DNA from: Streptomyces sp. NBC_01267
GTDB lineage: Bacteria; Actinomycetota; Actinomycetes; Streptomycetales; Streptomycetaceae
Length of the DNA: 64,000 nt
Assembly: GCF_036241575.1 (NCBI RefSeq)
Contig: NZ_CP108455.1
Location: 2,843,501 to 2,907,500, forward strand
Direction of reading: 5' to 3'
Part shown: one piece after another, positions 1 to 64,000 of the stretch
Layout: every line of letters starts with the position of its first letter
How positions within the stretch are numbered: the stretch's first letter is position 1
Translations under genes and position numbers: made by a program
The notes under the pieces: model-generated
Database searches by the model: none
Told to the model about the DNA's origin: nothing
The model's input: only the letters and a program-made list of their open reading frames with translations

Positions 1-1696
1 GCTCCTCCAGGCCGGTGAGCTGGTCGAGCGGGTCGTACTCGCGCTTCTTCCGGGGCCGGTGCGGGGTGCCGAGCAGGGTCTGCAGCTCGTCCAGGAGCGC
101 CACGTCGTGCACGGAGAGCGCCTCCCGCTTGAGGGCGCGGGCCAGCTTGCGCACCTCGCCCTGGTTGAGCACCCGGCGGGCCCAGCGGCCCAGCCTGCGC
201 TCGTCGGCCATCGCGGCGAGCACCCCGCGCGGGGTCAGCTCGGGCCACCAGGCGTCCAGGAACTCCAGGAAGCTGTCCTCGTTCGACACGTCGTCGTCGA
301 AGGTGGAGCGCAGCTCGGCGGCCAGTTCGGGGTCCGTGTAGCGCCCGCGGCCGTTGGACTTCGCCCACAGCGCGTCGAGCACCAGCCGCCGGGCGCGCGG
401 GCGCAGCAGGTTGACGGGGGCAGTGCCGCCGAGGACGTTGTGGCGGATGCGCCGGAGCTCGTCGCCGTCCAGTTCGAGGCGCCCGCCGAAGGCGACGACG
501 CGCAGCCGGTCCGGAGTACCACCGCGTGTCCCGTCCTGGGACGACTCCTGATCCGAACCCTGATCCGACTTCTGATCCGACTTCTGATCCGACGGGGACT
601 CGCCGAAGGCCAGCTGCTCGCCCTCCTGGGCGCCGCCACGGCTCCTGCCCCGGGCCGGGCGGCCCGAGCTGCCCTCCAGGGCCCCACGGGCCGCTCTGCG
701 CAGCACCTGGAGCATCCGGGAGGAGCCCTTGATGCGGGCGACGGCCGGCTCGTCGTACGCCGTCGCCTCCGCGCCGTCCACCAGCGAGCCGACCGCCCGG
801 ATCGCGACCTGTCCCTCCTCGCCGAGCGAGGGCAGCACGCCCTCGGTGTACGCCACGAGCAGCGGCGTCGGCGAGACGATCAGGATGCCGCCCGCGTACC
901 GGCGGCGGTCCTGGTAGAGCAGGTACGCGGCCCGGTGCAGCGCGACGGCCGTCTTGCCGGTGCCGGGCCCGCCCGACACCTCGGTGACCGACGCGGCGGG
1001 CGCCCGGATCACCAGGTCCTGTTCGGCCTGGATGGACGAGACGATGTCCCGCATGGTGTGGCTGCGGGCCTGCCCGAGGGCGGCCATCAGCGCGCCGTCC
1101 CCGACGACGGCCAGTTCCGTGCCGCCCAGGGCCGCGGTCAGCTCGGGGCGCATCAGGTCGTCCTCGACGCCGAGGACCTTGCGGCCCTTGGACCGGATCA
1201 CCCTGCGGCGCACCACCCGGCCCGGGTCGACGGGCGTCGAGCGGTAGAAGGGCGCCGCCGCGGGGGCCCGCCAGTCGATGACCAGCGGGGAGTAGTCGGA
1301 GTCCAGCACGCCGATCCGGCCGATGTGCAGGGTCTCCGCGATGTCGGCGGTGTTGTCGGGCCGTACGGCGTCCTCGGCGGGCTCCACGGCGGTGTACGCG
1401 CCGTCCGGGCCCTTCTTGCCGTCCTTGCCCAGGAGCAGGTCGACGCGGCCGAAGAGGAAGTCCTCGAACTCGTTGTTGAGGCGGTTGAGGTGGATGCCCG
1501 CCCGGAAGACCTGGGCGTCCCGCTCGGCGAGCGCACCGGGCGTACCGACCTGGCCGCGCTGGGCGGCGTCGTTCATGAGGAATTCAGCCTCGTGGATCTT
1601 CTCCTCAAGGCGGCGGTACACCTGGTCCAGGTGCTCCTGCTCGATCGCGATCTCGCGGTCTCTGACCGAGTCGACAGCGGCATCCTGCGCGGCCAC
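1..1696 (-). CDS. HelD/HelR-like UvrD-family RNA polymerase-remodelling ATPase, 3' end outside window
   Basis: About 565 N-terminal residues are present; the C-terminal ATPase part lies beyond base 1. Start is a GTG preceded by AAGAAGGGGG. The N-terminus is a long charged coiled-coil region (IAIEQEHLDQVYRRLEEKI), as in HelD secondary-channel arms. It is followed by a conserved IGRIGVLDSDYSPLVIDWRA block and a Walker A loop (SGGPGTGKTAVALH, near residue 240). HelD proteins use ATP to pry open RNA polymerase and release it from DNA or inhibitors; the actinobacterial relative HelR gives rifamycin tolerance. A low-complexity SDQ-repeat linker (bases about 548-595) sits between helicase subdomains. 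I cannot tell a housekeeping HelD from a rifamycin-tolerance HelR from sequence alone. Confidence 0.88.
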   Translation of the reverse strand, partial: MAAQDAAVDSVRDREIAIEQEHLDQVYRRLEEKIHEAEFLMNDAAQRGQVGTPGALAERDAQVFRAGIHLNRLNNEFEDFLFGRVDLLLGKDGKKGPDGAYTAVEPAEDAVRPDNTADIAETLHIGRIGVLDSDYSPLVIDWRAPAAAPFYRSTPVDPGRVVRRRVIRSKGRKVLGVEDDLMRPELTAALGGTELAVVGDGALMAALGQARSHTMRDIVSSIQAEQDLVIRAPAASVTEVSGGPGTGKTAVALHRAAYLLYQDRRRYAGGILIVSPTPLLVAYTEGVLPSLGEEGQVAIRAVGSLVDGAEATAYDEPAVARIKGSSRMLQVLRRAARGALEGSSGRPARGRSRGGAQEGEQLAFGESPSDQKSDQKSDQGSDQESSQDGTRGGTPDRLRVVAFGGRLELDGDELRRIRHNVLGGTAPVNLLRPRARRLVLDALWAKSNGRGRYTDPELAAELRSTFDDDVSNEDSFLEFLDAWWPELTPRGVLAAMADERRLGRWARRVLNQGEVRKLARALKREALSVHDVALLDELQTLLGTPHRPRKKREYDPLDQLTGLEE

Positions 1697-1845
1697 TGAG
1701 GCCCCCTTCTTGCATGCATTGGGCGACCGTCAACCCTATGCGAAGGCGGAGCTTATGTCAGGCGGCGTTCAGCGGGTGTTCAGGGGGGTTGGGGAGAGCC
1801 CCCTGAAGTCCGCGGGGCAGGGAGCCGCCGGAGCACCCCGGAAGT

Positions 1846-1915
1846 CCGCCGCGGAGGGGTGGCCGCGGCGAGCGGGCCCCGGGCCCCCTCGGCAGCGGGC
1901 CCCCCTCCGCGGCGG
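1846..1915 (-). terminator. Large G+C-rich hairpin after the CGNR gene
   Basis: Perfect 14-bp inverted repeat (CCGCCGCGGAGGGG at 1846-1859, complement at 1902-1915) with a 42-nt loop that is itself GC-palindromic. It lies 15 bp past the CGNR stop and upstream of the HelD-like gene. There is no T-run, so it is a streptomycete-style stem terminator or an mRNA 3' stabiliser. Confidence 0.55.
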
Positions 1916-1929
1916 GCCACCGGCGAACC

Positions 1930-2511
1930 TCAGGTGCGGGCCGCGACGGCCGCCCTGCGCCGGTGTCTGGCGACCCGCTCCCGGTTGCCGCAGACCTCGC
2001 TGGAGCACCAGCGGCGGCGGTGCCCCCGTGAGGTGTCCAGATAGAGCCGACGGCAGTTGTCGCCCTCGCACTGGCGCAGCAGGGCGCGGGCCGCGGGGTC
2101 GGTGAGCAGGTCGACGGCGTCGCGGGCGACGACGGCCAGCAGGGCGGCCGGACCGGGAACCGCGGCCAGCTCCCCGACGAGCCTGCCACCCGCGCCGCGC
2201 ACGGCCCGCAGGACCGGAGGCGCGACCGCCGCGCGGGCGTTGACCTCGGCCAGGGCTCTCTCCGCCACGCGTCCGCCAACCTCGGCCCGTATCAACTCCG
2301 CGATGTGGCAGCGGAGTTCGATGAAAGCGGCCACCCAGTCGGCGTCCGGCACCGGCAGCGGCGTACCGGCCGGGACCAGCCCGGAACCGGTGAGCCAGGC
2401 GGCCAGTCGCCGCCCGCAGTCGAGTTGTTCGACGGCTTCCGACTCCGTCGCCAACAGGTCCAGGCAGATGCGCCCTGAATCGAACCGCAACTCGTACGCG
2501 TGCGTACCCAT
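1930..2511 (-). CDS. CGNR zinc-finger domain protein (ABATE-type putative regulator)
   Basis: 193 aa. The N-terminal domain (FDSGRICLDLLATE near residues 9-22) matches the stress-induced ABATE domain family. The C-terminus holds the CGNR zinc finger: Cys148 and Cys153 (CEGDNC), then RWCSSEVCGNR with CGNR at 174-177, and an Arg-rich tail. CGNR proteins are thought to be DNA-binding regulators, often of detoxification genes; the target is unknown. Start is the ATG that leaves a typical length. A longer frame upstream overlaps the next gene and is rejected. It lies 53 bp downstream of the GNAT gene, so the two may be co-transcribed. Confidence 0.86.
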   Translation of the reverse strand: MGTHAYELRFDSGRICLDLLATESEAVEQLDCGRRLAAWLTGSGLVPAGTPLPVPDADWVAAFIELRCHIAELIRAEVGGRVAERALAEVNARAAVAPPVLRAVRGAGGRLVGELAAVPGPAALLAVVARDAVDLLTDPAARALLRQCEGDNCRRLYLDTSRGHRRRWCSSEVCGNRERVARHRRRAAVAART

Positions 2512-2564
2512 ACCCCTTACAGTGCCCGGCCGCACGCCGCCCCGTAACCCCCTGTCGGCCGCGC

Positions 2565-3104
2565 TCAGTTCCCGTCGTGCAGGATCCGCTGGAAGAGCCG
2601 GTGGTCGCGCCACTCGCCGTTGATGTGCAGATAGCGAGGGGCGACACCGTACGGCTCGAAGCCGCACCTGGTGAGGACCCGCTGCGAGGCCACGTTGTCG
2701 AGCAGCGTTCCGGCCTCGACGCGGTGCAGCCCGAGCTCGTCCCGCGCGACCCGGCACATCTCCTCCACGGCGCCGGACGCGACACCGCGGCCCGTGCAGC
2801 CGGCGTCCACCCAGTAGCCGAGGGTGGCACTGCGGAACGGTCCGAGGGCGATGCTGTTGAGCGTGATGGTGCCCACGAGGCGCCCGCTCGTGGTCTCCTC
2901 CATCACCCACGGCAGCACCCGCCCGGCGTCCCGGTCGGCCAGCGTGCTCCGCAGCCGGTCCAGCTGGCCCGCACCCGTGAAGAAGGACTCTGGCCTGTCC
3001 GGCTCCCAGGGCCGCAGATGTTCGCGGTTGCGGCGGTAGGCGGCGGCGAGCGGCTCGGCGTCGGACAGCGCGGCCGAGCGCAGGAGTATGCCGTCGATCA
3101 TCAT
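2565..3104 (-). CDS. GNAT-family N-acetyltransferase (RimJ/RimL type)
   Basis: 179 aa, a complete RimJ/RimL-like GNAT domain. Visible motifs are LGYWVDAGCTGRGVASGAV, containing the acetyl-CoA pyrophosphate loop, and the C-terminal NVASQRVLTRCGFEPYG motif that is standard in this family. It would acetylate an amine (protein N-terminus, small molecule or antibiotic); no substrate can be assigned. The start is one of two adjacent ATG codons; no strong ribosome site precedes them. The larger frame continuing upstream is a shadow of the HemD-like gene. It is followed by the CGNR gene on the same strand. Confidence 0.9.
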   Translation of the reverse strand: MMIDGILLRSAALSDAEPLAAAYRRNREHLRPWEPDRPESFFTGAGQLDRLRSTLADRDAGRVLPWVMEETTSGRLVGTITLNSIALGPFRSATLGYWVDAGCTGRGVASGAVEEMCRVARDELGLHRVEAGTLLDNVASQRVLTRCGFEPYGVAPRYLHINGEWRDHRLFQRILHDGN

Positions 3105-3211
3105 TTCTGCACGGTAACCCGGGGCCGGACGTACCGTGATCCGACGGCCGCTGAAACGGACCGTGCTGTCGGCCGCCCCGGAGCCCCCGGCCCCACGATG
3201 CGCGGACCGCC

Positions 3212-4348
3212 CTACCCCACGTGCGCCCCCGGCTCCAGCTCCAGCCGGTAGCCCCGTTTGACGACCGTCCGGATCAGCTCCGGCGAGCCGAGGGCCGTAC
3301 GCAGCCGGGTCATCGCCGTCTCCACGGCGTGTTCGTCGCGGCCCGCCCCGGGCAGCGCCGTCAGCAGCTCCGCGCGGGACACCACCCGGCCCGGCCGGCG
3401 GGCGAGCGTACGCAGCAGGGCCATGCCCGCCGGGGACACCGGGCGCAGGGTGTCGTCCACCAGGACCGCCTGGCCACGGATCTGGACCCGATGGCCCGCC
3501 ACGGGCAACACCGGTGCTCCGGCGGGGAGTTGCTCGCAGAGGAGCTGGACCATCGGGGCCAGCCTGAAGCGTTCCGGCTGGAGCGTGCCGACCCCCTCGG
3601 CCTGAAGGGGCCGCGCGGTGACCGGGCCCACGCAGAGGGCCAGGACGTCCCGGCCGAGCGCGGCCAGCAGTTCCGTACGCAGTCCCCGCACCTCCGCACG
3701 GGCCAGCAGCGAGACGGCCGCGGGCGCGCTGGTGAAGGTCAGGGCGTCGACGGAACGGGCGAGCGTGTCGTCCAGCAGACGGTCGAGCGGGCCGATGTCC
3801 TCGGGCGCCACCCACCGGTACACCGGTACGCCGACGACCTCGGCGCCCGCCGCCCGCAGCGCGTCCACGAACCCCGGCACCGGTTCGCCGTGCAGCTGGA
3901 TCGCGATCCGCCGGCCGTCGACGCCCTCGGCGAGCAGCCGGTCCAGCACCTCCGCCATCGACTCGGACGCGGGCGACCAGGTCTCGGTCAGTCCGGCGGC
4001 CCGGATCGCGCCCTTGACCTTGGGGCCGCGGGCGAGGATCTCCGTCCCGCGCAGCAGGTCGACGAGCGCCCCGGCGGGGCCCCAGCCGTCCGCGGCCTCG
4101 ATCCACCCGCGGAACCCGATGGCGGTGGTCGCGACGACGACATCGGGCGGATCGGCGGTCAACTCGGCGGTGGCCGACCGGAGTTCGCTGTCGTCGGCCA
4201 GCGGTACGGTGCGCAGCGCGGGCGCGTGCCGGACCGTAGCGCCACGCCGCTGGAGCAGCGCGACGAGCTCTTCGGCCCGCCGGGCGGCGGTCACGCCGAC
4301 GGTGAATCCGGCAAGGGGGCCGGGCCGGGGTGGTGCGGTGTCCTGCAT
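3212..4348 (-). CDS. Uroporphyrinogen-III synthase domain fused to a response-regulator-type winged helix
   Basis: 378 aa with two parts. Residues about 8-265 are a HemD fold (FTVGVTAARRAEELVALLQRRG at the start, VDALTFTSAPAAVSLL, ALCVGPVTARPLQ). HemD cyclises hydroxymethylbilane to uroporphyrinogen III in tetrapyrrole synthesis. Residues about 285-370 are an OmpR/PhoB-like winged helix (SPAGMALLRTLARRPGRVVS, then DEHAVETAMTRLRTALG and IRTVVKRGYRLE). This fused form is known in actinobacteria, usually beside a separate dedicated hemD elsewhere, and may be regulatory rather than the main heme enzyme. No other heme or nitrite genes are adjacent. It starts at an ATG and stands alone. Confidence 0.85.
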   Translation of the reverse strand: MQDTAPPRPGPLAGFTVGVTAARRAEELVALLQRRGATVRHAPALRTVPLADDSELRSATAELTADPPDVVVATTAIGFRGWIEAADGWGPAGALVDLLRGTEILARGPKVKGAIRAAGLTETWSPASESMAEVLDRLLAEGVDGRRIAIQLHGEPVPGFVDALRAAGAEVVGVPVYRWVAPEDIGPLDRLLDDTLARSVDALTFTSAPAAVSLLARAEVRGLRTELLAALGRDVLALCVGPVTARPLQAEGVGTLQPERFRLAPMVQLLCEQLPAGAPVLPVAGHRVQIRGQAVLVDDTLRPVSPAGMALLRTLARRPGRVVSRAELLTALPGAGRDEHAVETAMTRLRTALGSPELIRTVVKRGYRLELEPGAHVG

Positions 4349-4441
4349 GGTCGGCGAGTCTCCCAGGAACGCGTGACGGGTGCGGCCCGACAGTAATTCC
4401 TGAGTAATTCCTGGGTGTTACGCCCGCGTGTCACCCGGTTC

Positions 4442-4507
4442 CGCAGGGGGAGCCGCGCCCGCGAACCCCCTGCGTGGCGGGAGCCGCGCCCCGGAACCCC
4501 CTGCGTG
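4442..4507. repeat. 31-bp-period direct repeat that also forms hairpins
   Basis: Two 27-bp copies at 4450-4476 and 4481-4507 differ at only two bases. CGCAGGGGG at 4442-4450 pairs with CCCCCTGCG at 4466-4474, giving a stem-loop just beyond the stop of the acyltransferase gene. It probably ends the minus-strand glycan operon. The duplication suggests that a terminator hairpin was copied in tandem. Confidence 0.55.
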
Positions 4508-4517
4508 CCGACGGGAT

Positions 4518-5816
4518 CTACGCCCGTGTCTCCCCCGGCGCCGCCCGCCGCCCGCCCGGCCACCGTCCGGTGCGCCGGTCCGCGCGCCCCGCGCCGTCGG
4601 GCCAGAGCCGGGGTCGGCGCCCGGCCGCCAGGTCCTCGATCCAGCCCACCGCCAGCACCGTCAGGCCGATCAGCGGCCAGACCGCCACGAACATCCAGAC
4701 GTTGTACGTCGTGGTCAGCAGGGTGTCGAACCGGTCCTCGACGAACGGGATGTTGTACAGCTGGTCGATCAGCGGCACGGTGGCCATGATCAGCGCGTTG
4801 TGCCAGAGGTAGACGGTCACCGCGCGGTTGTTGGTCAGCGTGATCACCCGGTCGAACTTCGCCAGTCCGGCGGGCAGTTGATGCCAGGAGGGCGAGTACG
4901 CGAGGAGCAGCGCGCAGGCGCCCAGCGACCAGGTGGCCTGCGCGAGCGGGATGTCGTTGAGGTCCCAGCCGTCCGGGCCGAGGTGGCCGGACGCCCACCA
5001 GAGGCCGAAGCCCATCACCGGGACCGCACAGGACACCAGGAAGTACCGCGGGACCTTCCGGAGCAGTCCGTCCTGGTGGGCGAAGCCCAGGATCCAGCAG
5101 GAGCCGTAGACCGCGAAGTCCGTGAGCGCCAGGCCGAATTCGCCGGGGACCGTCACCAGTCCGGTACCCACCACCGCGGTCAGCGCGAGAGGCGCGAACA
5201 GCGTCGGCCACGGGAGCCTGCGGAACGCCTTGAGCAGCAGCGGCGAGAGCAGTACGAACCAGAGGTAGGCGCGCAGGTACCAGAGCGGCCCCACCGCCTG
5301 GTCCGGCCAGCTCTGTTCCAGCCAGCCGGACGCGGAGCCGAGCGAGTCCGGGTACGGCGGGGCGCCGACCGGTACGACGTAGAGGAGCACCTTCGTGACG
5401 GAGGGCCGCCACCCGGCGTACACCATCATCCCGACCATCAGCGCGCCGAACGCCCACATCGGCGGCAGCAGCCGGCGGACCCGGCCACGGATGACGCCCC
5501 ACGCGGGGCGGGCCAGTGAGCGGGCCATGAGCGAGCCGGCGAGCGCGAACATCACGCCCATGGACGGGAAGACGACGGACAGCCAGGCCCAGCCGAAGAG
5601 GTGGTAGAAGACCACCCGGACCAGGGCCGTGGTGCGCAGCAGGTCGAGATAACGGTCGCGGCCCGGCGGACGGGTCGGAGGGCGGTTCGGAGCGGGCGGA
5701 CCCGGCGGGGCCGGGGTGGCTGCTGGGGTGGTGGCTGCGGTAGTGGCCCCGGCGCCGTCCGGAGAAGCGCCCGGCGTCGTGCCCGGCGTGATGCCCGGCG
5801 TGGTGGTGGCGGTCAT
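4518..5816 (-). CDS. Acyltransferase-3 family integral membrane protein
   Basis: 432 aa. After a Thr/Pro-rich cytoplasmic leader (residues 1-55), the sequence begins the acyltransferase-3 core with RDRYLDLLRTTALVRVVFYH and continues with about ten hydrophobic segments. Family members move acyl groups onto sugars or lipids from the cytoplasmic face. Its ATG overlaps the TGA of the deacetylase/glycosyltransferase gene (ATGA), so translation is very likely coupled. By context it may add O-acyl groups to the glycan made by that enzyme, as IcaC/WcfX-type acyltransferases do in other PNAG systems. That role is inferred. Confidence 0.88.
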   Translation of the reverse strand: MTATTTPGITPGTTPGASPDGAGATTAATTPAATPAPPGPPAPNRPPTRPPGRDRYLDLLRTTALVRVVFYHLFGWAWLSVVFPSMGVMFALAGSLMARSLARPAWGVIRGRVRRLLPPMWAFGALMVGMMVYAGWRPSVTKVLLYVVPVGAPPYPDSLGSASGWLEQSWPDQAVGPLWYLRAYLWFVLLSPLLLKAFRRLPWPTLFAPLALTAVVGTGLVTVPGEFGLALTDFAVYGSCWILGFAHQDGLLRKVPRYFLVSCAVPVMGFGLWWASGHLGPDGWDLNDIPLAQATWSLGACALLLAYSPSWHQLPAGLAKFDRVITLTNNRAVTVYLWHNALIMATVPLIDQLYNIPFVEDRFDTLLTTTYNVWMFVAVWPLIGLTVLAVGWIEDLAAGRRPRLWPDGAGRADRRTGRWPGGRRAAPGETRA

Positions 5817-8041
5817 CGGACGGGCCTCCGGTCGTCGTTGCTGTCGCTGCGGCCACTTCGGTCGCCGCCGTCACCATCGTCGCCGCTGTCACAGGCCTCC
5901 CCGACCCGCTGCCCACCGCGGCGGCGCGGGGCGGGCACGGCTCCCGGCGCCTCGACCACCCCCGTACGGCGAAGTTTCTGCCAGCGCAGCCGTCCCCCGG
6001 TGAGCGCCGTGATCCAGGACTGCAGCAGCACGGTGTACATCAGCTGCCGGTAGAGGATCTGCTGGAGCGGGAGCGACACCAGGTGGCGCAGCCGTTCCCG
6101 GTCCAGCCGGAAGGCGTACGCGGCGCACCCGCCCTGGAGGGCGAGCACCGCGAACCAGGCGAGGACGGTCTTCTGGGTCGGCCCGAAGATCAGCCCGTAC
6201 AGCAGGAAGACATCGATGAGCGGGGCCAGCAGCGGCGCCAGGACCATGAAGAGGGCCACCAGCGGCAGCCCGACCCGGCCGAACCGTCCCGACGGGCCGC
6301 GCTCGACGAAGGCGCGGCGGTGCTTCCAGATCGCCTGCATCGTCCCGTACGACCAGCGGTAGCGCTGTGACCAGAGCTGCTGCACGGTCGCGGGCGCCTC
6401 GGTCCAGGCGCGGGCGTTCTCCGCGTAGACCACGCGCCAGCCACCGCGGTGCAGGGCCATCGTGACGTCGGTGTCCTCGGCGAGGGTGTCGTCGCTCATC
6501 CCGCCGACGGCGGCCAGCGCCTCGCGGCGGAAGGCACCGACGGCGCCGGGGATCGTGGGCATGCAGCGCAGTACGTCGTACATGCGGCGGTCGAGGTTGA
6601 AGCCCATCACGTACTCGATGTGCTGCCAGGCGCCGATGAGGCTGTCCTTGTTGCCGACCTTGGCGTTGCCCGCGACCGCGCCGACCCGTGGGTCCCCGAA
6701 GGGCTGCACCAGTTCGCCGACGGTGGACGGTTCGAAGACGGTGTCGCCGTCCATCATCACGACGAGTTCGTACCGGGCGTGCGCGATACCGGTGTCGAGG
6801 GCGGCCGGCTTGCCGGAATTGCGCTGGCGCACCACCCGCACACCGGGCAGCCGCATCGCCTCGACCAGGTCAGCGGTGCCGTCCGTCGAGCCGTCGTCGA
6901 TGACGATGACCTCCACCGGGTGCTCGCTCGCCATCAGCGAACGGACGGTGTTGGCGATGCATTCCCGCTCGTTGTACGCCGGTACGAGGACGGAGACCGG
7001 TTCGGTGACCGGTGGCCCCCAGCGGAAGTCCGGGGCGCGCACCCGGCGGGCGTGTACGAAGGACAGCACCAGCATCAGTCCGAAGCGGGCGAAGACCAGG
7101 ACGCCGACCACGGCGAGGCAGACGATCAGCACCCCGGTGGCGTCGTCGGAGAGACCGACGGCGAAGACGAACGCCTTGCCGCGCCACAGCTCGGGCCCGC
7201 TGACCGGGGTCTGCGCGGACGGTGCGCCCAGCGCGTCGGTGAGGCTGGCGAACTCGTAGCCCCGGTGCTGGAGTTCGGGCAGGTAGCGGCCGAGCGCGGC
7301 GACGGTCTGCGCCCGGTTCCCGCCCGAGTCGTGCATGAGCACGATCGCGCCCCTGCCGCCCACGGGCGTGGCGTTGCGCAGGATCGTGGGGACGCCGGGC
7401 CGCTGCCAGTCCTCGCTGTCGACGGAGTCGAGCACGGTGATGTAGCCACGGCTGCCGATGTACTTCACGACCGGCCAGTTCTTGTCGTCGAGCGCGTCCG
7501 CGAACGACGAGTAGGGCGGCCGGAAGAGCGAGGAGCGGATACCGGCCGCGCCCGCGAGGGCAAGCTGTGTCTGGGAGAGCTCCCAGTCGATCCGGGTCCT
7601 GGACTGGTACGAGAGGTCGGGGTGGTTGAAGGTGTGCACGCCCACCTCGTGCCCCTCGTCGACCATGCGTCTGACCAGGCCGGGATAGCGGGAGGCCATG
7701 GTGCCGGTGACGAAGAAGACCGCGTGGGCGTGGTACTTCTTCAGCTCGTCGAGGACCTTCGGGGTCCACTCGGGGTCGGGTCCGTCGTCGAAGGTCAGGA
7801 CGATCTTGTGGTCCGGGATCCGCAGGCTGGTGGGCCCGCCCGGGGCGCGGGCGTCGATGACCGGCCCGCCGCCGAGGATGCGCCCGGGGACCTGGTCGGT
7901 CGCGGCCGGGGGGCGGACCCGGTGGTCGGCGACGATCTCGCTGTGCACGTAGCCGCGTACGACCAGCATGCCGAAGAGCGCGACGAGCAGCAGCAGCGGC
8001 AGGAGATAGCGCATGGGCACCCTGCGCCGGACGGTTCTCAT
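5813..8041 (-). CDS. matB: Bifunctional polysaccharide deacetylase / family 2 glycosyltransferase (MatB-like)
   Basis: 742 aa. A transmembrane anchor (about residues 12-30) precedes a NodB deacetylase domain with the metal motif TFDDGP (83-88), then HTFNHP, RPPY and LMHD. A second membrane segment follows (about 295-325). The processive GT2 domain carries IDDGS, MMDGDT, AEDTDV and QRYRW, and several C-terminal membrane spans end the protein. This order, PgaB-like and PgaC-like activities in one chain, is that of Streptomyces MatB. MatB makes an extracellular beta-1,6-GlcNAc (PNAG-like) glycan that glues hyphae into pellets. It sits between a membrane partner and an acyltransferase, with a 3-bp gap before and a 4-bp overlap after. 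Confidence 0.92.
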   Translation of the reverse strand: MRTVRRRVPMRYLLPLLLLVALFGMLVVRGYVHSEIVADHRVRPPAATDQVPGRILGGGPVIDARAPGGPTSLRIPDHKIVLTFDDGPDPEWTPKVLDELKKYHAHAVFFVTGTMASRYPGLVRRMVDEGHEVGVHTFNHPDLSYQSRTRIDWELSQTQLALAGAAGIRSSLFRPPYSSFADALDDKNWPVVKYIGSRGYITVLDSVDSEDWQRPGVPTILRNATPVGGRGAIVLMHDSGGNRAQTVAALGRYLPELQHRGYEFASLTDALGAPSAQTPVSGPELWRGKAFVFAVGLSDDATGVLIVCLAVVGVLVFARFGLMLVLSFVHARRVRAPDFRWGPPVTEPVSVLVPAYNERECIANTVRSLMASEHPVEVIVIDDGSTDGTADLVEAMRLPGVRVVRQRNSGKPAALDTGIAHARYELVVMMDGDTVFEPSTVGELVQPFGDPRVGAVAGNAKVGNKDSLIGAWQHIEYVMGFNLDRRMYDVLRCMPTIPGAVGAFRREALAAVGGMSDDTLAEDTDVTMALHRGGWRVVYAENARAWTEAPATVQQLWSQRYRWSYGTMQAIWKHRRAFVERGPSGRFGRVGLPLVALFMVLAPLLAPLIDVFLLYGLIFGPTQKTVLAWFAVLALQGGCAAYAFRLDRERLRHLVSLPLQQILYRQLMYTVLLQSWITALTGGRLRWQKLRRTGVVEAPGAVPAPRRRGGQRVGEACDSGDDGDGGDRSGRSDSNDDRRPVR

Positions 8042-8044
8042 CTT

Positions 8045-8857
8045 CTACGGGGCGCCTTCTGCGGAGTCGGACTGCGCCGGAGCGGGCGCGGTCGCGCTGT
8101 CGGAGGGGGTGGGACCGGCCGAGGGGGGTGGCACCGCGGTGCCACCGGTCGGCGGTCCCGGGGTCCCGGCCGGGACCTCGGTCCCGTCACCGGGGACACG
8201 GGAGGGGGGCTGGACGGGCCTTCCGGGAGCCGCCGCCACGCGCAGCTGCTTCGACCTGGCGGCGCCGACGCCGACCGCCACACCGCGCGACACGGCGGCC
8301 CTCGCCTTCGGCACTCCCGCGTACGCGCCCTCCGCGGGTACGGGAACGTGCCCGCCTCCCACGACCGGTGCCGGGGCGACCGGCGCCCGGGGCACCTCGG
8401 GCCCGGCCGGGATCCGCACCCTGTCGGCCTTCTTCCCGGCGGCCGGGCCCGGGATCGACAGCCAGGGTGCGGTGGAACTGCCGCCGACGACCGTGCTGAG
8501 CAGCAGCACCGCGTAACAGGCGCAGCCGAGGGCGACGAGCCAGCCGATACGGCGGTACTTCCGGCTTCTGCGCCCGCTCACGTCGACGAAGACGGGGCCG
8601 TCGGCAGCGTCGGCGAGCGTGCTCCCCTCGCGGGCACGGTCTTCACGGGCACGGTCTTCGCGGGCACGGTCTTCGCGGGCACGGCCTTCGCAGGCACGGT
8701 CTTCGCAGGCACGTTCCGGCGGACCGGGCAATTCCCGCCCCGCGCCGTCCCGTTGAACCGTCACGTCGGGCAGCTCACGCAGCTCATGCAACTCACGCAG
8801 CTCATCCAGCTGCCCGAAACGGGCACCATCTCGCCATTTATCCACCGTTGCACACAC
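8045..8857 (-). CDS. matA: MatA-like single-pass membrane protein with a charged repeat leader
   Basis: 270 aa. Residues about 45-80 hold a tandem acidic/basic repeat (units like REDRA) encoded by a 15-bp DNA repeat. One hydrophobic segment follows (IGWLVALGCACYAVLLLSTV), then a Pro/Ala/Gly-rich extracytoplasmic tail. There is no recognised enzymatic domain. It lies 3 bp upstream of the MatB-like gene and is clearly in its operon, which fits MatA. The start is uncertain: GTG at 8857 is given, and an in-frame GTG at 8845 (VDKWRDG) is also possible; neither has a strong ribosome site. A role as membrane partner of glycan synthesis is inferred from position only. Confidence 0.72.
   Translation of the reverse strand: MCATVDKWRDGARFGQLDELRELHELRELPDVTVQRDGAGRELPGPPERACEDRACEGRAREDRAREDRAREDRAREGSTLADAADGPVFVDVSGRRSRKYRRIGWLVALGCACYAVLLLSTVVGGSSTAPWLSIPGPAAGKKADRVRIPAGPEVPRAPVAPAPVVGGGHVPVPAEGAYAGVPKARAAVSRGVAVGVGAARSKQLRVAAAPGRPVQPPSRVPGDGTEVPAGTPGPPTGGTAVPPPSAGPTPSDSATAPAPAQSDSAEGAP
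8631..8705 (-). repeat. 15-bp tandem repeat inside the MatA-like gene
   Basis: Five full units of CGGGCACGGTCTTCG (plus-strand sense) with a few substitutions, plus a partial sixth. Because 15 is a multiple of three, copy changes keep the frame and lengthen or shorten the cytoplasmic charged segment ahead of the membrane helix. Confidence 0.9.
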
Positions 8858-9016
8858 ATCCCGCCCGAGGCCGATTCACCTACGCGTCATTGACCGGACG
8901 GATTCCGCCGGGCCCAGGGCGTGTTCGAGAAATCTCCACGCGGGCCCGAGGGCGCTCTACCCTCTGCGTCCGGTGGGCGAATCTAGCGCAATTTCAAGCC
9001 ACCTCAGGACAGATGT

Positions 9017-10105
9017 TCACAGTTGCTCATATCGACCCCTGATCTGCCCGCACATCGCCATGTCCACAGCAGGGAGCCAAGAGCCAGGGGGCATCTCCAG
9101 CCATCCGTGACCTGCCACTGCCTCGTCGATCGCCGCATGAAGGGCACTGAGCCCCGGGTGTCGCAAGGACTTTCGCCAGACGAGGGAAACCGGCGACAGC
9201 GGTACGGGATCCACCACCGGCCGCAGCACCATGCCCGGAACGCCGATGAACTCGGTGCTCGCCAGGACCGACCAGCGCCGTTTGCGGATCACTCGCGCGA
9301 ACTCCTCCGGTCCGTCGATCTCCGGGAAGGGTTCGGCCAGTTCGATGCCCCGGCCCGCGAACAGCCGTACCGCCAGATCGGTCCACTCGGCCGTGGCCGG
9401 GTTTCCCGCCGCCGCGTAGAGGCTCTCCCCCGCCAGCGCGGCCAGCGGTACCTCCTCCAGGGCCGCGAGCCGGTGATCGCCGGGCAGCAGGACCGCTATG
9501 CGCTCGAACCGGACCGGCCGGTGGTCGAGTACGTCGAGCAGTTCGGGCGGCAGCCCGGCGACCCGCCCGGCCGAGACGTCGAGTCGGCCTGCCGCGATCT
9601 CCGCCGCCGCGCCCGTGAGTCCGCTGTGGAACCGGGCCACGAACTCGACGTCGGGCGCGCTCTCCCGGGCCCGCTGAAGCAGGCGGTGGGCGGTGCTGAC
9701 CGGGGCGCCGACGTCGAAGAGGAGCGGGCGGTCGTCGCGCGCCCAGGCCACCGCCAGCTCGTCGTACGCCGCGAGCACGCGCCGGGCGTACGGCAGCAGC
9801 CGCACGCCGTCGGCCGTGAGCGAGACCTGGCGGGTGGTCCGTACGAACAACTCGGCCCCCAGTTCCCGCTCCACCCGTCGGATGTCCCGGCTCAACGACT
9901 GCTGCGCGACGTAGAGACGGGCGGCGGCACGGGTGAAGTGCAGATCCTCGGCGACAGCCACGAAGGCCCGCAGCAGACGGGGGTCCAGGTGCCGAGGGTC
10001 GTGCGCCCGGGAATCACGGGACCGGGAATCACGGGACCAGGAGTCATGAGGCCGGGGACCACGAGGCGGGGGATCGTGGGGCGGGGGATCGTGGGGCGGG
10101 GGCAT
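9017..10105 (-). CDS. LysR-family transcriptional regulator with a His/Asp/Arg repeat leader
   Basis: 362 aa. A LysR helix-turn-helix lies at about residues 43-100 (LRAFVAVAEDLHFTRAAARL, then LSRDIRRVERELGAELFVR). An effector-binding domain follows. Residues 2-40 are an unusual low-complexity leader (PPPHDPPPHDPPPRG, then SRDSRSRDSRAHD), encoded by short direct DNA repeats. No in-frame ATG or GTG occurs between this leader and the HTH, so the ATG at 10105 is the only good start. It faces away from the MFS gene across 83 bp, the usual arrangement for a LysR protein controlling its neighbour and itself. No effector can be named. Confidence 0.85.
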   Translation of the reverse strand: MPPPHDPPPHDPPPRGPRPHDSWSRDSRSRDSRAHDPRHLDPRLLRAFVAVAEDLHFTRAAARLYVAQQSLSRDIRRVERELGAELFVRTTRQVSLTADGVRLLPYARRVLAAYDELAVAWARDDRPLLFDVGAPVSTAHRLLQRARESAPDVEFVARFHSGLTGAAAEIAAGRLDVSAGRVAGLPPELLDVLDHRPVRFERIAVLLPGDHRLAALEEVPLAALAGESLYAAAGNPATAEWTDLAVRLFAGRGIELAEPFPEIDGPEEFARVIRKRRWSVLASTEFIGVPGMVLRPVVDPVPLSPVSLVWRKSLRHPGLSALHAAIDEAVAGHGWLEMPPGSWLPAVDMAMCGQIRGRYEQL

Positions 10106-10188
10106 CCGGTGAACTTACAACGCAGCCGCGTCAATCGCCCCGGAACAAGTGTTGGACCCCGTGACGGCGGCGCAGCCAGGCTGGGGCC

Positions 10189-11694
10189 ATGCCGCACGAG
10201 TCCCGCTCGGGGATACCCACGCCCGCCACCACCACCGTCCCGCCGCCCACCACCGACCCGCCCAGCACCGGCACCACGTCCGGCACCGGCACCACCGCCA
10301 ACCCCCCAGGACCTGTCCGGCCGATCCTTGCCGGGTCCGGAACGCCTGGCACTTCCCCAAGTTCTCGGCTCCGCTCGAACAGGGGAGACCCCATTCCTCG
10401 CCGCGTTGCCGAAACGCCCACAGGAAACCACCCTGCGGACCCTTCGGCGCCTTGCGATGCACCGCACCAGACGCCCCGGACTGATCCGACAAGACCGACC
10501 GGACAGGTCCTCACCCCCTACCGCCGCCTTCTCACCACCCCCGGCGCCCGCGCCTTCACCGCGGGCAACCTCGTCGCCCGGCTGCCCAGCGGGATGTTCG
10601 GCGTCAGCGCCGTGATCATGATCGCCGGGGCGCGCGGCTCGTACGCCCTCGCCGGCGCCGTCACCGCCACCGGGCTGGCCGCCACGGCGCTCGTCGGCCC
10701 CTGGACGGCCCGGCTCATCGACCGGTACGGCCAGAGCAGGATCGCCGTACCCGCGGCGCTCACCGCGGCTCTCGGCTCTCTCGCGCTGCTGCTGTGCGTG
10801 CACTTCGACGCACCGGACTGGACGCTCTTCGCCGCCTACGCGGCCACCGCGACCACCCCCAACACCGGCGGGATGTCCCGGGCCCGCTGGGCTCATCTGC
10901 ACCGCGACGACCCGGCCGCCCTGCACACGGCCAACTCCTTCGAACAGGCCGCCGACGAGCTCTGCTTCATGCTCGGCCCGGTGGTGGCGGCCTTCCTCTG
11001 CTCGGCGCTCTTCCCCGAGGCCGGGACGCTGGTCGGGGCGTTCCTGCTCGTCACCGGCGTCCTGGTCTTCGCCGCCCAGCGCGCCACCGAACCGCCCGCC
11101 ACGCCCCGGACCACCAGGACCCGCTCACCGGTCCGCCACCCCGGCTTCCCCGCACTGCTCGCGGTCTTCCTCGCCACCGGTGCGGTGTTCGGCGCCATGG
11201 AGGTCACCACGATCGCCTTCGCCGACGCCCACGGACACCGCTCGGCCTCGGGCGTCGTACTCGCACTCCAGGCGGCGGGTTCCGGTGCTGCGGGACTGCT
11301 GTACGGGGCGGTGCCTCCGGCGCGGAACGTGCAACGGCGCCTGCTCTGCTGCCTGGCCGCCATGACCGTACTGATGACGGGCCCCCTCGTCGCGGCCTGG
11401 GCCACCGGCTCACTGCTCGTCCTCGCGGGCTCACTCCTGTTCGCGGGCGCGGCCACCGCACCGACCATGGTCACCGGCATGACGCTGGTCCAACGCCTCA
11501 CCCCGGCAGGGCAGTTGAACGAAGGCATGACACTCGCCGTGACCGCGATCCTCGGCGGCATCGCCGCGGGCTCGGCCACCGCGGGCTGGGTCGTGGAACA
11601 TACGGGCGCCGTCTCCGGTTACGCCGTGCCCACCTCGGCCGCCGCCCTCGCCCTGCTGCTGTGCGCGGCAACTCACCGTTCCCGGCGGGGATGA
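10189..11694 (+). CDS. MFS transporter with an N-terminal extension contributed by a small mobile element
   Basis: 501 aa. The MFS body begins near residue 108 (LTPYRRLLTTPGARAFTAGN) and has about 12 hydrophobic segments; it resembles putative drug or sugar efflux proteins of the MFS. Residues 1-40 are Thr/Pro-rich. Residues about 41-107 are translated from a 204-bp inverted-repeat element that happens to be open in this frame. Without it the protein would be about 433 aa, normal for the family. It lies divergent from the LysR gene, its likely regulator. The true start in the modern gene could be ATG 10189 or a site inside or after the element, so expression may have changed. Substrate unknown. 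Confidence 0.8.
   Translation: MPHESRSGIPTPATTTVPPPTTDPPSTGTTSGTGTTANPPGPVRPILAGSGTPGTSPSSRLRSNRGDPIPRRVAETPTGNHPADPSAPCDAPHQTPRTDPTRPTGQVLTPYRRLLTTPGARAFTAGNLVARLPSGMFGVSAVIMIAGARGSYALAGAVTATGLAATALVGPWTARLIDRYGQSRIAVPAALTAALGSLALLLCVHFDAPDWTLFAAYAATATTPNTGGMSRARWAHLHRDDPAALHTANSFEQAADELCFMLGPVVAAFLCSALFPEAGTLVGAFLLVTGVLVFAAQRATEPPATPRTTRTRSPVRHPGFPALLAVFLATGAVFGAMEVTTIAFADAHGHRSASGVVLALQAAGSGAAGLLYGAVPPARNVQRRLLCCLAAMTVLMTGPLVAAWATGSLLVLAGSLLFAGAATAPTMVTGMTLVQRLTPAGQLNEGMTLAVTAILGGIAAGSATAGWVVEHTGAVSGYAVPTSAAALALLLCAATHRSRRG
10308..10511. mobile_element. MITE-like 204-bp element with about 30-bp terminal inverted repeats
   Basis: The left end (AGGACCTGTCCGGCCGATCC from 10308) and the reverse complement of the right end (AGGACCTGTCCGGTCGGTCT from 10511) are identical for 13 bp. 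They remain closely matched for about 30 bp with one indel. There is no transposase inside; the interior has a GGCACTTCCCCAAG block of a type I recall as dispersed in streptomycete genomes. The length is 68 codons exactly, so the host frame is not shifted. No clear target-site duplication could be fixed because the flanks are C-runs. Confidence 0.8.
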
Positions 11695-11807
11695 ACCCGG
11701 AAACGCCACCGGCCCGAAAGTCCGGAAAAGGCCTTGAGCCCCCTGCCTGGAAGGGCTACGGCCGGGCCCGGTACCCTGCATCGTTCATCACTACAGGGGA
11801 GGGCCTC

Positions 11808-12239
11808 ATGGCCGTACGCAAGGCGACCATCCAAGAGCAGATCAACGCGGCTATCGCTCAAGCCAATCCGGGCGACCGCACACATGTGTCCATCCAGGCC
11901 ATCGCGGGCCCGAACCCGATGCTGATGAGCATGCTGGGGATCATAGGCCAGTCGTTCCTCACGTATTACTTCGTGACGGTGACCGACCAGGCCGTACTGA
12001 TCCACAAGGCCAGCCGCATGAGCAACCGCCCGCAGGAGATCGTGCACGCCCTGCCGCCGGCCGAGGCCATGCGCGCGGTCAGCGACATCAGGCGCGGCAG
12101 CCTGTGGAGCTCGTTCCGCCTCCAGCTCCCGAACAGCGCCAAGCCGGTCAAGATGAACGTGCACCGCATCTGGCGCAAGGAAATGGACCAGCTCCTCGGC
12201 ATGCTGACCGGCTACCAGCCCTCCTCGACCTTGGCATAG
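11808..12239 (+). CDS. Conserved hypothetical protein, possible PH-like fold
   Basis: 143 aa, soluble, no signal peptide. ATG follows a strong ribosome site (AGGGGAGGG, 4-nt spacing). The pattern is an N-terminal helix (ATIQEQINAAIAQA), then hydrophobic beta-rich stretches (LTYYFVTVTDQAVLIHKA) and a closing helix (HRIWRKEMDQLLGMLTG). This looks like the short bacterial PH-like domain used to read membrane or phage stress, but I see no diagnostic motif. It is convergent with the exported-protein pair and is separated by 113 bp from the MFS gene. The longer upstream frame is a shadow of the MFS gene. Confidence 0.78.
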   Translation: MAVRKATIQEQINAAIAQANPGDRTHVSIQAIAGPNPMLMSMLGIIGQSFLTYYFVTVTDQAVLIHKASRMSNRPQEIVHALPPAEAMRAVSDIRRGSLWSSFRLQLPNSAKPVKMNVHRIWRKEMDQLLGMLTGYQPSSTLA

Positions 12240-12269
12240 GCCACAGGGCGGCCCCCAGGGGCTTGCGGG

Positions 12270-13352
12270 TCAGCGGTTGACCGACTGGATCTCCTGGACG
12301 TTCAGGTCCTGAGTGGCCTCGAAGGTCCCGTCCGGGAGATCCCCCTTGGTGCCGCCGGACCCCTCCCAGGAGATCCGCCACGTCACCGACGCCTTCAGCC
12401 GGTACGGCGCGCCGTCGGTCGCCCGCAGGTAGGTGACACCACACGGCGGAGTCCTGGCCGAATCACCCTTCTTGTACGGGGCGCCGATGCTGCCGTCACC
12501 GTTGATCCCGCAGTCGCCCGACGCGGGGTACGTCTCCGCGTCCGTGGTACCCGGCTCCAGATGCAGAGCGACCGGCTTCGCTGTGGTCTCCGCCCACACT
12601 CCGGTACCCGGCAGCTCGGCGCGCACCTTGACGTCCTGGAACTTCGCCCGGTCCAGCCACACCCAGGTGGGCAGATTGACGGTGGACTTGCCCTGGGGCT
12701 TCAACTGAACCTTGGTTTCAGGGACGTTGATCCTGTCGTAGGCGTAGGCCGCGAGGACATCAGGGGTCGGGGCGTGCGGGTCGTCGGGGAGCGTGTTGGC
12801 GTCCTGCCAGAACAAGGTCCGCTCGCAGTCGTAGGACCAGGCGTCCTGCGCCACATCCTGATTGATGACCCCACGCCAGAACTTCCCGTCCTTGCCTATG
12901 TTGTAGTTCTTGTAGCTCGTCTCGCCGGAGCCTGAGGACTTGCCCTTCTCATAGTTGTTGACCATCAGCTCCTCCCCCCAACTGAGGGTGGGAGTAACGG
13001 GCACCAGAGGCCCGCCCTTCTTGAGCCGGTCCACGCCGGCCTTCAACTCCTCGGGGGTCGCGACCGGTTCGTACCAACAAGCTGGCGGCTTCCAGTTGGG
13101 ATCCACCGCGGTGAGGGGCTTGGGCGACTTACCGGGGGCGCCGCCGGAGACCTGCGTGACCTTGATGCTGGTAGCACCGGCTGAGGCCATCAGGGTGTTC
13201 CCCGAGGTGCCTCCGTGAGGGCCGTTGGCAGAAGGAGGCTTCTGAGGCTGCTGATCATGCCCGCCGCCGACTGCATACGCCGTGGAAGAAGCGACGGGCA
13301 GAGAGAGGACGGAAGCGACGAGCGAGATGCATGCCTTCATCACCGGGCGCAT
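12270..13352 (-). CDS. Secreted hypothetical protein, second gene of a coupled pair
   Basis: 360 aa from the ATG that overlaps the preceding stop as TGATG. A Sec signal peptide is visible (MRPVMKACISLVASVLSLPV, cleavage after about SSTAYA). The mature part is polar with conserved-looking aromatic/Cys spots (KPPACWYEPVATPEEL, AWSYDCERTLFW, and CGINGDG with PPCGVTYLRA), suggesting two disulfides and a beta-rich fold. No family was recognised. The one-base overlap with the lipoprotein gene means the two are translated together and probably act together outside the membrane. A start 45 bp further upstream would overlap the lipoprotein gene and add no signal features. Confidence 0.82.
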   Translation of the reverse strand: MRPVMKACISLVASVLSLPVASSTAYAVGGGHDQQPQKPPSANGPHGGTSGNTLMASAGATSIKVTQVSGGAPGKSPKPLTAVDPNWKPPACWYEPVATPEELKAGVDRLKKGGPLVPVTPTLSWGEELMVNNYEKGKSSGSGETSYKNYNIGKDGKFWRGVINQDVAQDAWSYDCERTLFWQDANTLPDDPHAPTPDVLAAYAYDRINVPETKVQLKPQGKSTVNLPTWVWLDRAKFQDVKVRAELPGTGVWAETTAKPVALHLEPGTTDAETYPASGDCGINGDGSIGAPYKKGDSARTPPCGVTYLRATDGAPYRLKASVTWRISWEGSGGTKGDLPDGTFEATQDLNVQEIQSVNR

Positions 13353-14005
13353 CAGCCGCACGCCCCACGGACGGTCTCCAAGGAGATCGTCTTCCACACA
13401 CCCTGCGCGGTTCTGTCCAGCAGGGTGCGGTACTGGAGCGTCGGGCTGACACCGTCAGGAGTGCCCGTGACCTTATTGGTCTTGCGGTTCTTCGTGTACG
13501 CCTTGCCTTCGTCCACACAGTAGAAGAGCACACCTGAACCAGTGCTGTTGATATGGACTTGAGGAGCGTAGACCCTGACCTTGCCGACCAGGCTGTCGTC
13601 AGTCGCGACATAGCTCTTGATCCACTTCTTGGCAGACGCCAGCGACCCGCCCGAGTTGTAGAACGCCACCCCGCCGGAATCAGGCTGTGCGTCGATGATC
13701 GCCGCGTACTCCGACTTCAGCTGCTCCGCCCCGTCATTCATGATCGCCTGAAGCTTCGGGTCACTGTTGGTCCAGCCCTCGAAGTTGGTCTGGAAATCCT
13801 TCGGGAACGCGACCTGCGGCCGCTTTACCCCACCGGGCGCGGCCGAAGCAGACGCACTCGCCGAAGCCTTCCCGCTGCTGCCGTCCGCCCCCTTGATCTT
13901 GTCCGAGGCCGAGCTGTCGCCTCCGCCGGAGGAGCCGCAGGCGGTCAGAAGGACGGCGGTGGACGCCGTGATCGCGGCCGTCACGAGCCAGGTGGAGCGG
14001 TTCAC
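13352..14005 (-). CDS. Lipoprotein of unknown function, first gene of the coupled pair
   Basis: 217 aa from GTG 14005, which follows a CGGGAG ribosome site; an upstream frame start lacks one. A lipoprotein signal peptide is clear (WLVTAAITASTAVLL then the lipobox LTAC with Cys at about residue 20), followed by a Ser/Gly/Ala-rich linker. The mature domain (FQTNFEGWTNSDPKLQAIM, AQPDSGGVAFYNSGG, GVLFYCVDEGKAYTKN) resembles secreted actinobacterial proteins that have an SnoaL/NTF2-like shape, but this is weak. It overlaps the following secreted-protein gene by one base. It lies beside the 3' end of the tmRNA gene. Confidence 0.82.
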   Translation of the reverse strand: MNRSTWLVTAAITASTAVLLTACGSSGGGDSSASDKIKGADGSSGKASASASASAAPGGVKRPQVAFPKDFQTNFEGWTNSDPKLQAIMNDGAEQLKSEYAAIIDAQPDSGGVAFYNSGGSLASAKKWIKSYVATDDSLVGKVRVYAPQVHINSTGSGVLFYCVDEGKAYTKNRKTNKVTGTPDGVSPTLQYRTLLDRTAQGVWKTISLETVRGACG

Positions 14006-14122
14006 TCTGGATACTCCCGATGTTGATCGTGGGGGTGGTGGCACAGACCGGCCAACGCTATCCGTGATCACGGGGTGACACCAGGGCAGCCTGAAAGCCC
14101 CGACCGGGTCCAGGCGCACAAA

Positions 14123-14160
14123 AACCGTCGGCCCGTCGTATGAACGACGGGCCGACGGTT
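14123..14160 (-). terminator. Intrinsic terminator of the tmRNA gene
   Basis: 17-bp perfect stem (AACCGTCGGCCCGTCGT at 14123-14139 with its complement at 14144-14160), 4-nt loop, followed on the minus strand by a T-run. It starts 9 nt after the CCA end of ssrA. Confidence 0.9.
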
Positions 14161-14168
14161 ACATGGGG

Positions 14169-14556
14169 TGGTGGAGATGGCGGGAATCGAACCCGCGTCC
14201 AACGGTGCAGAACCAGGGCTTCTCCGAGCGCAGTTCGCTACGATTTTCTCGGCCCCGGAGATCTCGCGAACAAGTCTCCGACGGGCTCAGTCACTGTTTG
14301 ATTTCCCACCGGACCCCGTGACCGGGACCGGCGGTTTAGTTCCCTAGATTATGCCAGGATCCGGGTCGGGAACTTCCCCGGGCTGACACCCATTCAGGGT
14401 CCTTCAGTCACTGTTATTAGGCAGCGAGGGCGAAGGACTGGGAATCGCTCTTAGAGTTGGCGATTATTGTTTGCGACATATGGTTTACGAGATCATTGCC
14501 GCTTCCTCGGCTCGCTTCACCTGCTTCGACAGCCGCTGTCGAAACCGATCATCCCC
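14169..14556 (-). ncRNA. ssrA: Transfer-messenger RNA (tmRNA), 388 nt
   Basis: The 5' end GGGGATGATCGGTTTCGACA pairs with 3' CATCTCC-A-CCA to form the tRNA-like acceptor stem, and GGTTCGATTCCCGCC forms the T arm. The tag frame runs from the resume codon GCC at 14461 down to 14420 and stops at TAA TAA. It reads ANSKSDSQSFALAA, ending in the ALAA protease signal. It rescues stalled ribosomes with SmpB, encoded 91 bp upstream on the same strand. The tag differs from the longer ANTKRDSSQQAFALAA type I recall for S. coelicolor. Confidence 0.96.
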
Positions 14557-14647
14557 ATGTTGATTTTTCAAGGTGATACCGCGCCCCGAAGGGTGCAGTG
14601 CCATCGTACGTGACCAACCCGCGACGGTGCCACTGTATTCCCGCGGG

Positions 14648-15127
14648 TCAGCCCCGCTGCTTGCGCCGGACCGCCGACACCGCGCGGTCCGTCTCCCGCC
14701 GGTCCTGCTTCTCGCGCAGGGTCTGCCGCTTGTCGTACTCCTTCTTGCCCTTCGCCAGCGCGATCTCGACCTTCGCCCGGCCGTCCTTGAAGTACAGCGC
14801 CAGCGGCACGATCGTCAGGCCGGACTCCTGGGTCTTGGACTCCAGCTTGGTGATCTCCGCGCGGTGCATGAGCAGCTTCCGCTTCCTGCGGGCGCTGTGG
14901 TTGGTCCACGTCCCCTGCGTGTACTCGGGCACGTGCACGTTGTACAGCCATGCCTCGTGGCCCTCGATCTGCACGAAGCCGTCCACCAGGGACGCCCGCC
15001 CCATCCGCAGCGACTTCACCTCGGTCCCCGTCAGCACCATTCCGCACTCGTAGGTGTCGAGGATGAGGTAGTCGTGCCGTGCCTTTTTGTGCTGGGCGAT
15101 CATCTTTCGCCCTGTTTCCTTAGCCAT
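14648..15127 (-). CDS. smpB: SsrA-binding protein SmpB
   Basis: 159 aa, the normal SmpB length. Conserved features: [37 protein letters not shown], and the basic tail [19 protein letters not shown] that reaches into the ribosomal decoding site. SmpB binds the tRNA-like part of tmRNA and delivers it to stalled ribosomes. The gene lies between the S41 peptidase gene (18 bp upstream) and ssrA (91 bp downstream), all on the minus strand. It probably ends an ftsE-ftsX-peptidase-smpB transcription unit, with ssrA also having its own promoter in the spacer. Confidence 0.97.
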
Positions 15128-15145
15128 AGTGCGACCATTTTCGCA

Positions 15146-16315
15146 CTAAGCCCCTCCCCCGAGGCCACTCAATACTGTCTCGGCCGTCGCTTCGGCCCGT
15201 TTGCCCGCTGTCACGTCGGGGGTGATCCCCCGGCCGTCGACGCTGCGCCCCGCCGGCGTGCGGTAGTGGCCGACGGTCAGCTCCGCCACGGCGCCGCCCG
15301 GCAGCGCGCTCGGCATCTGCACCGAGCCCTTGCCGAAGGTCCGTGAGCCGACGGTGACGGCCCGGCCACGGTCCTGGAGCGCGCCGGTGAGCAGCTCGGC
15401 CGCGCTCATCGTGCCGCCGTCGATCAGGACGACCAGGGGCCTGTCGGTGTCCCCGCCCCGGTGCGCGTACACCGCCCGCTGGGCGCCGTGCACGTCGTAC
15501 GTGGCGACCAGCCCGCCGTCCAGCAGGGCCGAGGCCGCGGCGGTGGCCTCGGTGACCAGGCCGCCGCTGTTGCCGCGGAGGTCCAGGAGTATGCCGCCGT
15601 GGGCGGGCGCGGCGCTGACGGCCTTCTGCACCCGCTCGCCCGAGCCCCTGGTGAAGGCGGTGACCTTGATCATCGTCGCCCGGTCGGCCAGCTGTCCGAC
15701 GGTGACGGCCTCGGTGGTCAGCCGGGCCCGGCGCAGGGTCCGCGTCACGGTCGTGGGACCGCGCCGCACCCCGACGACCACCGGCGTACCCGGCGTGGAC
15801 GCACCGTCGCCGCCACGCAGCCGGGTGACGACGTCGGTGACCGGGTTGGTGCCGACCTGGCGGCCGTCGATCGTACGGAACACGTCGCCCGCCCTGAGGC
15901 CTGCACGGGCCGCCGGGCCGCCGGGGCGGACCCGTTCGATCTCGATGTGTCCGTCGCGGCTGCGCCGGGCCCACAGGCCGACGCCGGTGTACTCGCCGTC
16001 CAGGGAGTCCTCGAACTCCTGGTACTCGGAACGGTCGTACACCGCGCCCCAGCGGTCCCCGCTGTGGCTGACGACCTCCTCGGCCGCCTTCGTGCCGGAC
16101 TCGCCGGCGGCCTCGGCCTCCGACGCGGCCCTGACGAGTTCGCCGCGGTCGACGGTGTCGGCGGCGTCACGCGTACGGGTGGGTCTCGGCGTCCTCGCCT
16201 CGCCCGGCAGGGAGTTGGTGGCCGAGGCCGTGGCGAGCACGCTCACGAAGACCAAAGTCAGAACCGCCCCGCGGCGAACGCTGCGGGGCGAGGAACAGTA
16301 ATCCGGGCCTGACAT
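15146..16315 (-). CDS. Secreted/anchored S41 family C-terminal processing peptidase
   Basis: 389 aa from ATG 16315; an in-frame GTG at 16324 is an alternative. An uncleaved or cleavable signal segment (GAVLTLVFVSVLATASA) is followed by a helical region and a PDZ domain (GVGLWARRSRDGHIEIERV, GLRAGDVFRTIDGRQV). The S41 catalytic domain shows GGTMSAAELLTGALQ, with the catalytic Ser in TMSAAE, and RTFGKGSVQ, with the catalytic Lys in FGKG. Such CtpA-like enzymes trim exported proteins from their C-termini. Position right after ftsEX suggests a link to septal wall hydrolase control, as CtpA-type proteases degrade wall hydrolases in other bacteria. That link is inferred. Confidence 0.92.
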   Translation of the reverse strand: MSGPDYCSSPRSVRRGAVLTLVFVSVLATASATNSLPGEARTPRPTRTRDAADTVDRGELVRAASEAEAAGESGTKAAEEVVSHSGDRWGAVYDRSEYQEFEDSLDGEYTGVGLWARRSRDGHIEIERVRPGGPAARAGLRAGDVFRTIDGRQVGTNPVTDVVTRLRGGDGASTPGTPVVVGVRRGPTTVTRTLRRARLTTEAVTVGQLADRATMIKVTAFTRGSGERVQKAVSAAPAHGGILLDLRGNSGGLVTEATAAASALLDGGLVATYDVHGAQRAVYAHRGGDTDRPLVVLIDGGTMSAAELLTGALQDRGRAVTVGSRTFGKGSVQMPSALPGGAVAELTVGHYRTPAGRSVDGRGITPDVTAGKRAEATAETVLSGLGGGA

Positions 16316-16383
16316 GGCGCCCACTGTAGGGCAACCCCCGTGCGCCGCAGGGCTCGTTCACCTGACGGCGCACAGGGCGAGTT

Positions 16384-17304
16384 TCACACCTTCAGGTACT
16401 TGCGCAGAGCGAAGAGAGCAGCAAGGGCGGGCATCAGCAGCCCGATTGCGAGCACCAGCGGCAACTTGGACAGGACGGCGTCCCAGCCGATGAAGTCGAT
16501 CAGGTTCAGCTTCTCGTGCAGCGCGAGACCGTGGTCGATCAGGAAGTAGCGGCCGACGAGCAGCATGCCGCAGGCGACAAGTCCGCCCAGCAGCCCCGCG
16601 AACGCGGCCTCCATGATGAACGGCATCTGGATGTAGAAGCTGGACGCGCCCACCAGGCGCATGATCCCGGTCTCCCGTCTGCGGCTGAACGCCGAGACGC
16701 GGACGGTGTTCACGATCAGCATCAGCGCGATGATCAGCATCAGCGCCATCACGAAGAGGGCAGCCACGTTCATGCCGTTGAGCAGCGCGAAGAGGTTCTC
16801 CAGGATGCCGCGCTGGTCCTGGACGGTCATGACGCCGTCCCGGCCGGCGAACGCCGTCGCGATCACCTTGTACTTCGTCGGGTCCTTGAGCTTGACGCGG
16901 AGCGACGACTGGAGCTGGTCGGGCGTGATGGACCCCGTCATCGGGGCGCCCTTGAACTCCTGCTGGTAGTGCTTGTACGCCTCGTCCGCCGACTCGTAGG
17001 TCACGGTCTCGACGAGGTTGTCCATCTTCTTCAGATCGGCCTCGATCGAATTCTTCTGCTCCTCGGTGACGGCTCCCTTGGCGCACTTGGGAGTGGATTC
17101 CGCGTCACCCTTGGAGCAGAGGAAGATCGAGACGTTGACCTTGTCGTACCAGTAGCCCTTCATCGTGTTCACCTGGTCGCGCATGAGCAGCGAACCGCCG
17201 AACAGGGCCAGGGACAGGGCGACGGAGACGATGACCGCGAAGGTCATCGTGAGATTGCGGCGGAGACCCACGCCGATCTCCGACAGGACGAACTGGGCGC
17301 GCAT
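16384..17304 (-). CDS. ftsX: Cell-division permease-like protein FtsX
   Basis: 306 aa. FtsX topology: N-terminal membrane helix (MTFAVIVSVALSLALFGGSL), a large extracytoplasmic domain of about 130 residues, then three C-terminal helices (VAALFVMALMLIIALMLIV, MEAAFAGLLGGLVACGMLL, LPLVLAIGLLMPALAALFAL). The extracellular loop contains two Cys (LCSKGDAESTPKCAKG) that could form a disulfide. With FtsE it transmits ATP-driven movement across the membrane to peptidoglycan hydrolases (RipC/PcsB-type partners in relatives). ATG follows AAGGA, 9 bp after the ftsE stop, so the two are one operon. Confidence 0.96.
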   Translation of the reverse strand: MRAQFVLSEIGVGLRRNLTMTFAVIVSVALSLALFGGSLLMRDQVNTMKGYWYDKVNVSIFLCSKGDAESTPKCAKGAVTEEQKNSIEADLKKMDNLVETVTYESADEAYKHYQQEFKGAPMTGSITPDQLQSSLRVKLKDPTKYKVIATAFAGRDGVMTVQDQRGILENLFALLNGMNVAALFVMALMLIIALMLIVNTVRVSAFSRRRETGIMRLVGASSFYIQMPFIMEAAFAGLLGGLVACGMLLVGRYFLIDHGLALHEKLNLIDFIGWDAVLSKLPLVLAIGLLMPALAALFALRKYLKV

Positions 17305-17313
17305 GGCGTCCTT

Positions 17314-18003
17314 TCAGTGCTGGTAGCCGTAGACGCCGCGCGACTGGTCGCGCACGAGACGGCCCTTCTCTAGTTCAATGACGCGCTTGCGCATCTGGTC
17401 GACGATCTGCTGGTCGTGGGTGGCCATCACCACGGTGGTACCGGTGCGGTTGATCCGGTCCAGCAGCTTCATGATGCCGACGGAGGTCTGCGGGTCGAGG
17501 TTGCCGGTCGGCTCGTCCGCGATCAGCAGCATGGGGCGGTTGACGAAGGCCCGCGCGATGGCCACGCGCTGCTGCTCACCACCGGAGAGCTCACCGGGCA
17601 TCCGGTCCTCCTTGCCCCCGAGGCCGACCAGGTCGAGCACCTGGGGAACGGCCTTGCGGATCTCACCGCGGGGCTTGCCGATGACCTCCTGCGCGAACGC
17701 CACGTTCTGCGCGACGGTCTTGTTGGGCAGCAGGCGGAAGTCCTGGAAGACGGTGCCGAGCTGGCGGCGCATCTGCGGCACCTTCCAGTTCGACAGGCGC
17801 GCGAGGTCCTTGCCCAGGACGTGCACCATGCCGTGGCTGGTGCGCTCCTCACGGAGAACGAGCCGCAGGAAGGTCGACTTACCGGAACCGGAAGAGCCCA
17901 CCAGGAAGACGAACTCCCCCTTCTCGATCTCAAGGGAGACATCCCGCAGCGCGGGGCGGTTCTGCTTGGGATAGGTCTTGGAGACGTTGTCGAATCGGAT
18001 CAC
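17314..18003 (-). CDS. ftsE: Cell-division ATP-binding protein FtsE
   Basis: 229 aa from GTG 18003, the only start giving the standard FtsE N-terminus ([20 protein letters not shown]). Walker [11 protein letters not shown]-loop [12 protein letters not shown], signature [15 protein letters not shown], Walker [14 protein letters not shown] and the switch His in [10 protein letters not shown] are intact. It energises FtsX. The long frame that continues upstream past 18003 is non-coding. First gene of the ftsE-ftsX-S41-smpB run; the 250-bp region before it should hold the promoter. Confidence 0.97.
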
Positions 18004-18252
18004 GAGTGCACCACGTCGGCCGGGAATAGGTGAGCGTGACCTTACGCGAAGCGGATGTGCGCCCGCAGGCAGCGTCCGTCGATGCGTGGTATGTCCGCGA
18101 TATGCAGGGGTACGGACCGGGCGGAATCCGGCGGGGCGCGCCGAATCGCGTGTGAACTGGCACAGTAGAAGAGGGAACAGTTGAGTTTCCCCGGGCGTTG
18201 TCCCGGGTGACAGCGCGTGAAGCGGTTCCGCCGCGCGGGAGGAGGAATGCGC

Positions 18253-18447
18253 ATGACCTACGACCGACTGGTGTGCGCGAACTGCGCGTCTCCCGTCAGC
18301 GAGGGCCGCTGCCGGGTCTGCCGTGCCAGCCGCGAGCGGCTCCAGCAGGAGTCGGGCTCCTTCGGCGGCCTCAGCCCGGTGGCGTTGATCACCTTGCTGA
18401 TACTGCTGGTGGCGGCGCTGGCACTGCTGGCGCAGCAGACCGTCTGA
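18253..18447 (+). CDS. Small zinc-ribbon, single-pass membrane protein
   Basis: 64 aa. Two CxxC-like knuckles near the N-terminus ([16 protein letters not shown]) form a zinc ribbon. A basic linker follows, then a membrane helix ([19 protein letters not shown]). ATG 18253 is preferred over ATG 18247 because AGGAGG ends 7 nt before it, whereas the other leaves 1 nt. It is transcribed away from ftsE and ends at a strong bidirectional terminator. Function unknown; the size and placement beside ftsEX look conserved in Streptomyces from memory. Confidence 0.85.
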
Positions 18448-18512
18448 CCGGACCGTCCGCGGACCCCACGAAGGCCGCCCCAAGGCCGCCCGTGGGCTCT
18501 GCCGGGACATGA

Positions 18513-18552
18513 GTGAGGGCCCCGGGTTCCGATCGGAACCCGGGGCCCTCAC
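18513..18552. terminator. Bidirectional terminator
   Basis: Perfect 18-bp inverted repeat (GTGAGGGCCCCGGGTTCC and its complement) around a GATC loop. It lies between the convergent zinc-ribbon gene and the LAETG surface-protein gene. Confidence 0.9.
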
Positions 18553-18569
18553 CGCGTACGTGCTGAACC

Positions 18570-19403
18570 TCAGGCGAGGTTGCCGCCGCGGCCCGCGAGA
18601 CGCGGGAGCATGCGGAAGCCGATGCCACCGGCGATCATCGTCGCGGCACCGAGGATCAGGAACGTGGTCTCGCCCGCACCCGTCTCGGCGAGCTCCTGCT
18701 TGGGCTTGCCCTGCTCGACCGGCTGGGAGCCGACAGCGTCGGGCTCGGTGCCGGTGACGGGGGAACCGCCGGTCGTCGAACCACCGTTCGTGGAACCGCC
18801 GTTGCCCGACGTCGAGCCGGAGGTGCCGCTGTGGTCGCCGCCGGTCGTGCTGCCGCCGGAGTTGCTCCCGTGGCCGCCACCCGTGGTGTCACCACCCGTC
18901 GCGTTGCCGCCCGTTGTGCCGGACGTACCGCCGCCGGTCGTGGTGTCGCCGCCCGACGTGCCGGACGTACCGCCGTTGGTCGTGTCGCCACCGGTCGTGG
19001 TGTCGCCGCCCGACGTGGTGTCGCCACCGGAGGTCGTGTCACCGCCCGAGGTCGTGTCACCGCCCGAGGTCGTGTCGCCACCCGACGTGGTGTCGCCGCC
19101 GGTCGTGGTGTCGCCACCCGACGTGGTGTCGCCACCGGTCGTCGTGTCGCCACCGGTCGTCGTGTCACCGCCCGACGTGGTGTCGCCACCCGAGGTCGAC
19201 TCACCACCCGAAGTCTCCGGCGTGCAGGTGGGGTCGAGCGGCGAGCACGGGTCGTCGTTGACCTCGGCCTTGGCGCTGATGCCCGCGATGTTCACGTCGA
19301 TACCGGCGGCCTGTGCGGCGCCCGCGGCGGTCAGCGAGGCGCCTGCGGCGATCACTGCGCCTGCAGCTATGCGCGCTACGCGAATCCGCGTCTTCTTGGT
19401 CAT
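18570..19403 (-). CDS. LAETG sortase-anchored surface protein with a GGDTT repeat stalk
   Basis: 277 aa. A signal peptide (residues 1-33, cleavage after AAQA) leads to a short Cys-containing head ([14 protein letters not shown]). Then come twelve consecutive GGDTT(S/T/N) hexapeptides (about 72-143) and a looser Gly/Ser/Thr/Asn-rich stretch. It ends with LAETG at 238-242, a membrane helix ([15 protein letters not shown]) and a basic tail. LAxTG is the class E sortase signal of Streptomyces, so the stalk should be covalently fixed to peptidoglycan. The tiny head and flexible stalk suggest a spacer or coat rather than an enzyme. A two-Cys disulfide in the head is likely. No sortase is encoded nearby. 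Confidence 0.9.
18975..19190 (-). repeat. 18-bp tandem repeat encoding the GGDTT stalk
   Basis: Twelve units of 18 bp, each encoding GGDTT plus S, T or N, with only synonymous or single-residue changes. Unit length is a multiple of three, so unequal exchange changes stalk length without breaking the frame. Confidence 0.93.
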
Positions 19404-19726
19404 CTGGCTGCTACCCCCAGTAGCTCATCGTCAATGGTGCAGCGCACGGGGCAGGCAGGCCGTAGGGGTGTATGTCCGTCCCCCCGATCGCACGCGCCCC
19501 GGGAAATACGCATGCCGCGTGTCACTTTTCCCAGTTTTAAGAACCGCGTCAAGGTCGTTGCGGGCGCGATGCCGGAAATGCGATGACTTGCCCGGCGTAC
19601 GGGAATACGACTGTGACGCAACCGGGGAACTACCGCCTCTGGGACGGGAGTTCTCCGGTTGCGTCACTGCTGACCGTGTCGATAAATCACTGTTGAACGG
19701 TGCGGGAACAGCAAAGGAAAGCGTTG
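19404..19726. other. Intergenic region between the LAETG protein gene and prfB
   Basis: 323 bp without a convincing gene. It must hold the promoter of the surface-protein gene, transcribed leftward. It also has one large dyad, listed separately, and otherwise shows nothing definite. Confidence 0.6.
19613..19667. terminator. Long dyad downstream of prfB
   Basis: GTGACGCAACCGGGGAACT at 19613-19631 pairs with 19649-19667 over 19 bp with one mismatch and a 17-nt loop. It lies 60-114 bp past the prfB stop, so it probably terminates prfB. Being also upstream of the surface-protein gene, it could serve as an operator. Confidence 0.55.
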
Positions 19727-20833
19727 CTACTTCTCCTGCTGCTTGCGCCAGCGAATTCCGGCCTCCAGGAAACCGTCGATCTCACCGTCGAGCACCGCCT
19801 GCGGGTTGCCGACCTCGTACTCCGTACGGAGGTCCTTGACCATCTGGTACGGGTGCAGGACGTACGAACGCATCTGGTTGCCCCAGGAGTTGCCGCCGTC
19901 GCCCTTGAGGGAGTCCATCAGCTCCTTCTCCTCCTGGCGGCGGCGTTCGAGGAGCTTCGCCTGGAGGACGTTCATGGCACTGGCCTTGTTCTGGATCTGC
20001 GAGCGCTCGTTCTGGCAGGAGACGACGATGCCGGTCGGGATGTGCGTCAGCCGCACCGCCGAGTCGGTCGTGTTGACGCCCTGGCCACCGGGGCCCGAGG
20101 CGCGGTAGACGTCCACGCGCAGCTCGGTCTCGTCGATCTCGATGTGGTCCGTCTTCTCGACGACCGGGAGCACCTCGACACCCGCGAAGGACGTCTGGCG
20201 GCGGCCCTGGTTGTCGAACGGTGAGATGCGGACCAGCCGGTGGGTGCCCTGCTCGACGGAGAGCGTGCCGTACGCGTACGGCACCTTGACGACGAAGGTG
20301 GTCGACTTGATGCCGGCCTCTTCCGCGTACGACGTCTCGTAGACCTCGGTGCCGTAGTTGTGGCGCTCGGCCCAGCGCAGGTACATGCGCTGGAGCTGCT
20401 CGGCGAAGTCCGCGGCGTCGACCCCGCCGGCCTCGGCGCGGATGTTGACGAGCGCCTCACGGGCGTCGTACTCACCGGAGAGGAGGGTGCGGACCTCCAT
20501 CTCGTCCAGCGCCTTGCGGACCGCCGCGAGCTCCGACTCGGCCTCGGCGAGGGTGTCGGCGTCGTCCTCGGCCTCGGCGAGCTCGAAGAGCACGCTCAGG
20601 TCGTCGATGCGCCCCCGCAGCGTCCCCGCCTTGCGGACCTCGGCCTGCAAGTGGGAGAGCTTGCTGGTGATCTTCTGGGCCTCTTCCGGGTCGTCCCACA
20701 GGGACGGCGCCGCGGCCTGCTCCTCAAGCACGGCGATATCGGCCCTCAGCTTGTCGAGGTCCAGGACGGCCTCGATCGACCCCATGGTCGAGGAGAGGGA
20801 CTTCAGCTCTTCGGATACATCGACGACTGCCAC
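19727..20833 (-). CDS. prfB: Peptide chain release factor 2
   Basis: 368 aa from GTG 20833, the usual RF2 length. The GGQ catalytic loop is [20 protein letters not shown], and the RF2 codon-reading tripeptide SPF occurs in [13 protein letters not shown], so it reads UGA and UAA. The frame is continuous through the N-terminal domain, so there is no in-frame UGA or programmed frameshift as in E. coli prfB. The same frame stays open upstream through a (GGCTCC)n repeat, giving a spurious poly-Glu/Pro extension that I exclude. Preceded by pkaB on the same strand. Confidence 0.96.
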
Positions 20834-20906
20834 CTCACCAGCGTAACGGCTTGGAGCATCAGCAGTCCCCTGCCCTCGGCCCCGGGGCCCCTCGTGCGGG
20901 CCCCGG

Positions 20907-22281
<1,375 letters not shown>

Positions 22282-22492
22282 GACTGCTCCCTCAGCGGCT
22301 GGCGCTGTGCCTGTCCGGGGCAGCCCCCGGCCCCCCGGCTACCCGCTCTCAAAATACGCGGGCATCGGGGTGTTCAGTGCCCCGGATGGCACCAACCCTC
22401 ACTTCTACGGGGGTATTTCGCCCTGCAGAAGTCGACATGTTTACAGAGTGGGTGCTCCCGACGGAACTTACCGCGGGGTCAGCAGTGACTTC

Positions 22493-24136
22493 TCAGCCGG
22501 TGACCTTGTTGACGAAGTCCTTGACCGAGTTGAAGCCGGAGGAGATCTCCGAGAAGAAGCTCTTGGAGGAGCCGATCCAGCCCTGCAGCGGCGTCAGTTC
22601 CCAGACCAGCCAGGAGCCCACGAAAAGGACGAGCACGATCACGAAGCAGCCCTTGAGGCAGCCGAGGCCAGGGATCCGCACCGGGTTCGCGCTGCGCCGC
22701 CGCGGCTCACGGGGCTCGCGCGGGGCGGGCGCCTGGGGCTGCTGCGGGGGCGCGTACTGCTGTTGCTGCGGGCGCTGTTGGGGACGCTGCTGCGGCTGCG
22801 GGGCGTACTGCTGCTGGGGCGCGTACTGCTGCTGCGGCGGCTGCGCGTACCCCTGGGGCTGCTGCGGCGCGTACTGCTGCTGCGGCGGCGGCTGGCGGCG
22901 CTGGGGCGGCTGCTGCGGCTGGCGCTGCGGGCGGTGGCGCAGCGGGTCCTGGTCCGGACCCAGGTACTGCACCTGGGTCTGCTCGTTGCGGTCGCGGGCC
23001 GCGCTCAGCTGGCTCTGCCAGGGGTGCGGCTGCTCGGGCCGGTCCGGCGACCGATCGCCGGGGGCCTGCCCCGGCGGCACCGGCGGCAGGACCGCGGTCG
23101 GGTCGGCCGCGCCGGTGCTGGGCAGCACGCTGGTGCGCGCGGCGGGGTCGTACGAGCCCGCGTTGCTCGGCAGGACCTGGGTCGGGTCGGCGGCCCCGGG
23201 CGTCTCGGGCACCTCGGCGGGTGCCGGGTCGGGCGCGAGCAGCGCGCCCACCCCGAGCGCGGCGGCGACCTGCGCGGGGGTGGCGTGGACGCCGACGCCC
23301 TCGGCGACCGTACGCAGCCCGCGGGCCAGGTTCTCGGCGCTCGGGCGGCGGTCCGGGTCCTTGCTCAGGCAGCGCTCTATGACCGTCCAGAGCGCCTCGG
23401 GCACGGTGGTGGGCCTGCGGGGCTCCGCGTTGAGGTGCTGCTGGAGCACTTCGAGGGCGGTGCCGCCCGCGAACGGGGGCTGCCCGGTGACCAGTTCGTA
23501 CAGCAGGATGCCCGCACCGTAGATGTCGACCGCGGAGGTCTGCGGGCGGCCCTCGGCGGACTCGGGGGCGACGTAGGCGGGCGTGCCGACGAACTCGTGG
23601 GTCCGGGTGAGGCCCGGGGAGTCCGCGAGGCGCGCGATGCCGAAGTCGGTGAGCATGGGGTGCATCTGGCCGTCGGCGTCCTGCTTCACCAGGACGTTCG
23701 CGGGCTTCAGGTCGCGGTGCACGACGCCGTCGGCGTGGCTGGCGGCGAGCGCGTCGGCGATCTGCGCGGTGAGCAGCGCGGCGGCCACCGGGCTGAACGG
23801 GCCGTTGTCCCTGAGGTACCGGTGCAGGTCCGGGCCGTCGATCAGGTCCATGACGAGGGCGAGCAGATCACCCTCGACGACCAGGTCACGGGTCCGCACG
23901 ATGTTCGGGTGCGTGAGGCGCAGCAGGACCGAACGCTCGCGCAGGAAGCGCATCACCACGTCCGGGTCGCTCGCCAGCTCCTCCTTGAGGACCTTGATCG
24001 CGACGGTCTCGCCCGGCTGACCCTGCACGGCCGCCTCGGCGCCTGCGGTCTCCCGCTGGCTGGCCCGCCAGACGGTGCCCGTGGCGCCACGGCCGAGCGG
24101 CTCTTCGAGCAGGTACTTGCTGCCTACGGGCCGCAC
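22493..24136 (-). CDS. pkaA: Membrane Ser/Thr protein kinase (PkaA-like) with a Gln/Pro/Tyr-rich linker
   Basis: 547 aa from GTG 24136, which has AGGGAG 9 nt upstream; the longer upstream frame has no support. Kinase domain residues about 8-270: GRGATGTVWRA, VAIKVLKEEL, HRDLKPANVL, DFGIA, GTPAYVAPE. The linker (about 330-480) is dominated by PQQQYAPQQ and QRPQQ repeats, a disordered segment with many Tyr. A membrane helix (about 492-513) is followed by an approximately 35-residue amphipathic tail (SFFSEISSGFNSVKDFVNKV). There is no PASTA domain. The 211-bp spacer before pkaB allows a separate promoter for pkaB. Divergent from the FHA protein gene, a likely phospho-dependent partner. Confidence 0.92.
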   Translation of the reverse strand: MRPVGSKYLLEEPLGRGATGTVWRASQRETAGAEAAVQGQPGETVAIKVLKEELASDPDVVMRFLRERSVLLRLTHPNIVRTRDLVVEGDLLALVMDLIDGPDLHRYLRDNGPFSPVAAALLTAQIADALAASHADGVVHRDLKPANVLVKQDADGQMHPMLTDFGIARLADSPGLTRTHEFVGTPAYVAPESAEGRPQTSAVDIYGAGILLYELVTGQPPFAGGTALEVLQQHLNAEPRRPTTVPEALWTVIERCLSKDPDRRPSAENLARGLRTVAEGVGVHATPAQVAAALGVGALLAPDPAPAEVPETPGAADPTQVLPSNAGSYDPAARTSVLPSTGAADPTAVLPPVPPGQAPGDRSPDRPEQPHPWQSQLSAARDRNEQTQVQYLGPDQDPLRHRPQRQPQQPPQRRQPPPQQQYAPQQPQGYAQPPQQQYAPQQQYAPQPQQRPQQRPQQQQYAPPQQPQAPAPREPREPRRRSANPVRIPGLGCLKGCFVIVLVLFVGSWLVWELTPLQGWIGSSKSFFSEISSGFNSVKDFVNKVTG

Positions 24137-24605
24137 GTCATGCGCTCCCTGTGATCGTCGTCCCTTGCCTGGTCCACCGGCCCCCCGGCCCGGATGTCCG
24201 CCCCACTCTAGAGCCTGTCCGGCCGATCTTCGCCGGGCCGGGACCGATCCGGCGGGACCGAACCGGCAGGCCGCGGTGCCGCCCGGCGGGGCGCCGGCCG
24301 ACGGTCCTCCGGTCAGGTTCCGGTGGTGTTCGAAAGGAAGACGCGAAGAGAACGACGTTGGTTGCCGCAAGACGCTGCCTCATAGGTCAGGCGCGATCCC
24401 AAGCAGGCATTTTTAGGTCCAGAGCCGACCATTCAAGATCACTTAGCGGCGACCGCCGGGCGTGTTGTCAGTGGCAGGTGCGAGGATGCCTCCAGCACGG
24501 CTTTGTGGGGGCGGGAGCCCCGTGATCCGTGCAGACCTGCCGGGTGGGGGAGATCACAGGGCGGCTCCTGCCAGGCACCCTCCGCAGAAGGGACCGCTGA
24601 CGGCT
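24137..24605. other. Divergent promoter region between pkaA and the FHA/FtsK gene
   Basis: 469 bp with no convincing gene. It holds a 27-bp copy of the end of the MITE-like element (24211-24237) and a lower-G+C stretch (about 24340-24450). It also holds a candidate plus-strand promoter near 24466 (TTGTCA followed by GAGGAT). The stretch GGCAGGT at about 24474 can pair with ACCTGCC near 24535, so the 5' leader of the FHA gene may be structured. Confidence 0.5.
24211..24237. repeat. Solitary end of the MITE-like element
   Basis: GAGCCTGTCCGGCCGATCTT (continuing to 24237) matches the left end of the element at 10308 at 23 of 27 positions. No opposite inverted end was found within 400 bp, so this looks like a remnant or a related element with a lost partner end. 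Confidence 0.6.
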
Positions 24606-27600
24606 ATGCAGATCCGGCTGACCGTCCTCGCGCCGCGCAGCGGCCGATCCGCGTCCGGGACGCGCTCCTGCGACGTGCTCGTCACCGCCCCCGCCGGGGC
24701 GGCGCTGGCCACTGTCGCCTCCGGCCTGGCCACGGCCGTGGCAGGCCCGGAAGGGCCCGGCTCCAACGCCGTGGTGCTGTACGCGGGCGGGCAGCGCCTG
24801 GACCTGCAGCGCTGCCCGCTGGGCGAGCCGCCGCTGGTGGACGGGGCGGTGCTCTCGCTCCAGGTCCCCGGCGCCGACGACGCGGGCGACCCGTCCGCCA
24901 CCCAGCTCCATGTGGTCGCGGGGCCCGACGCGGGCGGTGTCCATCTGCTGCACGGCGGGCAGATCAGGATCGGCCGCTCCGGCGAGGCGGACGTCCCGCT
25001 GGACGACCCGGACGTCTCGCGGCTGCACTGCGCGGTGACGGTCGCGGAGGACGGCCGGGTGACGGTCGCCGATCTGGGCTCGACGAACGGCACGACCCTG
25101 GACGGCTCGGGCGTGGGTGACCGCCCGGTCCGTATGACACCCGGGTCCCTGCTCCGGGTCGGCGAATCGGCGCTGCGGATCACTCCTGGGAACAGCAGCG
25201 GCACGGGCAGCGGCCCGCTGTCGGCGGTGCCGGACGGCGAAGGTCACCTGCGGGTGGCCCGTGACGGCGCGGACGGCGGGCGCAGTACCGGAAGCGGTCC
25301 GGGCGGCGGGCGTACCGGAAGCGGGCCGGGCGGCGCCCGGCCCGGACCGGCACCGGCCCACGACAGCGCGGCCCGGGGTTCCCACGGCTCCGTACCCGCC
25401 CAGGCCACCGGTCACGGCACCGGCACCGCGTACGGGCTCGGAAGCCCCGGCGGTCACCCCGGGCACGACGGACCCGGCGAGGGGTACATACCGGTGCAGG
25501 GCGGCGCCTCCGGCGCACGGCCCAGCTCCCGGCGGGTCAGCGCGGCCGGTTCCGTACCGGTCCGCGACCCGTACAGCAATCTCTACGACGAAGCGGCGGC
25601 GGCCTACGCCCAGGACGCGGGCTTCGCCGCCCGTGGCCGCCAGGGCACCCCGCCGCGCGGCACGCGGCTGCCCGAGCAGGACCGGACCGGCCGTCCCTCC
25701 GACGAGGCCGCCGGTGAGGGAGGCGGCGACGCCGAGGCCGCGCGCAGGCGCGGCGGGATAGGGGCCTGGGCGAGACGTCTGGCGGGCGGACGGCCCGACG
25801 CGGCGCACGAGGGCATGGCGGCCCCGGCGGCCGGGCCGTCCCGCGCCGCCGCGGACTCCTCGGCCGGGGTGCCCGGTGCGGACACCTGGCCCGACCCGGC
25901 CTCGCTGCTGCTGACCGCGCTCGGCCCCGGGCCCCGTCTCTGGGAGCGCGCCCCCGGCCACCGCGAAGAGCTCGTCGTCCGGCTCGGCACCGCCGACCGG
26001 GCCACGCCCGACGGCACGGGTGTGGTGCCCGCCGTGCCGGTGACCGTCTCGCTGCGCGAGGCGGGTTCGCTGGGGCTCGCGGGTCCCCGCGCCCGGCTGG
26101 CCGGACTGGCCCGCTCGGCCGTGGCCCAGCTCGCCGCGCTGCACTCCCCCGCCGACCTGGAGATCGTGCTGATCAGCACGGACCGGGCGCGCCCGCTCGA
26201 AGCGCGCCGGGCCGACTGGGGCTGGCTCGGCTGGCTGCCGCACGTGCGGCCCACGCACGGCCAGGACTGCCGGCTGCTGCTGGCGTACGACCGGGACCAG
26301 GCCACGGCCCGCACCGCCGAACTGGTGCGCAGGCTGGACGACGGCCCGCTGGGCACCGGCTGGGCGTCCGCCGAGGCGGGGGCCGTGTCGGCCGCCGCCG
26401 ACCGGTACGAAGGACCGCACACCGTGGTGATCGTCGACGGCGACCCCGGCTCCGCCGCCCTGCGGGAGACCACCGCACGGCTGGCCTCGGCGGGCGCCGC
26501 CTGCGGGGTCCATGTGCTCTGCCTGGCCGAGACCCCGCCGGCCTCCCCCGCCTCCCCGCTCGAAACGACCTACGAGATGGCCTGCGCGGCCTCGCTCGCG
26601 TTCCGTGAGTGCGGGGCGGCGGCCCTGCTGAGCGGCGATGTGGCGACCGCGCTGCGGCTGCTGCGTACGGCGCGCGGCGTCCACCCGGCGTACGGCAGGG
26701 AGGGCCGCCCCGCGGACCACGGCACGTTCGCCGTGGTCGACGCGGTCTCGGCGGCCTGGGCCGAGCGGTTCGGCCGGGCACTTGCTCCGCTGCGCGCGGA
26801 CGCCAGCGCCTCCGCCAGCCCGGCCCGCCTGGCCGCCGAACTGCCCCCGACGGCACGGTTGTTGGACGAGCTGGGCCTGGCCCGCGCCACCCCGGCTTCG
26901 CTGATGGCCCGGTGGGCGTCGGACGCGGAGGCGACCGCGGTGCTCGGCGCGGGACCGCGCGGCCCGGTCACCGTCGATCTGGCCACCGAGGGCCCGCACC
27001 TGCTGATAGAAGGGCCGACCGGCAGCGGCCGGACGGAGCTGCTGCGGGCCGCCGCCGCCTCGCTGGCCGCCGCGGCCCGCCCCGACCGGCTCGGGCTGAT
27101 CCTGGTCGACGGCGCGGGCGGTGACCGCGGTGACGGCCTCCGGGCCTGTACGGAGCTGCCGCACACCTCGACCTATCTGGTGGCGTCGGACCCGGTCAGG
27201 ATGCGGGACTTCGCCCAGGCCCTCGGCGCCGAACTGAAGCGCCGCGCCGGGCTGTTGGGACAGGGCGACTTCACCGAGTGGCAGCGCAGCCACGAGGGCG
27301 CGGCCCGGGTGGTCGGGCAACGGCCCCCCAGCCCCGCCGAGCAGCGCGGCGACCTCGAATCGCCCGCCAGCGGCACCCTGCGGCTGCGCCCGGCCGGGGC
27401 CCGTACCGCCGCCGCGGTCCCCGGACCCACCCCGCTGCCCCGGCTGGTCGTGGTCGTCGACGACTTCGACGCGCTGGTGGCACCGGCGCTGGGCAGCCCG
27501 GGGCGCCCCGCCGCGGGCTCGGTGGTCCGGGCCCTGGAGGCGGTGGCCAGGGACGGTGAGCGCCTCGGCGTCCACCTGATCGCCGCGTCGGCCCGCCCGG

Positions 27601-27953
27601 ACCGTACGGCCGACACGGACCTGGCGCGGATCAGCCGGCTGCGGGTGGTCCTCGATCCCCCGCCGCTCTCCCCCGCCCCGGACGCGCCGTCGCCGGGGAG
27701 GGGCCGCCTCGGGCGCCCCGACTCCGGGGTGACCCCGTTCCAGGGCGGCCGGGTGACCGGCCGCATTCCCCGTACGGCGACGCTCCGGCCCACCGTCGTG
27801 CCGCTCGAATGGGAGCGGATGGGCGACCCTCCGGCCCGCCGCCCGGTGCGTGAACTCGGAAACGGGCCAACGGACTTGGCGTTGCTGGCCAGCGCCCTGG
27901 ACCGGGCCGCGAGGTCGGTGGACGCGGTGTCCGTACCCTCCCTGAATGTCTGA
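24606..27953 (+). CDS. FHA-FtsK/SpoIIIE-like protein, EssC-type architecture with altered Walker A
   Basis: 1115 aa. FHA domain at about 101-192 with the phosphothreonine-binding signature (IGRSGEADV, DVSRLHC, DLGSTNGTTLDG). A Gly/Pro-rich linker follows (about 200-420), then an EssC-like intermediate region (LWERAPGHREELVVRLGTAD, DWGWLGWLPHVRPTHG). The ATPase region has GPTGSGRTELLRA (803-815), where Arg809 replaces the usual Lys, and a Walker B-like VVVVDDFDAL. EccC/EssC proteins drive type VII secretion, but no WXG100 or other ESX genes are nearby and only one P-loop is seen. Beside two Ser/Thr kinases, it is a likely phosphorylation-reading partner; that is inferred. ATG 24606 is chosen as the domain-proximal start. 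Confidence 0.85.
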   Translation: MQIRLTVLAPRSGRSASGTRSCDVLVTAPAGAALATVASGLATAVAGPEGPGSNAVVLYAGGQRLDLQRCPLGEPPLVDGAVLSLQVPGADDAGDPSATQLHVVAGPDAGGVHLLHGGQIRIGRSGEADVPLDDPDVSRLHCAVTVAEDGRVTVADLGSTNGTTLDGSGVGDRPVRMTPGSLLRVGESALRITPGNSSGTGSGPLSAVPDGEGHLRVARDGADGGRSTGSGPGGGRTGSGPGGARPGPAPAHDSAARGSHGSVPAQATGHGTGTAYGLGSPGGHPGHDGPGEGYIPVQGGASGARPSSRRVSAAGSVPVRDPYSNLYDEAAAAYAQDAGFAARGRQGTPPRGTRLPEQDRTGRPSDEAAGEGGGDAEAARRRGGIGAWARRLAGGRPDAAHEGMAAPAAGPSRAAADSSAGVPGADTWPDPASLLLTALGPGPRLWERAPGHREELVVRLGTADRATPDGTGVVPAVPVTVSLREAGSLGLAGPRARLAGLARSAVAQLAALHSPADLEIVLISTDRARPLEARRADWGWLGWLPHVRPTHGQDCRLLLAYDRDQATARTAELVRRLDDGPLGTGWASAEAGAVSAAADRYEGPHTVVIVDGDPGSAALRETTARLASAGAACGVHVLCLAETPPASPASPLETTYEMACAASLAFRECGAAALLSGDVATALRLLRTARGVHPAYGREGRPADHGTFAVVDAVSAAWAERFGRALAPLRADASASASPARLAAELPPTARLLDELGLARATPASLMARWASDAEATAVLGAGPRGPVTVDLATEGPHLLIEGPTGSGRTELLRAAAASLAAAARPDRLGLILVDGAGGDRGDGLRACTELPHTSTYLVASDPVRMRDFAQALGAELKRRAGLLGQGDFTEWQRSHEGAARVVGQRPPSPAEQRGDLESPASGTLRLRPAGARTAAAVPGPTPLPRLVVVVDDFDALVAPALGSPGRPAAGSVVRALEAVARDGERLGVHLIAASARPDRTADTDLARISRLRVVLDPPPLSPAPDAPSPGRGRLGRPDSGVTPFQGGRVTGRIPRTATLRPTVVPLEWERMGDPPARRPVRELGNGPTDLALLASALDRAARSVDAVSVPSLNV

Positions 27954-28108
27954 CGTAACGTCACAGGCCCATCACGATCGGACTGTTGACTTCAGGAGTG
28001 GTATTGCGGCGCCGGAGTGCCCGGCGTAGGACTGTGCGCACGGGACAACGGCGTCGCCGATGTCATGGGCGCGCCGAATGCACGCGCATGGGAGAGGTCG
28101 GGGCACAG

Positions 28109-29485
28109 ATGCGCACAACAGGCACAGCTCTACGTTCACGCAGGACCGTTCTGGCGGTCGTCGCAGCCGGCTCACTGGTCCTTGCCGCGGGATGCGGCAG
28201 CGACAGCAAGAAGAGCGACGGGGGAGACAAGGCTTCAGGGAAGAGCAGTGCGTCGGCGTCGAGCGTGACGCTGCCCGAGCTCAACGGTACGAAGCTCGAA
28301 GTGGCAGCGGTCTGGACCGGCCCCGAGCAGGCGAACTTCATCAAGGTCCTGAAGGAGTTCGAGAAGCGCACCGGGGCGTCGGTCACCTTCGTGCCCGCCC
28401 AGGACCCGATCGTCAACTTCCTCGGCACGAAGATCGCCGGTGGCGCGCCGCCGGACGTCGCGATGATGCCGCAGGTCGGGGCGATCACGCAGGCCGTGGC
28501 GAAGAAGTGGGCCAAGCCGGTCGGCCCCGAAGCCCAGGCCCAGCTGGACAAGAACTACTCGAAGGTCTGGAAGGACCTCGGCGCGGTCGACGGCAAGCAG
28601 TACGGCGTGTACTTCAAGGCCGCCAACAAGTCCCTGGTCTGGTACAACGCCAAGGCCCTGCAGAACGCGGGCGCGAGCGAGCCCAAGACCTGGGCGGACT
28701 TCCTGAAGACCGCCGAGACGGTGTCGGCCTCGGGAGTCACCCCGGTGTCGGTCGGCGGCGCGGACGGCTGGACGCTCACCGACTGGTTCGAGAACGTCTA
28801 CCTCTCGCAGGCGGGCCCGGAGAAGTACGACCAGCTCGCCCAGCACAAGATCAAGTGGACGGACCCGTCCGTCAAGACCGCGCTGACCACGCTCGCGCAG
28901 CTCTTCGGCAAGCCGTCGCTCATCGCGGGCGGTGCGACCGGCGCGCTCCAGACCGAGTTCCCGGCGTCCGTCACCCAGACCTTCACCGGCGGTGACCAGC
29001 CCAAGGGGGCGATGGTCTTCGAGGGCGACTTCGCGCAGACCAACATCGCGCAGACCAAGGCGAAGGTGGGCACCGACGCGAAGGTGTTCCCGTTCCCCGC
29101 GGTGGGCGCCAAGTCCCCGGTGGTGACCGGCGGCGACGCGGCCGTCATCCTGAAGGACTCCAAGGGCGCGCAGGCGCTGATGACCTGGCTGGCGTCCACC
29201 GACGCGGCGAAGATCTGGGCACAGGCGGGCGGCTTCGTCTCGCCGAACAAGGGCCTGGACCCGGCGGCGTACCCGAACGACGTGCAGCGCACGATCGCCA
29301 AGGCGCTGATCGCCGCGGGCGACGACATCCGGTTCGACATGTCCGACCAGGCGCCGCAGTCGTTCGGCGGCACGCCGGGCAAGGGTGAGTGGAAGGACCT
29401 CCAGGACTTCCTGAAGAACCCGAAGGACATCGCGGGGACGCAGCAGAAGCTGGAGTCCGACGCGGCCAAGGCCTACAAGAACTGA
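28109..29485 (+). CDS. Carbohydrate-type ABC transporter substrate-binding lipoprotein
   Basis: 458 aa from ATG 28109. Lipoprotein signal (RTVLAVVAAGSLVLAAGCGS, with the lipid Cys in LAAGC). The mature part is an extracellular solute-binding family 1 protein (VAAVWTGPEQANFIKVLKEF, GAPPDVAMMPQVG, MVFEGDFAQTNI). It would capture a sugar or oligosaccharide outside the membrane; the aromatic-rich cleft residues are typical of alpha-glucoside binders but no ligand can be named. The two permease genes follow at 7-bp and 4-bp-overlap distances. No regulator or glycosidase is adjacent. Confidence 0.93.
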   Translation: MRTTGTALRSRRTVLAVVAAGSLVLAAGCGSDSKKSDGGDKASGKSSASASSVTLPELNGTKLEVAAVWTGPEQANFIKVLKEFEKRTGASVTFVPAQDPIVNFLGTKIAGGAPPDVAMMPQVGAITQAVAKKWAKPVGPEAQAQLDKNYSKVWKDLGAVDGKQYGVYFKAANKSLVWYNAKALQNAGASEPKTWADFLKTAETVSASGVTPVSVGGADGWTLTDWFENVYLSQAGPEKYDQLAQHKIKWTDPSVKTALTTLAQLFGKPSLIAGGATGALQTEFPASVTQTFTGGDQPKGAMVFEGDFAQTNIAQTKAKVGTDAKVFPFPAVGAKSPVVTGGDAAVILKDSKGAQALMTWLASTDAAKIWAQAGGFVSPNKGLDPAAYPNDVQRTIAKALIAAGDDIRFDMSDQAPQSFGGTPGKGEWKDLQDFLKNPKDIAGTQQKLESDAAKAYKN

Positions 29486-29492
29486 CGACGCG

Positions 29493-30842
29493 ATGACCTC
29501 CGCTGTCGCGGGGGGCGCCCTCGACGGGGCGCCCCCCGCCGGAAAGCCGCGCAAGAGCGTGACAGGCACACGTAAAGTCCTGGCGGTCGGCTTCCTGCTG
29601 CCCGCGCTGGTCCTGCTCGGCGCGCTCGTGGTCTACCCGATCGGGTACTCGGTCTACCGGTCCTTCTTCGACCAGGCAGGCTCCAGTTTCATCGGCATCG
29701 ACAACTACAAGACCCTCTTCAGCGACGACTCGATCCGCACCGCGATCAAGAACACCGCGATCTGGGTCGTGGTGGCACCGACCGTGGCCACCGTGCTGGG
29801 CCTGATCTTCGCCGTCCTCACCGAACGGGTGCGTTGGGGAACGGCGTTCAAGCTGATCGTCTTCATGCCGATGGCCATCTCGATGCTCGCGGCGGGCATC
29901 ATCTTCCGGCTGGTGTACGAGCAGGACCCGGCGCGCGGCGTGGCCAACGCCGTCTGGGTCGGGGTGCACGACACCTTCGCCGAGTCGGCGGGCTACCCGG
30001 GGGCGCACCCCCTGCCGGTGGCGCCGCTGAAGGCGGGCGGCGGCGGTTCGTACGTCACCAAGCAGCCGGTGCACGCGGGCACCCCCGTCCACCTGCCCCT
30101 GGTCGGCATCCTGCCGACGAAGATGCCGTCGTCGGCGAAGCCCGCCCGGCAGCCGAAGGCCGCGGCCGGTTCGGTGACCGGCACCGCCTGGCTGGACTTC
30201 ACCCTGGGTGGCGGCGGCAAGCCCGACGTCATCGACCCCGAGGAGCTGGGGCTCAAGGGCGTCACGATCGAGGCCGTGAAGGACGGCAAGGTGGTGGCGA
30301 GCGCCAAGGCCGCGGCCGACGGCACCTTCACCCTGCCCCCGAAGGCGGACGGAGCGCTGCTGCGGCTGCCGGACTCCAACTTCCGTGAGCCGTACAACGG
30401 CGTCAACTGGCTCGGCCCGGCCCTGGTCACCCCGTCCATCATCGGCAGTTACGTCTGGATGTGGGCCGGGTTCGCGATGGTCCTGATCGCGGCCGGACTC
30501 GCCGGGCTGCCGCGCGAACTCCTCGAACAGGCGCGGGTGGACGGCGCCAACGAGTGGCAGGTCTTCCGCCGGATCACCATCCCGCTGCTCGGCCCGGTCC
30601 TCGCGGTGGTGATGGTCACCCTGATGATCAATGTGCTGAAGATCTTCGACCTGGTCTTCATCATCGCGCCGGGCTCCTCCCAGGCCGATGCGAATGTGCT
30701 GGCCCTCCAGCTCTACCGCTCCTCGTTCGGCACGGACGCGGATCTGGGCACCGGCAGCGCGATCTCCGTACTTCTGCTGCTGCTGGTCGTCCCGATCATG
30801 CTCGTCAACATCCGCAGGATGCGGAAGGAGGGGCGCCGATGA
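29493..30842 (+). CDS. ABC sugar permease (MalF type) with a large extracytoplasmic insert
   Basis: 449 aa. Membrane helices at about 27-50, 88-110 and 120-140 precede an insert. After it come the remaining helices and the EAA loop (LPRELLEQARVDGANEWQVF) that contacts the ATPase. The insert (about 155-305) contains VPVE-like beta-sandwich pieces (GSVTGTAWLDFTLGGGG, DVIDPEELGLKGVTIEAVKD, GTFTLPPKADGALLRLPD), resembling a carboxypeptidase-regulatory or SdrD-B-like domain. Ordinary MalF/UgpA permeases lack it. It may dock the binding protein or substrate. Starts 7 bp after the binding-protein stop. Confidence 0.9.
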   Translation: MTSAVAGGALDGAPPAGKPRKSVTGTRKVLAVGFLLPALVLLGALVVYPIGYSVYRSFFDQAGSSFIGIDNYKTLFSDDSIRTAIKNTAIWVVVAPTVATVLGLIFAVLTERVRWGTAFKLIVFMPMAISMLAAGIIFRLVYEQDPARGVANAVWVGVHDTFAESAGYPGAHPLPVAPLKAGGGGSYVTKQPVHAGTPVHLPLVGILPTKMPSSAKPARQPKAAAGSVTGTAWLDFTLGGGGKPDVIDPEELGLKGVTIEAVKDGKVVASAKAAADGTFTLPPKADGALLRLPDSNFREPYNGVNWLGPALVTPSIIGSYVWMWAGFAMVLIAAGLAGLPRELLEQARVDGANEWQVFRRITIPLLGPVLAVVMVTLMINVLKIFDLVFIIAPGSSQADANVLALQLYRSSFGTDADLGTGSAISVLLLLLVVPIMLVNIRRMRKEGRR

Positions 30843-31765
30843 CCGCCGAAGCCCAGGTGCCCGCGCCCGAGAGGCCCGCCCCCGAGGCGCTGCCGCGCGC
30901 GGCGGCGAAGCCGAAGGAGCCGCTGGCCGCCCGGATCGCGGCACGCGCGGGCGGCAGTGTGATGCGGGTCTTCCTCGTCCTGGTCGGCCTGTTCTGGCTG
31001 ATGCCGACGATCGGCCTGCTGCTCTCCTCGCTGCGCGGCTCGTCCGACATCGCCGCGTCCGGCTGGTGGAAGATCTTCACTGCCCCCTCCCAGCTCACCT
31101 TCGACAACTACGCCAAGATCCTCGACAACAAGGTCATCACCGACTCGCTGCTGAGCACGGTCATGATCACGGTCCCGGCGACCGTCCTGGTGGTGGTGAT
31201 CGGCTCGCTGGCCGCGTACGCCTTCGCCTGGATGGACTTCCCCGGCCGCGACTGGTGGTTCCTGATCGTGGTCGGCCTGCTGGTCGTGCCGGTCCAGGTG
31301 GCGCTGATCCCGGTCTCGAAACTCTTCGGCGAGATCGGCCTCTTCGAGACCACGGCCGGTGTGGTGCTCTTCCATGTGGCCTTCGGGCTGCCCTTCGCGA
31401 TCTTCCTGCTGCGGAACTTCTTCGCGGAGATCCCGAGGGAACTCCTCGAAGCGGCCCGGCTCGACGGGGCCGGAGAGATCAGGCTCTTCACCCGGGTCGT
31501 CATGCCGCTCGGCGGCCCGGCCATCGCCTCGCTGGGGATCTTCCAGTTCCTCTGGGTGTGGAACGACATGCTGGTCGCGCTGATCTTCGCGGACTCCAAG
31601 CACCCGCCGATCACCGTGGCGCTCCAGCAGCAGGTCAGGCAGTTCGGCAACAACATCGACGTACTGGCGCCCGGCGCCTTCGTGTCGATGGTGATCCCGC
31701 TGGCCGTGTTCTTCGCGTTCCAGCGGCAGTTCGTGAGCGGTGTGATGGCGGGCGCGGTCAAGTAA
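30839..31765 (+). CDS. ABC sugar permease (MalG type)
   Basis: 308 aa. Its ATG overlaps the previous TGA (ATGA), so it is coupled to the first permease. Six hydrophobic segments (VFLVLVGLFWLMPTIGLLLS first) and a canonical EAA motif (IPRELLEAARLDGAGEIRLF). An Ala/Pro-rich leader of about 35 residues precedes the first helix. No ATPase gene follows; streptomycete sugar importers of this type commonly borrow the shared ATPase MsiK, which is the likely partner here. A hairpin terminator lies 28 bp after the stop. Confidence 0.94.
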   Translation: MTAEAQVPAPERPAPEALPRAAAKPKEPLAARIAARAGGSVMRVFLVLVGLFWLMPTIGLLLSSLRGSSDIAASGWWKIFTAPSQLTFDNYAKILDNKVITDSLLSTVMITVPATVLVVVIGSLAAYAFAWMDFPGRDWWFLIVVGLLVVPVQVALIPVSKLFGEIGLFETTAGVVLFHVAFGLPFAIFLLRNFFAEIPRELLEAARLDGAGEIRLFTRVVMPLGGPAIASLGIFQFLWVWNDMLVALIFADSKHPPITVALQQQVRQFGNNIDVLAPGAFVSMVIPLAVFFAFQRQFVSGVMAGAVK

Positions 31766-32076
31766 CCCGTACGAACCGTACGGACTCGTGTCGAGCGGGG
31801 CCCGGCTGCCGGATTCGGTGGCCGGGTCCCGCTTCTGTATGTACGCACGGTCCGGGCGGGTGGGCCGGGCGGGTGGGCCGGGCGGCGTGGGGCCGGGCGG
31901 CCGGGAGGACCGGGCGGCCGGGAGGACCGGCTGGCCGGGCCGTCAACCTCCTGCCTCGAAAATGTGGTTCAGGGGACTCGGGCGCGCTCCGGCGCAACCG
32001 CGTATACCCGCTTTCGTTATCCCGGGCATGGCCTTCTGAGCACGGTCCGCCATCCCCCCACCCGAGAGAGCCCCCC
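31766..32076. other. Intergenic region after the ABC importer operon
   Basis: 311 bp with a terminator, then G-rich direct repeats including a perfect 17-bp tandem pair (GGGCGGCCGGGAGGACC at 31895-31911 and 31912-31928). The last 100 bp should contain the promoter of the methyltransferase gene. No gene is seen. Confidence 0.6.
31794..31833 (+). terminator. Terminator of the ABC importer operon
   Basis: AGCGGGGCCCGGC at 31794-31806 pairs with GCCGGGTCCCGCT at 31821-31833 (12 of 13 pairs) followed by TCT. It is 28 bp after the last permease stop. Confidence 0.75.
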
Positions 32077-32874
32077 ATGCACAGGCACGAGTTTCTCCAG
32101 CAGCTGCACGCGGTCCTGAAGCCGCGCACCTACCTGGAGATCGGGACCAACGACGGCCGGAGTCTCGCCCTGTCCCGCGTCCCGAGCATCGCGGTCGACC
32201 CCGCCCCCAAGGTGCGGACCCGCCTGCACTGCGACCTCCAGCTGGTGAAGGCGACCAGCGACGCGTTCTTCGCCACCCGACAGCCCATGGGCCATCTGAT
32301 GAGCGGTCGCAACCCGCTGCGCAACGCCCGCCGCGGCCGTCCGCTGCTGGGGGCGTACACCGGCACCAACCAGGTCGACCTGGCGTTCATCGACGGCATG
32401 CACCTCTTCGAGTACGTGCTGCGCGACTTCACCAACACCGAGCGGTTCAGCGGCTGGTCGAGCGTGATCGTCCTCGACGACATGCTGCCGCGCAACCCCG
32501 CGGAGGCCGTACGGGACCGGGTCGCCCCCTCCGGCCCGTGGACCGGGGACGTCTACAAGTTCATCCCGGTGATTGCCCGGCACCGGCCGGATCTCATCAC
32601 CGTCCAGGTCGACACCCAGCCGACCGGCGTCTTCGTGGTCATCGGCGCCGATCCCGGCAGCACGGTACTGAAGGACCACTACGACGCGATCGTGCAGGAG
32701 TGGGTCACCCCCGACCCGCAGAAGGTCCCGGAGGCGCTGCTCGAACGGGTCGAGGCGGTCGACCCGGCGGCGCTGCTCGGCTCGGGCATCTGGCCCGCGC
32801 TGGCCCGCCACCGCAACCGCGCGGCCACTCTCCGGACGGTACGCAGGGAACTCGCGAGGCTGCGCGGCTTCTGA
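32077..32874 (+). CDS. Class I SAM-dependent methyltransferase
   Basis: 265 aa. Residues about 18-28 hold the SAM-binding motif YLEIGTNDGRS, and DLAFIDGMHLFEYVLRDF with SVIVLDDM matches the Methyltransf_24 type used on sugars or small metabolites. It has a basic C-terminal tail. It sits beside a GT2 glycosyltransferase and an O-polymer-type ABC exporter, so methylation of a surface glycan is a reasonable guess, although it is convergent with the GT2 gene. ATG is preceded only by a weak GAGAGAG site. Confidence 0.85.
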   Translation: MHRHEFLQQLHAVLKPRTYLEIGTNDGRSLALSRVPSIAVDPAPKVRTRLHCDLQLVKATSDAFFATRQPMGHLMSGRNPLRNARRGRPLLGAYTGTNQVDLAFIDGMHLFEYVLRDFTNTERFSGWSSVIVLDDMLPRNPAEAVRDRVAPSGPWTGDVYKFIPVIARHRPDLITVQVDTQPTGVFVVIGADPGSTVLKDHYDAIVQEWVTPDPQKVPEALLERVEAVDPAALLGSGIWPALARHRNRAATLRTVRRELARLRGF

Positions 32875-32994
32875 CCGGACCCGCCCGGATGCCGCCCGGC
32901 GCGGATACCAGGAGTCCCGGATGCCGCCCCGGAGCGCGTCCGCCGGGGGCGCGGCGAACCCTCCGTACCCCCGGCAGACGCAGCGCTCCCGTCC

Positions 32995-34995
32995 CTAACG
33001 CGCGGCCATCCGCCGAACCTTCCGAACCGCCCGCCCCACCACGCTCGCCCGAAGCCTGCGCACCAGCCGTACCCGCTTCGGCATCAGCCCCTCGCCCGAG
33101 CGGCGCACCGTCATCGCGCCGGCCGCCGTCGTGACGAGCATCAGCGGCAGGGGCGTACGCGGGCCGTCCTCCGCACCGAGGGTCACGGCCATGTCCCAGG
33201 CATCCGCGGGGAGTTGGCGCTCGGGCCGCTCCGCGCACAGGACCGTACCCGCACGCCCCTTGGACGTGGTGAGCGTGGCCGCTGTCCGTACGGTCTCCCG
33301 GGAGCCCGTCCTGCCGGTGAGGTGGAGCACGGCGGGCGCGCCGTTCACACCTTCGGAGTGCACCGGCAGCAGCGTCTCGATCAGCAGCGGTTCCGGCATG
33401 ACCACGACGTCGTGCACGTCGAGCCGCCGGAAGTCCTTGGTGAGCCGGTCGGACTTCCGGCCCCCCGCGTCGAGCGCGAGGTTGCCGTGCGGCACGGTCC
33501 AGTACGGCACCACCAGCCGGGCGGACTCGCCCACCAGGCCCGCCCTGCGTCCGGCCGTGGCCCGCTCGGACCGGACGGATCCGAGCCTGACCTCGTTCTT
33601 CCACCCGCTCTGCTGCACCCGTACCCAGACGTCCCAGATGCCGTCGGCGAGCGGTGCGCCGCCCGCGGCCGTCCCGGGGGCGATCGTCGCCGTCCCCCGC
33701 AGGACCAGCCGGAACTCGTCGGGCCCCGGGCCGTCCACGCGTTCCGCGGTGAACTCGACGGGCTGGTAGAACTCGGCCGCGCTGACGCGCTCCCGCACCA
33801 CCAGCTCCGCCTTCGCCCGGCCGATGTCCGCCAGCGCCACCACGCCGAGCTGCGCCTGGGCCTCCGGGGTGTCCAGGCCCTCGGGCAGGGCGAGCAACTC
33901 CTCGCCGCCCTTCTTCACGAAGTGGACCGGCTCCTCCCCCGACCGCGTCCCGGCGGTGAAGGCGAGCTTCAACTCGTCGTTGTCCCAGCCGAGTTCGGTG
34001 AGTTCGGCGTGCGCGCGGATGCCCTTTTCCCAGCGGGCGAACTTCTCGACGTCCGCGTAGCGGTCCGCCTTGATGAGCGCGCCGACGATCTGCTGGGTGG
34101 GCAGCATGCCCTTCGTCACCCCGGGGCCGAACCGCTCGACGGCGACCTTGTGCATCTCGCGGAACATGTCCTGCCGGTAGCCGTCGTCCGGCGTGGCCAG
34201 CAGCCGGGCGCCACGCATCCGGTCGATCATCTCGTTGCGGAACCAGCGGCGGTACAACTGGTCCCGGAACGGCCCCGGCTCGGTGTACTTCTCGACGACG
34301 TCCAGGGCCTCGCGCAGATTGCCGAAGTAGCCCACCGGCTCGATGCGCCGGAAGCCCGCGTTGGAGGCGTCGTCCCGCTTGACGTGGTAGTAGCAGACGT
34401 AGTCGCTGAGCACCGCGACGCTCTTGGCGGCCAGGAACGCCTCGGCGACGAAGACATGGTCCTCCAGACGGCGGCGCCCTTCGAGGAAGCGCAGGCCCGT
34501 CTCGTCCATGAAGGACCTGCGGAACATCTTGTGCGGGGTGAGGCTGTCGATCAGCGGGGAGTTACGCAGGGTGGCGCGCGGCCTGTTGACCCGGAACAGC
34601 TCTCTCGGGACCGGCCGCCCGCGACCCGCCATCTTGCCCACGACGACATCGGCGTCGTTCTCGACACCGTAGGTGTACATCCGCTCCAGCGCCTCGTCAC
34701 CCAGCCAGTCGTCGTTGTCGACGAACATCACGAACTCGCCCTGGGCGGCGGCGATCCCCACGTTGCGGGGCTTGCCCGACCAGCCGGAGTTCTCCTGGTG
34801 GATCACGTGCATGTTCGGGTGCTCGGCGGCGAGCGAGTCCAGCCTCGCCGGAGTGCCGTCGGTGGAACCGTCGTTGACGAAGATCGCTTCGTACGCGTCA
34901 TCGGGCAGGCTCTGACGGAGCAGCGACTCGATGCAGTCCTCGATGTAGGGGCCCGGGTTGTAGACCGGGATGATCACGCTGACTTTGATCGACAT
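32995..34995 (-). CDS. Family 2 glycosyltransferase with long C-terminal region (wall-polymer type)
   Basis: 666 aa from ATG 34995, the start just before the GT2 domain (SIKVSVIIPVYNPGPYI). Catalytic features: VNDGSTDGTP, FVDNDDWL (the DxD site), and GWSGKPRNVGI. After the roughly 300-residue GT-A domain come about 350 residues with a beta-rich region (RVDGPGPDEFRLVLRGTATI) and a strongly basic end (KVRRMAAR). There are no membrane spans, so it acts in the cytosol, perhaps building a teichoic-like polymer exported by the adjacent TagGH-like pair. The 19 extra codons upstream are rejected. Confidence 0.88.
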   Translation of the reverse strand: MSIKVSVIIPVYNPGPYIEDCIESLLRQSLPDDAYEAIFVNDGSTDGTPARLDSLAAEHPNMHVIHQENSGWSGKPRNVGIAAAQGEFVMFVDNDDWLGDEALERMYTYGVENDADVVVGKMAGRGRPVPRELFRVNRPRATLRNSPLIDSLTPHKMFRRSFMDETGLRFLEGRRRLEDHVFVAEAFLAAKSVAVLSDYVCYYHVKRDDASNAGFRRIEPVGYFGNLREALDVVEKYTEPGPFRDQLYRRWFRNEMIDRMRGARLLATPDDGYRQDMFREMHKVAVERFGPGVTKGMLPTQQIVGALIKADRYADVEKFARWEKGIRAHAELTELGWDNDELKLAFTAGTRSGEEPVHFVKKGGEELLALPEGLDTPEAQAQLGVVALADIGRAKAELVVRERVSAAEFYQPVEFTAERVDGPGPDEFRLVLRGTATIAPGTAAGGAPLADGIWDVWVRVQQSGWKNEVRLGSVRSERATAGRRAGLVGESARLVVPYWTVPHGNLALDAGGRKSDRLTKDFRRLDVHDVVVMPEPLLIETLLPVHSEGVNGAPAVLHLTGRTGSRETVRTAATLTTSKGRAGTVLCAERPERQLPADAWDMAVTLGAEDGPRTPLPLMLVTTAAGAMTVRRSGEGLMPKRVRLVRRLRASVVGRAVRKVRRMAAR

Positions 34996-35200
34996 GCTGA
35001 TGCACTCGTTTCCCGCTGTCCTGCGCGACCGATCTCTCGCTGCCGCAGGCACACTACTAGCGATACGGACATTTAGCTCATCCGCCTAACCAGCCATGTA
35101 CGGAATTGGTTCCGGTCGGACCCCGCGCAGCTGAGAGCTTCTCCGGACGGACACAGGGTCCTCACGGAACATACGAAATCCGGCCATCCGGCCCCGCGAA

Positions 35201-35809
35201 TCAGGCCTTGAGCGCCGCCACCGCAGCCGTCGCGAGCCCGTCCAGATAGCCCTTCGGCAGCCCGTCCCTGACCACCGCGAGCCGCCAGTACAGCGGCCCG
35301 ACGATCAGCTCCAGCGCCTTCGCGGGGTCGGTGCCCTCGGGGAGTTCACCGCGGAGCACCGCGTCGCGGACCACCGCCGCCGCAACCCCCTTCTGGTTGT
35401 CCAGCAGCGCCGCCTTGATCGCGTCCGCGATCTCCGGCTGGCGCGCGGCCTCGACCAGCAGATCCGGGATGACCTGCGAGGCGACGGGGTGGCGCAGCGC
35501 GGTCGCCGCCACGGCCAGCAGCGCGCGCACGTCCCCGTACAGCGAACCGGTCGCGGGCGCGGGCAAGCCCTGCGCGGCGAACGCCGTGACCAGATCGAGC
35601 ACCAGGTAGAGCTTGGACTTCCAGCGGCGGTAGACCGCCGTCTTGCCGACGCCCGCCCGGCGGGCGATGGCCTCGATCGACATCCGCGCGTACCCGACCG
35701 ATGCCAGTTCCTCGAAAACGGCGGCGCGAATCGCCTCCGTCACGTCCTCACGGAGCACTGCGGCCCCGGCCGGGGCTCGGCGGGGGGCACGGGGGTTCGG
35801 GGCTGCCAT
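35201..35809 (-). CDS. TetR-family transcriptional regulator
   Basis: 202 aa from ATG 35809. The HTH is SIEAIARRAGVGKTAVYRRW (about residues 43-62), typical of TetR. The C-terminal ligand domain is of the TetR_C_11/16 type (AAARQPEIADAIKAALLDN, LELIVGPLYWRLAV). It is divergent from the ABC exporter genes across 152 bp containing two related AACGGTT/AACCGTT sites, so it probably represses the exporter and itself. Ligand unknown. Confidence 0.9.
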   Translation of the reverse strand: MAAPNPRAPRRAPAGAAVLREDVTEAIRAAVFEELASVGYARMSIEAIARRAGVGKTAVYRRWKSKLYLVLDLVTAFAAQGLPAPATGSLYGDVRALLAVAATALRHPVASQVIPDLLVEAARQPEIADAIKAALLDNQKGVAAAVVRDAVLRGELPEGTDPAKALELIVGPLYWRLAVVRDGLPKGYLDGLATAAVAALKA

Positions 35810-35836
35810 GGGGAGAAGTTTACCTATTCGTCGCGA

Positions 35837-35903
35837 CGGAACGGTTGCGTTTCGACGTCGGGCGGTCCTAACCTCGGCGTAACGACGATACGGAACCGTT
35901 GCG
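35837..35903. promoter_or_regulatory. Candidate TetR operator pair
   Basis: CGGAACGGTTGCG at 35837-35849 and CGGAACCGTTGCG at 35891-35903 differ at one base as direct copies. Their cores AACGGTT and AACCGTT are reverse complements. They lie 54 bp apart, between the TetR start and the exporter start, suited to controlling both promoters. Confidence 0.55.
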
Positions 35904-35961
35904 ACGCTACTGTCGCTTCGCCCCCTCTCCTTTCCCCTCCCCTCCGTCGAAAGCGAATGTT

Positions 35962-36900
35962 GTGAGCCCCACAGCCCCGGCCACGTCCGCCACGGAGGCG
36001 ACGGCCCGGAAGGTCCCCCCGCGGCCGTCCTCGCAGGACCTGGCCGCGCTGGCCGCCGCACACGGTCTGACCATCAGCGGCGCCCGCCCCTCGCTGTTCG
36101 CGTACATCCGGCAGACCTGGAGCCGCAGGCACTTCATCACGGCGTTCGCCACCGCCCGGCTGACCGCGCAGTACAGCCAGGCGAAGCTGGGCCAGGTCTG
36201 GCAGATCATGACGCCGCTGCTGAACGCGGCGGTCTACTACTTCATCTTCGGTGTCCTGCTCGGCACCAGCCACGGTGTCCCCGACTTCATCCCGTTCCTG
36301 GTGACCGGCGTCTTCATCTGGACGTTCACCAGCAACTCGATCCAGACGGGCACCCGCGCGATCAGCGGCAGCCTGGGCCTGGTGCGGGCCCTGCACTTCC
36401 CGCGGGCGTCGCTACCCATCGCGTACGCCGTGCAGCAGCTCCAGCAACTGCTCTTCTCGATGGGCGCGCTCATCGTCATCCTGGTCTGCTTCGGCGAGTA
36501 CCCGAAGGTCAGCTGGCTGCTCGCGATCCCCGCGCTGGTGCTCCAGGCGATGTTCAACACCGGGCTCTCGATGGTCATGGCCAGGCTCGCCGCCAAGACC
36601 CCGGACGTCTCGCAGCTGATGCCGTTCATCCTGCGCACCTGGATGTACGTCTCGGGCGTGATGTGGAGCATCAAGAAGGTCCTGTCCCACGACAACCTGC
36701 CGCACGTCGTGCTGCTGGCGCTCCAGGCGAACCCGGCCGCCGTCTACATCGACCTGATGCGCTTCGCGCTCGTCGACAGCTACAAGGCGAACCAGCTCCC
36801 CCCGCACGTCTGGCCCCTCGCCATCGGCTGGGCGGTCGTCGCGGGCGTGGGCGGCTTCATCTACTTCTGGAAGGCAGAGGAGCAGTACGGACGTGGCTGA
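35962..36900 (+). CDS. TagG/Wzm-type ABC-2 polysaccharide exporter permease
   Basis: 312 aa from GTG 35962. ABC-2 membrane protein with six hydrophobic segments; FLVTGVFIWTFTSNSIQTG and SLGLVRALHFPRASLPIAYA are typical of TagG/Wzm. Such permeases move lipid-linked teichoic acid or O-antigen-like polymers outward. The ATP-binding partner gene overlaps its 3' end by 8 bp. The TTG-initiated longer frame would run through the candidate operator and is rejected. Substrate is inferred to be a wall glycopolymer. Confidence 0.92.
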   Translation: MSPTAPATSATEATARKVPPRPSSQDLAALAAAHGLTISGARPSLFAYIRQTWSRRHFITAFATARLTAQYSQAKLGQVWQIMTPLLNAAVYYFIFGVLLGTSHGVPDFIPFLVTGVFIWTFTSNSIQTGTRAISGSLGLVRALHFPRASLPIAYAVQQLQQLLFSMGALIVILVCFGEYPKVSWLLAIPALVLQAMFNTGLSMVMARLAAKTPDVSQLMPFILRTWMYVSGVMWSIKKVLSHDNLPHVVLLALQANPAAVYIDLMRFALVDSYKANQLPPHVWPLAIGWAVVAGVGGFIYFWKAEEQYGRG

Positions 36901-37750
36901 GACCCTCACGAACCCCGTGACCCCCGTGACCCCCGTGACCGACCCGAGCGCGGCGCAGTCGGCGAACCCGCTGAGCGCCCCGGCGCCGGACCGGACCCCG
37001 ACGGTCGTCGCCGACGACGTCCACATCGTCTACAAGATCTACGGCACCGGAGCGGGCAAGGGCAGCGCGACCTCCGCGCTCAACCGGATCGTCAGCCGCA
37101 AGCCCCGCCCCGGCGTCCGCGAGGTCCATGCCGTCAAGGGAGTCAGCTTCGTCGCGTACAAGGGCGAGGCGATCGGTCTGATCGGCTCCAACGGCTCGGG
37201 CAAGTCGACCCTGTTGAAGGCCGTCGCGGGGCTGCTGCCGACCGCCAGTGGCAAGGTCTTCACCCAGGGGCAGCCGTCCCTGCTCGGCGTCAACGCGGCC
37301 CTGATGAGCGATCTGACCGGCGAGCGCAATGTCATCCTCGGCGGCCTCGCGATGGGCATGACCCGCGAAGAGGTGCGCGAGCGCTACCAGGACATCGTCG
37401 ACTTCTCCGGCATCAACGAGAAGGGCGACTTCATCTCGCTGCCGATGCGGACCTACTCGTCGGGCATGGGCGCGCGGCTGCGGTTCTCCATCGCGGCGGC
37501 GAAGACCCACGACGTACTGATGATCGACGAGGCGCTGTCCACCGGGGACGCCAAGTTCCAGCGCCGCAGCCAGGAGCGCATCGCCGAACTGCGGGCCCAG
37601 GCGGGCACGGTCTTCCTGGTCAGCCACAGCAACAAGTCGATCATCGAGACCTGCGAGCGGGCCATCTGGCTGGAGTCCGGCACCATGCGGATGGACGGTC
37701 CGGCGGAGGAAGTCGTCGCCGCGTACGAGGAGTTCACCACCAAGAAGTAG
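36893..37750 (+). CDS. TagH/Wzt-type polysaccharide exporter ATP-binding protein
   Basis: 285 aa from GTG 36893, overlapping the permease gene. A Thr/Pro repeat leader (NPVTPVTPVTD) precedes the ABC domain: Walker A GSNGSGKST, the TagH/Wzt-type line LMSDLTGERNVILGG, signature YSSGMGARLRFSI, Walker B VLMIDEALSTGD, and VSHSNKSI. It lacks the C-terminal carbohydrate-binding domain of long Wzt proteins, so it follows the short, TagH-like export mode. It ends 60 bp before a strong terminator. Confidence 0.93.
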   Translation: MAETLTNPVTPVTPVTDPSAAQSANPLSAPAPDRTPTVVADDVHIVYKIYGTGAGKGSATSALNRIVSRKPRPGVREVHAVKGVSFVAYKGEAIGLIGSNGSGKSTLLKAVAGLLPTASGKVFTQGQPSLLGVNAALMSDLTGERNVILGGLAMGMTREEVRERYQDIVDFSGINEKGDFISLPMRTYSSGMGARLRFSIAAAKTHDVLMIDEALSTGDAKFQRRSQERIAELRAQAGTVFLVSHSNKSIIETCERAIWLESGTMRMDGPAEEVVAAYEEFTTKK

Positions 37751-37810
37751 CTGCCCGTGTCAGGTCCACGGACAGCCGCGGACCTGAGCCGCGTTGCCCG
37801 CCCGGAAACG

Positions 37811-37857
37811 CCGCGGCCCCGGCCCGCCTGTACTGACCAGGTGGGCCGGGGCCGCGG
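37811..37857. terminator. Bidirectional terminator between the exporter and NAD-GDH genes
   Basis: 20-bp stem (37811-37830 with 37838-37857, one G-T pair) around a 7-nt loop. It separates two convergent genes. Confidence 0.9.
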
Positions 37858-37922
37858 TTCTCGTGTCACGGGTACCTACGCCGCAGTTGCGCCGCGTACG
37901 TCCCGGACGCCTGCATCGGGCG

Positions 37923-40900
37923 TCAGATGTGCGTACGCAGCAGCGAGCGCATCGTCCGCATCGCGACCGACAGGTTCGCCAGGTCGAAGGCGTCCGAGGA
38001 CTGGATCTCGTCGAGCGTGGTGCGCGAACGGCCCAGGATCGAGGCGTTCTTCTCCTCCCAGGCCTTGAACCGCTGCTCGGGAGTCGATGCGCCGTCCCCC
38101 ACGGACAGCACGTCCAGGGTGAGCCCGGCGTGCGCCGCGTACAGGTCCTCGCGGATGGAGGCGCGGGCCATGGACTGCCAGCGGTCGGCCCGCGGCAGCT
38201 CGATGATCCGGTCCATCAGCTGGGTGATCGCCAGCCGGTTCCCGAGGTCGTAGTACACCTCGGCGACCGCCATCGGGTCCTTGTCCGTACGGTCCGCGAT
38301 GGCCACGATGTCCAGCGCCGGGAAGACGGAGGAGAACCCGGCGACCCGGCGGGCCAGTTCCTCCGGCACGCCCTCGGCCGTCAGCTCGTCCAGGATGCCC
38401 TGGTACCACTCCTGGTCGGCGCCCTTGAGCATCTTCGGCAGGTCGGCCCAGACCTTCGCCACGCCCTCGGTGAAGAAGGCGATGGTCTCGCTCAGGTCCA
38501 GCGGCTGCGGGCGGTTGCCCAGCAGCCAGCGCGCGCCGCGCTCGACGAGACGGCGCGAGTGGAGCCTGATCCTGGTCTGGATGCCGGCCGCGACCTTGTT
38601 GTCCAGCGCCTCGACGGCGTCCCAGACCTCGGCCAGGCCGAAGATCTCCCGGGCCGCTGCCTGTGCCCGCACGATCTCCTCGATCGAGGCCCCGGTCTCC
38701 TCCCGCAGCCGGTGCAGGAAGGTCGAACCACCGGTGTTCACCGTGTCGTTGACGAGGACCGTGGTGATGATCTCGCGCCGCAGCGCGTGCCCTTCGATCG
38801 CCTCGTAGTAGCGCTCGCTCAGCTGCTTCGGGAAGTAGGCGTGCACCAGCTTCTGCAGGTACGGGTCGTCCGGCAGATCGGTGGAGATCAGCTCCTGGGC
38901 GGCGGTGATCTTGGTGTACGCGAGGAGCACGGCCAGCTCGGGCTGGCTCAGCCCCTTCCCGCCGTTGAGGAGTTCACGGACCTGGCGGTCGGTCGGCAGG
39001 AACTCCAGCGCCCTGTTCAGGTCCCCGTCGCGGCCCAACCTGCGCATGAAGCGCTGGTGGGCGTGGAGCAGCGACGGGGCCTGGGCCACGGCGTTGGCGA
39101 GCGCGGTGTTCTGCGCGTAGTTGTTGCGCAGCACCAGGACACCGACCTCGTCGGTCATCGAGGCCAGGATCTGGTTCCGCTGCTTGACGGTCAGATCGCC
39201 CTCGGTGACCAGCCCGTTGAGCAGGATCTTGATGTTCACCTCGTGGTCGGAGGTGTCCACGCCCGCGCTGTTGTCGATCGCGTCGGTGTTGATCTTGCCG
39301 CCGGAGCCGTCGCCGCCCGACCTGGCGTACTCGATGCGGCCGAGCTGGGTCAGGCCCAGGTTGCCGCCCTCACCGACGACCTTGGCCCGCAGGTCCTCGC
39401 CGTTGACGCGGATGGCGTCGTTCGCCTTGTCGCCGACGTCCGCGTTGGACTCGGCGGAGGACTTCACGTAGGTGCCGATGCCGCCGTTCCACACCAGGTC
39501 CACGGGGGCCTTGAGGATCGCCTGCATCAGGTCGGCCGGGGTCATCTTGGCCACGCCCGACTCGATCCCGAGCGCCTCGCGGACGTGCGCGTTCAGCGGG
39601 ATCGACTTGGCGCTGCGGGGGTGGACGCCACCGCCCGGCGAGAGCAGTCCGGTGTCGTAGTCCGCCCACGAGGAACGCGGCAGGTCGAACAGCCTGCGCC
39701 GCTCCGCGTACGAGGTGGCGGCGTCCGGCGTCGGGTCGATGAAGATGTGCCGGTGGTCGAAGGCGGCGACCAGGCGGATGTGCTCGGAGAGCAGCATGCC
39801 GTTGCCGAAGACGTCACCGGACATGTCGCCGACGCCGACCGTGGTGAAGTCCTGGGTCTGGGTGTCGTGGCCGAGCTCCCGGAAGTGCCGCTTGACGGAC
39901 TCCCAGGCGCCGCGGGCCGTGATGCCCATGCCCTTGTGGTCGTAGCCCGCGGAGCCGCCCGACGCGAAGGCGTCCCCGAGCCAGAAGTTGTACGACTCGG
40001 CGACCGCGTTGGCGATGTCGGAGAAGGTCGCGGTGCCCTTGTCGGCCGCGACGACGAGGTAGGTGTCGTCCTCGTCGTGCCGTACGACACCGGCGGGCGG
40101 CACGACCTCGCCGGCCACCAGGTTGTCCGTGATGTCGAGCAGCGCGGAGATGAAGGTCTTGTACGCCGCGATGCCCTCGGCCATCCAGGCGTCCCGGTCC
40201 ACGGACGGGTCGGGCAGCTGCTTGGCGACGAAGCCGCCCTTCGCGCCGACCGGCACGATCACGGTGTTCTTGACCATCTGCGCCTTGACCAGGCCGAGCA
40301 CCTCCGTGCGGAAGTCCTCACGCCGGTCGGACCAGCGCAGACCGCCTCGGGCGACCTTGCCGAAGCGCAGGTGCACGCCCTCGACGCGCGGCGAGTACAC
40401 CCAGATCTCGAACGCCGGGCGGGGCGCGGGGAGATCCGGGATGGCCTGCGGGTCGAACTTCATCGAGACGTAGGAGTGCTGCTGGCCCGGCTCCGCCTCC
40501 TGGAAGAAGTTGGTCCTGAGCGTGGCCTTGATGACGGTCAGGAAGGACCGCAGGATCCGGTCCTCGTCGAGGCTCGCCACCTGGTCCAGGGCGCCGTCGA
40601 GCTCTTCGAGCAGCCCGTCGGTCAGCTCGGTACCGGCCCGCTGGCGGCCCGGCGACATCCGCGCCTCGAAGAGCGAGACGAGCAGCCGGGTGGTGTGGAC
40701 GTTGTTGCGGAGGGTGTCCTCCATGTAGTCCTGGCTGAAGGTCGATCCGGCCTGCCGCAGGTACTTCGCGTACGCGCGCAGCACCATGGCCTGCCGCCAG
40801 GTCAGCCCGGCGCCCAGCACCAGGGCGTTGAAGCCGTCGTTCTCGGCCTCGCCCGTCCACGTCGCGGCGAACGCGTCCTGGACCCGCTCCCGGGCGTCGT

Positions 40901-42872
40901 CACCGAGGTGGTCACCGGTGCCGCCGGCGACCTGCGGCAGCCGCAGTCCGAAGTCGTAGATCCACGCGTGTGTACCGTCCGAGCAGCGGAGCTCGTACGG
41001 GCGCTCGTCGGTGACCTCGACGCCCAGGCGCTGGAGCACCGGGAGCACGGCGGAGAGGGAGACCTGCGAACCGGTCCGGTAGATCTTGAAGCGACGCTCG
41101 CCGGGGGCCGCGCCCACCGGCTCGTACAGCGAGAGGGCGAAGTCCTTGCCGCCCGTTCCGAGCTGTTCGAGGCGGCCCAGGTCCGCGACCGCGGCGCGCG
41201 GCGAGTGGTCGGCCTTGTAGCCCTCGGGGAAGGACTGCCCGTAGCGGCGCAGCAGCGCGGCGGCGCGCTCCTCACCGCACTCGGCGGTCAGCGCCTCGCC
41301 GAAACCGTCGGCCCAGGAGCGGGCGGCCTCCACCAGCCGGGCCTCGATGCGGTCCGTGTCGGCGTCGGTGAGCTCGGTCAGCTCGGTGCCCGCCGGTACC
41401 CGGACCACGAAGTGCAGCCGGGAGAGGATCGACTCGGTGTTGCGGGCGGTGAAGTCGACGCTGGTACCGCCGAGTTCTTCCTTGAGGATGTCGATCAGGC
41501 GCAGTCGTACCGCCGTGGTGTAGCGGTCGCGCGGCAGGTAGATGAGCGCGGAGTAGTAGCGGCCGTACTCGTCCTGGCGCAGGTAGAGCCGCAGCCGCCG
41601 CCGCTCCTGGAGGTAGAGCACGCTGGTGACGATGGAGCGCAGCTGGTCGACCGGCGTCTGGAAGAGCTCGTCGCGCGGGTACGTCTCCAGGATCTGCAGC
41701 AGGTCCCGGCCGTCATGGCTGTTGGGCGTGAAGCCCGCGCCTTCGAGGACCTCGGCGACCTTGCGGCGGATGACGGGTACCCGGCGGACGGACTCGGTGT
41801 ACGCGGCGGACGAGAACAGCCCGAGGAAGCGCCGCTCACCGACGACGTTCCCCTTCTCGTCGAACTTCTTCACGCCGACGTAGTCGAGGTAGCTCGGGCG
41901 GTGGACCGTGGAGCGGCTGTTGGCCTTGGTGAGCACCAGGAGCTTGTGCTCACGGGCCTTGGCGCGGGCGTCGGCGGTCAGCCGGCTGAACGACGGCGAG
42001 ACCGGGTGCTCCTCGTCGACGCTGCGGTGCGGGTCGGAGCGCAGGATACCGAGGCCGGTGCCGGGCACCGCGGTCAGCGAGTCGTCGTCCGTCAGCTGGT
42101 ACTCGCGGTAGCCGAGGAAGGTGAAGTGGTCGGCGGCGAGCCAGCGCAGCAGCTCGCGGGCCTCCTCCAGCTCACGCTCGGACAGGTCACCGGCCTGGGG
42201 CTCGGCAGGCAGCTCGTCGGCGATGCGCAGCGCGGAGTCGCGCATCTTCTCCCAGTCCTCGACGGTCTCCCGTACGTCGGAGAGCACCCGGAGGAGGTCG
42301 GCGGTGATCTGCTTCAGATCGGCGCGGTCGGTCTCGCGGTCGATCTCGACGTGGATCCAGGACTCGACGAGGGCGTCGTGCAGGCCCTCGCCGCTCTCGT
42401 CCTTGCCGAGCACCTCGATGAGCTGGCCGGTGAGGTCACGGCGTACGACGACCTGCGGGTGGATCACGACGTGGATGCCGCGGCCCTGACGCGTCAGCTC
42501 GTTGGTGACCGAGTCGACGAGGAAGGGCATGTCGTCGGTGACGACCTCGACGACCGAGTGGCTGCAGGTCCAGCCGTTCTCCTCGACGGTCGGGGTGTGC
42601 ACCTTGACGTTCGCGGTGCCCTGCGGGCGCTTCTCGGCGAGCCGGTAGTGCGAGAGCGCCGCGCCGAAGACATCCTCGGGATCGCGGTTGTCCAGGTCCT
42701 CCGGAGCGGTGTGCAGGTAATAGCGCTGGAGGTAGGCAAGGACGCGGTCCCGGTCCGGACTCCCGCCGCTCGTGGACCCGCTCGGAAGTTGCCCTCCGGC
42801 CGGGCCGTTCTCAGCTACCAGGGCTGCCCGTGCGAGCAGTTCGGCCTTGGCTTCGTCCAGCTTGGTCTGCAT
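37923..42872 (-). CDS. NAD-specific glutamate dehydrogenase, large (180-kDa, S. clavuligerus-type) class
   Basis: 1649 aa, the size expected for this class. ATG 42872 follows AGAGGA; an in-frame upstream Met is ignored. The N-terminal third is the family's ACT-like regulatory region. The catalytic core has GGLRWSDRREDFRTEVLGL, PVGAKGGFVAKQLPD and a dinucleotide fold (GDMSGDVFGNGML, VVGEGGNLGLTQ). It converts glutamate to 2-oxoglutarate plus ammonia with NAD, the catabolic direction. It is monocistronic with terminators on both sides; 414 bp lies upstream before the HAD gene. Confidence 0.95.
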   Translation of the reverse strand: MQTKLDEAKAELLARAALVAENGPAGGQLPSGSTSGGSPDRDRVLAYLQRYYLHTAPEDLDNRDPEDVFGAALSHYRLAEKRPQGTANVKVHTPTVEENGWTCSHSVVEVVTDDMPFLVDSVTNELTRQGRGIHVVIHPQVVVRRDLTGQLIEVLGKDESGEGLHDALVESWIHVEIDRETDRADLKQITADLLRVLSDVRETVEDWEKMRDSALRIADELPAEPQAGDLSERELEEARELLRWLAADHFTFLGYREYQLTDDDSLTAVPGTGLGILRSDPHRSVDEEHPVSPSFSRLTADARAKAREHKLLVLTKANSRSTVHRPSYLDYVGVKKFDEKGNVVGERRFLGLFSSAAYTESVRRVPVIRRKVAEVLEGAGFTPNSHDGRDLLQILETYPRDELFQTPVDQLRSIVTSVLYLQERRRLRLYLRQDEYGRYYSALIYLPRDRYTTAVRLRLIDILKEELGGTSVDFTARNTESILSRLHFVVRVPAGTELTELTDADTDRIEARLVEAARSWADGFGEALTAECGEERAAALLRRYGQSFPEGYKADHSPRAAVADLGRLEQLGTGGKDFALSLYEPVGAAPGERRFKIYRTGSQVSLSAVLPVLQRLGVEVTDERPYELRCSDGTHAWIYDFGLRLPQVAGGTGDHLGDDARERVQDAFAATWTGEAENDGFNALVLGAGLTWRQAMVLRAYAKYLRQAGSTFSQDYMEDTLRNNVHTTRLLVSLFEARMSPGRQRAGTELTDGLLEELDGALDQVASLDEDRILRSFLTVIKATLRTNFFQEAEPGQQHSYVSMKFDPQAIPDLPAPRPAFEIWVYSPRVEGVHLRFGKVARGGLRWSDRREDFRTEVLGLVKAQMVKNTVIVPVGAKGGFVAKQLPDPSVDRDAWMAEGIAAYKTFISALLDITDNLVAGEVVPPAGVVRHDEDDTYLVVAADKGTATFSDIANAVAESYNFWLGDAFASGGSAGYDHKGMGITARGAWESVKRHFRELGHDTQTQDFTTVGVGDMSGDVFGNGMLLSEHIRLVAAFDHRHIFIDPTPDAATSYAERRRLFDLPRSSWADYDTGLLSPGGGVHPRSAKSIPLNAHVREALGIESGVAKMTPADLMQAILKAPVDLVWNGGIGTYVKSSAESNADVGDKANDAIRVNGEDLRAKVVGEGGNLGLTQLGRIEYARSGGDGSGGKINTDAIDNSAGVDTSDHEVNIKILLNGLVTEGDLTVKQRNQILASMTDEVGVLVLRNNYAQNTALANAVAQAPSLLHAHQRFMRRLGRDGDLNRALEFLPTDRQVRELLNGGKGLSQPELAVLLAYTKITAAQELISTDLPDDPYLQKLVHAYFPKQLSERYYEAIEGHALRREIITTVLVNDTVNTGGSTFLHRLREETGASIEEIVRAQAAAREIFGLAEVWDAVEALDNKVAAGIQTRIRLHSRRLVERGARWLLGNRPQPLDLSETIAFFTEGVAKVWADLPKMLKGADQEWYQGILDELTAEGVPEELARRVAGFSSVFPALDIVAIADRTDKDPMAVAEVYYDLGNRLAITQLMDRIIELPRADRWQSMARASIREDLYAAHAGLTLDVLSVGDGASTPEQRFKAWEEKNASILGRSRTTLDEIQSSDAFDLANLSVAMRTMRSLLRTHI

Positions 42873-43286
42873 GTCCTCTGGCTCCTGTCGCGCGCCGTTG
42901 CGTGACGTAGGTGAAAGAAGCAGCACAACGCCACGACCACGACGCGAGGTATCCGGTCGGAGTCGACGTTATGCCGCGATGAGAGATACCCGGGACGTTA
43001 TTGGCCAATTTCGGAGGCCTGTCCGGGTCAGGGGTGCCAGCGATAGCCCGGACACCGTAGTGCTCCGGGCGCGGGGCGGAGGCGTCGATGCCCCCGCGAG
43101 ATATCGCGCTGATCACGGCACCAGGCTATCTCCCCCGGACCGGTGAGCGTCACGAGCCGTATCCGTACAAGTCCAGGAGTCACACTTCGACACTTTGGAC
43201 AAGTGCGTGCACGGCCGTCCACCGTCCGGCGAAACCCCCGCCGAAGCCCCCGGGAAATCCCCCGGGGGGAAGCCCCTGCGACCGCC
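42873..43286. other. Intergenic region upstream of NAD-GDH
   Basis: 414 bp with no convincing gene. It includes an A+T-richer patch (GTTATTGGCCAATTTCGG at about 43000) that may mark the GDH promoter. Short frames here lack third-position G/C bias. A hairpin near 43250 closes the HAD transcript. Confidence 0.6.
43247..43268 (-). terminator. Hairpin after the HAD gene
   Basis: CCCCCGGG at 43247-43254 pairs with CCCGGGGG at 43261-43268 around AAATCC, 18 bp past the HAD stop. It is short and lacks a T-run. Confidence 0.5.
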
Positions 43287-43976
43287 TTACAGCGCCCACT
43301 CCCGCGCTGCTCTCACGGCAGCCGCCAGCGAGTCGACGACCGGCACCCCGGCGGTCTCCAGACTGGCCCGGCTGTGCGAACCCCCGGTGTAGAGCACGGC
43401 CCGCGCCCCGGCGTGCGCGGCTGCCACCGCGTCGTCGACCGCGTCCCCGATGACCACGGTGCGTCCGGGACTGACCCCTTCCAGCGCGGCGAGGTGGCGC
43501 ACCATGTGCTCCGCCTTGCCCGCACTCGACGGGCCGGTCCTTCCGTCCACGCGCAGGAAGTGCCGCTCGATGCCGTGGGTCCGCACGATCGGTATCAGAT
43601 GCTCGTGCGGTGCCAGCGAACACAGGGACTGGGTGAGCCCCGAGGCCTGCCAGTCGGTGAGCAGTTGCTCCGCGCCCGCGGCGAGACCGGCGCTCTCCGC
43701 CAGCGCCCAGTAGTGCCGGTGGAACGCCTCGTCCATGACGGTCCACTCGGCGTCCGTCGGCGGTCGGCCCATCAGCCGCTCGTAGAAGCGCGGTACCGGC
43801 ACGCAGTACAGCTCGCGGTAGCGCTCCAGCGTGATCGGCGGCAGGCCGATCTCCGCGAACGAGGCGTTCGTCGCCCGGATCACGGCGTCGATGTCGTGGA
43901 ACAGCGTGCCGTTCCAGTCCCAGACGATGTGCGTGCCGGTGCCGGCGCCCGGACCCGTGCCCTCGTGTGTCGTCAT
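43287..43976 (-). CDS. HAD-superfamily hydrolase (phosphoglycolate-phosphatase-like)
   Basis: 229 aa from ATG 43976, which leaves a short Gly/Thr leader before the domain. HAD motif I is HIVWDWNGTLFHD, motif III region is SSAGKAEHM with the conserved Lys, and motif IV is VVIGDAVDDAVAA. A helical cap domain follows motif I. It would remove phosphate from a small phosphorylated metabolite. The second Asp of DxDxT is present as D-W-N, so the general acid position is Asn; this is seen in some family members. It lies 70 bp upstream of the DUF6912-like gene end. Confidence 0.88.
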   Translation of the reverse strand: MTTHEGTGPGAGTGTHIVWDWNGTLFHDIDAVIRATNASFAEIGLPPITLERYRELYCVPVPRFYERLMGRPPTDAEWTVMDEAFHRHYWALAESAGLAAGAEQLLTDWQASGLTQSLCSLAPHEHLIPIVRTHGIERHFLRVDGRTGPSSAGKAEHMVRHLAALEGVSPGRTVVIGDAVDDAVAAAHAGARAVLYTGGSHSRASLETAGVPVVDSLAAAVRAAREWAL

Positions 43977-44046
43977 TGCGTCGGTCCCCCCGTTCGTTCC
44001 CACGTCCCATCCAGAACGGTACGCGCAGGGTCTGACAACGGGCCGC

Positions 44047-44553
44047 TCAGCCGATCAGGCCGGGGATCTCCTGCACCCCGAACCAGAGCAGTTCGTGGTC
44101 GTCGGCGCCGTCCACCGTGAACTGGGCGTCGTCGTCCCCGTGGTCCGCCGCTCCCAGCGCGGCAGCCGCCACGGCGACATCGGCCTCGGCGTCGTCGGCG
44201 TCGGCATGGACGGCCGCTGCCTTGGACAGCGGCACCGCGGAAGCGATCCGCACCTCACCCAGCGCGCCCGCCTCCAGCCCGCGGTCGGGGTCCGCGACCG
44301 CGTCCTGGTCCGGCACGTCGACGGCGACGACGATCCGGCGGCGGGCGATGTCCGGCGCCCCGGCGAGCAGCCGCAGCGAGGCGGACGCGGCGCGGTTCAG
44401 CGCGGCGTACTCCAGTTCCTCGATGTCGTCGGAGACGTACCACTCCCGCAGGCCGGGGGTGACGGCATAGGCGGTCAGCGGGCCGGGGCCCAGCTCGCCC
44501 GCCGCGTGCGCCGCTGCGAGACCGGGGAGGGTCAGTGGGACGTACACACGCAT
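44047..44553 (-). CDS. DUF6912-like hypothetical protein
   Basis: 168 aa from ATG 44553. It begins MRVYVPLTLPGLAAAH and contains LREWYVSDDIEELEYAALNR, IVVAVDVPDQD and a closing DDHELLWFGVQEI, the pattern of a family found next to secA in actinobacteria. It is acidic (a DADADDAEAD run) with no membrane segments. Function unknown. An upstream extension to 44751 has no ribosome site. Confidence 0.8.
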   Translation of the reverse strand: MRVYVPLTLPGLAAAHAAGELGPGPLTAYAVTPGLREWYVSDDIEELEYAALNRAASASLRLLAGAPDIARRRIVVAVDVPDQDAVADPDRGLEAGALGEVRIASAVPLSKAAAVHADADDAEADVAVAAAALGAADHGDDDAQFTVDGADDHELLWFGVQEIPGLIG

Positions 44554-44890
44554 GGCCGGCCGCTTTCGTCGTCGTACGGGCACCCGGCGCGAACCGGTCG
44601 GGCCCAGGTGAGGAGCCGGGCACGGAGCCCGGGTGAAGGCACCCAGGATACGTACCGAGTCCCCCATCGTGGTGACTGGAGAGGCCCCGCAGGCGTCCAC
44701 CCCAGGATGACCGGCACCCGCCCGAGCCCCTCTCTGGCACGGGCCGGCCACCCGGATAGGTGATGTTCGGTGCCAGGGGCAGGGCGGCGGTGCCCGCCTT
44801 GCCCCGGCTTCCGTATGCCCGTAGAAGAAACCCAGCAGAAGTTACTGCCCGGTATAAACACCGGGCACAGCAGAACGGGGCGCTCACTTC
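44554..44890. other. Divergent region between DUF6912-like and Rv3235-family genes
   Basis: 337 bp with no gene. It carries promoters for both neighbours. Visible elements are a GAGCCGGGCACGGAGCCCGGG repeat-like patch near 44615 and a TATAAA-centred dyad near 44856, listed separately. Confidence 0.6.
44846..44867. promoter_or_regulatory. Perfect dyad around a TATAAA box upstream of the Rv3235-family gene
   Basis: TGCCCGGT at 44846-44853 and ACCGGGCA at 44860-44867 flank ATAAAC; TATAAA overlaps the first arm. It ends 23 nt before the ATG of the Rv3235-family gene. Either a -10 box covered by a repressor site or an mRNA hairpin would fit. Confidence 0.5.
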
Positions 44891-45289
44891 ATGAACCGGA
44901 CCAGGCCCGCAGGCAGGCACGACCAGCACGGCCCGCGCACCACCCCACTCCAGCGGCGGCGGCTCAAGCCGCACTACTGGTTCGCCGAACGGCTCCTCGC
45001 GGTGCTCAGCGGGCAGCGGCCGGTGCACTGGATGCTCGGCCACACCATCGGCGAGGCGTACGAACAGCTGGTGCTGCTGGCCCCGGGAACGCCTCTGCGG
45101 GCACCGGGCCTCAGGCCCGTCGTACGCCACTGCGGCGAGTTCGTCCCCGCACCCGGCGTCATCGAGGCGTTCGCCCGCATCGGGTCGGGCGAGCACGTAC
45201 AGGCGATGGCGTTCCGCCTGGAACAGGGCGCCGACCTGCGCTGGCGGTGCGCCGCGGTGGAGCTGGGCGGCGAGCGGGCCTGCGTATGA
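44891..45289 (+). CDS. Rv3235-family protein
   Basis: 132 aa. After an Arg/His/Pro-rich leader the domain (HYWFAERLLAVLSGQRPVHW, TIGEAYEQLVLL, HVQAMAFRLEQGADLRWRCA) matches the small Rv3235 family, a cystatin-like fold found beside secA in actinobacteria. No enzyme activity is known. It is convergent with secA across a shared terminator. Confidence 0.87.
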   Translation: MNRTRPAGRHDQHGPRTTPLQRRRLKPHYWFAERLLAVLSGQRPVHWMLGHTIGEAYEQLVLLAPGTPLRAPGLRPVVRHCGEFVPAPGVIEAFARIGSGEHVQAMAFRLEQGADLRWRCAAVELGGERACV

Positions 45290-45306
45290 ACCGCCCGCGG
45301 AGACAG

Positions 45307-45347
45307 CCGGGGCCGGAACCCCACAGACTCTGAGGTTCCGGCCCCGG
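45307..45347. terminator. Bidirectional terminator between Rv3235-family gene and secA
   Basis: 14-bp perfect stem (CCGGGGCCGGAACC at 45307-45320, complement at 45334-45347) with a 13-nt loop between convergent genes. Confidence 0.9.
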
Positions 45348-45387
45348 CTCGTACGGCTTGCTGCGGGCGATACGTCTCGCCGCGGCG

Positions 45388-48204
<2,817 letters not shown>

Positions 48205-48485
48205 GGGGGTTGGTCTCCTTGCCGGTCGGGCCTGGCGCGGTCGAGTTCATGGGCTGAACCTCCCGGGGTGCTACCCCCGGACCCCGGCCGGAGAAACAAG
48301 GCCGACCAGGGAGCCCGGCTTACTTTCACGCGGCAAACCGGGGTAGAGCAACGGCCATCGTAAGCGAGGACCCCGCCGCGCCGGGAGGCCTGCCGCTCAG
48401 GACAACGGTCGGGGCGTCCGGAAGGTGCCGGGAGAACCTCAAAAAGGCATGGCGCCCGGTCCGGCCCGGAGCGGAGAATCCAGCG

Positions 48486-49061
48486 ATGGAGCCCTTCACT
48501 CTGACATCCGAGCGCCTGCTGCTGCGCCCTTTCACCCCCACCGACGCCGAGAGTGTGTTCCGGTCCTGCCAGGACCCCGACATCCAGCGCTGGACGATCG
48601 TGCCCTCGCCGTACGCGCGCAAGGACGCGGAGAGTTTCGTCGGCACCATCGTCCCGACCGGCTGGGAGTCGGGCACCAACCTGGCCTTCGCGGTACAGCC
48701 GCGCGAGGGCGGCCCGCTGATAGGTGCGATCTCCGTCTTCCAGCGCGGGCCCTCTCATACGTGGGAGATCGGATTCTGGACGGCGAAGGAACACCGGGGC
48801 CAGGGATACACGGCGGAGGCGGTGTCCGTACTGGCGCACCACACGCTGAGCGCTCTGGGCGTCGAACGCCTGGAGTGGCGGGCCGAGGTCGGCAACGTGG
48901 GCTCGCGGGCCGTGGCGGAGAAGGCCGGATTCCAGGTCGAGGGCGTACTGCGCTCGGACCTGCTGAACAAGGGCACCCGCAGGGACGCCTGGGTGGGCGC
49001 CCTGCTCCCCTCCGACCTGGGGCTCTCCGCCGAGCACGCGTATTTACCCGCGCGCGCCTGA
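48486..49061 (+). CDS. GNAT-family N-acetyltransferase
   Basis: 191 aa, RimJ/RimL-like: TLTSERLLLRPFTPTDAESV at the start, the acetyl-CoA loop FWTAKEHRGQGYTAEAV, and GSRAVAEKAGFQVEGVLR near the end. ATG follows CGGAGA. Divergent from secA across about 280 bp. Substrate unknown. Confidence 0.9.
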   Translation: MEPFTLTSERLLLRPFTPTDAESVFRSCQDPDIQRWTIVPSPYARKDAESFVGTIVPTGWESGTNLAFAVQPREGGPLIGAISVFQRGPSHTWEIGFWTAKEHRGQGYTAEAVSVLAHHTLSALGVERLEWRAEVGNVGSRAVAEKAGFQVEGVLRSDLLNKGTRRDAWVGALLPSDLGLSAEHAYLPARA

Positions 49062-49368
49062 GGTCCGGGGGCCCGAGGTCGGGCGTGGACTCCGTGGCCC
49101 GCGGCCCGACGGTGGTGGACTTCGGACCACGGCCGTCGGACCTCGGGCCCAGGCATCGTGCCCCGGCCGTCGGACCCACGGCCGTCGGGCTCGGTGCCGG
49201 GCTCCGGTGTCGGGCTCCGGTGTCGGGCTCCGGCCGGTCCGACGCCGTCCCTTCCGCGCCGCACCACCCCGCACCACCCCGCCCCGGACCGCCCCGGACC
49301 GCCCCGGACCGCCCCGGACATCCGACGGCCCGGTCCGGCTGTCAGTGCCGCGGCCTATCGTTCCGTGC
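49062..49368. other. Repeat-rich intergenic region before the YcaQ-like gene
   Basis: 307 bp without a gene but with several short tandem repeats. GGGCTCCGGTGTC occurs twice plus a part (49199-49233), GCACCACCCC twice (49261-49280), and GCCCCGGACC four times with one change (49281-49320). The ATG of the next gene follows with no strong ribosome site. Confidence 0.75.
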
Positions 49369-50550
49369 ATGACTCCCGTGCCGCCCCCAGCCGTCGAACT
49401 CTCCGCCGACGAAGCCCGACGGATCGCACTGCGCGCCCAGGGATTCCTGGGCGCTCCCGACCGGCGGGGCGGGGTGCGCGGAGTACTGCGCCACCTCGGC
49501 GCGGTACAGCTGGACACCATCTCCGTGCTGGCCCGCTCGCACGAGCTGATTCCGTACGCCCGGCTGGGCGCCGTGGGCCGCAGAACCGTCGACGACGCGT
49601 ACTGGACCGGGGGCCACTCCTTCGAGTACTGGTCGCACGCGGCCTGCATCCTGCCCGTCGAGGAGTGGCCGCACTTCGCCTTCCGCCGCCGCGCGTACCG
49701 CGACCGCCCGCACTGGAACCACGAACTCCCCGAGACCGCCTACGAGACCGTGATCGAGCAGCTGCGCGCGGAGGGCCCCCTGACCGCCACCGAGCTGGGA
49801 GGCGCGAAGAACGGCGGCGAGTGGTGGGACTGGTCGGCCTCGAAGGTCGCGGTCGAGCGGGCGCTGATGTACGGCGAGGTGGTGTGCACCGAGCGGCGCA
49901 GCTGGAAGCGGGTGTACGACCTGGCCGAGCGCGCGATCCCCGGCGCCCTCCTCCATGACGATCTGGACGACCTGGAGTGCGTCCGCCGGCTGGTCGCCCT
50001 AGCGGGCAGGTCCCTGGGCGTCGGGACCCGTACGGACCTCGCGGACTACCACCGCCTCAAGGGCGAGCAGTTCGACGCGGTGGTAGCGGATTCGGGGCTC
50101 GTGCCCGTGAGCGTCCAGGGCTGGTCCAAGCCTGCCTGGGCCGACCCGGAGGCGCTGTCGTCCCCACCGCGCGGCCGGCACCGTACGACCCTGCTCTCCC
50201 CCTTCGACTCACTGATCTGGGAACGCGCCCGTACGGAACGGATCTTCGGCTTCACCCACCGCCTGGAGGCGTACGTCCCCAAGCCCAAGCGGATCCACGG
50301 GTACTACTCCATGCCGCTGCTGGCGGGCGGAAAGCTGGTGGGGCGGGCCGATCCTGCGCGCGAGGGCACCACGCTGGTGGCCCGGCAGGTCTCCCTGGAC
50401 CACGCGAAGGCGGCCCGGCCGATGGCCGAGGCCCTGGCCGAGGCGGCTGCCTGGGTCGGCTGCACGGATGTGCGAGTCGAGCGTATGAACGCCCCGGAGC
50501 TGCGGGCCCCACTGGCCGAGGCCCTGGCAGAAACCCTGCCGACGAGCTGA
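49369..50550 (+). CDS. YcaQ/AlkX-type winged-helix DNA glycosylase family protein
   Basis: 393 aa. Winged-helix DNA-binding family: LSADEARRIALRAQGFLGAP, HLGAVQLDTISVLARSHEL (the conserved QxD), YWTGGHSFEYWSHAACILP, and LLSPFDSLIWERARTERIF. Members unhook interstrand crosslinks or excise alkylated bases (E. coli YcaQ, Streptomyces AlkZ/HedH2 in toxin self-resistance). This copy sits among core genes, not in a biosynthetic cluster, so general repair is more likely. ATG 49369 gives the usual N-terminus; the upstream frame passes through repeats and is rejected. Confidence 0.88.
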   Translation: MTPVPPPAVELSADEARRIALRAQGFLGAPDRRGGVRGVLRHLGAVQLDTISVLARSHELIPYARLGAVGRRTVDDAYWTGGHSFEYWSHAACILPVEEWPHFAFRRRAYRDRPHWNHELPETAYETVIEQLRAEGPLTATELGGAKNGGEWWDWSASKVAVERALMYGEVVCTERRSWKRVYDLAERAIPGALLHDDLDDLECVRRLVALAGRSLGVGTRTDLADYHRLKGEQFDAVVADSGLVPVSVQGWSKPAWADPEALSSPPRGRHRTTLLSPFDSLIWERARTERIFGFTHRLEAYVPKPKRIHGYYSMPLLAGGKLVGRADPAREGTTLVARQVSLDHAKAARPMAEALAEAAAWVGCTDVRVERMNAPELRAPLAEALAETLPTS

Positions 50551-50622
50551 CCGACGGCCGGCCGACCGGCGACTGCGGCCGACGGCAGGCGACCGGCGGG
50601 ACGACTTGCCCCGGGGCACCGC

Positions 50623-51354
50623 TCAGCGGATTTCGAGAATCTTCTCCCGCATCGCGTACACCACCGCTTCCATCCGGGAGTGCAGCTGGAGCTTCTCCAG
50701 GATGTTGCGCACATGGTTCTTCACAGTGTTCTCGGAGATGAACAACTCCTTGGCGATGTCCCGGTTGTTCATCCCCGTGGCCACCAACTTCAGTACTTCC
50801 AGCTCGCGTTCGGTGAGCCGCGGCGCCGGTACGAGCCGACGCTCGTCCGTCCGCTGGATCATCGACTTGAACTCGGTGAGCAGTTTCGACGCCATGGAAG
50901 GGCTGATCTGCGACTGCCCGTCCGCCACCGCCCGGATCGCCGTGGCGACTTCGTCGGTCGAGATCTCCTTCAGGAGATATCCCGTGGCCCCGGCCTTGAT
51001 CGCGTCGTAGAGGTCGGCCTCCTCGTCGCTGATCGTCAGCATGATGATCTTCGCGCTGGGTGCCACTTCCTTGATGGCCGTGCACGCCTCGATGCCACCC
51101 CGCTTGGGCATCCGTACATCCATCAGCACGATGTCCGGCAGCAGATCGGCGGCCTTGTCCACCGCTTCCGCTCCGTCACCCGCCTCGCCGATCACCTGGA
51201 TGTCCTCCTCCGCGGCGAGGACGATCTCCAGACCGCGCCGGAAGAGCGCGTGGTCGTCGACCACCAGGACCCTGATCGGTTCCCTGCCCGAAGCCGGATC
51301 ATGGTCCATGGGGCCCTCATCCTCGTCGTGCACCGGACCGAAGCTGTCCGCCAT
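50623..51354 (-). CDS. orrA: Orphan NarL/LuxR-type response regulator (OrrA-like)
   Basis: 243 aa from ATG 51354, which follows GGGGAGGAAC. Receiver domain about 27-145: acidic pair VVDDHALF, phospho-acceptor Asp79 in IVLMDVRMP, and conserved Lys in YLLKEIS. LuxR HTH near 180-240 ([37 protein letters not shown]). No sensor kinase gene is adjacent. By position between secA and hpf it matches the S. coelicolor orphan regulator OrrA (recalled as SCO3008), which affects antibiotic production and development; the symbol is offered on that basis. Confidence 0.9.
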
Positions 51355-51538
51355 CGTTCCTCCCCCTGAAGCCATGGCCAGAAGTTCGTGTACCACGCCA
51401 ACCACGGCTCACAGAGCACTGATTGGCGCGTGACGCCATGATTTCATGCCGCGACGACGGAACGGTGATCCGAACCCGCACGCCGGTGCCCCCGGGGTAC
51501 GTGGACGCACTTCCAGGGGCACCGCACGGTTCATGAAG

Positions 51539-52228
51539 TCATCCGCCGAGCGCACCGCCGGCGCCGGCCGCCTCCATGTCGGCGAGCGGGTCGGTCATCA
51601 GGTGAATGACACCGTAGTCGTAGGCGTGCCGCCGGTAGACGACACTGGGCTCCTTCGTGTCCGCGTCGACGAACAGATAGAAGTCGTGCCCGACCAACTC
51701 CATCTCGTAGAGCGCCTGGTCGAGTGACATCGCTGCTGCGACGTGCGTCTTCTCCCGGACCACCAGCGGTCCGTCGCCCTGTACTTCGAGCGAACCGATC
51801 CTCGTGGTCGGAATCGTCTGGGACGCCTTGTCGGCGATGAACTCACCGTTGCCGTCGATCTGCGCCGTCTCCGGCACGGCATCCACGACCTCGGCGGCTG
51901 AAATACGCCCTGCGCCCCTGCGGTTGTGGCGCTTCTCGTTCTGCTTGCGCAGCCGCGCCTCCAACTTGTCCGTGGCCAGATCCAGCGCTGCGTACGGGTC
52001 GCCTGCCGCTGCCTCCGCCCGGATCACCGGGCCTCGGGAGTGCAGCGTGATTTCCACTCGGTCCGAACGGTCGGCCTGCCGCGGATTGGGCTCCTTGGAC
52101 ACCTCGACGTCAAGGCTGATCACCTTGGCGTCCAGCTTCTGGATCTTCTCAATCTTCAGCTTCTCGGCGACGTGCTTGCGGAACCGCTCGGGTACCTCGG
52201 TTTTGCGGCCCTTGACGACGATGTCCAC
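51539..52228 (-). CDS. hpf: Ribosome hibernation promoting factor, long form
   Basis: 229 aa from GTG 52228 with ACGGAG upstream. N-terminal domain (MDIVVKGRKTEVPERFRKHV, basic DKLEARLRKQNEKRHNRRG) binds the 30S decoding region. The C-terminal domain (ALYEMELVGHDFYLFVDADT, VVYRRHAYDYGVIHLM) is the dimerisation part of long HPF that pairs 70S ribosomes into 100S dimers. It acts in stationary phase or spores. A 23-codon ORF with a strong ribosome site ends 28 nt before it. Confidence 0.96.
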   Translation of the reverse strand: MDIVVKGRKTEVPERFRKHVAEKLKIEKIQKLDAKVISLDVEVSKEPNPRQADRSDRVEITLHSRGPVIRAEAAAGDPYAALDLATDKLEARLRKQNEKRHNRRGAGRISAAEVVDAVPETAQIDGNGEFIADKASQTIPTTRIGSLEVQGDGPLVVREKTHVAAAMSLDQALYEMELVGHDFYLFVDADTKEPSVVYRRHAYDYGVIHLMTDPLADMEAAGAGGALGG

Positions 52229-52256
52229 GCAGAACTCCGTTCCCGGATCGCTCCGC

Positions 52257-52328
52257 TCACTGGCGGAGCAGCTCCCTTTTGCACCAGACTCCGGCGAGCA
52301 CCGGAGTCTCGGACTTGGTGACTTTCAC
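52257..52328 (-). CDS. Probable 23-residue small ORF upstream of hpf (leader peptide or small protein)
   Basis: GTG 52328 is directly preceded by GGGGGAGGAGGAG, among the strongest ribosome sites in the window. The 23 codons end at a TGA 28 nt before hpf. Codons are biased to G/C at the third position in 19 of 23 cases, like real genes here. The product starts VKVTKSETPVLAG and includes WCKRELLRQ. Within it a perfect 9-bp stem (AGACTCCGG at 52286-52294, complement 52301-52309) could stall or respond to ribosomes. Whether it codes for a functional peptide or a regulatory leader is unknown. Confidence 0.55.
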   Translation of the reverse strand: MKVTKSETPVLAGVWCKRELLRQ

Positions 52329-52500
52329 CTCCTCCTCCCCCGTCGGAAGATCCCCACACCCCACCAATCTCCGAGTTCCACGGAACCGGCGAAACCCGGA
52401 AAGCGCCTGTATGCACGTCCGTGCATTCAAGTGAGCCACAGCTTTCGCCATTCCTCACAACCGAACATAGCTCGCGGGGACGGGTATCGGCACCCGCTAC

Positions 52501-53289
52501 TCACGCGTACCCCCGTTCCGGTGGTTTTTCTCCCTCACTACCTGCAACGATGGAAGTTCGCGGACAGTTCCGGTTTATTTCGAAAGAGAGTGGTGGCACC
52601 GCGACAACGGCCGCAGCGACCGGTTCCGGGCAGCCACCGAATTCCCTGCCGCCCACCGCCCGCACGGCCCGCGCCGCCTCCACCAGCGAAGCCCCGGTCG
52701 TCATCAGATCGTCCACCAACACCACCCTGCCCCCTTCCAGCAGCCGTACGCCCCCGGCAGGCACTTCCAGTGCACCCGCCAGATTCGCCAGCCGCTGACG
52801 GGCGTCCAGCCCCGCCTGATCCGCCACCCCCCGACGCTGCCGGAGCGCCGCCACGACCCGCGCCGGAGTGCCCGTCCTGCGCAGCTCGGCCGATGCGGAC
52901 CAGGCGATCCTGCGGCCCGCGTCATGGCCCCGGGCCCGGACCGCGCCGCGTGCCGAAGGCACCGGCACCAGCAGCAGCGTCCCCGCACCCGCGCTCCGGG
53001 CCACGGCCGCCCGTACGGACCCGGCGAGCGCCCGGCCGAGCGCCCCGGCCAGCCCCAGCGCGCCCCGTTCCTTGTGCGCGAGCAGCACCGCGCGCACCGC
53101 GTCCTCGTACGCCGCCGCTCCCCACACCGCCGGCAGCCCCGCAGGCTCCGGGACCGGTCTCGCCCTGCGCGCCGGGCCGCCGGACAGCGCCCCGGCGCAC
53201 TCCTCGCAGAGCGCCGTCCGAGGTCTGCCACAGCCCCCGCAGGCGACCGGCAGCACCAGATCCGAGATTTCCCGCCACCAGTTCCGCAC
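52501..53289 (-). CDS. ComF-family phosphoribosyltransferase-like protein
   Basis: 262 aa from GTG 53289. An N-terminal zinc-finger part (LPVACGGCGRPRTALCEECA) is followed by the ComF PRTase core: LLVPVPSARGAVRARGHDAG and the PRPP-binding VVLVDDLMTTGAS. ComF proteins take part in DNA uptake in competent bacteria; in Streptomyces their role is unclear. No strong ribosome site precedes the start and the upstream frame extends over a repeat array, so the N-terminus is uncertain. It lies between lpqB (195 bp upstream) and hpf. Confidence 0.85.
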   Translation of the reverse strand: MRNWWREISDLVLPVACGGCGRPRTALCEECAGALSGGPARRARPVPEPAGLPAVWGAAAYEDAVRAVLLAHKERGALGLAGALGRALAGSVRAAVARSAGAGTLLLVPVPSARGAVRARGHDAGRRIAWSASAELRRTGTPARVVAALRQRRGVADQAGLDARQRLANLAGALEVPAGGVRLLEGGRVVLVDDLMTTGASLVEAARAVRAVGGREFGGCPEPVAAAVVAVPPLSFEINRNCPRTSIVAGSEGEKPPERGYA

Positions 53290-53483
53290 GGCTACTACTC
53301 TGCCGAGGCACAAGGCATCGGGCCACCCCTGTGGATAACCACCCCGGAGGCCGGACCACCAGCTGGACAGCACGCCGGACAACACGTCGGACAACACATG
53401 TCGGACAACGAGCCGGCCGACGTGCCGACCGATATCCGACCGACGTGCCCGACACCCCACCGGCAACTACGCTGGTAGGGCAA

Positions 53484-55361
53484 CTACCCCGGATAGACGG
53501 GTGACTTCCCTTCCGTCACCACTGTCTTCCAATTCGAGCGCGGCGGCATCCGCACAATTCCGTCCTCGTCCGAGAGCGCCATCAGCGGCAGCCGGTCGTC
53601 GTCCGAAGCGGCAACAGCCGTGATGCGATTCGCGCCCGGCAGCGGATTCACGCTCGAAACAGAACCGTCCGCCTGCATATAACGCACCTGCTGCACCCCG
53701 CCGGCCTCCTTGCCGACCACCACGAGGCGGCTGCGCCCCGCCCAGGACACCGCGGTGACATCGGCCATCTGCGGGGCCGCCGGGCGCAGTGCCTCGACGG
53801 CCGGGACCGTGGGATTGTCGGCGGTGCCGTGCCGCACCACCCTGCCCACCTTCAGTGTCGTGTGTCCGTCCTTGAACAGCAGCAGCGCGATCCGGACCCC
53901 GTCCGACGACATCCGCAGGCCCTCGATGCGCGCACCGTCCAACCCGACGAGCGGTACGTTCTGCGGCTCACCCGATCCCCCGGCGAACCGCAGCAACCGC
54001 GGATGCGACGGGTCCCGATCAGCCACCCACAGATCTCCGCGCCCGTCCCAACTCGGCGCGGACAGCCGGTCCTTCTCCTGCTTGGCGTGGCTGGAATAGA
54101 GCAGTTCCGGCGCCTCGCGGCCCGAGACGATGGACGACGTGTACAGCGTCCCTCCGTCCTTGGACACCCCCGCCGCCCGGTGCTCGTCACGCGCCACCGC
54201 AACGGTGCTCAGCGGCTTCTCACCCGTCCCGAGCGGCCCCTGGACCGGCTCGGGATCGGTCCGCCCCGACGTGCCGCCCCCGGTGACCTGCATCTCCACG
54301 AGCCGCCCCTTGGCATCGACGAAGTACTCGCCGGCCGGGGTCCCCGAGGTGCGGTCGGGCGCGTACTCCTCCGCGTGGTCCGCGCTGAGCACGCACAGCT
54401 GCGAGCCGTCCGCCCGCTCCAGCTCCACCTGATCGACCCGCATGGACGTCGTGTCCCGCAGGGTGAAGAGCAGTTGGGCGGCCATCATCCGGCACTGCCC
54501 CTGGCCGACGTTCTTCGCCTTGTCGTTGAGCGGCACCGTCAGCGCGTTCCGGTCGTCGAGCGCCAGCGTCTTGACGCCCTTCTTCAGCGCCGTACCGGCC
54601 GGGAAGCGTGAACCCACCACCGGCCGAAGCCAGTTGGTCGGCCCGTCGAGCAGCGAGGCGACCGTCTGTGTCAGCGGATCCATCCGCGTCTCGGGGTCGA
54701 TCCCCTGGCGGAGATAGACGGGGTCGGCGACCAGCCAGTCCTGGCCGGGCGTTCCGGACGTCGGCGCCGAGGCGAAGTAGTACTTGTTGACCGAGTGGTA
54801 GTTGCGCTGGAAGTCGGACAGGCTGAGCAGCAGACCGGCGGGCAGATCGTCGATGCGCCACTCCTTGCCGTTCTGCCGGACCAGATGGATCGCGTTCCGG
54901 TACTTCCCGTTGTCCGGCCGGTAGGCGTGCTGCTTGTCGACCACAGCGACTTCCGTGCCGGTCAGCTCGAACGTGGAAGAGCCCTCCGGCGCGTCCCGGT
55001 CGTTCGCCGGACTCAGCCGGCGGGTGGGACCGTCGGCCAGCACGGTGGTCCGCGCACCCGGGTCCCAGCTCCGGGACGCGCCCTTCGTCAGATACTTCCT
55101 GGCCGTGGCGAACTGCAGATCGTCACTGGTCATCGCCTCCAGGAAACCGTCGACGATCTCGGCGGGCGCCGCCCCCTCCTTCGGAGGAACCGCGTACACC
55201 TTGACCTGCGAATCGTTGCGCTGCGAGGGATCGACCGCTTCGATGTCACCGCTGTTCGGCATGGACGCGCACCCGGCCAGCAGCACCCCGCCGCACCCCA
55301 GCCAGACGTACATCCGCAGTCCTCGGGCGCCGCGGCGCCCACCCCCACGATCAGCGCCCAC
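53484..55361 (-). CDS. lpqB: Lipoprotein LpqB
   Basis: 625 aa from GTG 55361, which overlaps the mtrB 3' end by 11 nt. The charged N-region, hydrophobic stretch and lipobox (MYVWLGCGGVLLAGC) make a lipoprotein signal. The mature part begins SMPNSGDIEAVDP, then a GerMN-type region (EIVDGFLEAMTSDDLQFATA) and a C-terminal beta-propeller. LpqB sits outside the membrane and modulates the MtrB sensor in actinobacteria. An internal ATG at 55313 is a less likely start as it would shorten the basic N-region. Confidence 0.93.
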   Translation of the reverse strand: MGADRGGGRRGARGLRMYVWLGCGGVLLAGCASMPNSGDIEAVDPSQRNDSQVKVYAVPPKEGAAPAEIVDGFLEAMTSDDLQFATARKYLTKGASRSWDPGARTTVLADGPTRRLSPANDRDAPEGSSTFELTGTEVAVVDKQHAYRPDNGKYRNAIHLVRQNGKEWRIDDLPAGLLLSLSDFQRNYHSVNKYYFASAPTSGTPGQDWLVADPVYLRQGIDPETRMDPLTQTVASLLDGPTNWLRPVVGSRFPAGTALKKGVKTLALDDRNALTVPLNDKAKNVGQGQCRMMAAQLLFTLRDTTSMRVDQVELERADGSQLCVLSADHAEEYAPDRTSGTPAGEYFVDAKGRLVEMQVTGGGTSGRTDPEPVQGPLGTGEKPLSTVAVARDEHRAAGVSKDGGTLYTSSIVSGREAPELLYSSHAKQEKDRLSAPSWDGRGDLWVADRDPSHPRLLRFAGGSGEPQNVPLVGLDGARIEGLRMSSDGVRIALLLFKDGHTTLKVGRVVRHGTADNPTVPAVEALRPAAPQMADVTAVSWAGRSRLVVVGKEAGGVQQVRYMQADGSVSSVNPLPGANRITAVAASDDDRLPLMALSDEDGIVRMPPRSNWKTVVTEGKSPVYPG

Positions 55362-57378
55362 GGGCGGTGTCCTCCCGGTCCGGTACGTGCGTTGCAGAGT
55401 CACCGACCCGCGGCACCACCCGGGCGCCACTGCCCGGCAGCGCCGTCGGATCGGCCGGTATCGCCCGAGCCGGCAGCGGCAGCGTCGACCGGTCGGGACC
55501 CGGCTGGACCGGCACGGCCACCCGCCGCCCCGCGGCCTCGGCCTCCGTCGCCGCACGTCCGCGCCGCGAGTCCTCGGGCTCCAGCGGTATCGGGGAGCCG
55601 CGCAACGGCTCGTCCGCCGTACGCGGCAGAGTCAGCCGGAACTGCGAACCGCCACCGGGCTCGCCCCAGGCCTGCAGCCAGCCCCCGTGCAGCCGCGCGT
55701 CCTCGACCGCGATGGAGAGCCCGAGCCCGGTACCCCCGGTGGTGCGGGCGCGCGCCGGATCGGCCCGCCAGAAACGGCTGAACACCCGGGTCGCCTCGCC
55801 CGGCTTGAGCCCCACCCCGTAATCGCGCACCACCACCGCGACAGCGCCTCCGGCCACACCGAACCGCACCACCACGTCCTTGCCCTCGCCGTGCTCCACC
55901 GCGTTGACGACGAGGTTGCGCATCACCCGCTCGATCCGCCGGGCATCGACCTCGGCGACCACGGGCTGCTCGTCCCCGACGACCCGGATCCGGCTGCCCT
56001 TGCGCTCGGCGAGCGGCTCGGCACCGGATATCACCCGGCGCACGGTCTCGCGCAGATCGATCGGTTCGGCCTCCAGCGCCGCGGCGCCCGCGTCGAAACG
56101 GCTGATCTCCAGCAGGTCGGCCAGCAGCGACTCGAAACGGTCCAGCTGGTCCCCCAGCAGCTCCGCGGAGCGCGCGGTCACCGGGTCGAAATCGCTGCGC
56201 GCGTCATGGATGACGTCGGCGGCCATCCGAACCGTGGTCAGCGGCGTACGGAGTTCGTGCGACACATCGGAGACGAAGCGCCGCTGCATCCGGGAGAGGT
56301 CCTCCAACTGCTGGATCTTCAGCTGAAGGTTCTGCGCCATCTTGTTGAAGGCCTCGCCCAGCCGCGCGATGTCGTCCTCGCCGGTGACCTTCATCCGCTC
56401 CTGCAGGCGGCCCGCGGAGAGCCGCTCGGCGATCCCGGCAGCCATCCGCACGGGCGTCACCACCTGCCGCACCATGAACCAGGCGATCGCGCCGAGCAGC
56501 ACGACCACGAACAGTCCCGCGGTGGCCAGCGTGCGCTTGACGAGGCTGAGGGTCTTCTCCTCCTGCGAGAGCGGGAAGAGGTAGTAGAGCTGGTACGGCT
56601 TGTGGTCGATGTCCTCCAGCCGCTGCCCGACGATCAGCCCCGGCTCCGGCGGACGACCGTCGACATACTTGACGTCCGTGTACGTCTTGTACGGGGCCGT
56701 CCCCTGGTCGACGTCCTGGCGCAGTTTCTCGGACACGCTGTCGGGGCTCACCTGCCCGGACGTACGCTGCCCGCCGTTGCCCGCCCCCGCTTCCTCGGAC
56801 GCGGGAGCCAGGGTGATCACGTTGTACGCGCCCTGACCGCCGCTCGCGAGCTGCGCGACCAGGTCGGTACGCCACTGCCGGGAGTTGCTGGAAGCCCCGC
56901 TGTCGGCCGTTTCGCTGTCCACCACCGCGGTCGCGTTGGCCTTGTCCTTCGCCACGGTGAAACCACCGGCGGCCTGGCTGACGGCCGCCTTCTCCTTGGC
57001 TTCGAGCAGCCCGTTGCGCACCTGCCCGATGACGACGACGCCCAGCACCAGGACCACGGCGAGCGACATCAGCAGCGTGCCCGCCACCACCCTGAGCTGG
57101 ATGTTCCGCCGCCACAGCCGCACAGCGGGAAGCAGCGGACGGCGCACCAGACGCGCCACCATCCGCAGCACGGGGCTGCCGGGCGCTCCGTCCTGGAACA
57201 GCCGGCCGCCCTGTACGAAACGCTCGCCGAGTCTCCCCCGCGAACGCGCCCCGGGGCCCCCGCCGGACGAACCGGCGGGGACGGTGTCCCGGGGAGAGGC
57301 GTCCGCCTCCCGACCGGCAGGCCGCTCCGTGCGCGCTCCCGGCTCCCCGGGCGTCGGAGCAGCACTGCTTCGGGTCAT
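55351..57378 (-). CDS. mtrB: Sensor histidine kinase MtrB
   Basis: 675 aa from ATG 57378, one base after the mtrA stop. After a Pro/Arg-rich cytoplasmic leader of about 100 residues come two membrane helices (VVAGTLLMSLAVVLVLGVVV and LFVVVLLGAIAWFMVRQ) around an extracytoplasmic sensor loop of about 190 residues. A HAMP linker, HisKA (phospho-His in SDVSHELRTPLTTV) and HATPase_c (NLVVNAVEHG, TGGTGLGLSIAV) follow. It phosphorylates MtrA and links wall growth with development and antibiotic control. In one operon with mtrA and lpqB. Confidence 0.96.
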   Translation of the reverse strand: MTRSSAAPTPGEPGARTERPAGREADASPRDTVPAGSSGGGPGARSRGRLGERFVQGGRLFQDGAPGSPVLRMVARLVRRPLLPAVRLWRRNIQLRVVAGTLLMSLAVVLVLGVVVIGQVRNGLLEAKEKAAVSQAAGGFTVAKDKANATAVVDSETADSGASSNSRQWRTDLVAQLASGGQGAYNVITLAPASEEAGAGNGGQRTSGQVSPDSVSEKLRQDVDQGTAPYKTYTDVKYVDGRPPEPGLIVGQRLEDIDHKPYQLYYLFPLSQEEKTLSLVKRTLATAGLFVVVLLGAIAWFMVRQVVTPVRMAAGIAERLSAGRLQERMKVTGEDDIARLGEAFNKMAQNLQLKIQQLEDLSRMQRRFVSDVSHELRTPLTTVRMAADVIHDARSDFDPVTARSAELLGDQLDRFESLLADLLEISRFDAGAAALEAEPIDLRETVRRVISGAEPLAERKGSRIRVVGDEQPVVAEVDARRIERVMRNLVVNAVEHGEGKDVVVRFGVAGGAVAVVVRDYGVGLKPGEATRVFSRFWRADPARARTTGGTGLGLSIAVEDARLHGGWLQAWGEPGGGSQFRLTLPRTADEPLRGSPIPLEPEDSRRGRAATEAEAAGRRVAVPVQPGPDRSTLPLPARAIPADPTALPGSGARVVPRVGDSATHVPDREDTARGR

Positions 57379-57379
57379 G

Positions 57380-58057
57380 TCAGCTCGGCCCGGCCTTGTA
57401 ACCGACACCACGGACGGTCACGACGATCTCCGGGCGCTCGGGGTCCTTCTCGACCTTCGACCGCAGCCGCTGGACATGCACATTGACCAGCCTGGTGTCC
57501 GCCGCGTGCCGGTACCCCCACACCTGCTCCAGCAGCACCTCACGGGTGAACACCTGCCAGGGCTTACGGGCCAGCGCGACCAGCAGATCGAACTCCAGCG
57601 GGGTCAGGGCGATCGACTGCCCCTCCCGCTTCACGGAGTGACCGGCCACATCGATGACCAGATCACCGATCGCCAGCTGTTCCGGCGCGGGCTCCTCCGA
57701 CCTCCTCAGTCTCGCCCGGATACGGGCGACCAGTTCCTTGGGCTTGAACGGCTTGACGATGTAGTCGTCGGCTCCGGATTCGAGCCCCACCACCACATCG
57801 ACGGTGTCGCTCTTCGCCGTGAGCATCACGATCGGCACACCTGACTCGGCCCTGATAAGCCTGCAGACCTCGATGCCGTCCCGTCCGGGCAGCATGAGAT
57901 CGAGCAGTACCAGGTCCGGCTTGGCCTCACGGAATGCAGCCAGTGCCTTGTCGCCGTCCGCTACAAATGACGGCTCAAAACCTTCACCACGCAGCACAAT
58001 GCCGAGCATCTCGGCAAGTGCAGTGTCGTCATCGACGACAAGGACGCGTCCCTTCAT
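57380..58057 (-). CDS. mtrA: DNA-binding response regulator MtrA
   Basis: 225 aa, OmpR/PhoB family. Receiver: VLVVDDDTALAEML, phospho-acceptor Asp53 in VLLDLMLPG, Lys in YIVKPFKPKEL. The winged-helix DNA-binding part ends TRLVNVHVQRLRSKVEKDPE and VVTVRGVGYKAG. It starts 15 bp after the mtnA stop and is followed 1 bp later by mtrB. A 10-bp direct repeat just upstream may be its own binding site. Confidence 0.97.
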   Translation of the reverse strand: MKGRVLVVDDDTALAEMLGIVLRGEGFEPSFVADGDKALAAFREAKPDLVLLDLMLPGRDGIEVCRLIRAESGVPIVMLTAKSDTVDVVVGLESGADDYIVKPFKPKELVARIRARLRRSEEPAPEQLAIGDLVIDVAGHSVKREGQSIALTPLEFDLLVALARKPWQVFTREVLLEQVWGYRHAADTRLVNVHVQRLRSKVEKDPERPEIVVTVRGVGYKAGPS

Positions 58058-58072
58058 GTTGACATCATCCCA

Positions 58073-59182
58073 TTAGCTAATCGTTACCTGGCGTGACCTG
58101 GCACACAACGCGGTGAGTGCATCCGCGGTGACAGGCGAAACCGCCCCTGCCTCCGTGACTACGGCCGTCACGAGCTCGGGCGGTGTGACATCAAACGCAG
58201 GGTTGTACGCCTGCGTCCCCAGCGGCGCGACCGGCACCCCGCCGAATTCCATGACCTCCCCGCCCGCCCGCTGCTCCACCTCGATGGACGCTCCGTCCGG
58301 CGTGGACAGGTCGATCGTCGTCGTGGGAGCCACCACGACGAACGGCACGTGGTGGTACTTGGCCAGCACCGCCAGCGGGTAGCTCCCCACCTTGTTCGCC
58401 ACCGAACCGTCGGCGGCGATCCGGTCGGCACCGATCAGCACCGCGTCCACCTCACCCGCCGCGAAAAGAGACCCGGCCGCATTGTCGGTGAGCAGTGTGT
58501 ACGCCATGCCGTTGCGGGCCGCCTCGTACGCCGTCAACCGCGCCCCCTGCAGAAGGGGACGCGTCTCGTCCACCCACAACCGCCGCAACCTGCCGGCACG
58601 GTGTGCTGCCAGGGCCACGGCGAAAGCCGTACCTTCGCCGGCCGAGACCAGCGCCCCGGTGTTGCAGTGTGTCAGAATCCGGTGCCCACCGCCGGGCAGC
58701 AGCTCATCGAGCAGTTCCAGCCCCCGGAGCGCCATCTCCGCACTGGCCCCGGCGTCCTCCCGGTGGAGGTCCCTGGCCGCCGCGAGCGCCGCCGCCGCCC
58801 CGCCCTCGGCGTCCGCGCCGTTGCGTACGGCCGCCCGGTACACCTGAGCCACCCTGCGCACCCCGTACCCGAGGTTCACCGCGGTCGGCCGCGCACCCTC
58901 CAGCAGCGCGGCGGCCTCGTCGACGTCGTACCCGCGTACGGCAGCGAGCGCGACCCCGTACCCGCCGGCAACCCCCAACAGCGGTGCACCCCGGACTGCC
59001 AACGTCTGGATCGCCTGCACCAGCGCGGGCACGTCCGTGCACACCAGCTCGACCTCCTCGCCCGGCAATCGGGTCTGGTCGAGAAGTACCAGGACGGGCC
59101 CCTCCGGCGGCTCGTCCCAACGCAGTGAAGGGATCATCGGAGGTCCGGCATCCAACGAGGTTTGCGCGTCCTGATCAGCCAT
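58073..59182 (-). CDS. mtnA: S-methyl-5-thioribose-1-phosphate isomerase
   Basis: 369 aa from ATG 59182. eIF-2B/MtnA family: LVQAIQTLAVRGAPLLGVAG, catalytic Cys in ILTHCNTGAL, catalytic Asp in VLIGADRIAADGSVANKVG, and the end PAFDVTPPELV. It isomerises methylthioribose-1-P to methylthioribulose-1-P in methionine salvage. It precedes mtrA by 15 bp, so it is probably the first gene of the mtnA-mtrA-mtrB-lpqB unit, as in other actinobacteria. Confidence 0.94.
   Translation of the reverse strand: MADQDAQTSLDAGPPMIPSLRWDEPPEGPVLVLLDQTRLPGEEVELVCTDVPALVQAIQTLAVRGAPLLGVAGGYGVALAAVRGYDVDEAAALLEGARPTAVNLGYGVRRVAQVYRAAVRNGADAEGGAAAALAAARDLHREDAGASAEMALRGLELLDELLPGGGHRILTHCNTGALVSAGEGTAFAVALAAHRAGRLRRLWVDETRPLLQGARLTAYEAARNGMAYTLLTDNAAGSLFAAGEVDAVLIGADRIAADGSVANKVGSYPLAVLAKYHHVPFVVVAPTTTIDLSTPDGASIEVEQRAGGEVMEFGGVPVAPLGTQAYNPAFDVTPPELVTAVVTEAGAVSPVTADALTALCARSRQVTIS
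58083..58102 (-). promoter_or_regulatory. 10-bp direct repeat upstream of mtrA, candidate MtrA box
   Basis: GTTACCTGGC followed directly by GTGACCTGGC, inside the last codons of mtnA and 26 bp before the mtrA start. MtrA is known to bind paired GTNAC-type half sites in Streptomyces. Autoregulation at this site is inferred. Confidence 0.4.
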
Positions 59183-59324
59183 CCGCACAGTCTGCCCCGT
59201 GAGGCACCGACAATTGAAGCGGCGATGGGGATGTGCGGCCCTCTCCGTCGCCGAACAGCGCACGACACCAAGACGGCCAAACCTGCTGCCCCGACTCGTG
59301 GGCAGACATGTGTAAGGAGCGACC

Positions 59325-60581
59325 ATGAACGACTCTCCGGGTCGGGCCTCGCCCGGGTCCGCCCCCTCCGACGGTCAGGATCCGGGCGTTCCGCGCCCGA
59401 CCGAACCGTCCGACCAGGGAGATACCGCTCCGAAGTGGTCCAGCAACCAGCCACCGCCCGGCCGGTGGACCACGCCGAGCCCGCCGGACACTGCGTCCGT
59501 CCCCCCTCAGCAGACCCCGCGCCGGGGCGCACGAGCATCACAGAGCGGCAACTGGGGCCGCCCGCAGAGCGGCAGTTGGGGTGGTCCGCCGCAGGGTGGC
59601 TGGGGACGGCAGCCCGACGCACCCAGGCCCGGCGTCATTCCGCTCAGACCGCTGGGCGTCGGAGAGATCCTCGACGGCGCCGTGTCGACCCTGCGCGCCC
59701 ACTGGCGCGCCGTGTTCGGCCTGACCGTTCCCGTAGCGGCGGTCGTCCAGGGCTGTTCGATCCTCGTCCAGCACTACCTGCTCCCCGACCCCGTCCAGAT
59801 CGACGCCGGAGCCAGTCCCACCGAGCAGCTGCGCCAGAACATCGACGCCCTCCGGACGACCCTGCTCGACCTGGGCCCCGTGTACGCGATCTCGCTGATC
59901 GGCACGATCTTCACCACGGCCGTACTCGCCATCGTCGTCAGCCGCTCCGTCCTGGGCCGCCCGGTGGCGCTGTCCGAGGCCTGGCGGGAGGCCAGGCCGC
60001 AGCTTCCCCGTCTGGTCGGACTGAGCCTGCTGCTGCCTGTCCTCTACGCGGTCGTCGCGACGGTCGGCATCCTTCCCGGCCTGCTGATCGGGGGCACGGG
60101 AGGCGCCGCGCTCACCGTCCTCGGGGCATTCGCCGTGATCGCTGTGATGGCCTGGCTCTGGGTCTGGGTCGGCCTGGCCGGACCCGCGCTGATGCTGGAA
60201 CGACAGAGCATCGCGGACGCCCTCCGCCGCTCGGTCAAGCTGGTGAAGGGCGTGTGGTGGCGGATCTTCGGCATCATGCTGCTCACTCTTGTACTGACCT
60301 CCGTCCTCTCCGGCATCATCAGCCTGCCGTTCAACGCCATCGCCATGGCCGCGGACGGCAGCAGCGTCACCGAACTCGTCTCGGGCAATTCGCCCGCGTT
60401 CGGCTGGCCCTATCTGATCGTCAGTGGCATCGGAGGGGTGATCACCGCGGCAGTCGCCTACCCGTTCTCGGCCGGCGTGACGGTGCTTCTCTACATCGAC
60501 CAGCGCATCCGCCGCGAAGCCCTCGACATCGACCTCGCGCGATCCGCGGGTGTACCCGGTTACGACACTTCGCAGAGCTGA
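59325..60581 (+). CDS. Multi-pass membrane protein with a Gly/Pro/Trp-rich leader
   Basis: 418 aa; ATG follows TAAGGAG. The first 110 residues are disordered with a short repeat (QSGNWGRPQSGSWGGPP). The rest has about six hydrophobic segments (VFGLTVPVAAVVQGCSILVQ, YAISLIGTIFTTAVLAIVVS, LLPVLYAVVATVGILPGLLI). It resembles actinobacterial proteins with a glycerophosphoryl diester phosphodiesterase membrane-domain fold but has no phosphodiesterase domain. Function unknown. It points toward, and stops 137 bp short of, the 5S rRNA end. Confidence 0.83.
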   Translation: MNDSPGRASPGSAPSDGQDPGVPRPTEPSDQGDTAPKWSSNQPPPGRWTTPSPPDTASVPPQQTPRRGARASQSGNWGRPQSGSWGGPPQGGWGRQPDAPRPGVIPLRPLGVGEILDGAVSTLRAHWRAVFGLTVPVAAVVQGCSILVQHYLLPDPVQIDAGASPTEQLRQNIDALRTTLLDLGPVYAISLIGTIFTTAVLAIVVSRSVLGRPVALSEAWREARPQLPRLVGLSLLLPVLYAVVATVGILPGLLIGGTGGAALTVLGAFAVIAVMAWLWVWVGLAGPALMLERQSIADALRRSVKLVKGVWWRIFGIMLLTLVLTSVLSGIISLPFNAIAMAADGSSVTELVSGNSPAFGWPYLIVSGIGGVITAAVAYPFSAGVTVLLYIDQRIRREALDIDLARSAGVPGYDTSQS

Positions 60582-60674
60582 TCGGCCTGTCGGCGCCGGG
60601 GCACAACAAGGTTCGCCCCGGCGCCGATGGACAACAGGGAGAAGTCCCTACGGTTTTGGTCTGAACGCAAAAAT

Positions 60675-60709
60675 GCCTCAACCCCCGGACAAAGTCCGGG
60701 GGTTGAGGC
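60675..60709 (-). terminator. Intrinsic terminator of the rRNA operon
   Basis: Perfect 16-bp stem (GCCTCAACCCCCGGAC at 60675-60690, complement 60694-60709), 3-nt loop, then ATTTTTGCG on the minus strand. It lies 9 nt past the 5S end. Confidence 0.95.
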
Positions 60710-60717
60710 TAAAAATT

Positions 60718-60836
60718 GTTCGGCGGCGTCCTACTCTCCCACAGGGTCCCCCCTGCAGTACCATCGGCGCTGAAAGGCTTAGCTTCCGGGTTCGGAATGT
60801 AACCGGGCGTTTCCCTAACGCTATGACCACCGAAAC
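60718..60836 (-). rRNA. rrf: 5S ribosomal RNA
   Basis: Complement begins GTTTCGGTGGTCATAGCG and contains CCGAACCCGGAAGCTAAG, the conserved loop A/B region. It ends with GGACGCCGCCGAAC, which pairs with the 5' end. About 119 nt; ends are good to a few bases. Confidence 0.96.
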
Positions 60837-60912
60837 ACTATGAAATTAACCAACACCGGATAACAACACGGCCGTTCGTTATTTCAGAACTAACACAGTG
60901 GACGCGAGCAAC

Positions 60913-64000
<3,088 letters not shown>

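Follow-up and report, generated by a model that had tools for sequence, protein, structure and literature searches.

The window analysed here, a 64-kb stretch of the genome of Streptomyces sp. NBC_01267, contains a gene for an MFS transporter and, in divergent orientation, a gene for a LysR-family regulator (Table 1). Within the N-terminal tail of the transporter lies a 204-bp element with inverted ends, which had been thought to sit in the control region shared by the two genes and to form an extension ahead of a normal MFS start at LTPYRRLL. Both placements have to be corrected. The stretch between the LysR gene and the ATG at position 10189 is conserved between the window and six relatives, which indicates that the control region is untouched, and this ATG lies 30 nt after GTTGGACC, the distance in the six relatives being 30 or 31 nt. 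The element begins 119 bp downstream of the ATG and falls within a native tail that starts at this conserved codon, the insert being located between residue 40 and residue 108 of the protein.

In the predicted structure of the transporter, helices set in at residue 109, and ahead of them residues 1-69 and 71-94 score below 50 in pLDDT. Since the alignment behind the model (26 sequences, the other rows mostly starting at the MFS core) hardly covers the tail and so accounts for part of the low confidence, these values are weak evidence for disorder; the MFS N-terminal tail is probably unstructured. On the other side of the control region, short repeats at 10020-10105 give the LysR gene a repetitive N-terminal extension with many proline and histidine residues.

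Table 1. Coordinates of the features described in the text (window positions, unless a contig is named; G000 is the own genome)
Feature	Position	Strand	Remarks
Divergent LysR-family regulator	9017..10105	-	
Intact divergent LysR-MFS control region, ACTTACAAC...GTGTTGGACC	10106..10188	.	Alignment with six relatives; conserved spacing to ATG
MFS transporter, 501 aa, element in N-terminal tail	10189..11694	+	PF07690, E 2.3e-16
Native low-complexity N-terminal tail before the element, ~40 codons	10189..10307	+	Tails of orthologues vary in length
CCAG, probably what remains of the left CTAG duplicate	10306..10309	.	Inferred by analogy with 44 two-ended copies
204-bp MITE copy	10308..10511	+	AGG..CCT convention; host reads element frame +1 (GPVRP...TGQV)
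Left terminal inverted repeat	10308..10326	+	17/19 match to right arm
Extra module, CTTCCCCAAG...GGGGAGACCCCAT	10350..10395, boundaries approximate	+	L001 compared with L002
Right terminal inverted repeat	10493..10511	-	Pairs with left arm
CTCA, probably what remains of the right CTAG duplicate	10510..10513	.	Inferred; read CTC-A (Leu)
AAGGGCTGTCCCGTAATTCC-ended MITE copies, L007-L010	G000:C1 at 40931, 1584626, 3374182, 7489057		

Structure and copies of the element

The main structural features of the original prediction are confirmed. The ends share 13 of 13 bases, 17 of 19 over the terminal repeat and 20 of 30 in an ungapped comparison (about 76% over 46 bases when gaps are allowed), and the 204 bp amount to 68 codons without a stop in the host frame. 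As stand-alone proof of a mobile element, however, either feature had to be rejected, each being within chance: the 64-kb window holds five perfect 13-bp inverted pairs, against an average of 2.1 and at most 7 in 60 shuffled versions, and among 2000 shuffled versions of the element 834 have no stop in the host frame. Ends and open frame alone being unremarkable, the element is counted as real because of its copies. It folds as a single long hairpin (-91.7 kcal/mol, z -4.6), Rfam gave no match up to E 1 within 10100-10700, and in the frames examined the 204 bp are too short to encode a transposase. The MITE-like nature that had been claimed is borne out by the inverted ends, the dispersed copies and the lack of a transposase of its own, and on sequence criteria the element is a non-autonomous MITE of the IS5 type.

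The original prediction allowed that the ends might have no other copies, and a search for them yielded many, both in the own genome and in the genus. In the own genome 24 match rows reach E <= 0.001, a count that includes the element itself and in which one place can contribute several rows; one further copy there has both ends and nearly the full length (7410699-7410863, 165 bp). With the window copy as query, matches were obtained in 241 of 295 Streptomyces genomes, and with a 165-bp relative in 346 of 392, many of the genus matches being partial with respect to the query. Because two candidates were scored per genome, the copy numbers are minimum values. The window copy is 39 bp longer than the 165-bp unit (L001 against L002), a difference that is due to an extra module; this module is supported by genus matches that cover only about positions 45-89 of the query.

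Among 44 two-ended copies, which include the window copy and its same-species twin, 21 measure 165 bp and 31 have a length that is a multiple of three. The commonest unit is 161 bp, which together with a presumed 4-bp CTAG duplication would add 165 bp, that is, 55 codons. In a wider sample of 136 copies with detected ends, differing ends surround one common internal core. MITEs with unrelated ends share this core around GCGGCGTTG and GCCTTGCGATGCACC, as if ends had been swapped and the core kept. Another MITE of the own genome, with AAGGGCTGTCCCGTAATTCC ends next to TA, is present in four copies with equal match scores.

Probable target site and IS5-family partner

The flanks of the 44 two-ended copies point to a CTAG target, with T at -1 in 29 and C at -2 in 36 on the left, and A at +1 in 29 and G at +2 in 35 on the right. 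In the 136-copy sample, CTAG lies within 8 bases of 143 of the 272 ends. The window copy is flanked by CCAG and CTCA, and no intact target duplication is present there; the CTAG signature is that of the family flanks. Elements of the IS5 family use CTAG-like targets.

The suggested search for a partner transposase was successful in part: IS5-family transposase genes flanked by these ends were found on plasmids of other strains, but none in the own genome. A short left-end query matched 38 plasmid records, six of which, picked by eye, were examined; in four of these six (L369-L372, from other strains) an annotated IS5-family transposase lies between matching inverted ends, with CTAG at both. 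The stretch between the ends is about 957 bp in the S. clavifer plasmid, and longer in the other three, which hold an additional gene. This gene, found beside the transposase in L369, L371 and L372, encodes a hypothetical protein or belongs to the Imm7 family, and would represent either a passenger or one of two adjacent elements; in L369 a second, less similar left end lies further in. A DUF4096 domain (E 3.4e-31) is present in the L372 transposase, and that of L370 has stops within its annotated stretch. In the own genome, 50 exact 13-base matches to the end include no inverted pair at the spacing of an IS, as far as exact ends go, and four of its 13 DUF4096 matches have CTAG-flanked ends of a different sequence. 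The transposase elements of other strains, which share both ends and target with the MITE, point to the IS5 family as the source of its ends.

Empty sites and in-frame copies in other genes

Orthologues outside the species lack the element, as an alignment of the kind suggested in the original prediction reveals, and homology resumes directly after it. A 701-bp query covering the region matches 391 of 392 Streptomyces genomes, many of them weakly and not all orthologously; among the matches listed, all but those of the own genome and of another genome of the same species (G374) begin at query positions 400-440, the element ending at 412. Among 130 fetched loci, some of them overlapping, the element is present in four, all of this species, and absent from the 126 others, so that at no examined locus outside the species is it an ordinary conserved part of the gene. 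One non-species locus has 41 bp resembling part of the element, away from the gene. The tail at the start of the orthologous proteins, which often begins M-P, differs greatly in length, and because of this native variability the empty site cannot be fixed to the base.

The insertion into the MFS gene had been regarded as unusual, yet it does not stand alone: relatives lie in frame inside unrelated genes. A D-amino-acid oxidase of the own genome holds a 111-bp relative directly ahead of the VHNYGHGG motif, and against a solved D-aspartate oxidase the oxidase query is matched as far as residue 275 and then from residue 314 onwards; the 165-bp copy of this genome is in frame in the C-terminal part of a GtrA-family protein. 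Another 165-bp copy is inside an ABC ATPase (L206, P0002), whose Pfam match spans the insertion with 204 residues over 133 profile positions; a solved-structure search with this protein gave no alignment across the insertion. Three further copies found by DNA (L268, L285 and L221) lie inside coding frames, which presumably resemble a glyoxalase-type protein, DoxX and CaiB, respectively.

Protein searches with the element peptide returned, besides the window gene, ten proteins in frame +1 and four in frame -1, 13 of the 14 being named as Streptomyces and P0006 carrying no name. They comprise the ABC ATPase of L206, two glycosyltransferases, an M48 peptidase, another MFS transporter, a GNAT, a radical SAM protein, a FUSC protein, a PHP protein, two regulators (AAA/LuxR and WYL) and three proteins that are hypothetical or unnamed. 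P0003 and P0009 are orthologues of each other, and P0005 and P0007 end within the element. The two glycosyltransferases are orthologues from differently named strains; they carry the element at the same position, and although they differ there by 13 residues in length, both remain in frame. The same kind of in-frame accident has happened repeatedly in other genes.

At least 7 of 139 examined copies are in frame in a gene, in a sample selected for similarity to two copies which also lie in genes, L001 and L005 having been added by hand. This number is a lower bound because the context rules missed known in-gene copies: a strict codon-composition rule, which classed 135 of the 139 (65 with neither flank coding, 54 with one), missed L001, L002, L005 and L206, and a second rule missed L285. 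By this weak codon-composition test, most sampled copies appear to lie between genes. In six cases both flanks are coding on one strand in different phases, which were read as neighbouring genes by inspection only.

The reading of the target offers a reason why the frames survive, since a CTA-G reading adds no stop and a C-TAG reading would. The right junction is present in 12 proteins, with Leu in 11 and Pro in P0008, and in 11 of 11 cases the codon of the residue after the junction Leu begins with G, as expected for CTA-G. Where DNA sequence is available, the junction Leu is encoded by CTG or CTC five times (the window, L002, L005, L206 and L268) and by CTA once (L285). The shared CTA-G reading is claimed for the two frames searched in the protein collection only (+1 and -1). 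A bias to one reading frame was considered and rejected, since a +1 query finds only +1, a -1 query found four proteins, and L221 uses another frame. A change of CTAG to CTGG as a mark of coding selection was likewise dropped: it is also present in L258, L261 and L264, which are not among the copies shown to be in genes, and L285, which is in a gene, keeps CTA.

CTAG ends also meet genes in another manner. In a count of 141 CTAG ends that includes related loci, 50 adjoin a coding frame ending in the TAG of that CTAG, and the other two phases account for 1 and 3. The family thus appears to lie often at TAG stop codons, with the upstream gene keeping its stop, and to enter a coding sequence now and then. 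MITEs at TAG stops may alter the 3' ends of many Streptomyces transcripts.

Origin of the MFS segment and known relatives

The MFS segment very probably arose when an IS5-type MITE transposed into a CTAG-like target inside the short tail of the gene. An IS5-family transposase with the same ends would have moved the MITE in trans; a net 165 bp, with a further 39 bp here (also a multiple of three) and the target read as CTA-G, would have added whole codons and no stop; and the cell would tolerate the 68 extra codons because they lengthen a variable, probably unstructured tail. On a broader scale, CTAG-targeting IS5-type MITEs might provide Streptomyces with a general route of protein change, in which a net 55 codons and the CTA-G reading, in either orientation, add a segment and leave the gene unbroken, many other copies lying at TAG stops that overlap CTAG; this extension is tentative, and we place it somewhat short of an even chance.

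It could be argued that the MITE occupies a transcribed but untranslated leader, the true MFS start lying inside or after it and the open frame being a by-product of high GC. The ordinary frequency of open frames among the shuffles would fit such a leader, as would the protein cluster P0001 (433 aa) for this transporter, which starts inside the element, and the three differences between the element copies of the window and the other genome of the species, all three nonsynonymous (six further differences lie elsewhere in the gene; Fisher p 0.11), the MFS copy giving no sign of amino-acid constraint in this comparison. Yet the first residue of P0001 corresponds to an ATT codon in each of the two genomes compared, the host frame between 10189 and the MFS core offers no ATG, GTG or TTG (L025), ATG 10189 keeps the start spacing of the six relatives, and mid-protein copies elsewhere must be translated if those proteins are made, all of which renders an untranslated leader unlikely.

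A different proposal would be that the peptide is kept because it is useful, the family being selected for coding capacity and the segment modifying the transporter, for which the repeated in-frame presence in unrelated genes and the shared site and preserved frame of the glycosyltransferase orthologues could be invoked. This pair, however, is identical at 41 of 54 positions inside the element and at 973 of 1041 outside it, the differences between the MFS copies are nonsynonymous without exception, and selection on the host gene would by itself suffice to retain the frame; we consider a useful peptide very unlikely. That the segment is an ordinary conserved part of the MFS family resembling a MITE by chance can hardly be maintained, no supporting point having been found for it and both the 126 loci without the element and the copies elsewhere in the genome and genus standing against it. 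Under the favoured transposition origin, the extra MFS segment is tolerated, and a benefit to the host is hypothetical.

The closest known kind of element would seem to be the Rickettsia palindromic elements (RPE), small repeats described in the review PMC10969869 as lying in frame inside many unrelated genes. The Streptomyces element resembles them, as far as that description goes, in being in frame in unrelated genes (the 14 proteins and the copies found by DNA); the likeness claimed is one of mode of action, and the phylum is another. Unlike the RPE as presented there, the Streptomyces family lies mainly outside genes, as far as tested, and is marked by IS5-like ends, by a CTAG signature and by related IS elements that carry these ends. 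Intragenic ERIC, BOX and similar repeats are described in the same source as having open frames able to fuse with host genes (PMC10969869); the two cases share repeats with open frames and possible fusion, but sequences and hosts differ, and the comparison is by description only. A word search of PMC10969869 gave no mention of Streptomyces.

With IS5-family MITEs the element shares short length, lack of a transposase, terminal inverted repeats, the CTAG signature and ends in common with IS5-family transposase genes; it differs from them in that unit and duplication together make 165 bp, hence whole codons, and in that unrelated ends share an internal core. In the open literature, covered by titles and the beginnings of abstracts and with subscription papers mostly outside, no description of in-frame MITEs in Streptomyces was found. 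What happened at the MFS gene would be ordinary transposition followed by tolerance, and it is the recurrent, genus-wide pattern that we did not find described.

Fusion of small repeats in frame is best known from Rickettsia, and it is met here in a free-living, GC-rich and much-sequenced genus. With the empty sites and the related IS elements available, it can be tested directly whether such segments are of use or only tolerated. Annotators should bear in mind that a MITE may be the source of an odd gene start or of an insertion in a Streptomyces protein.
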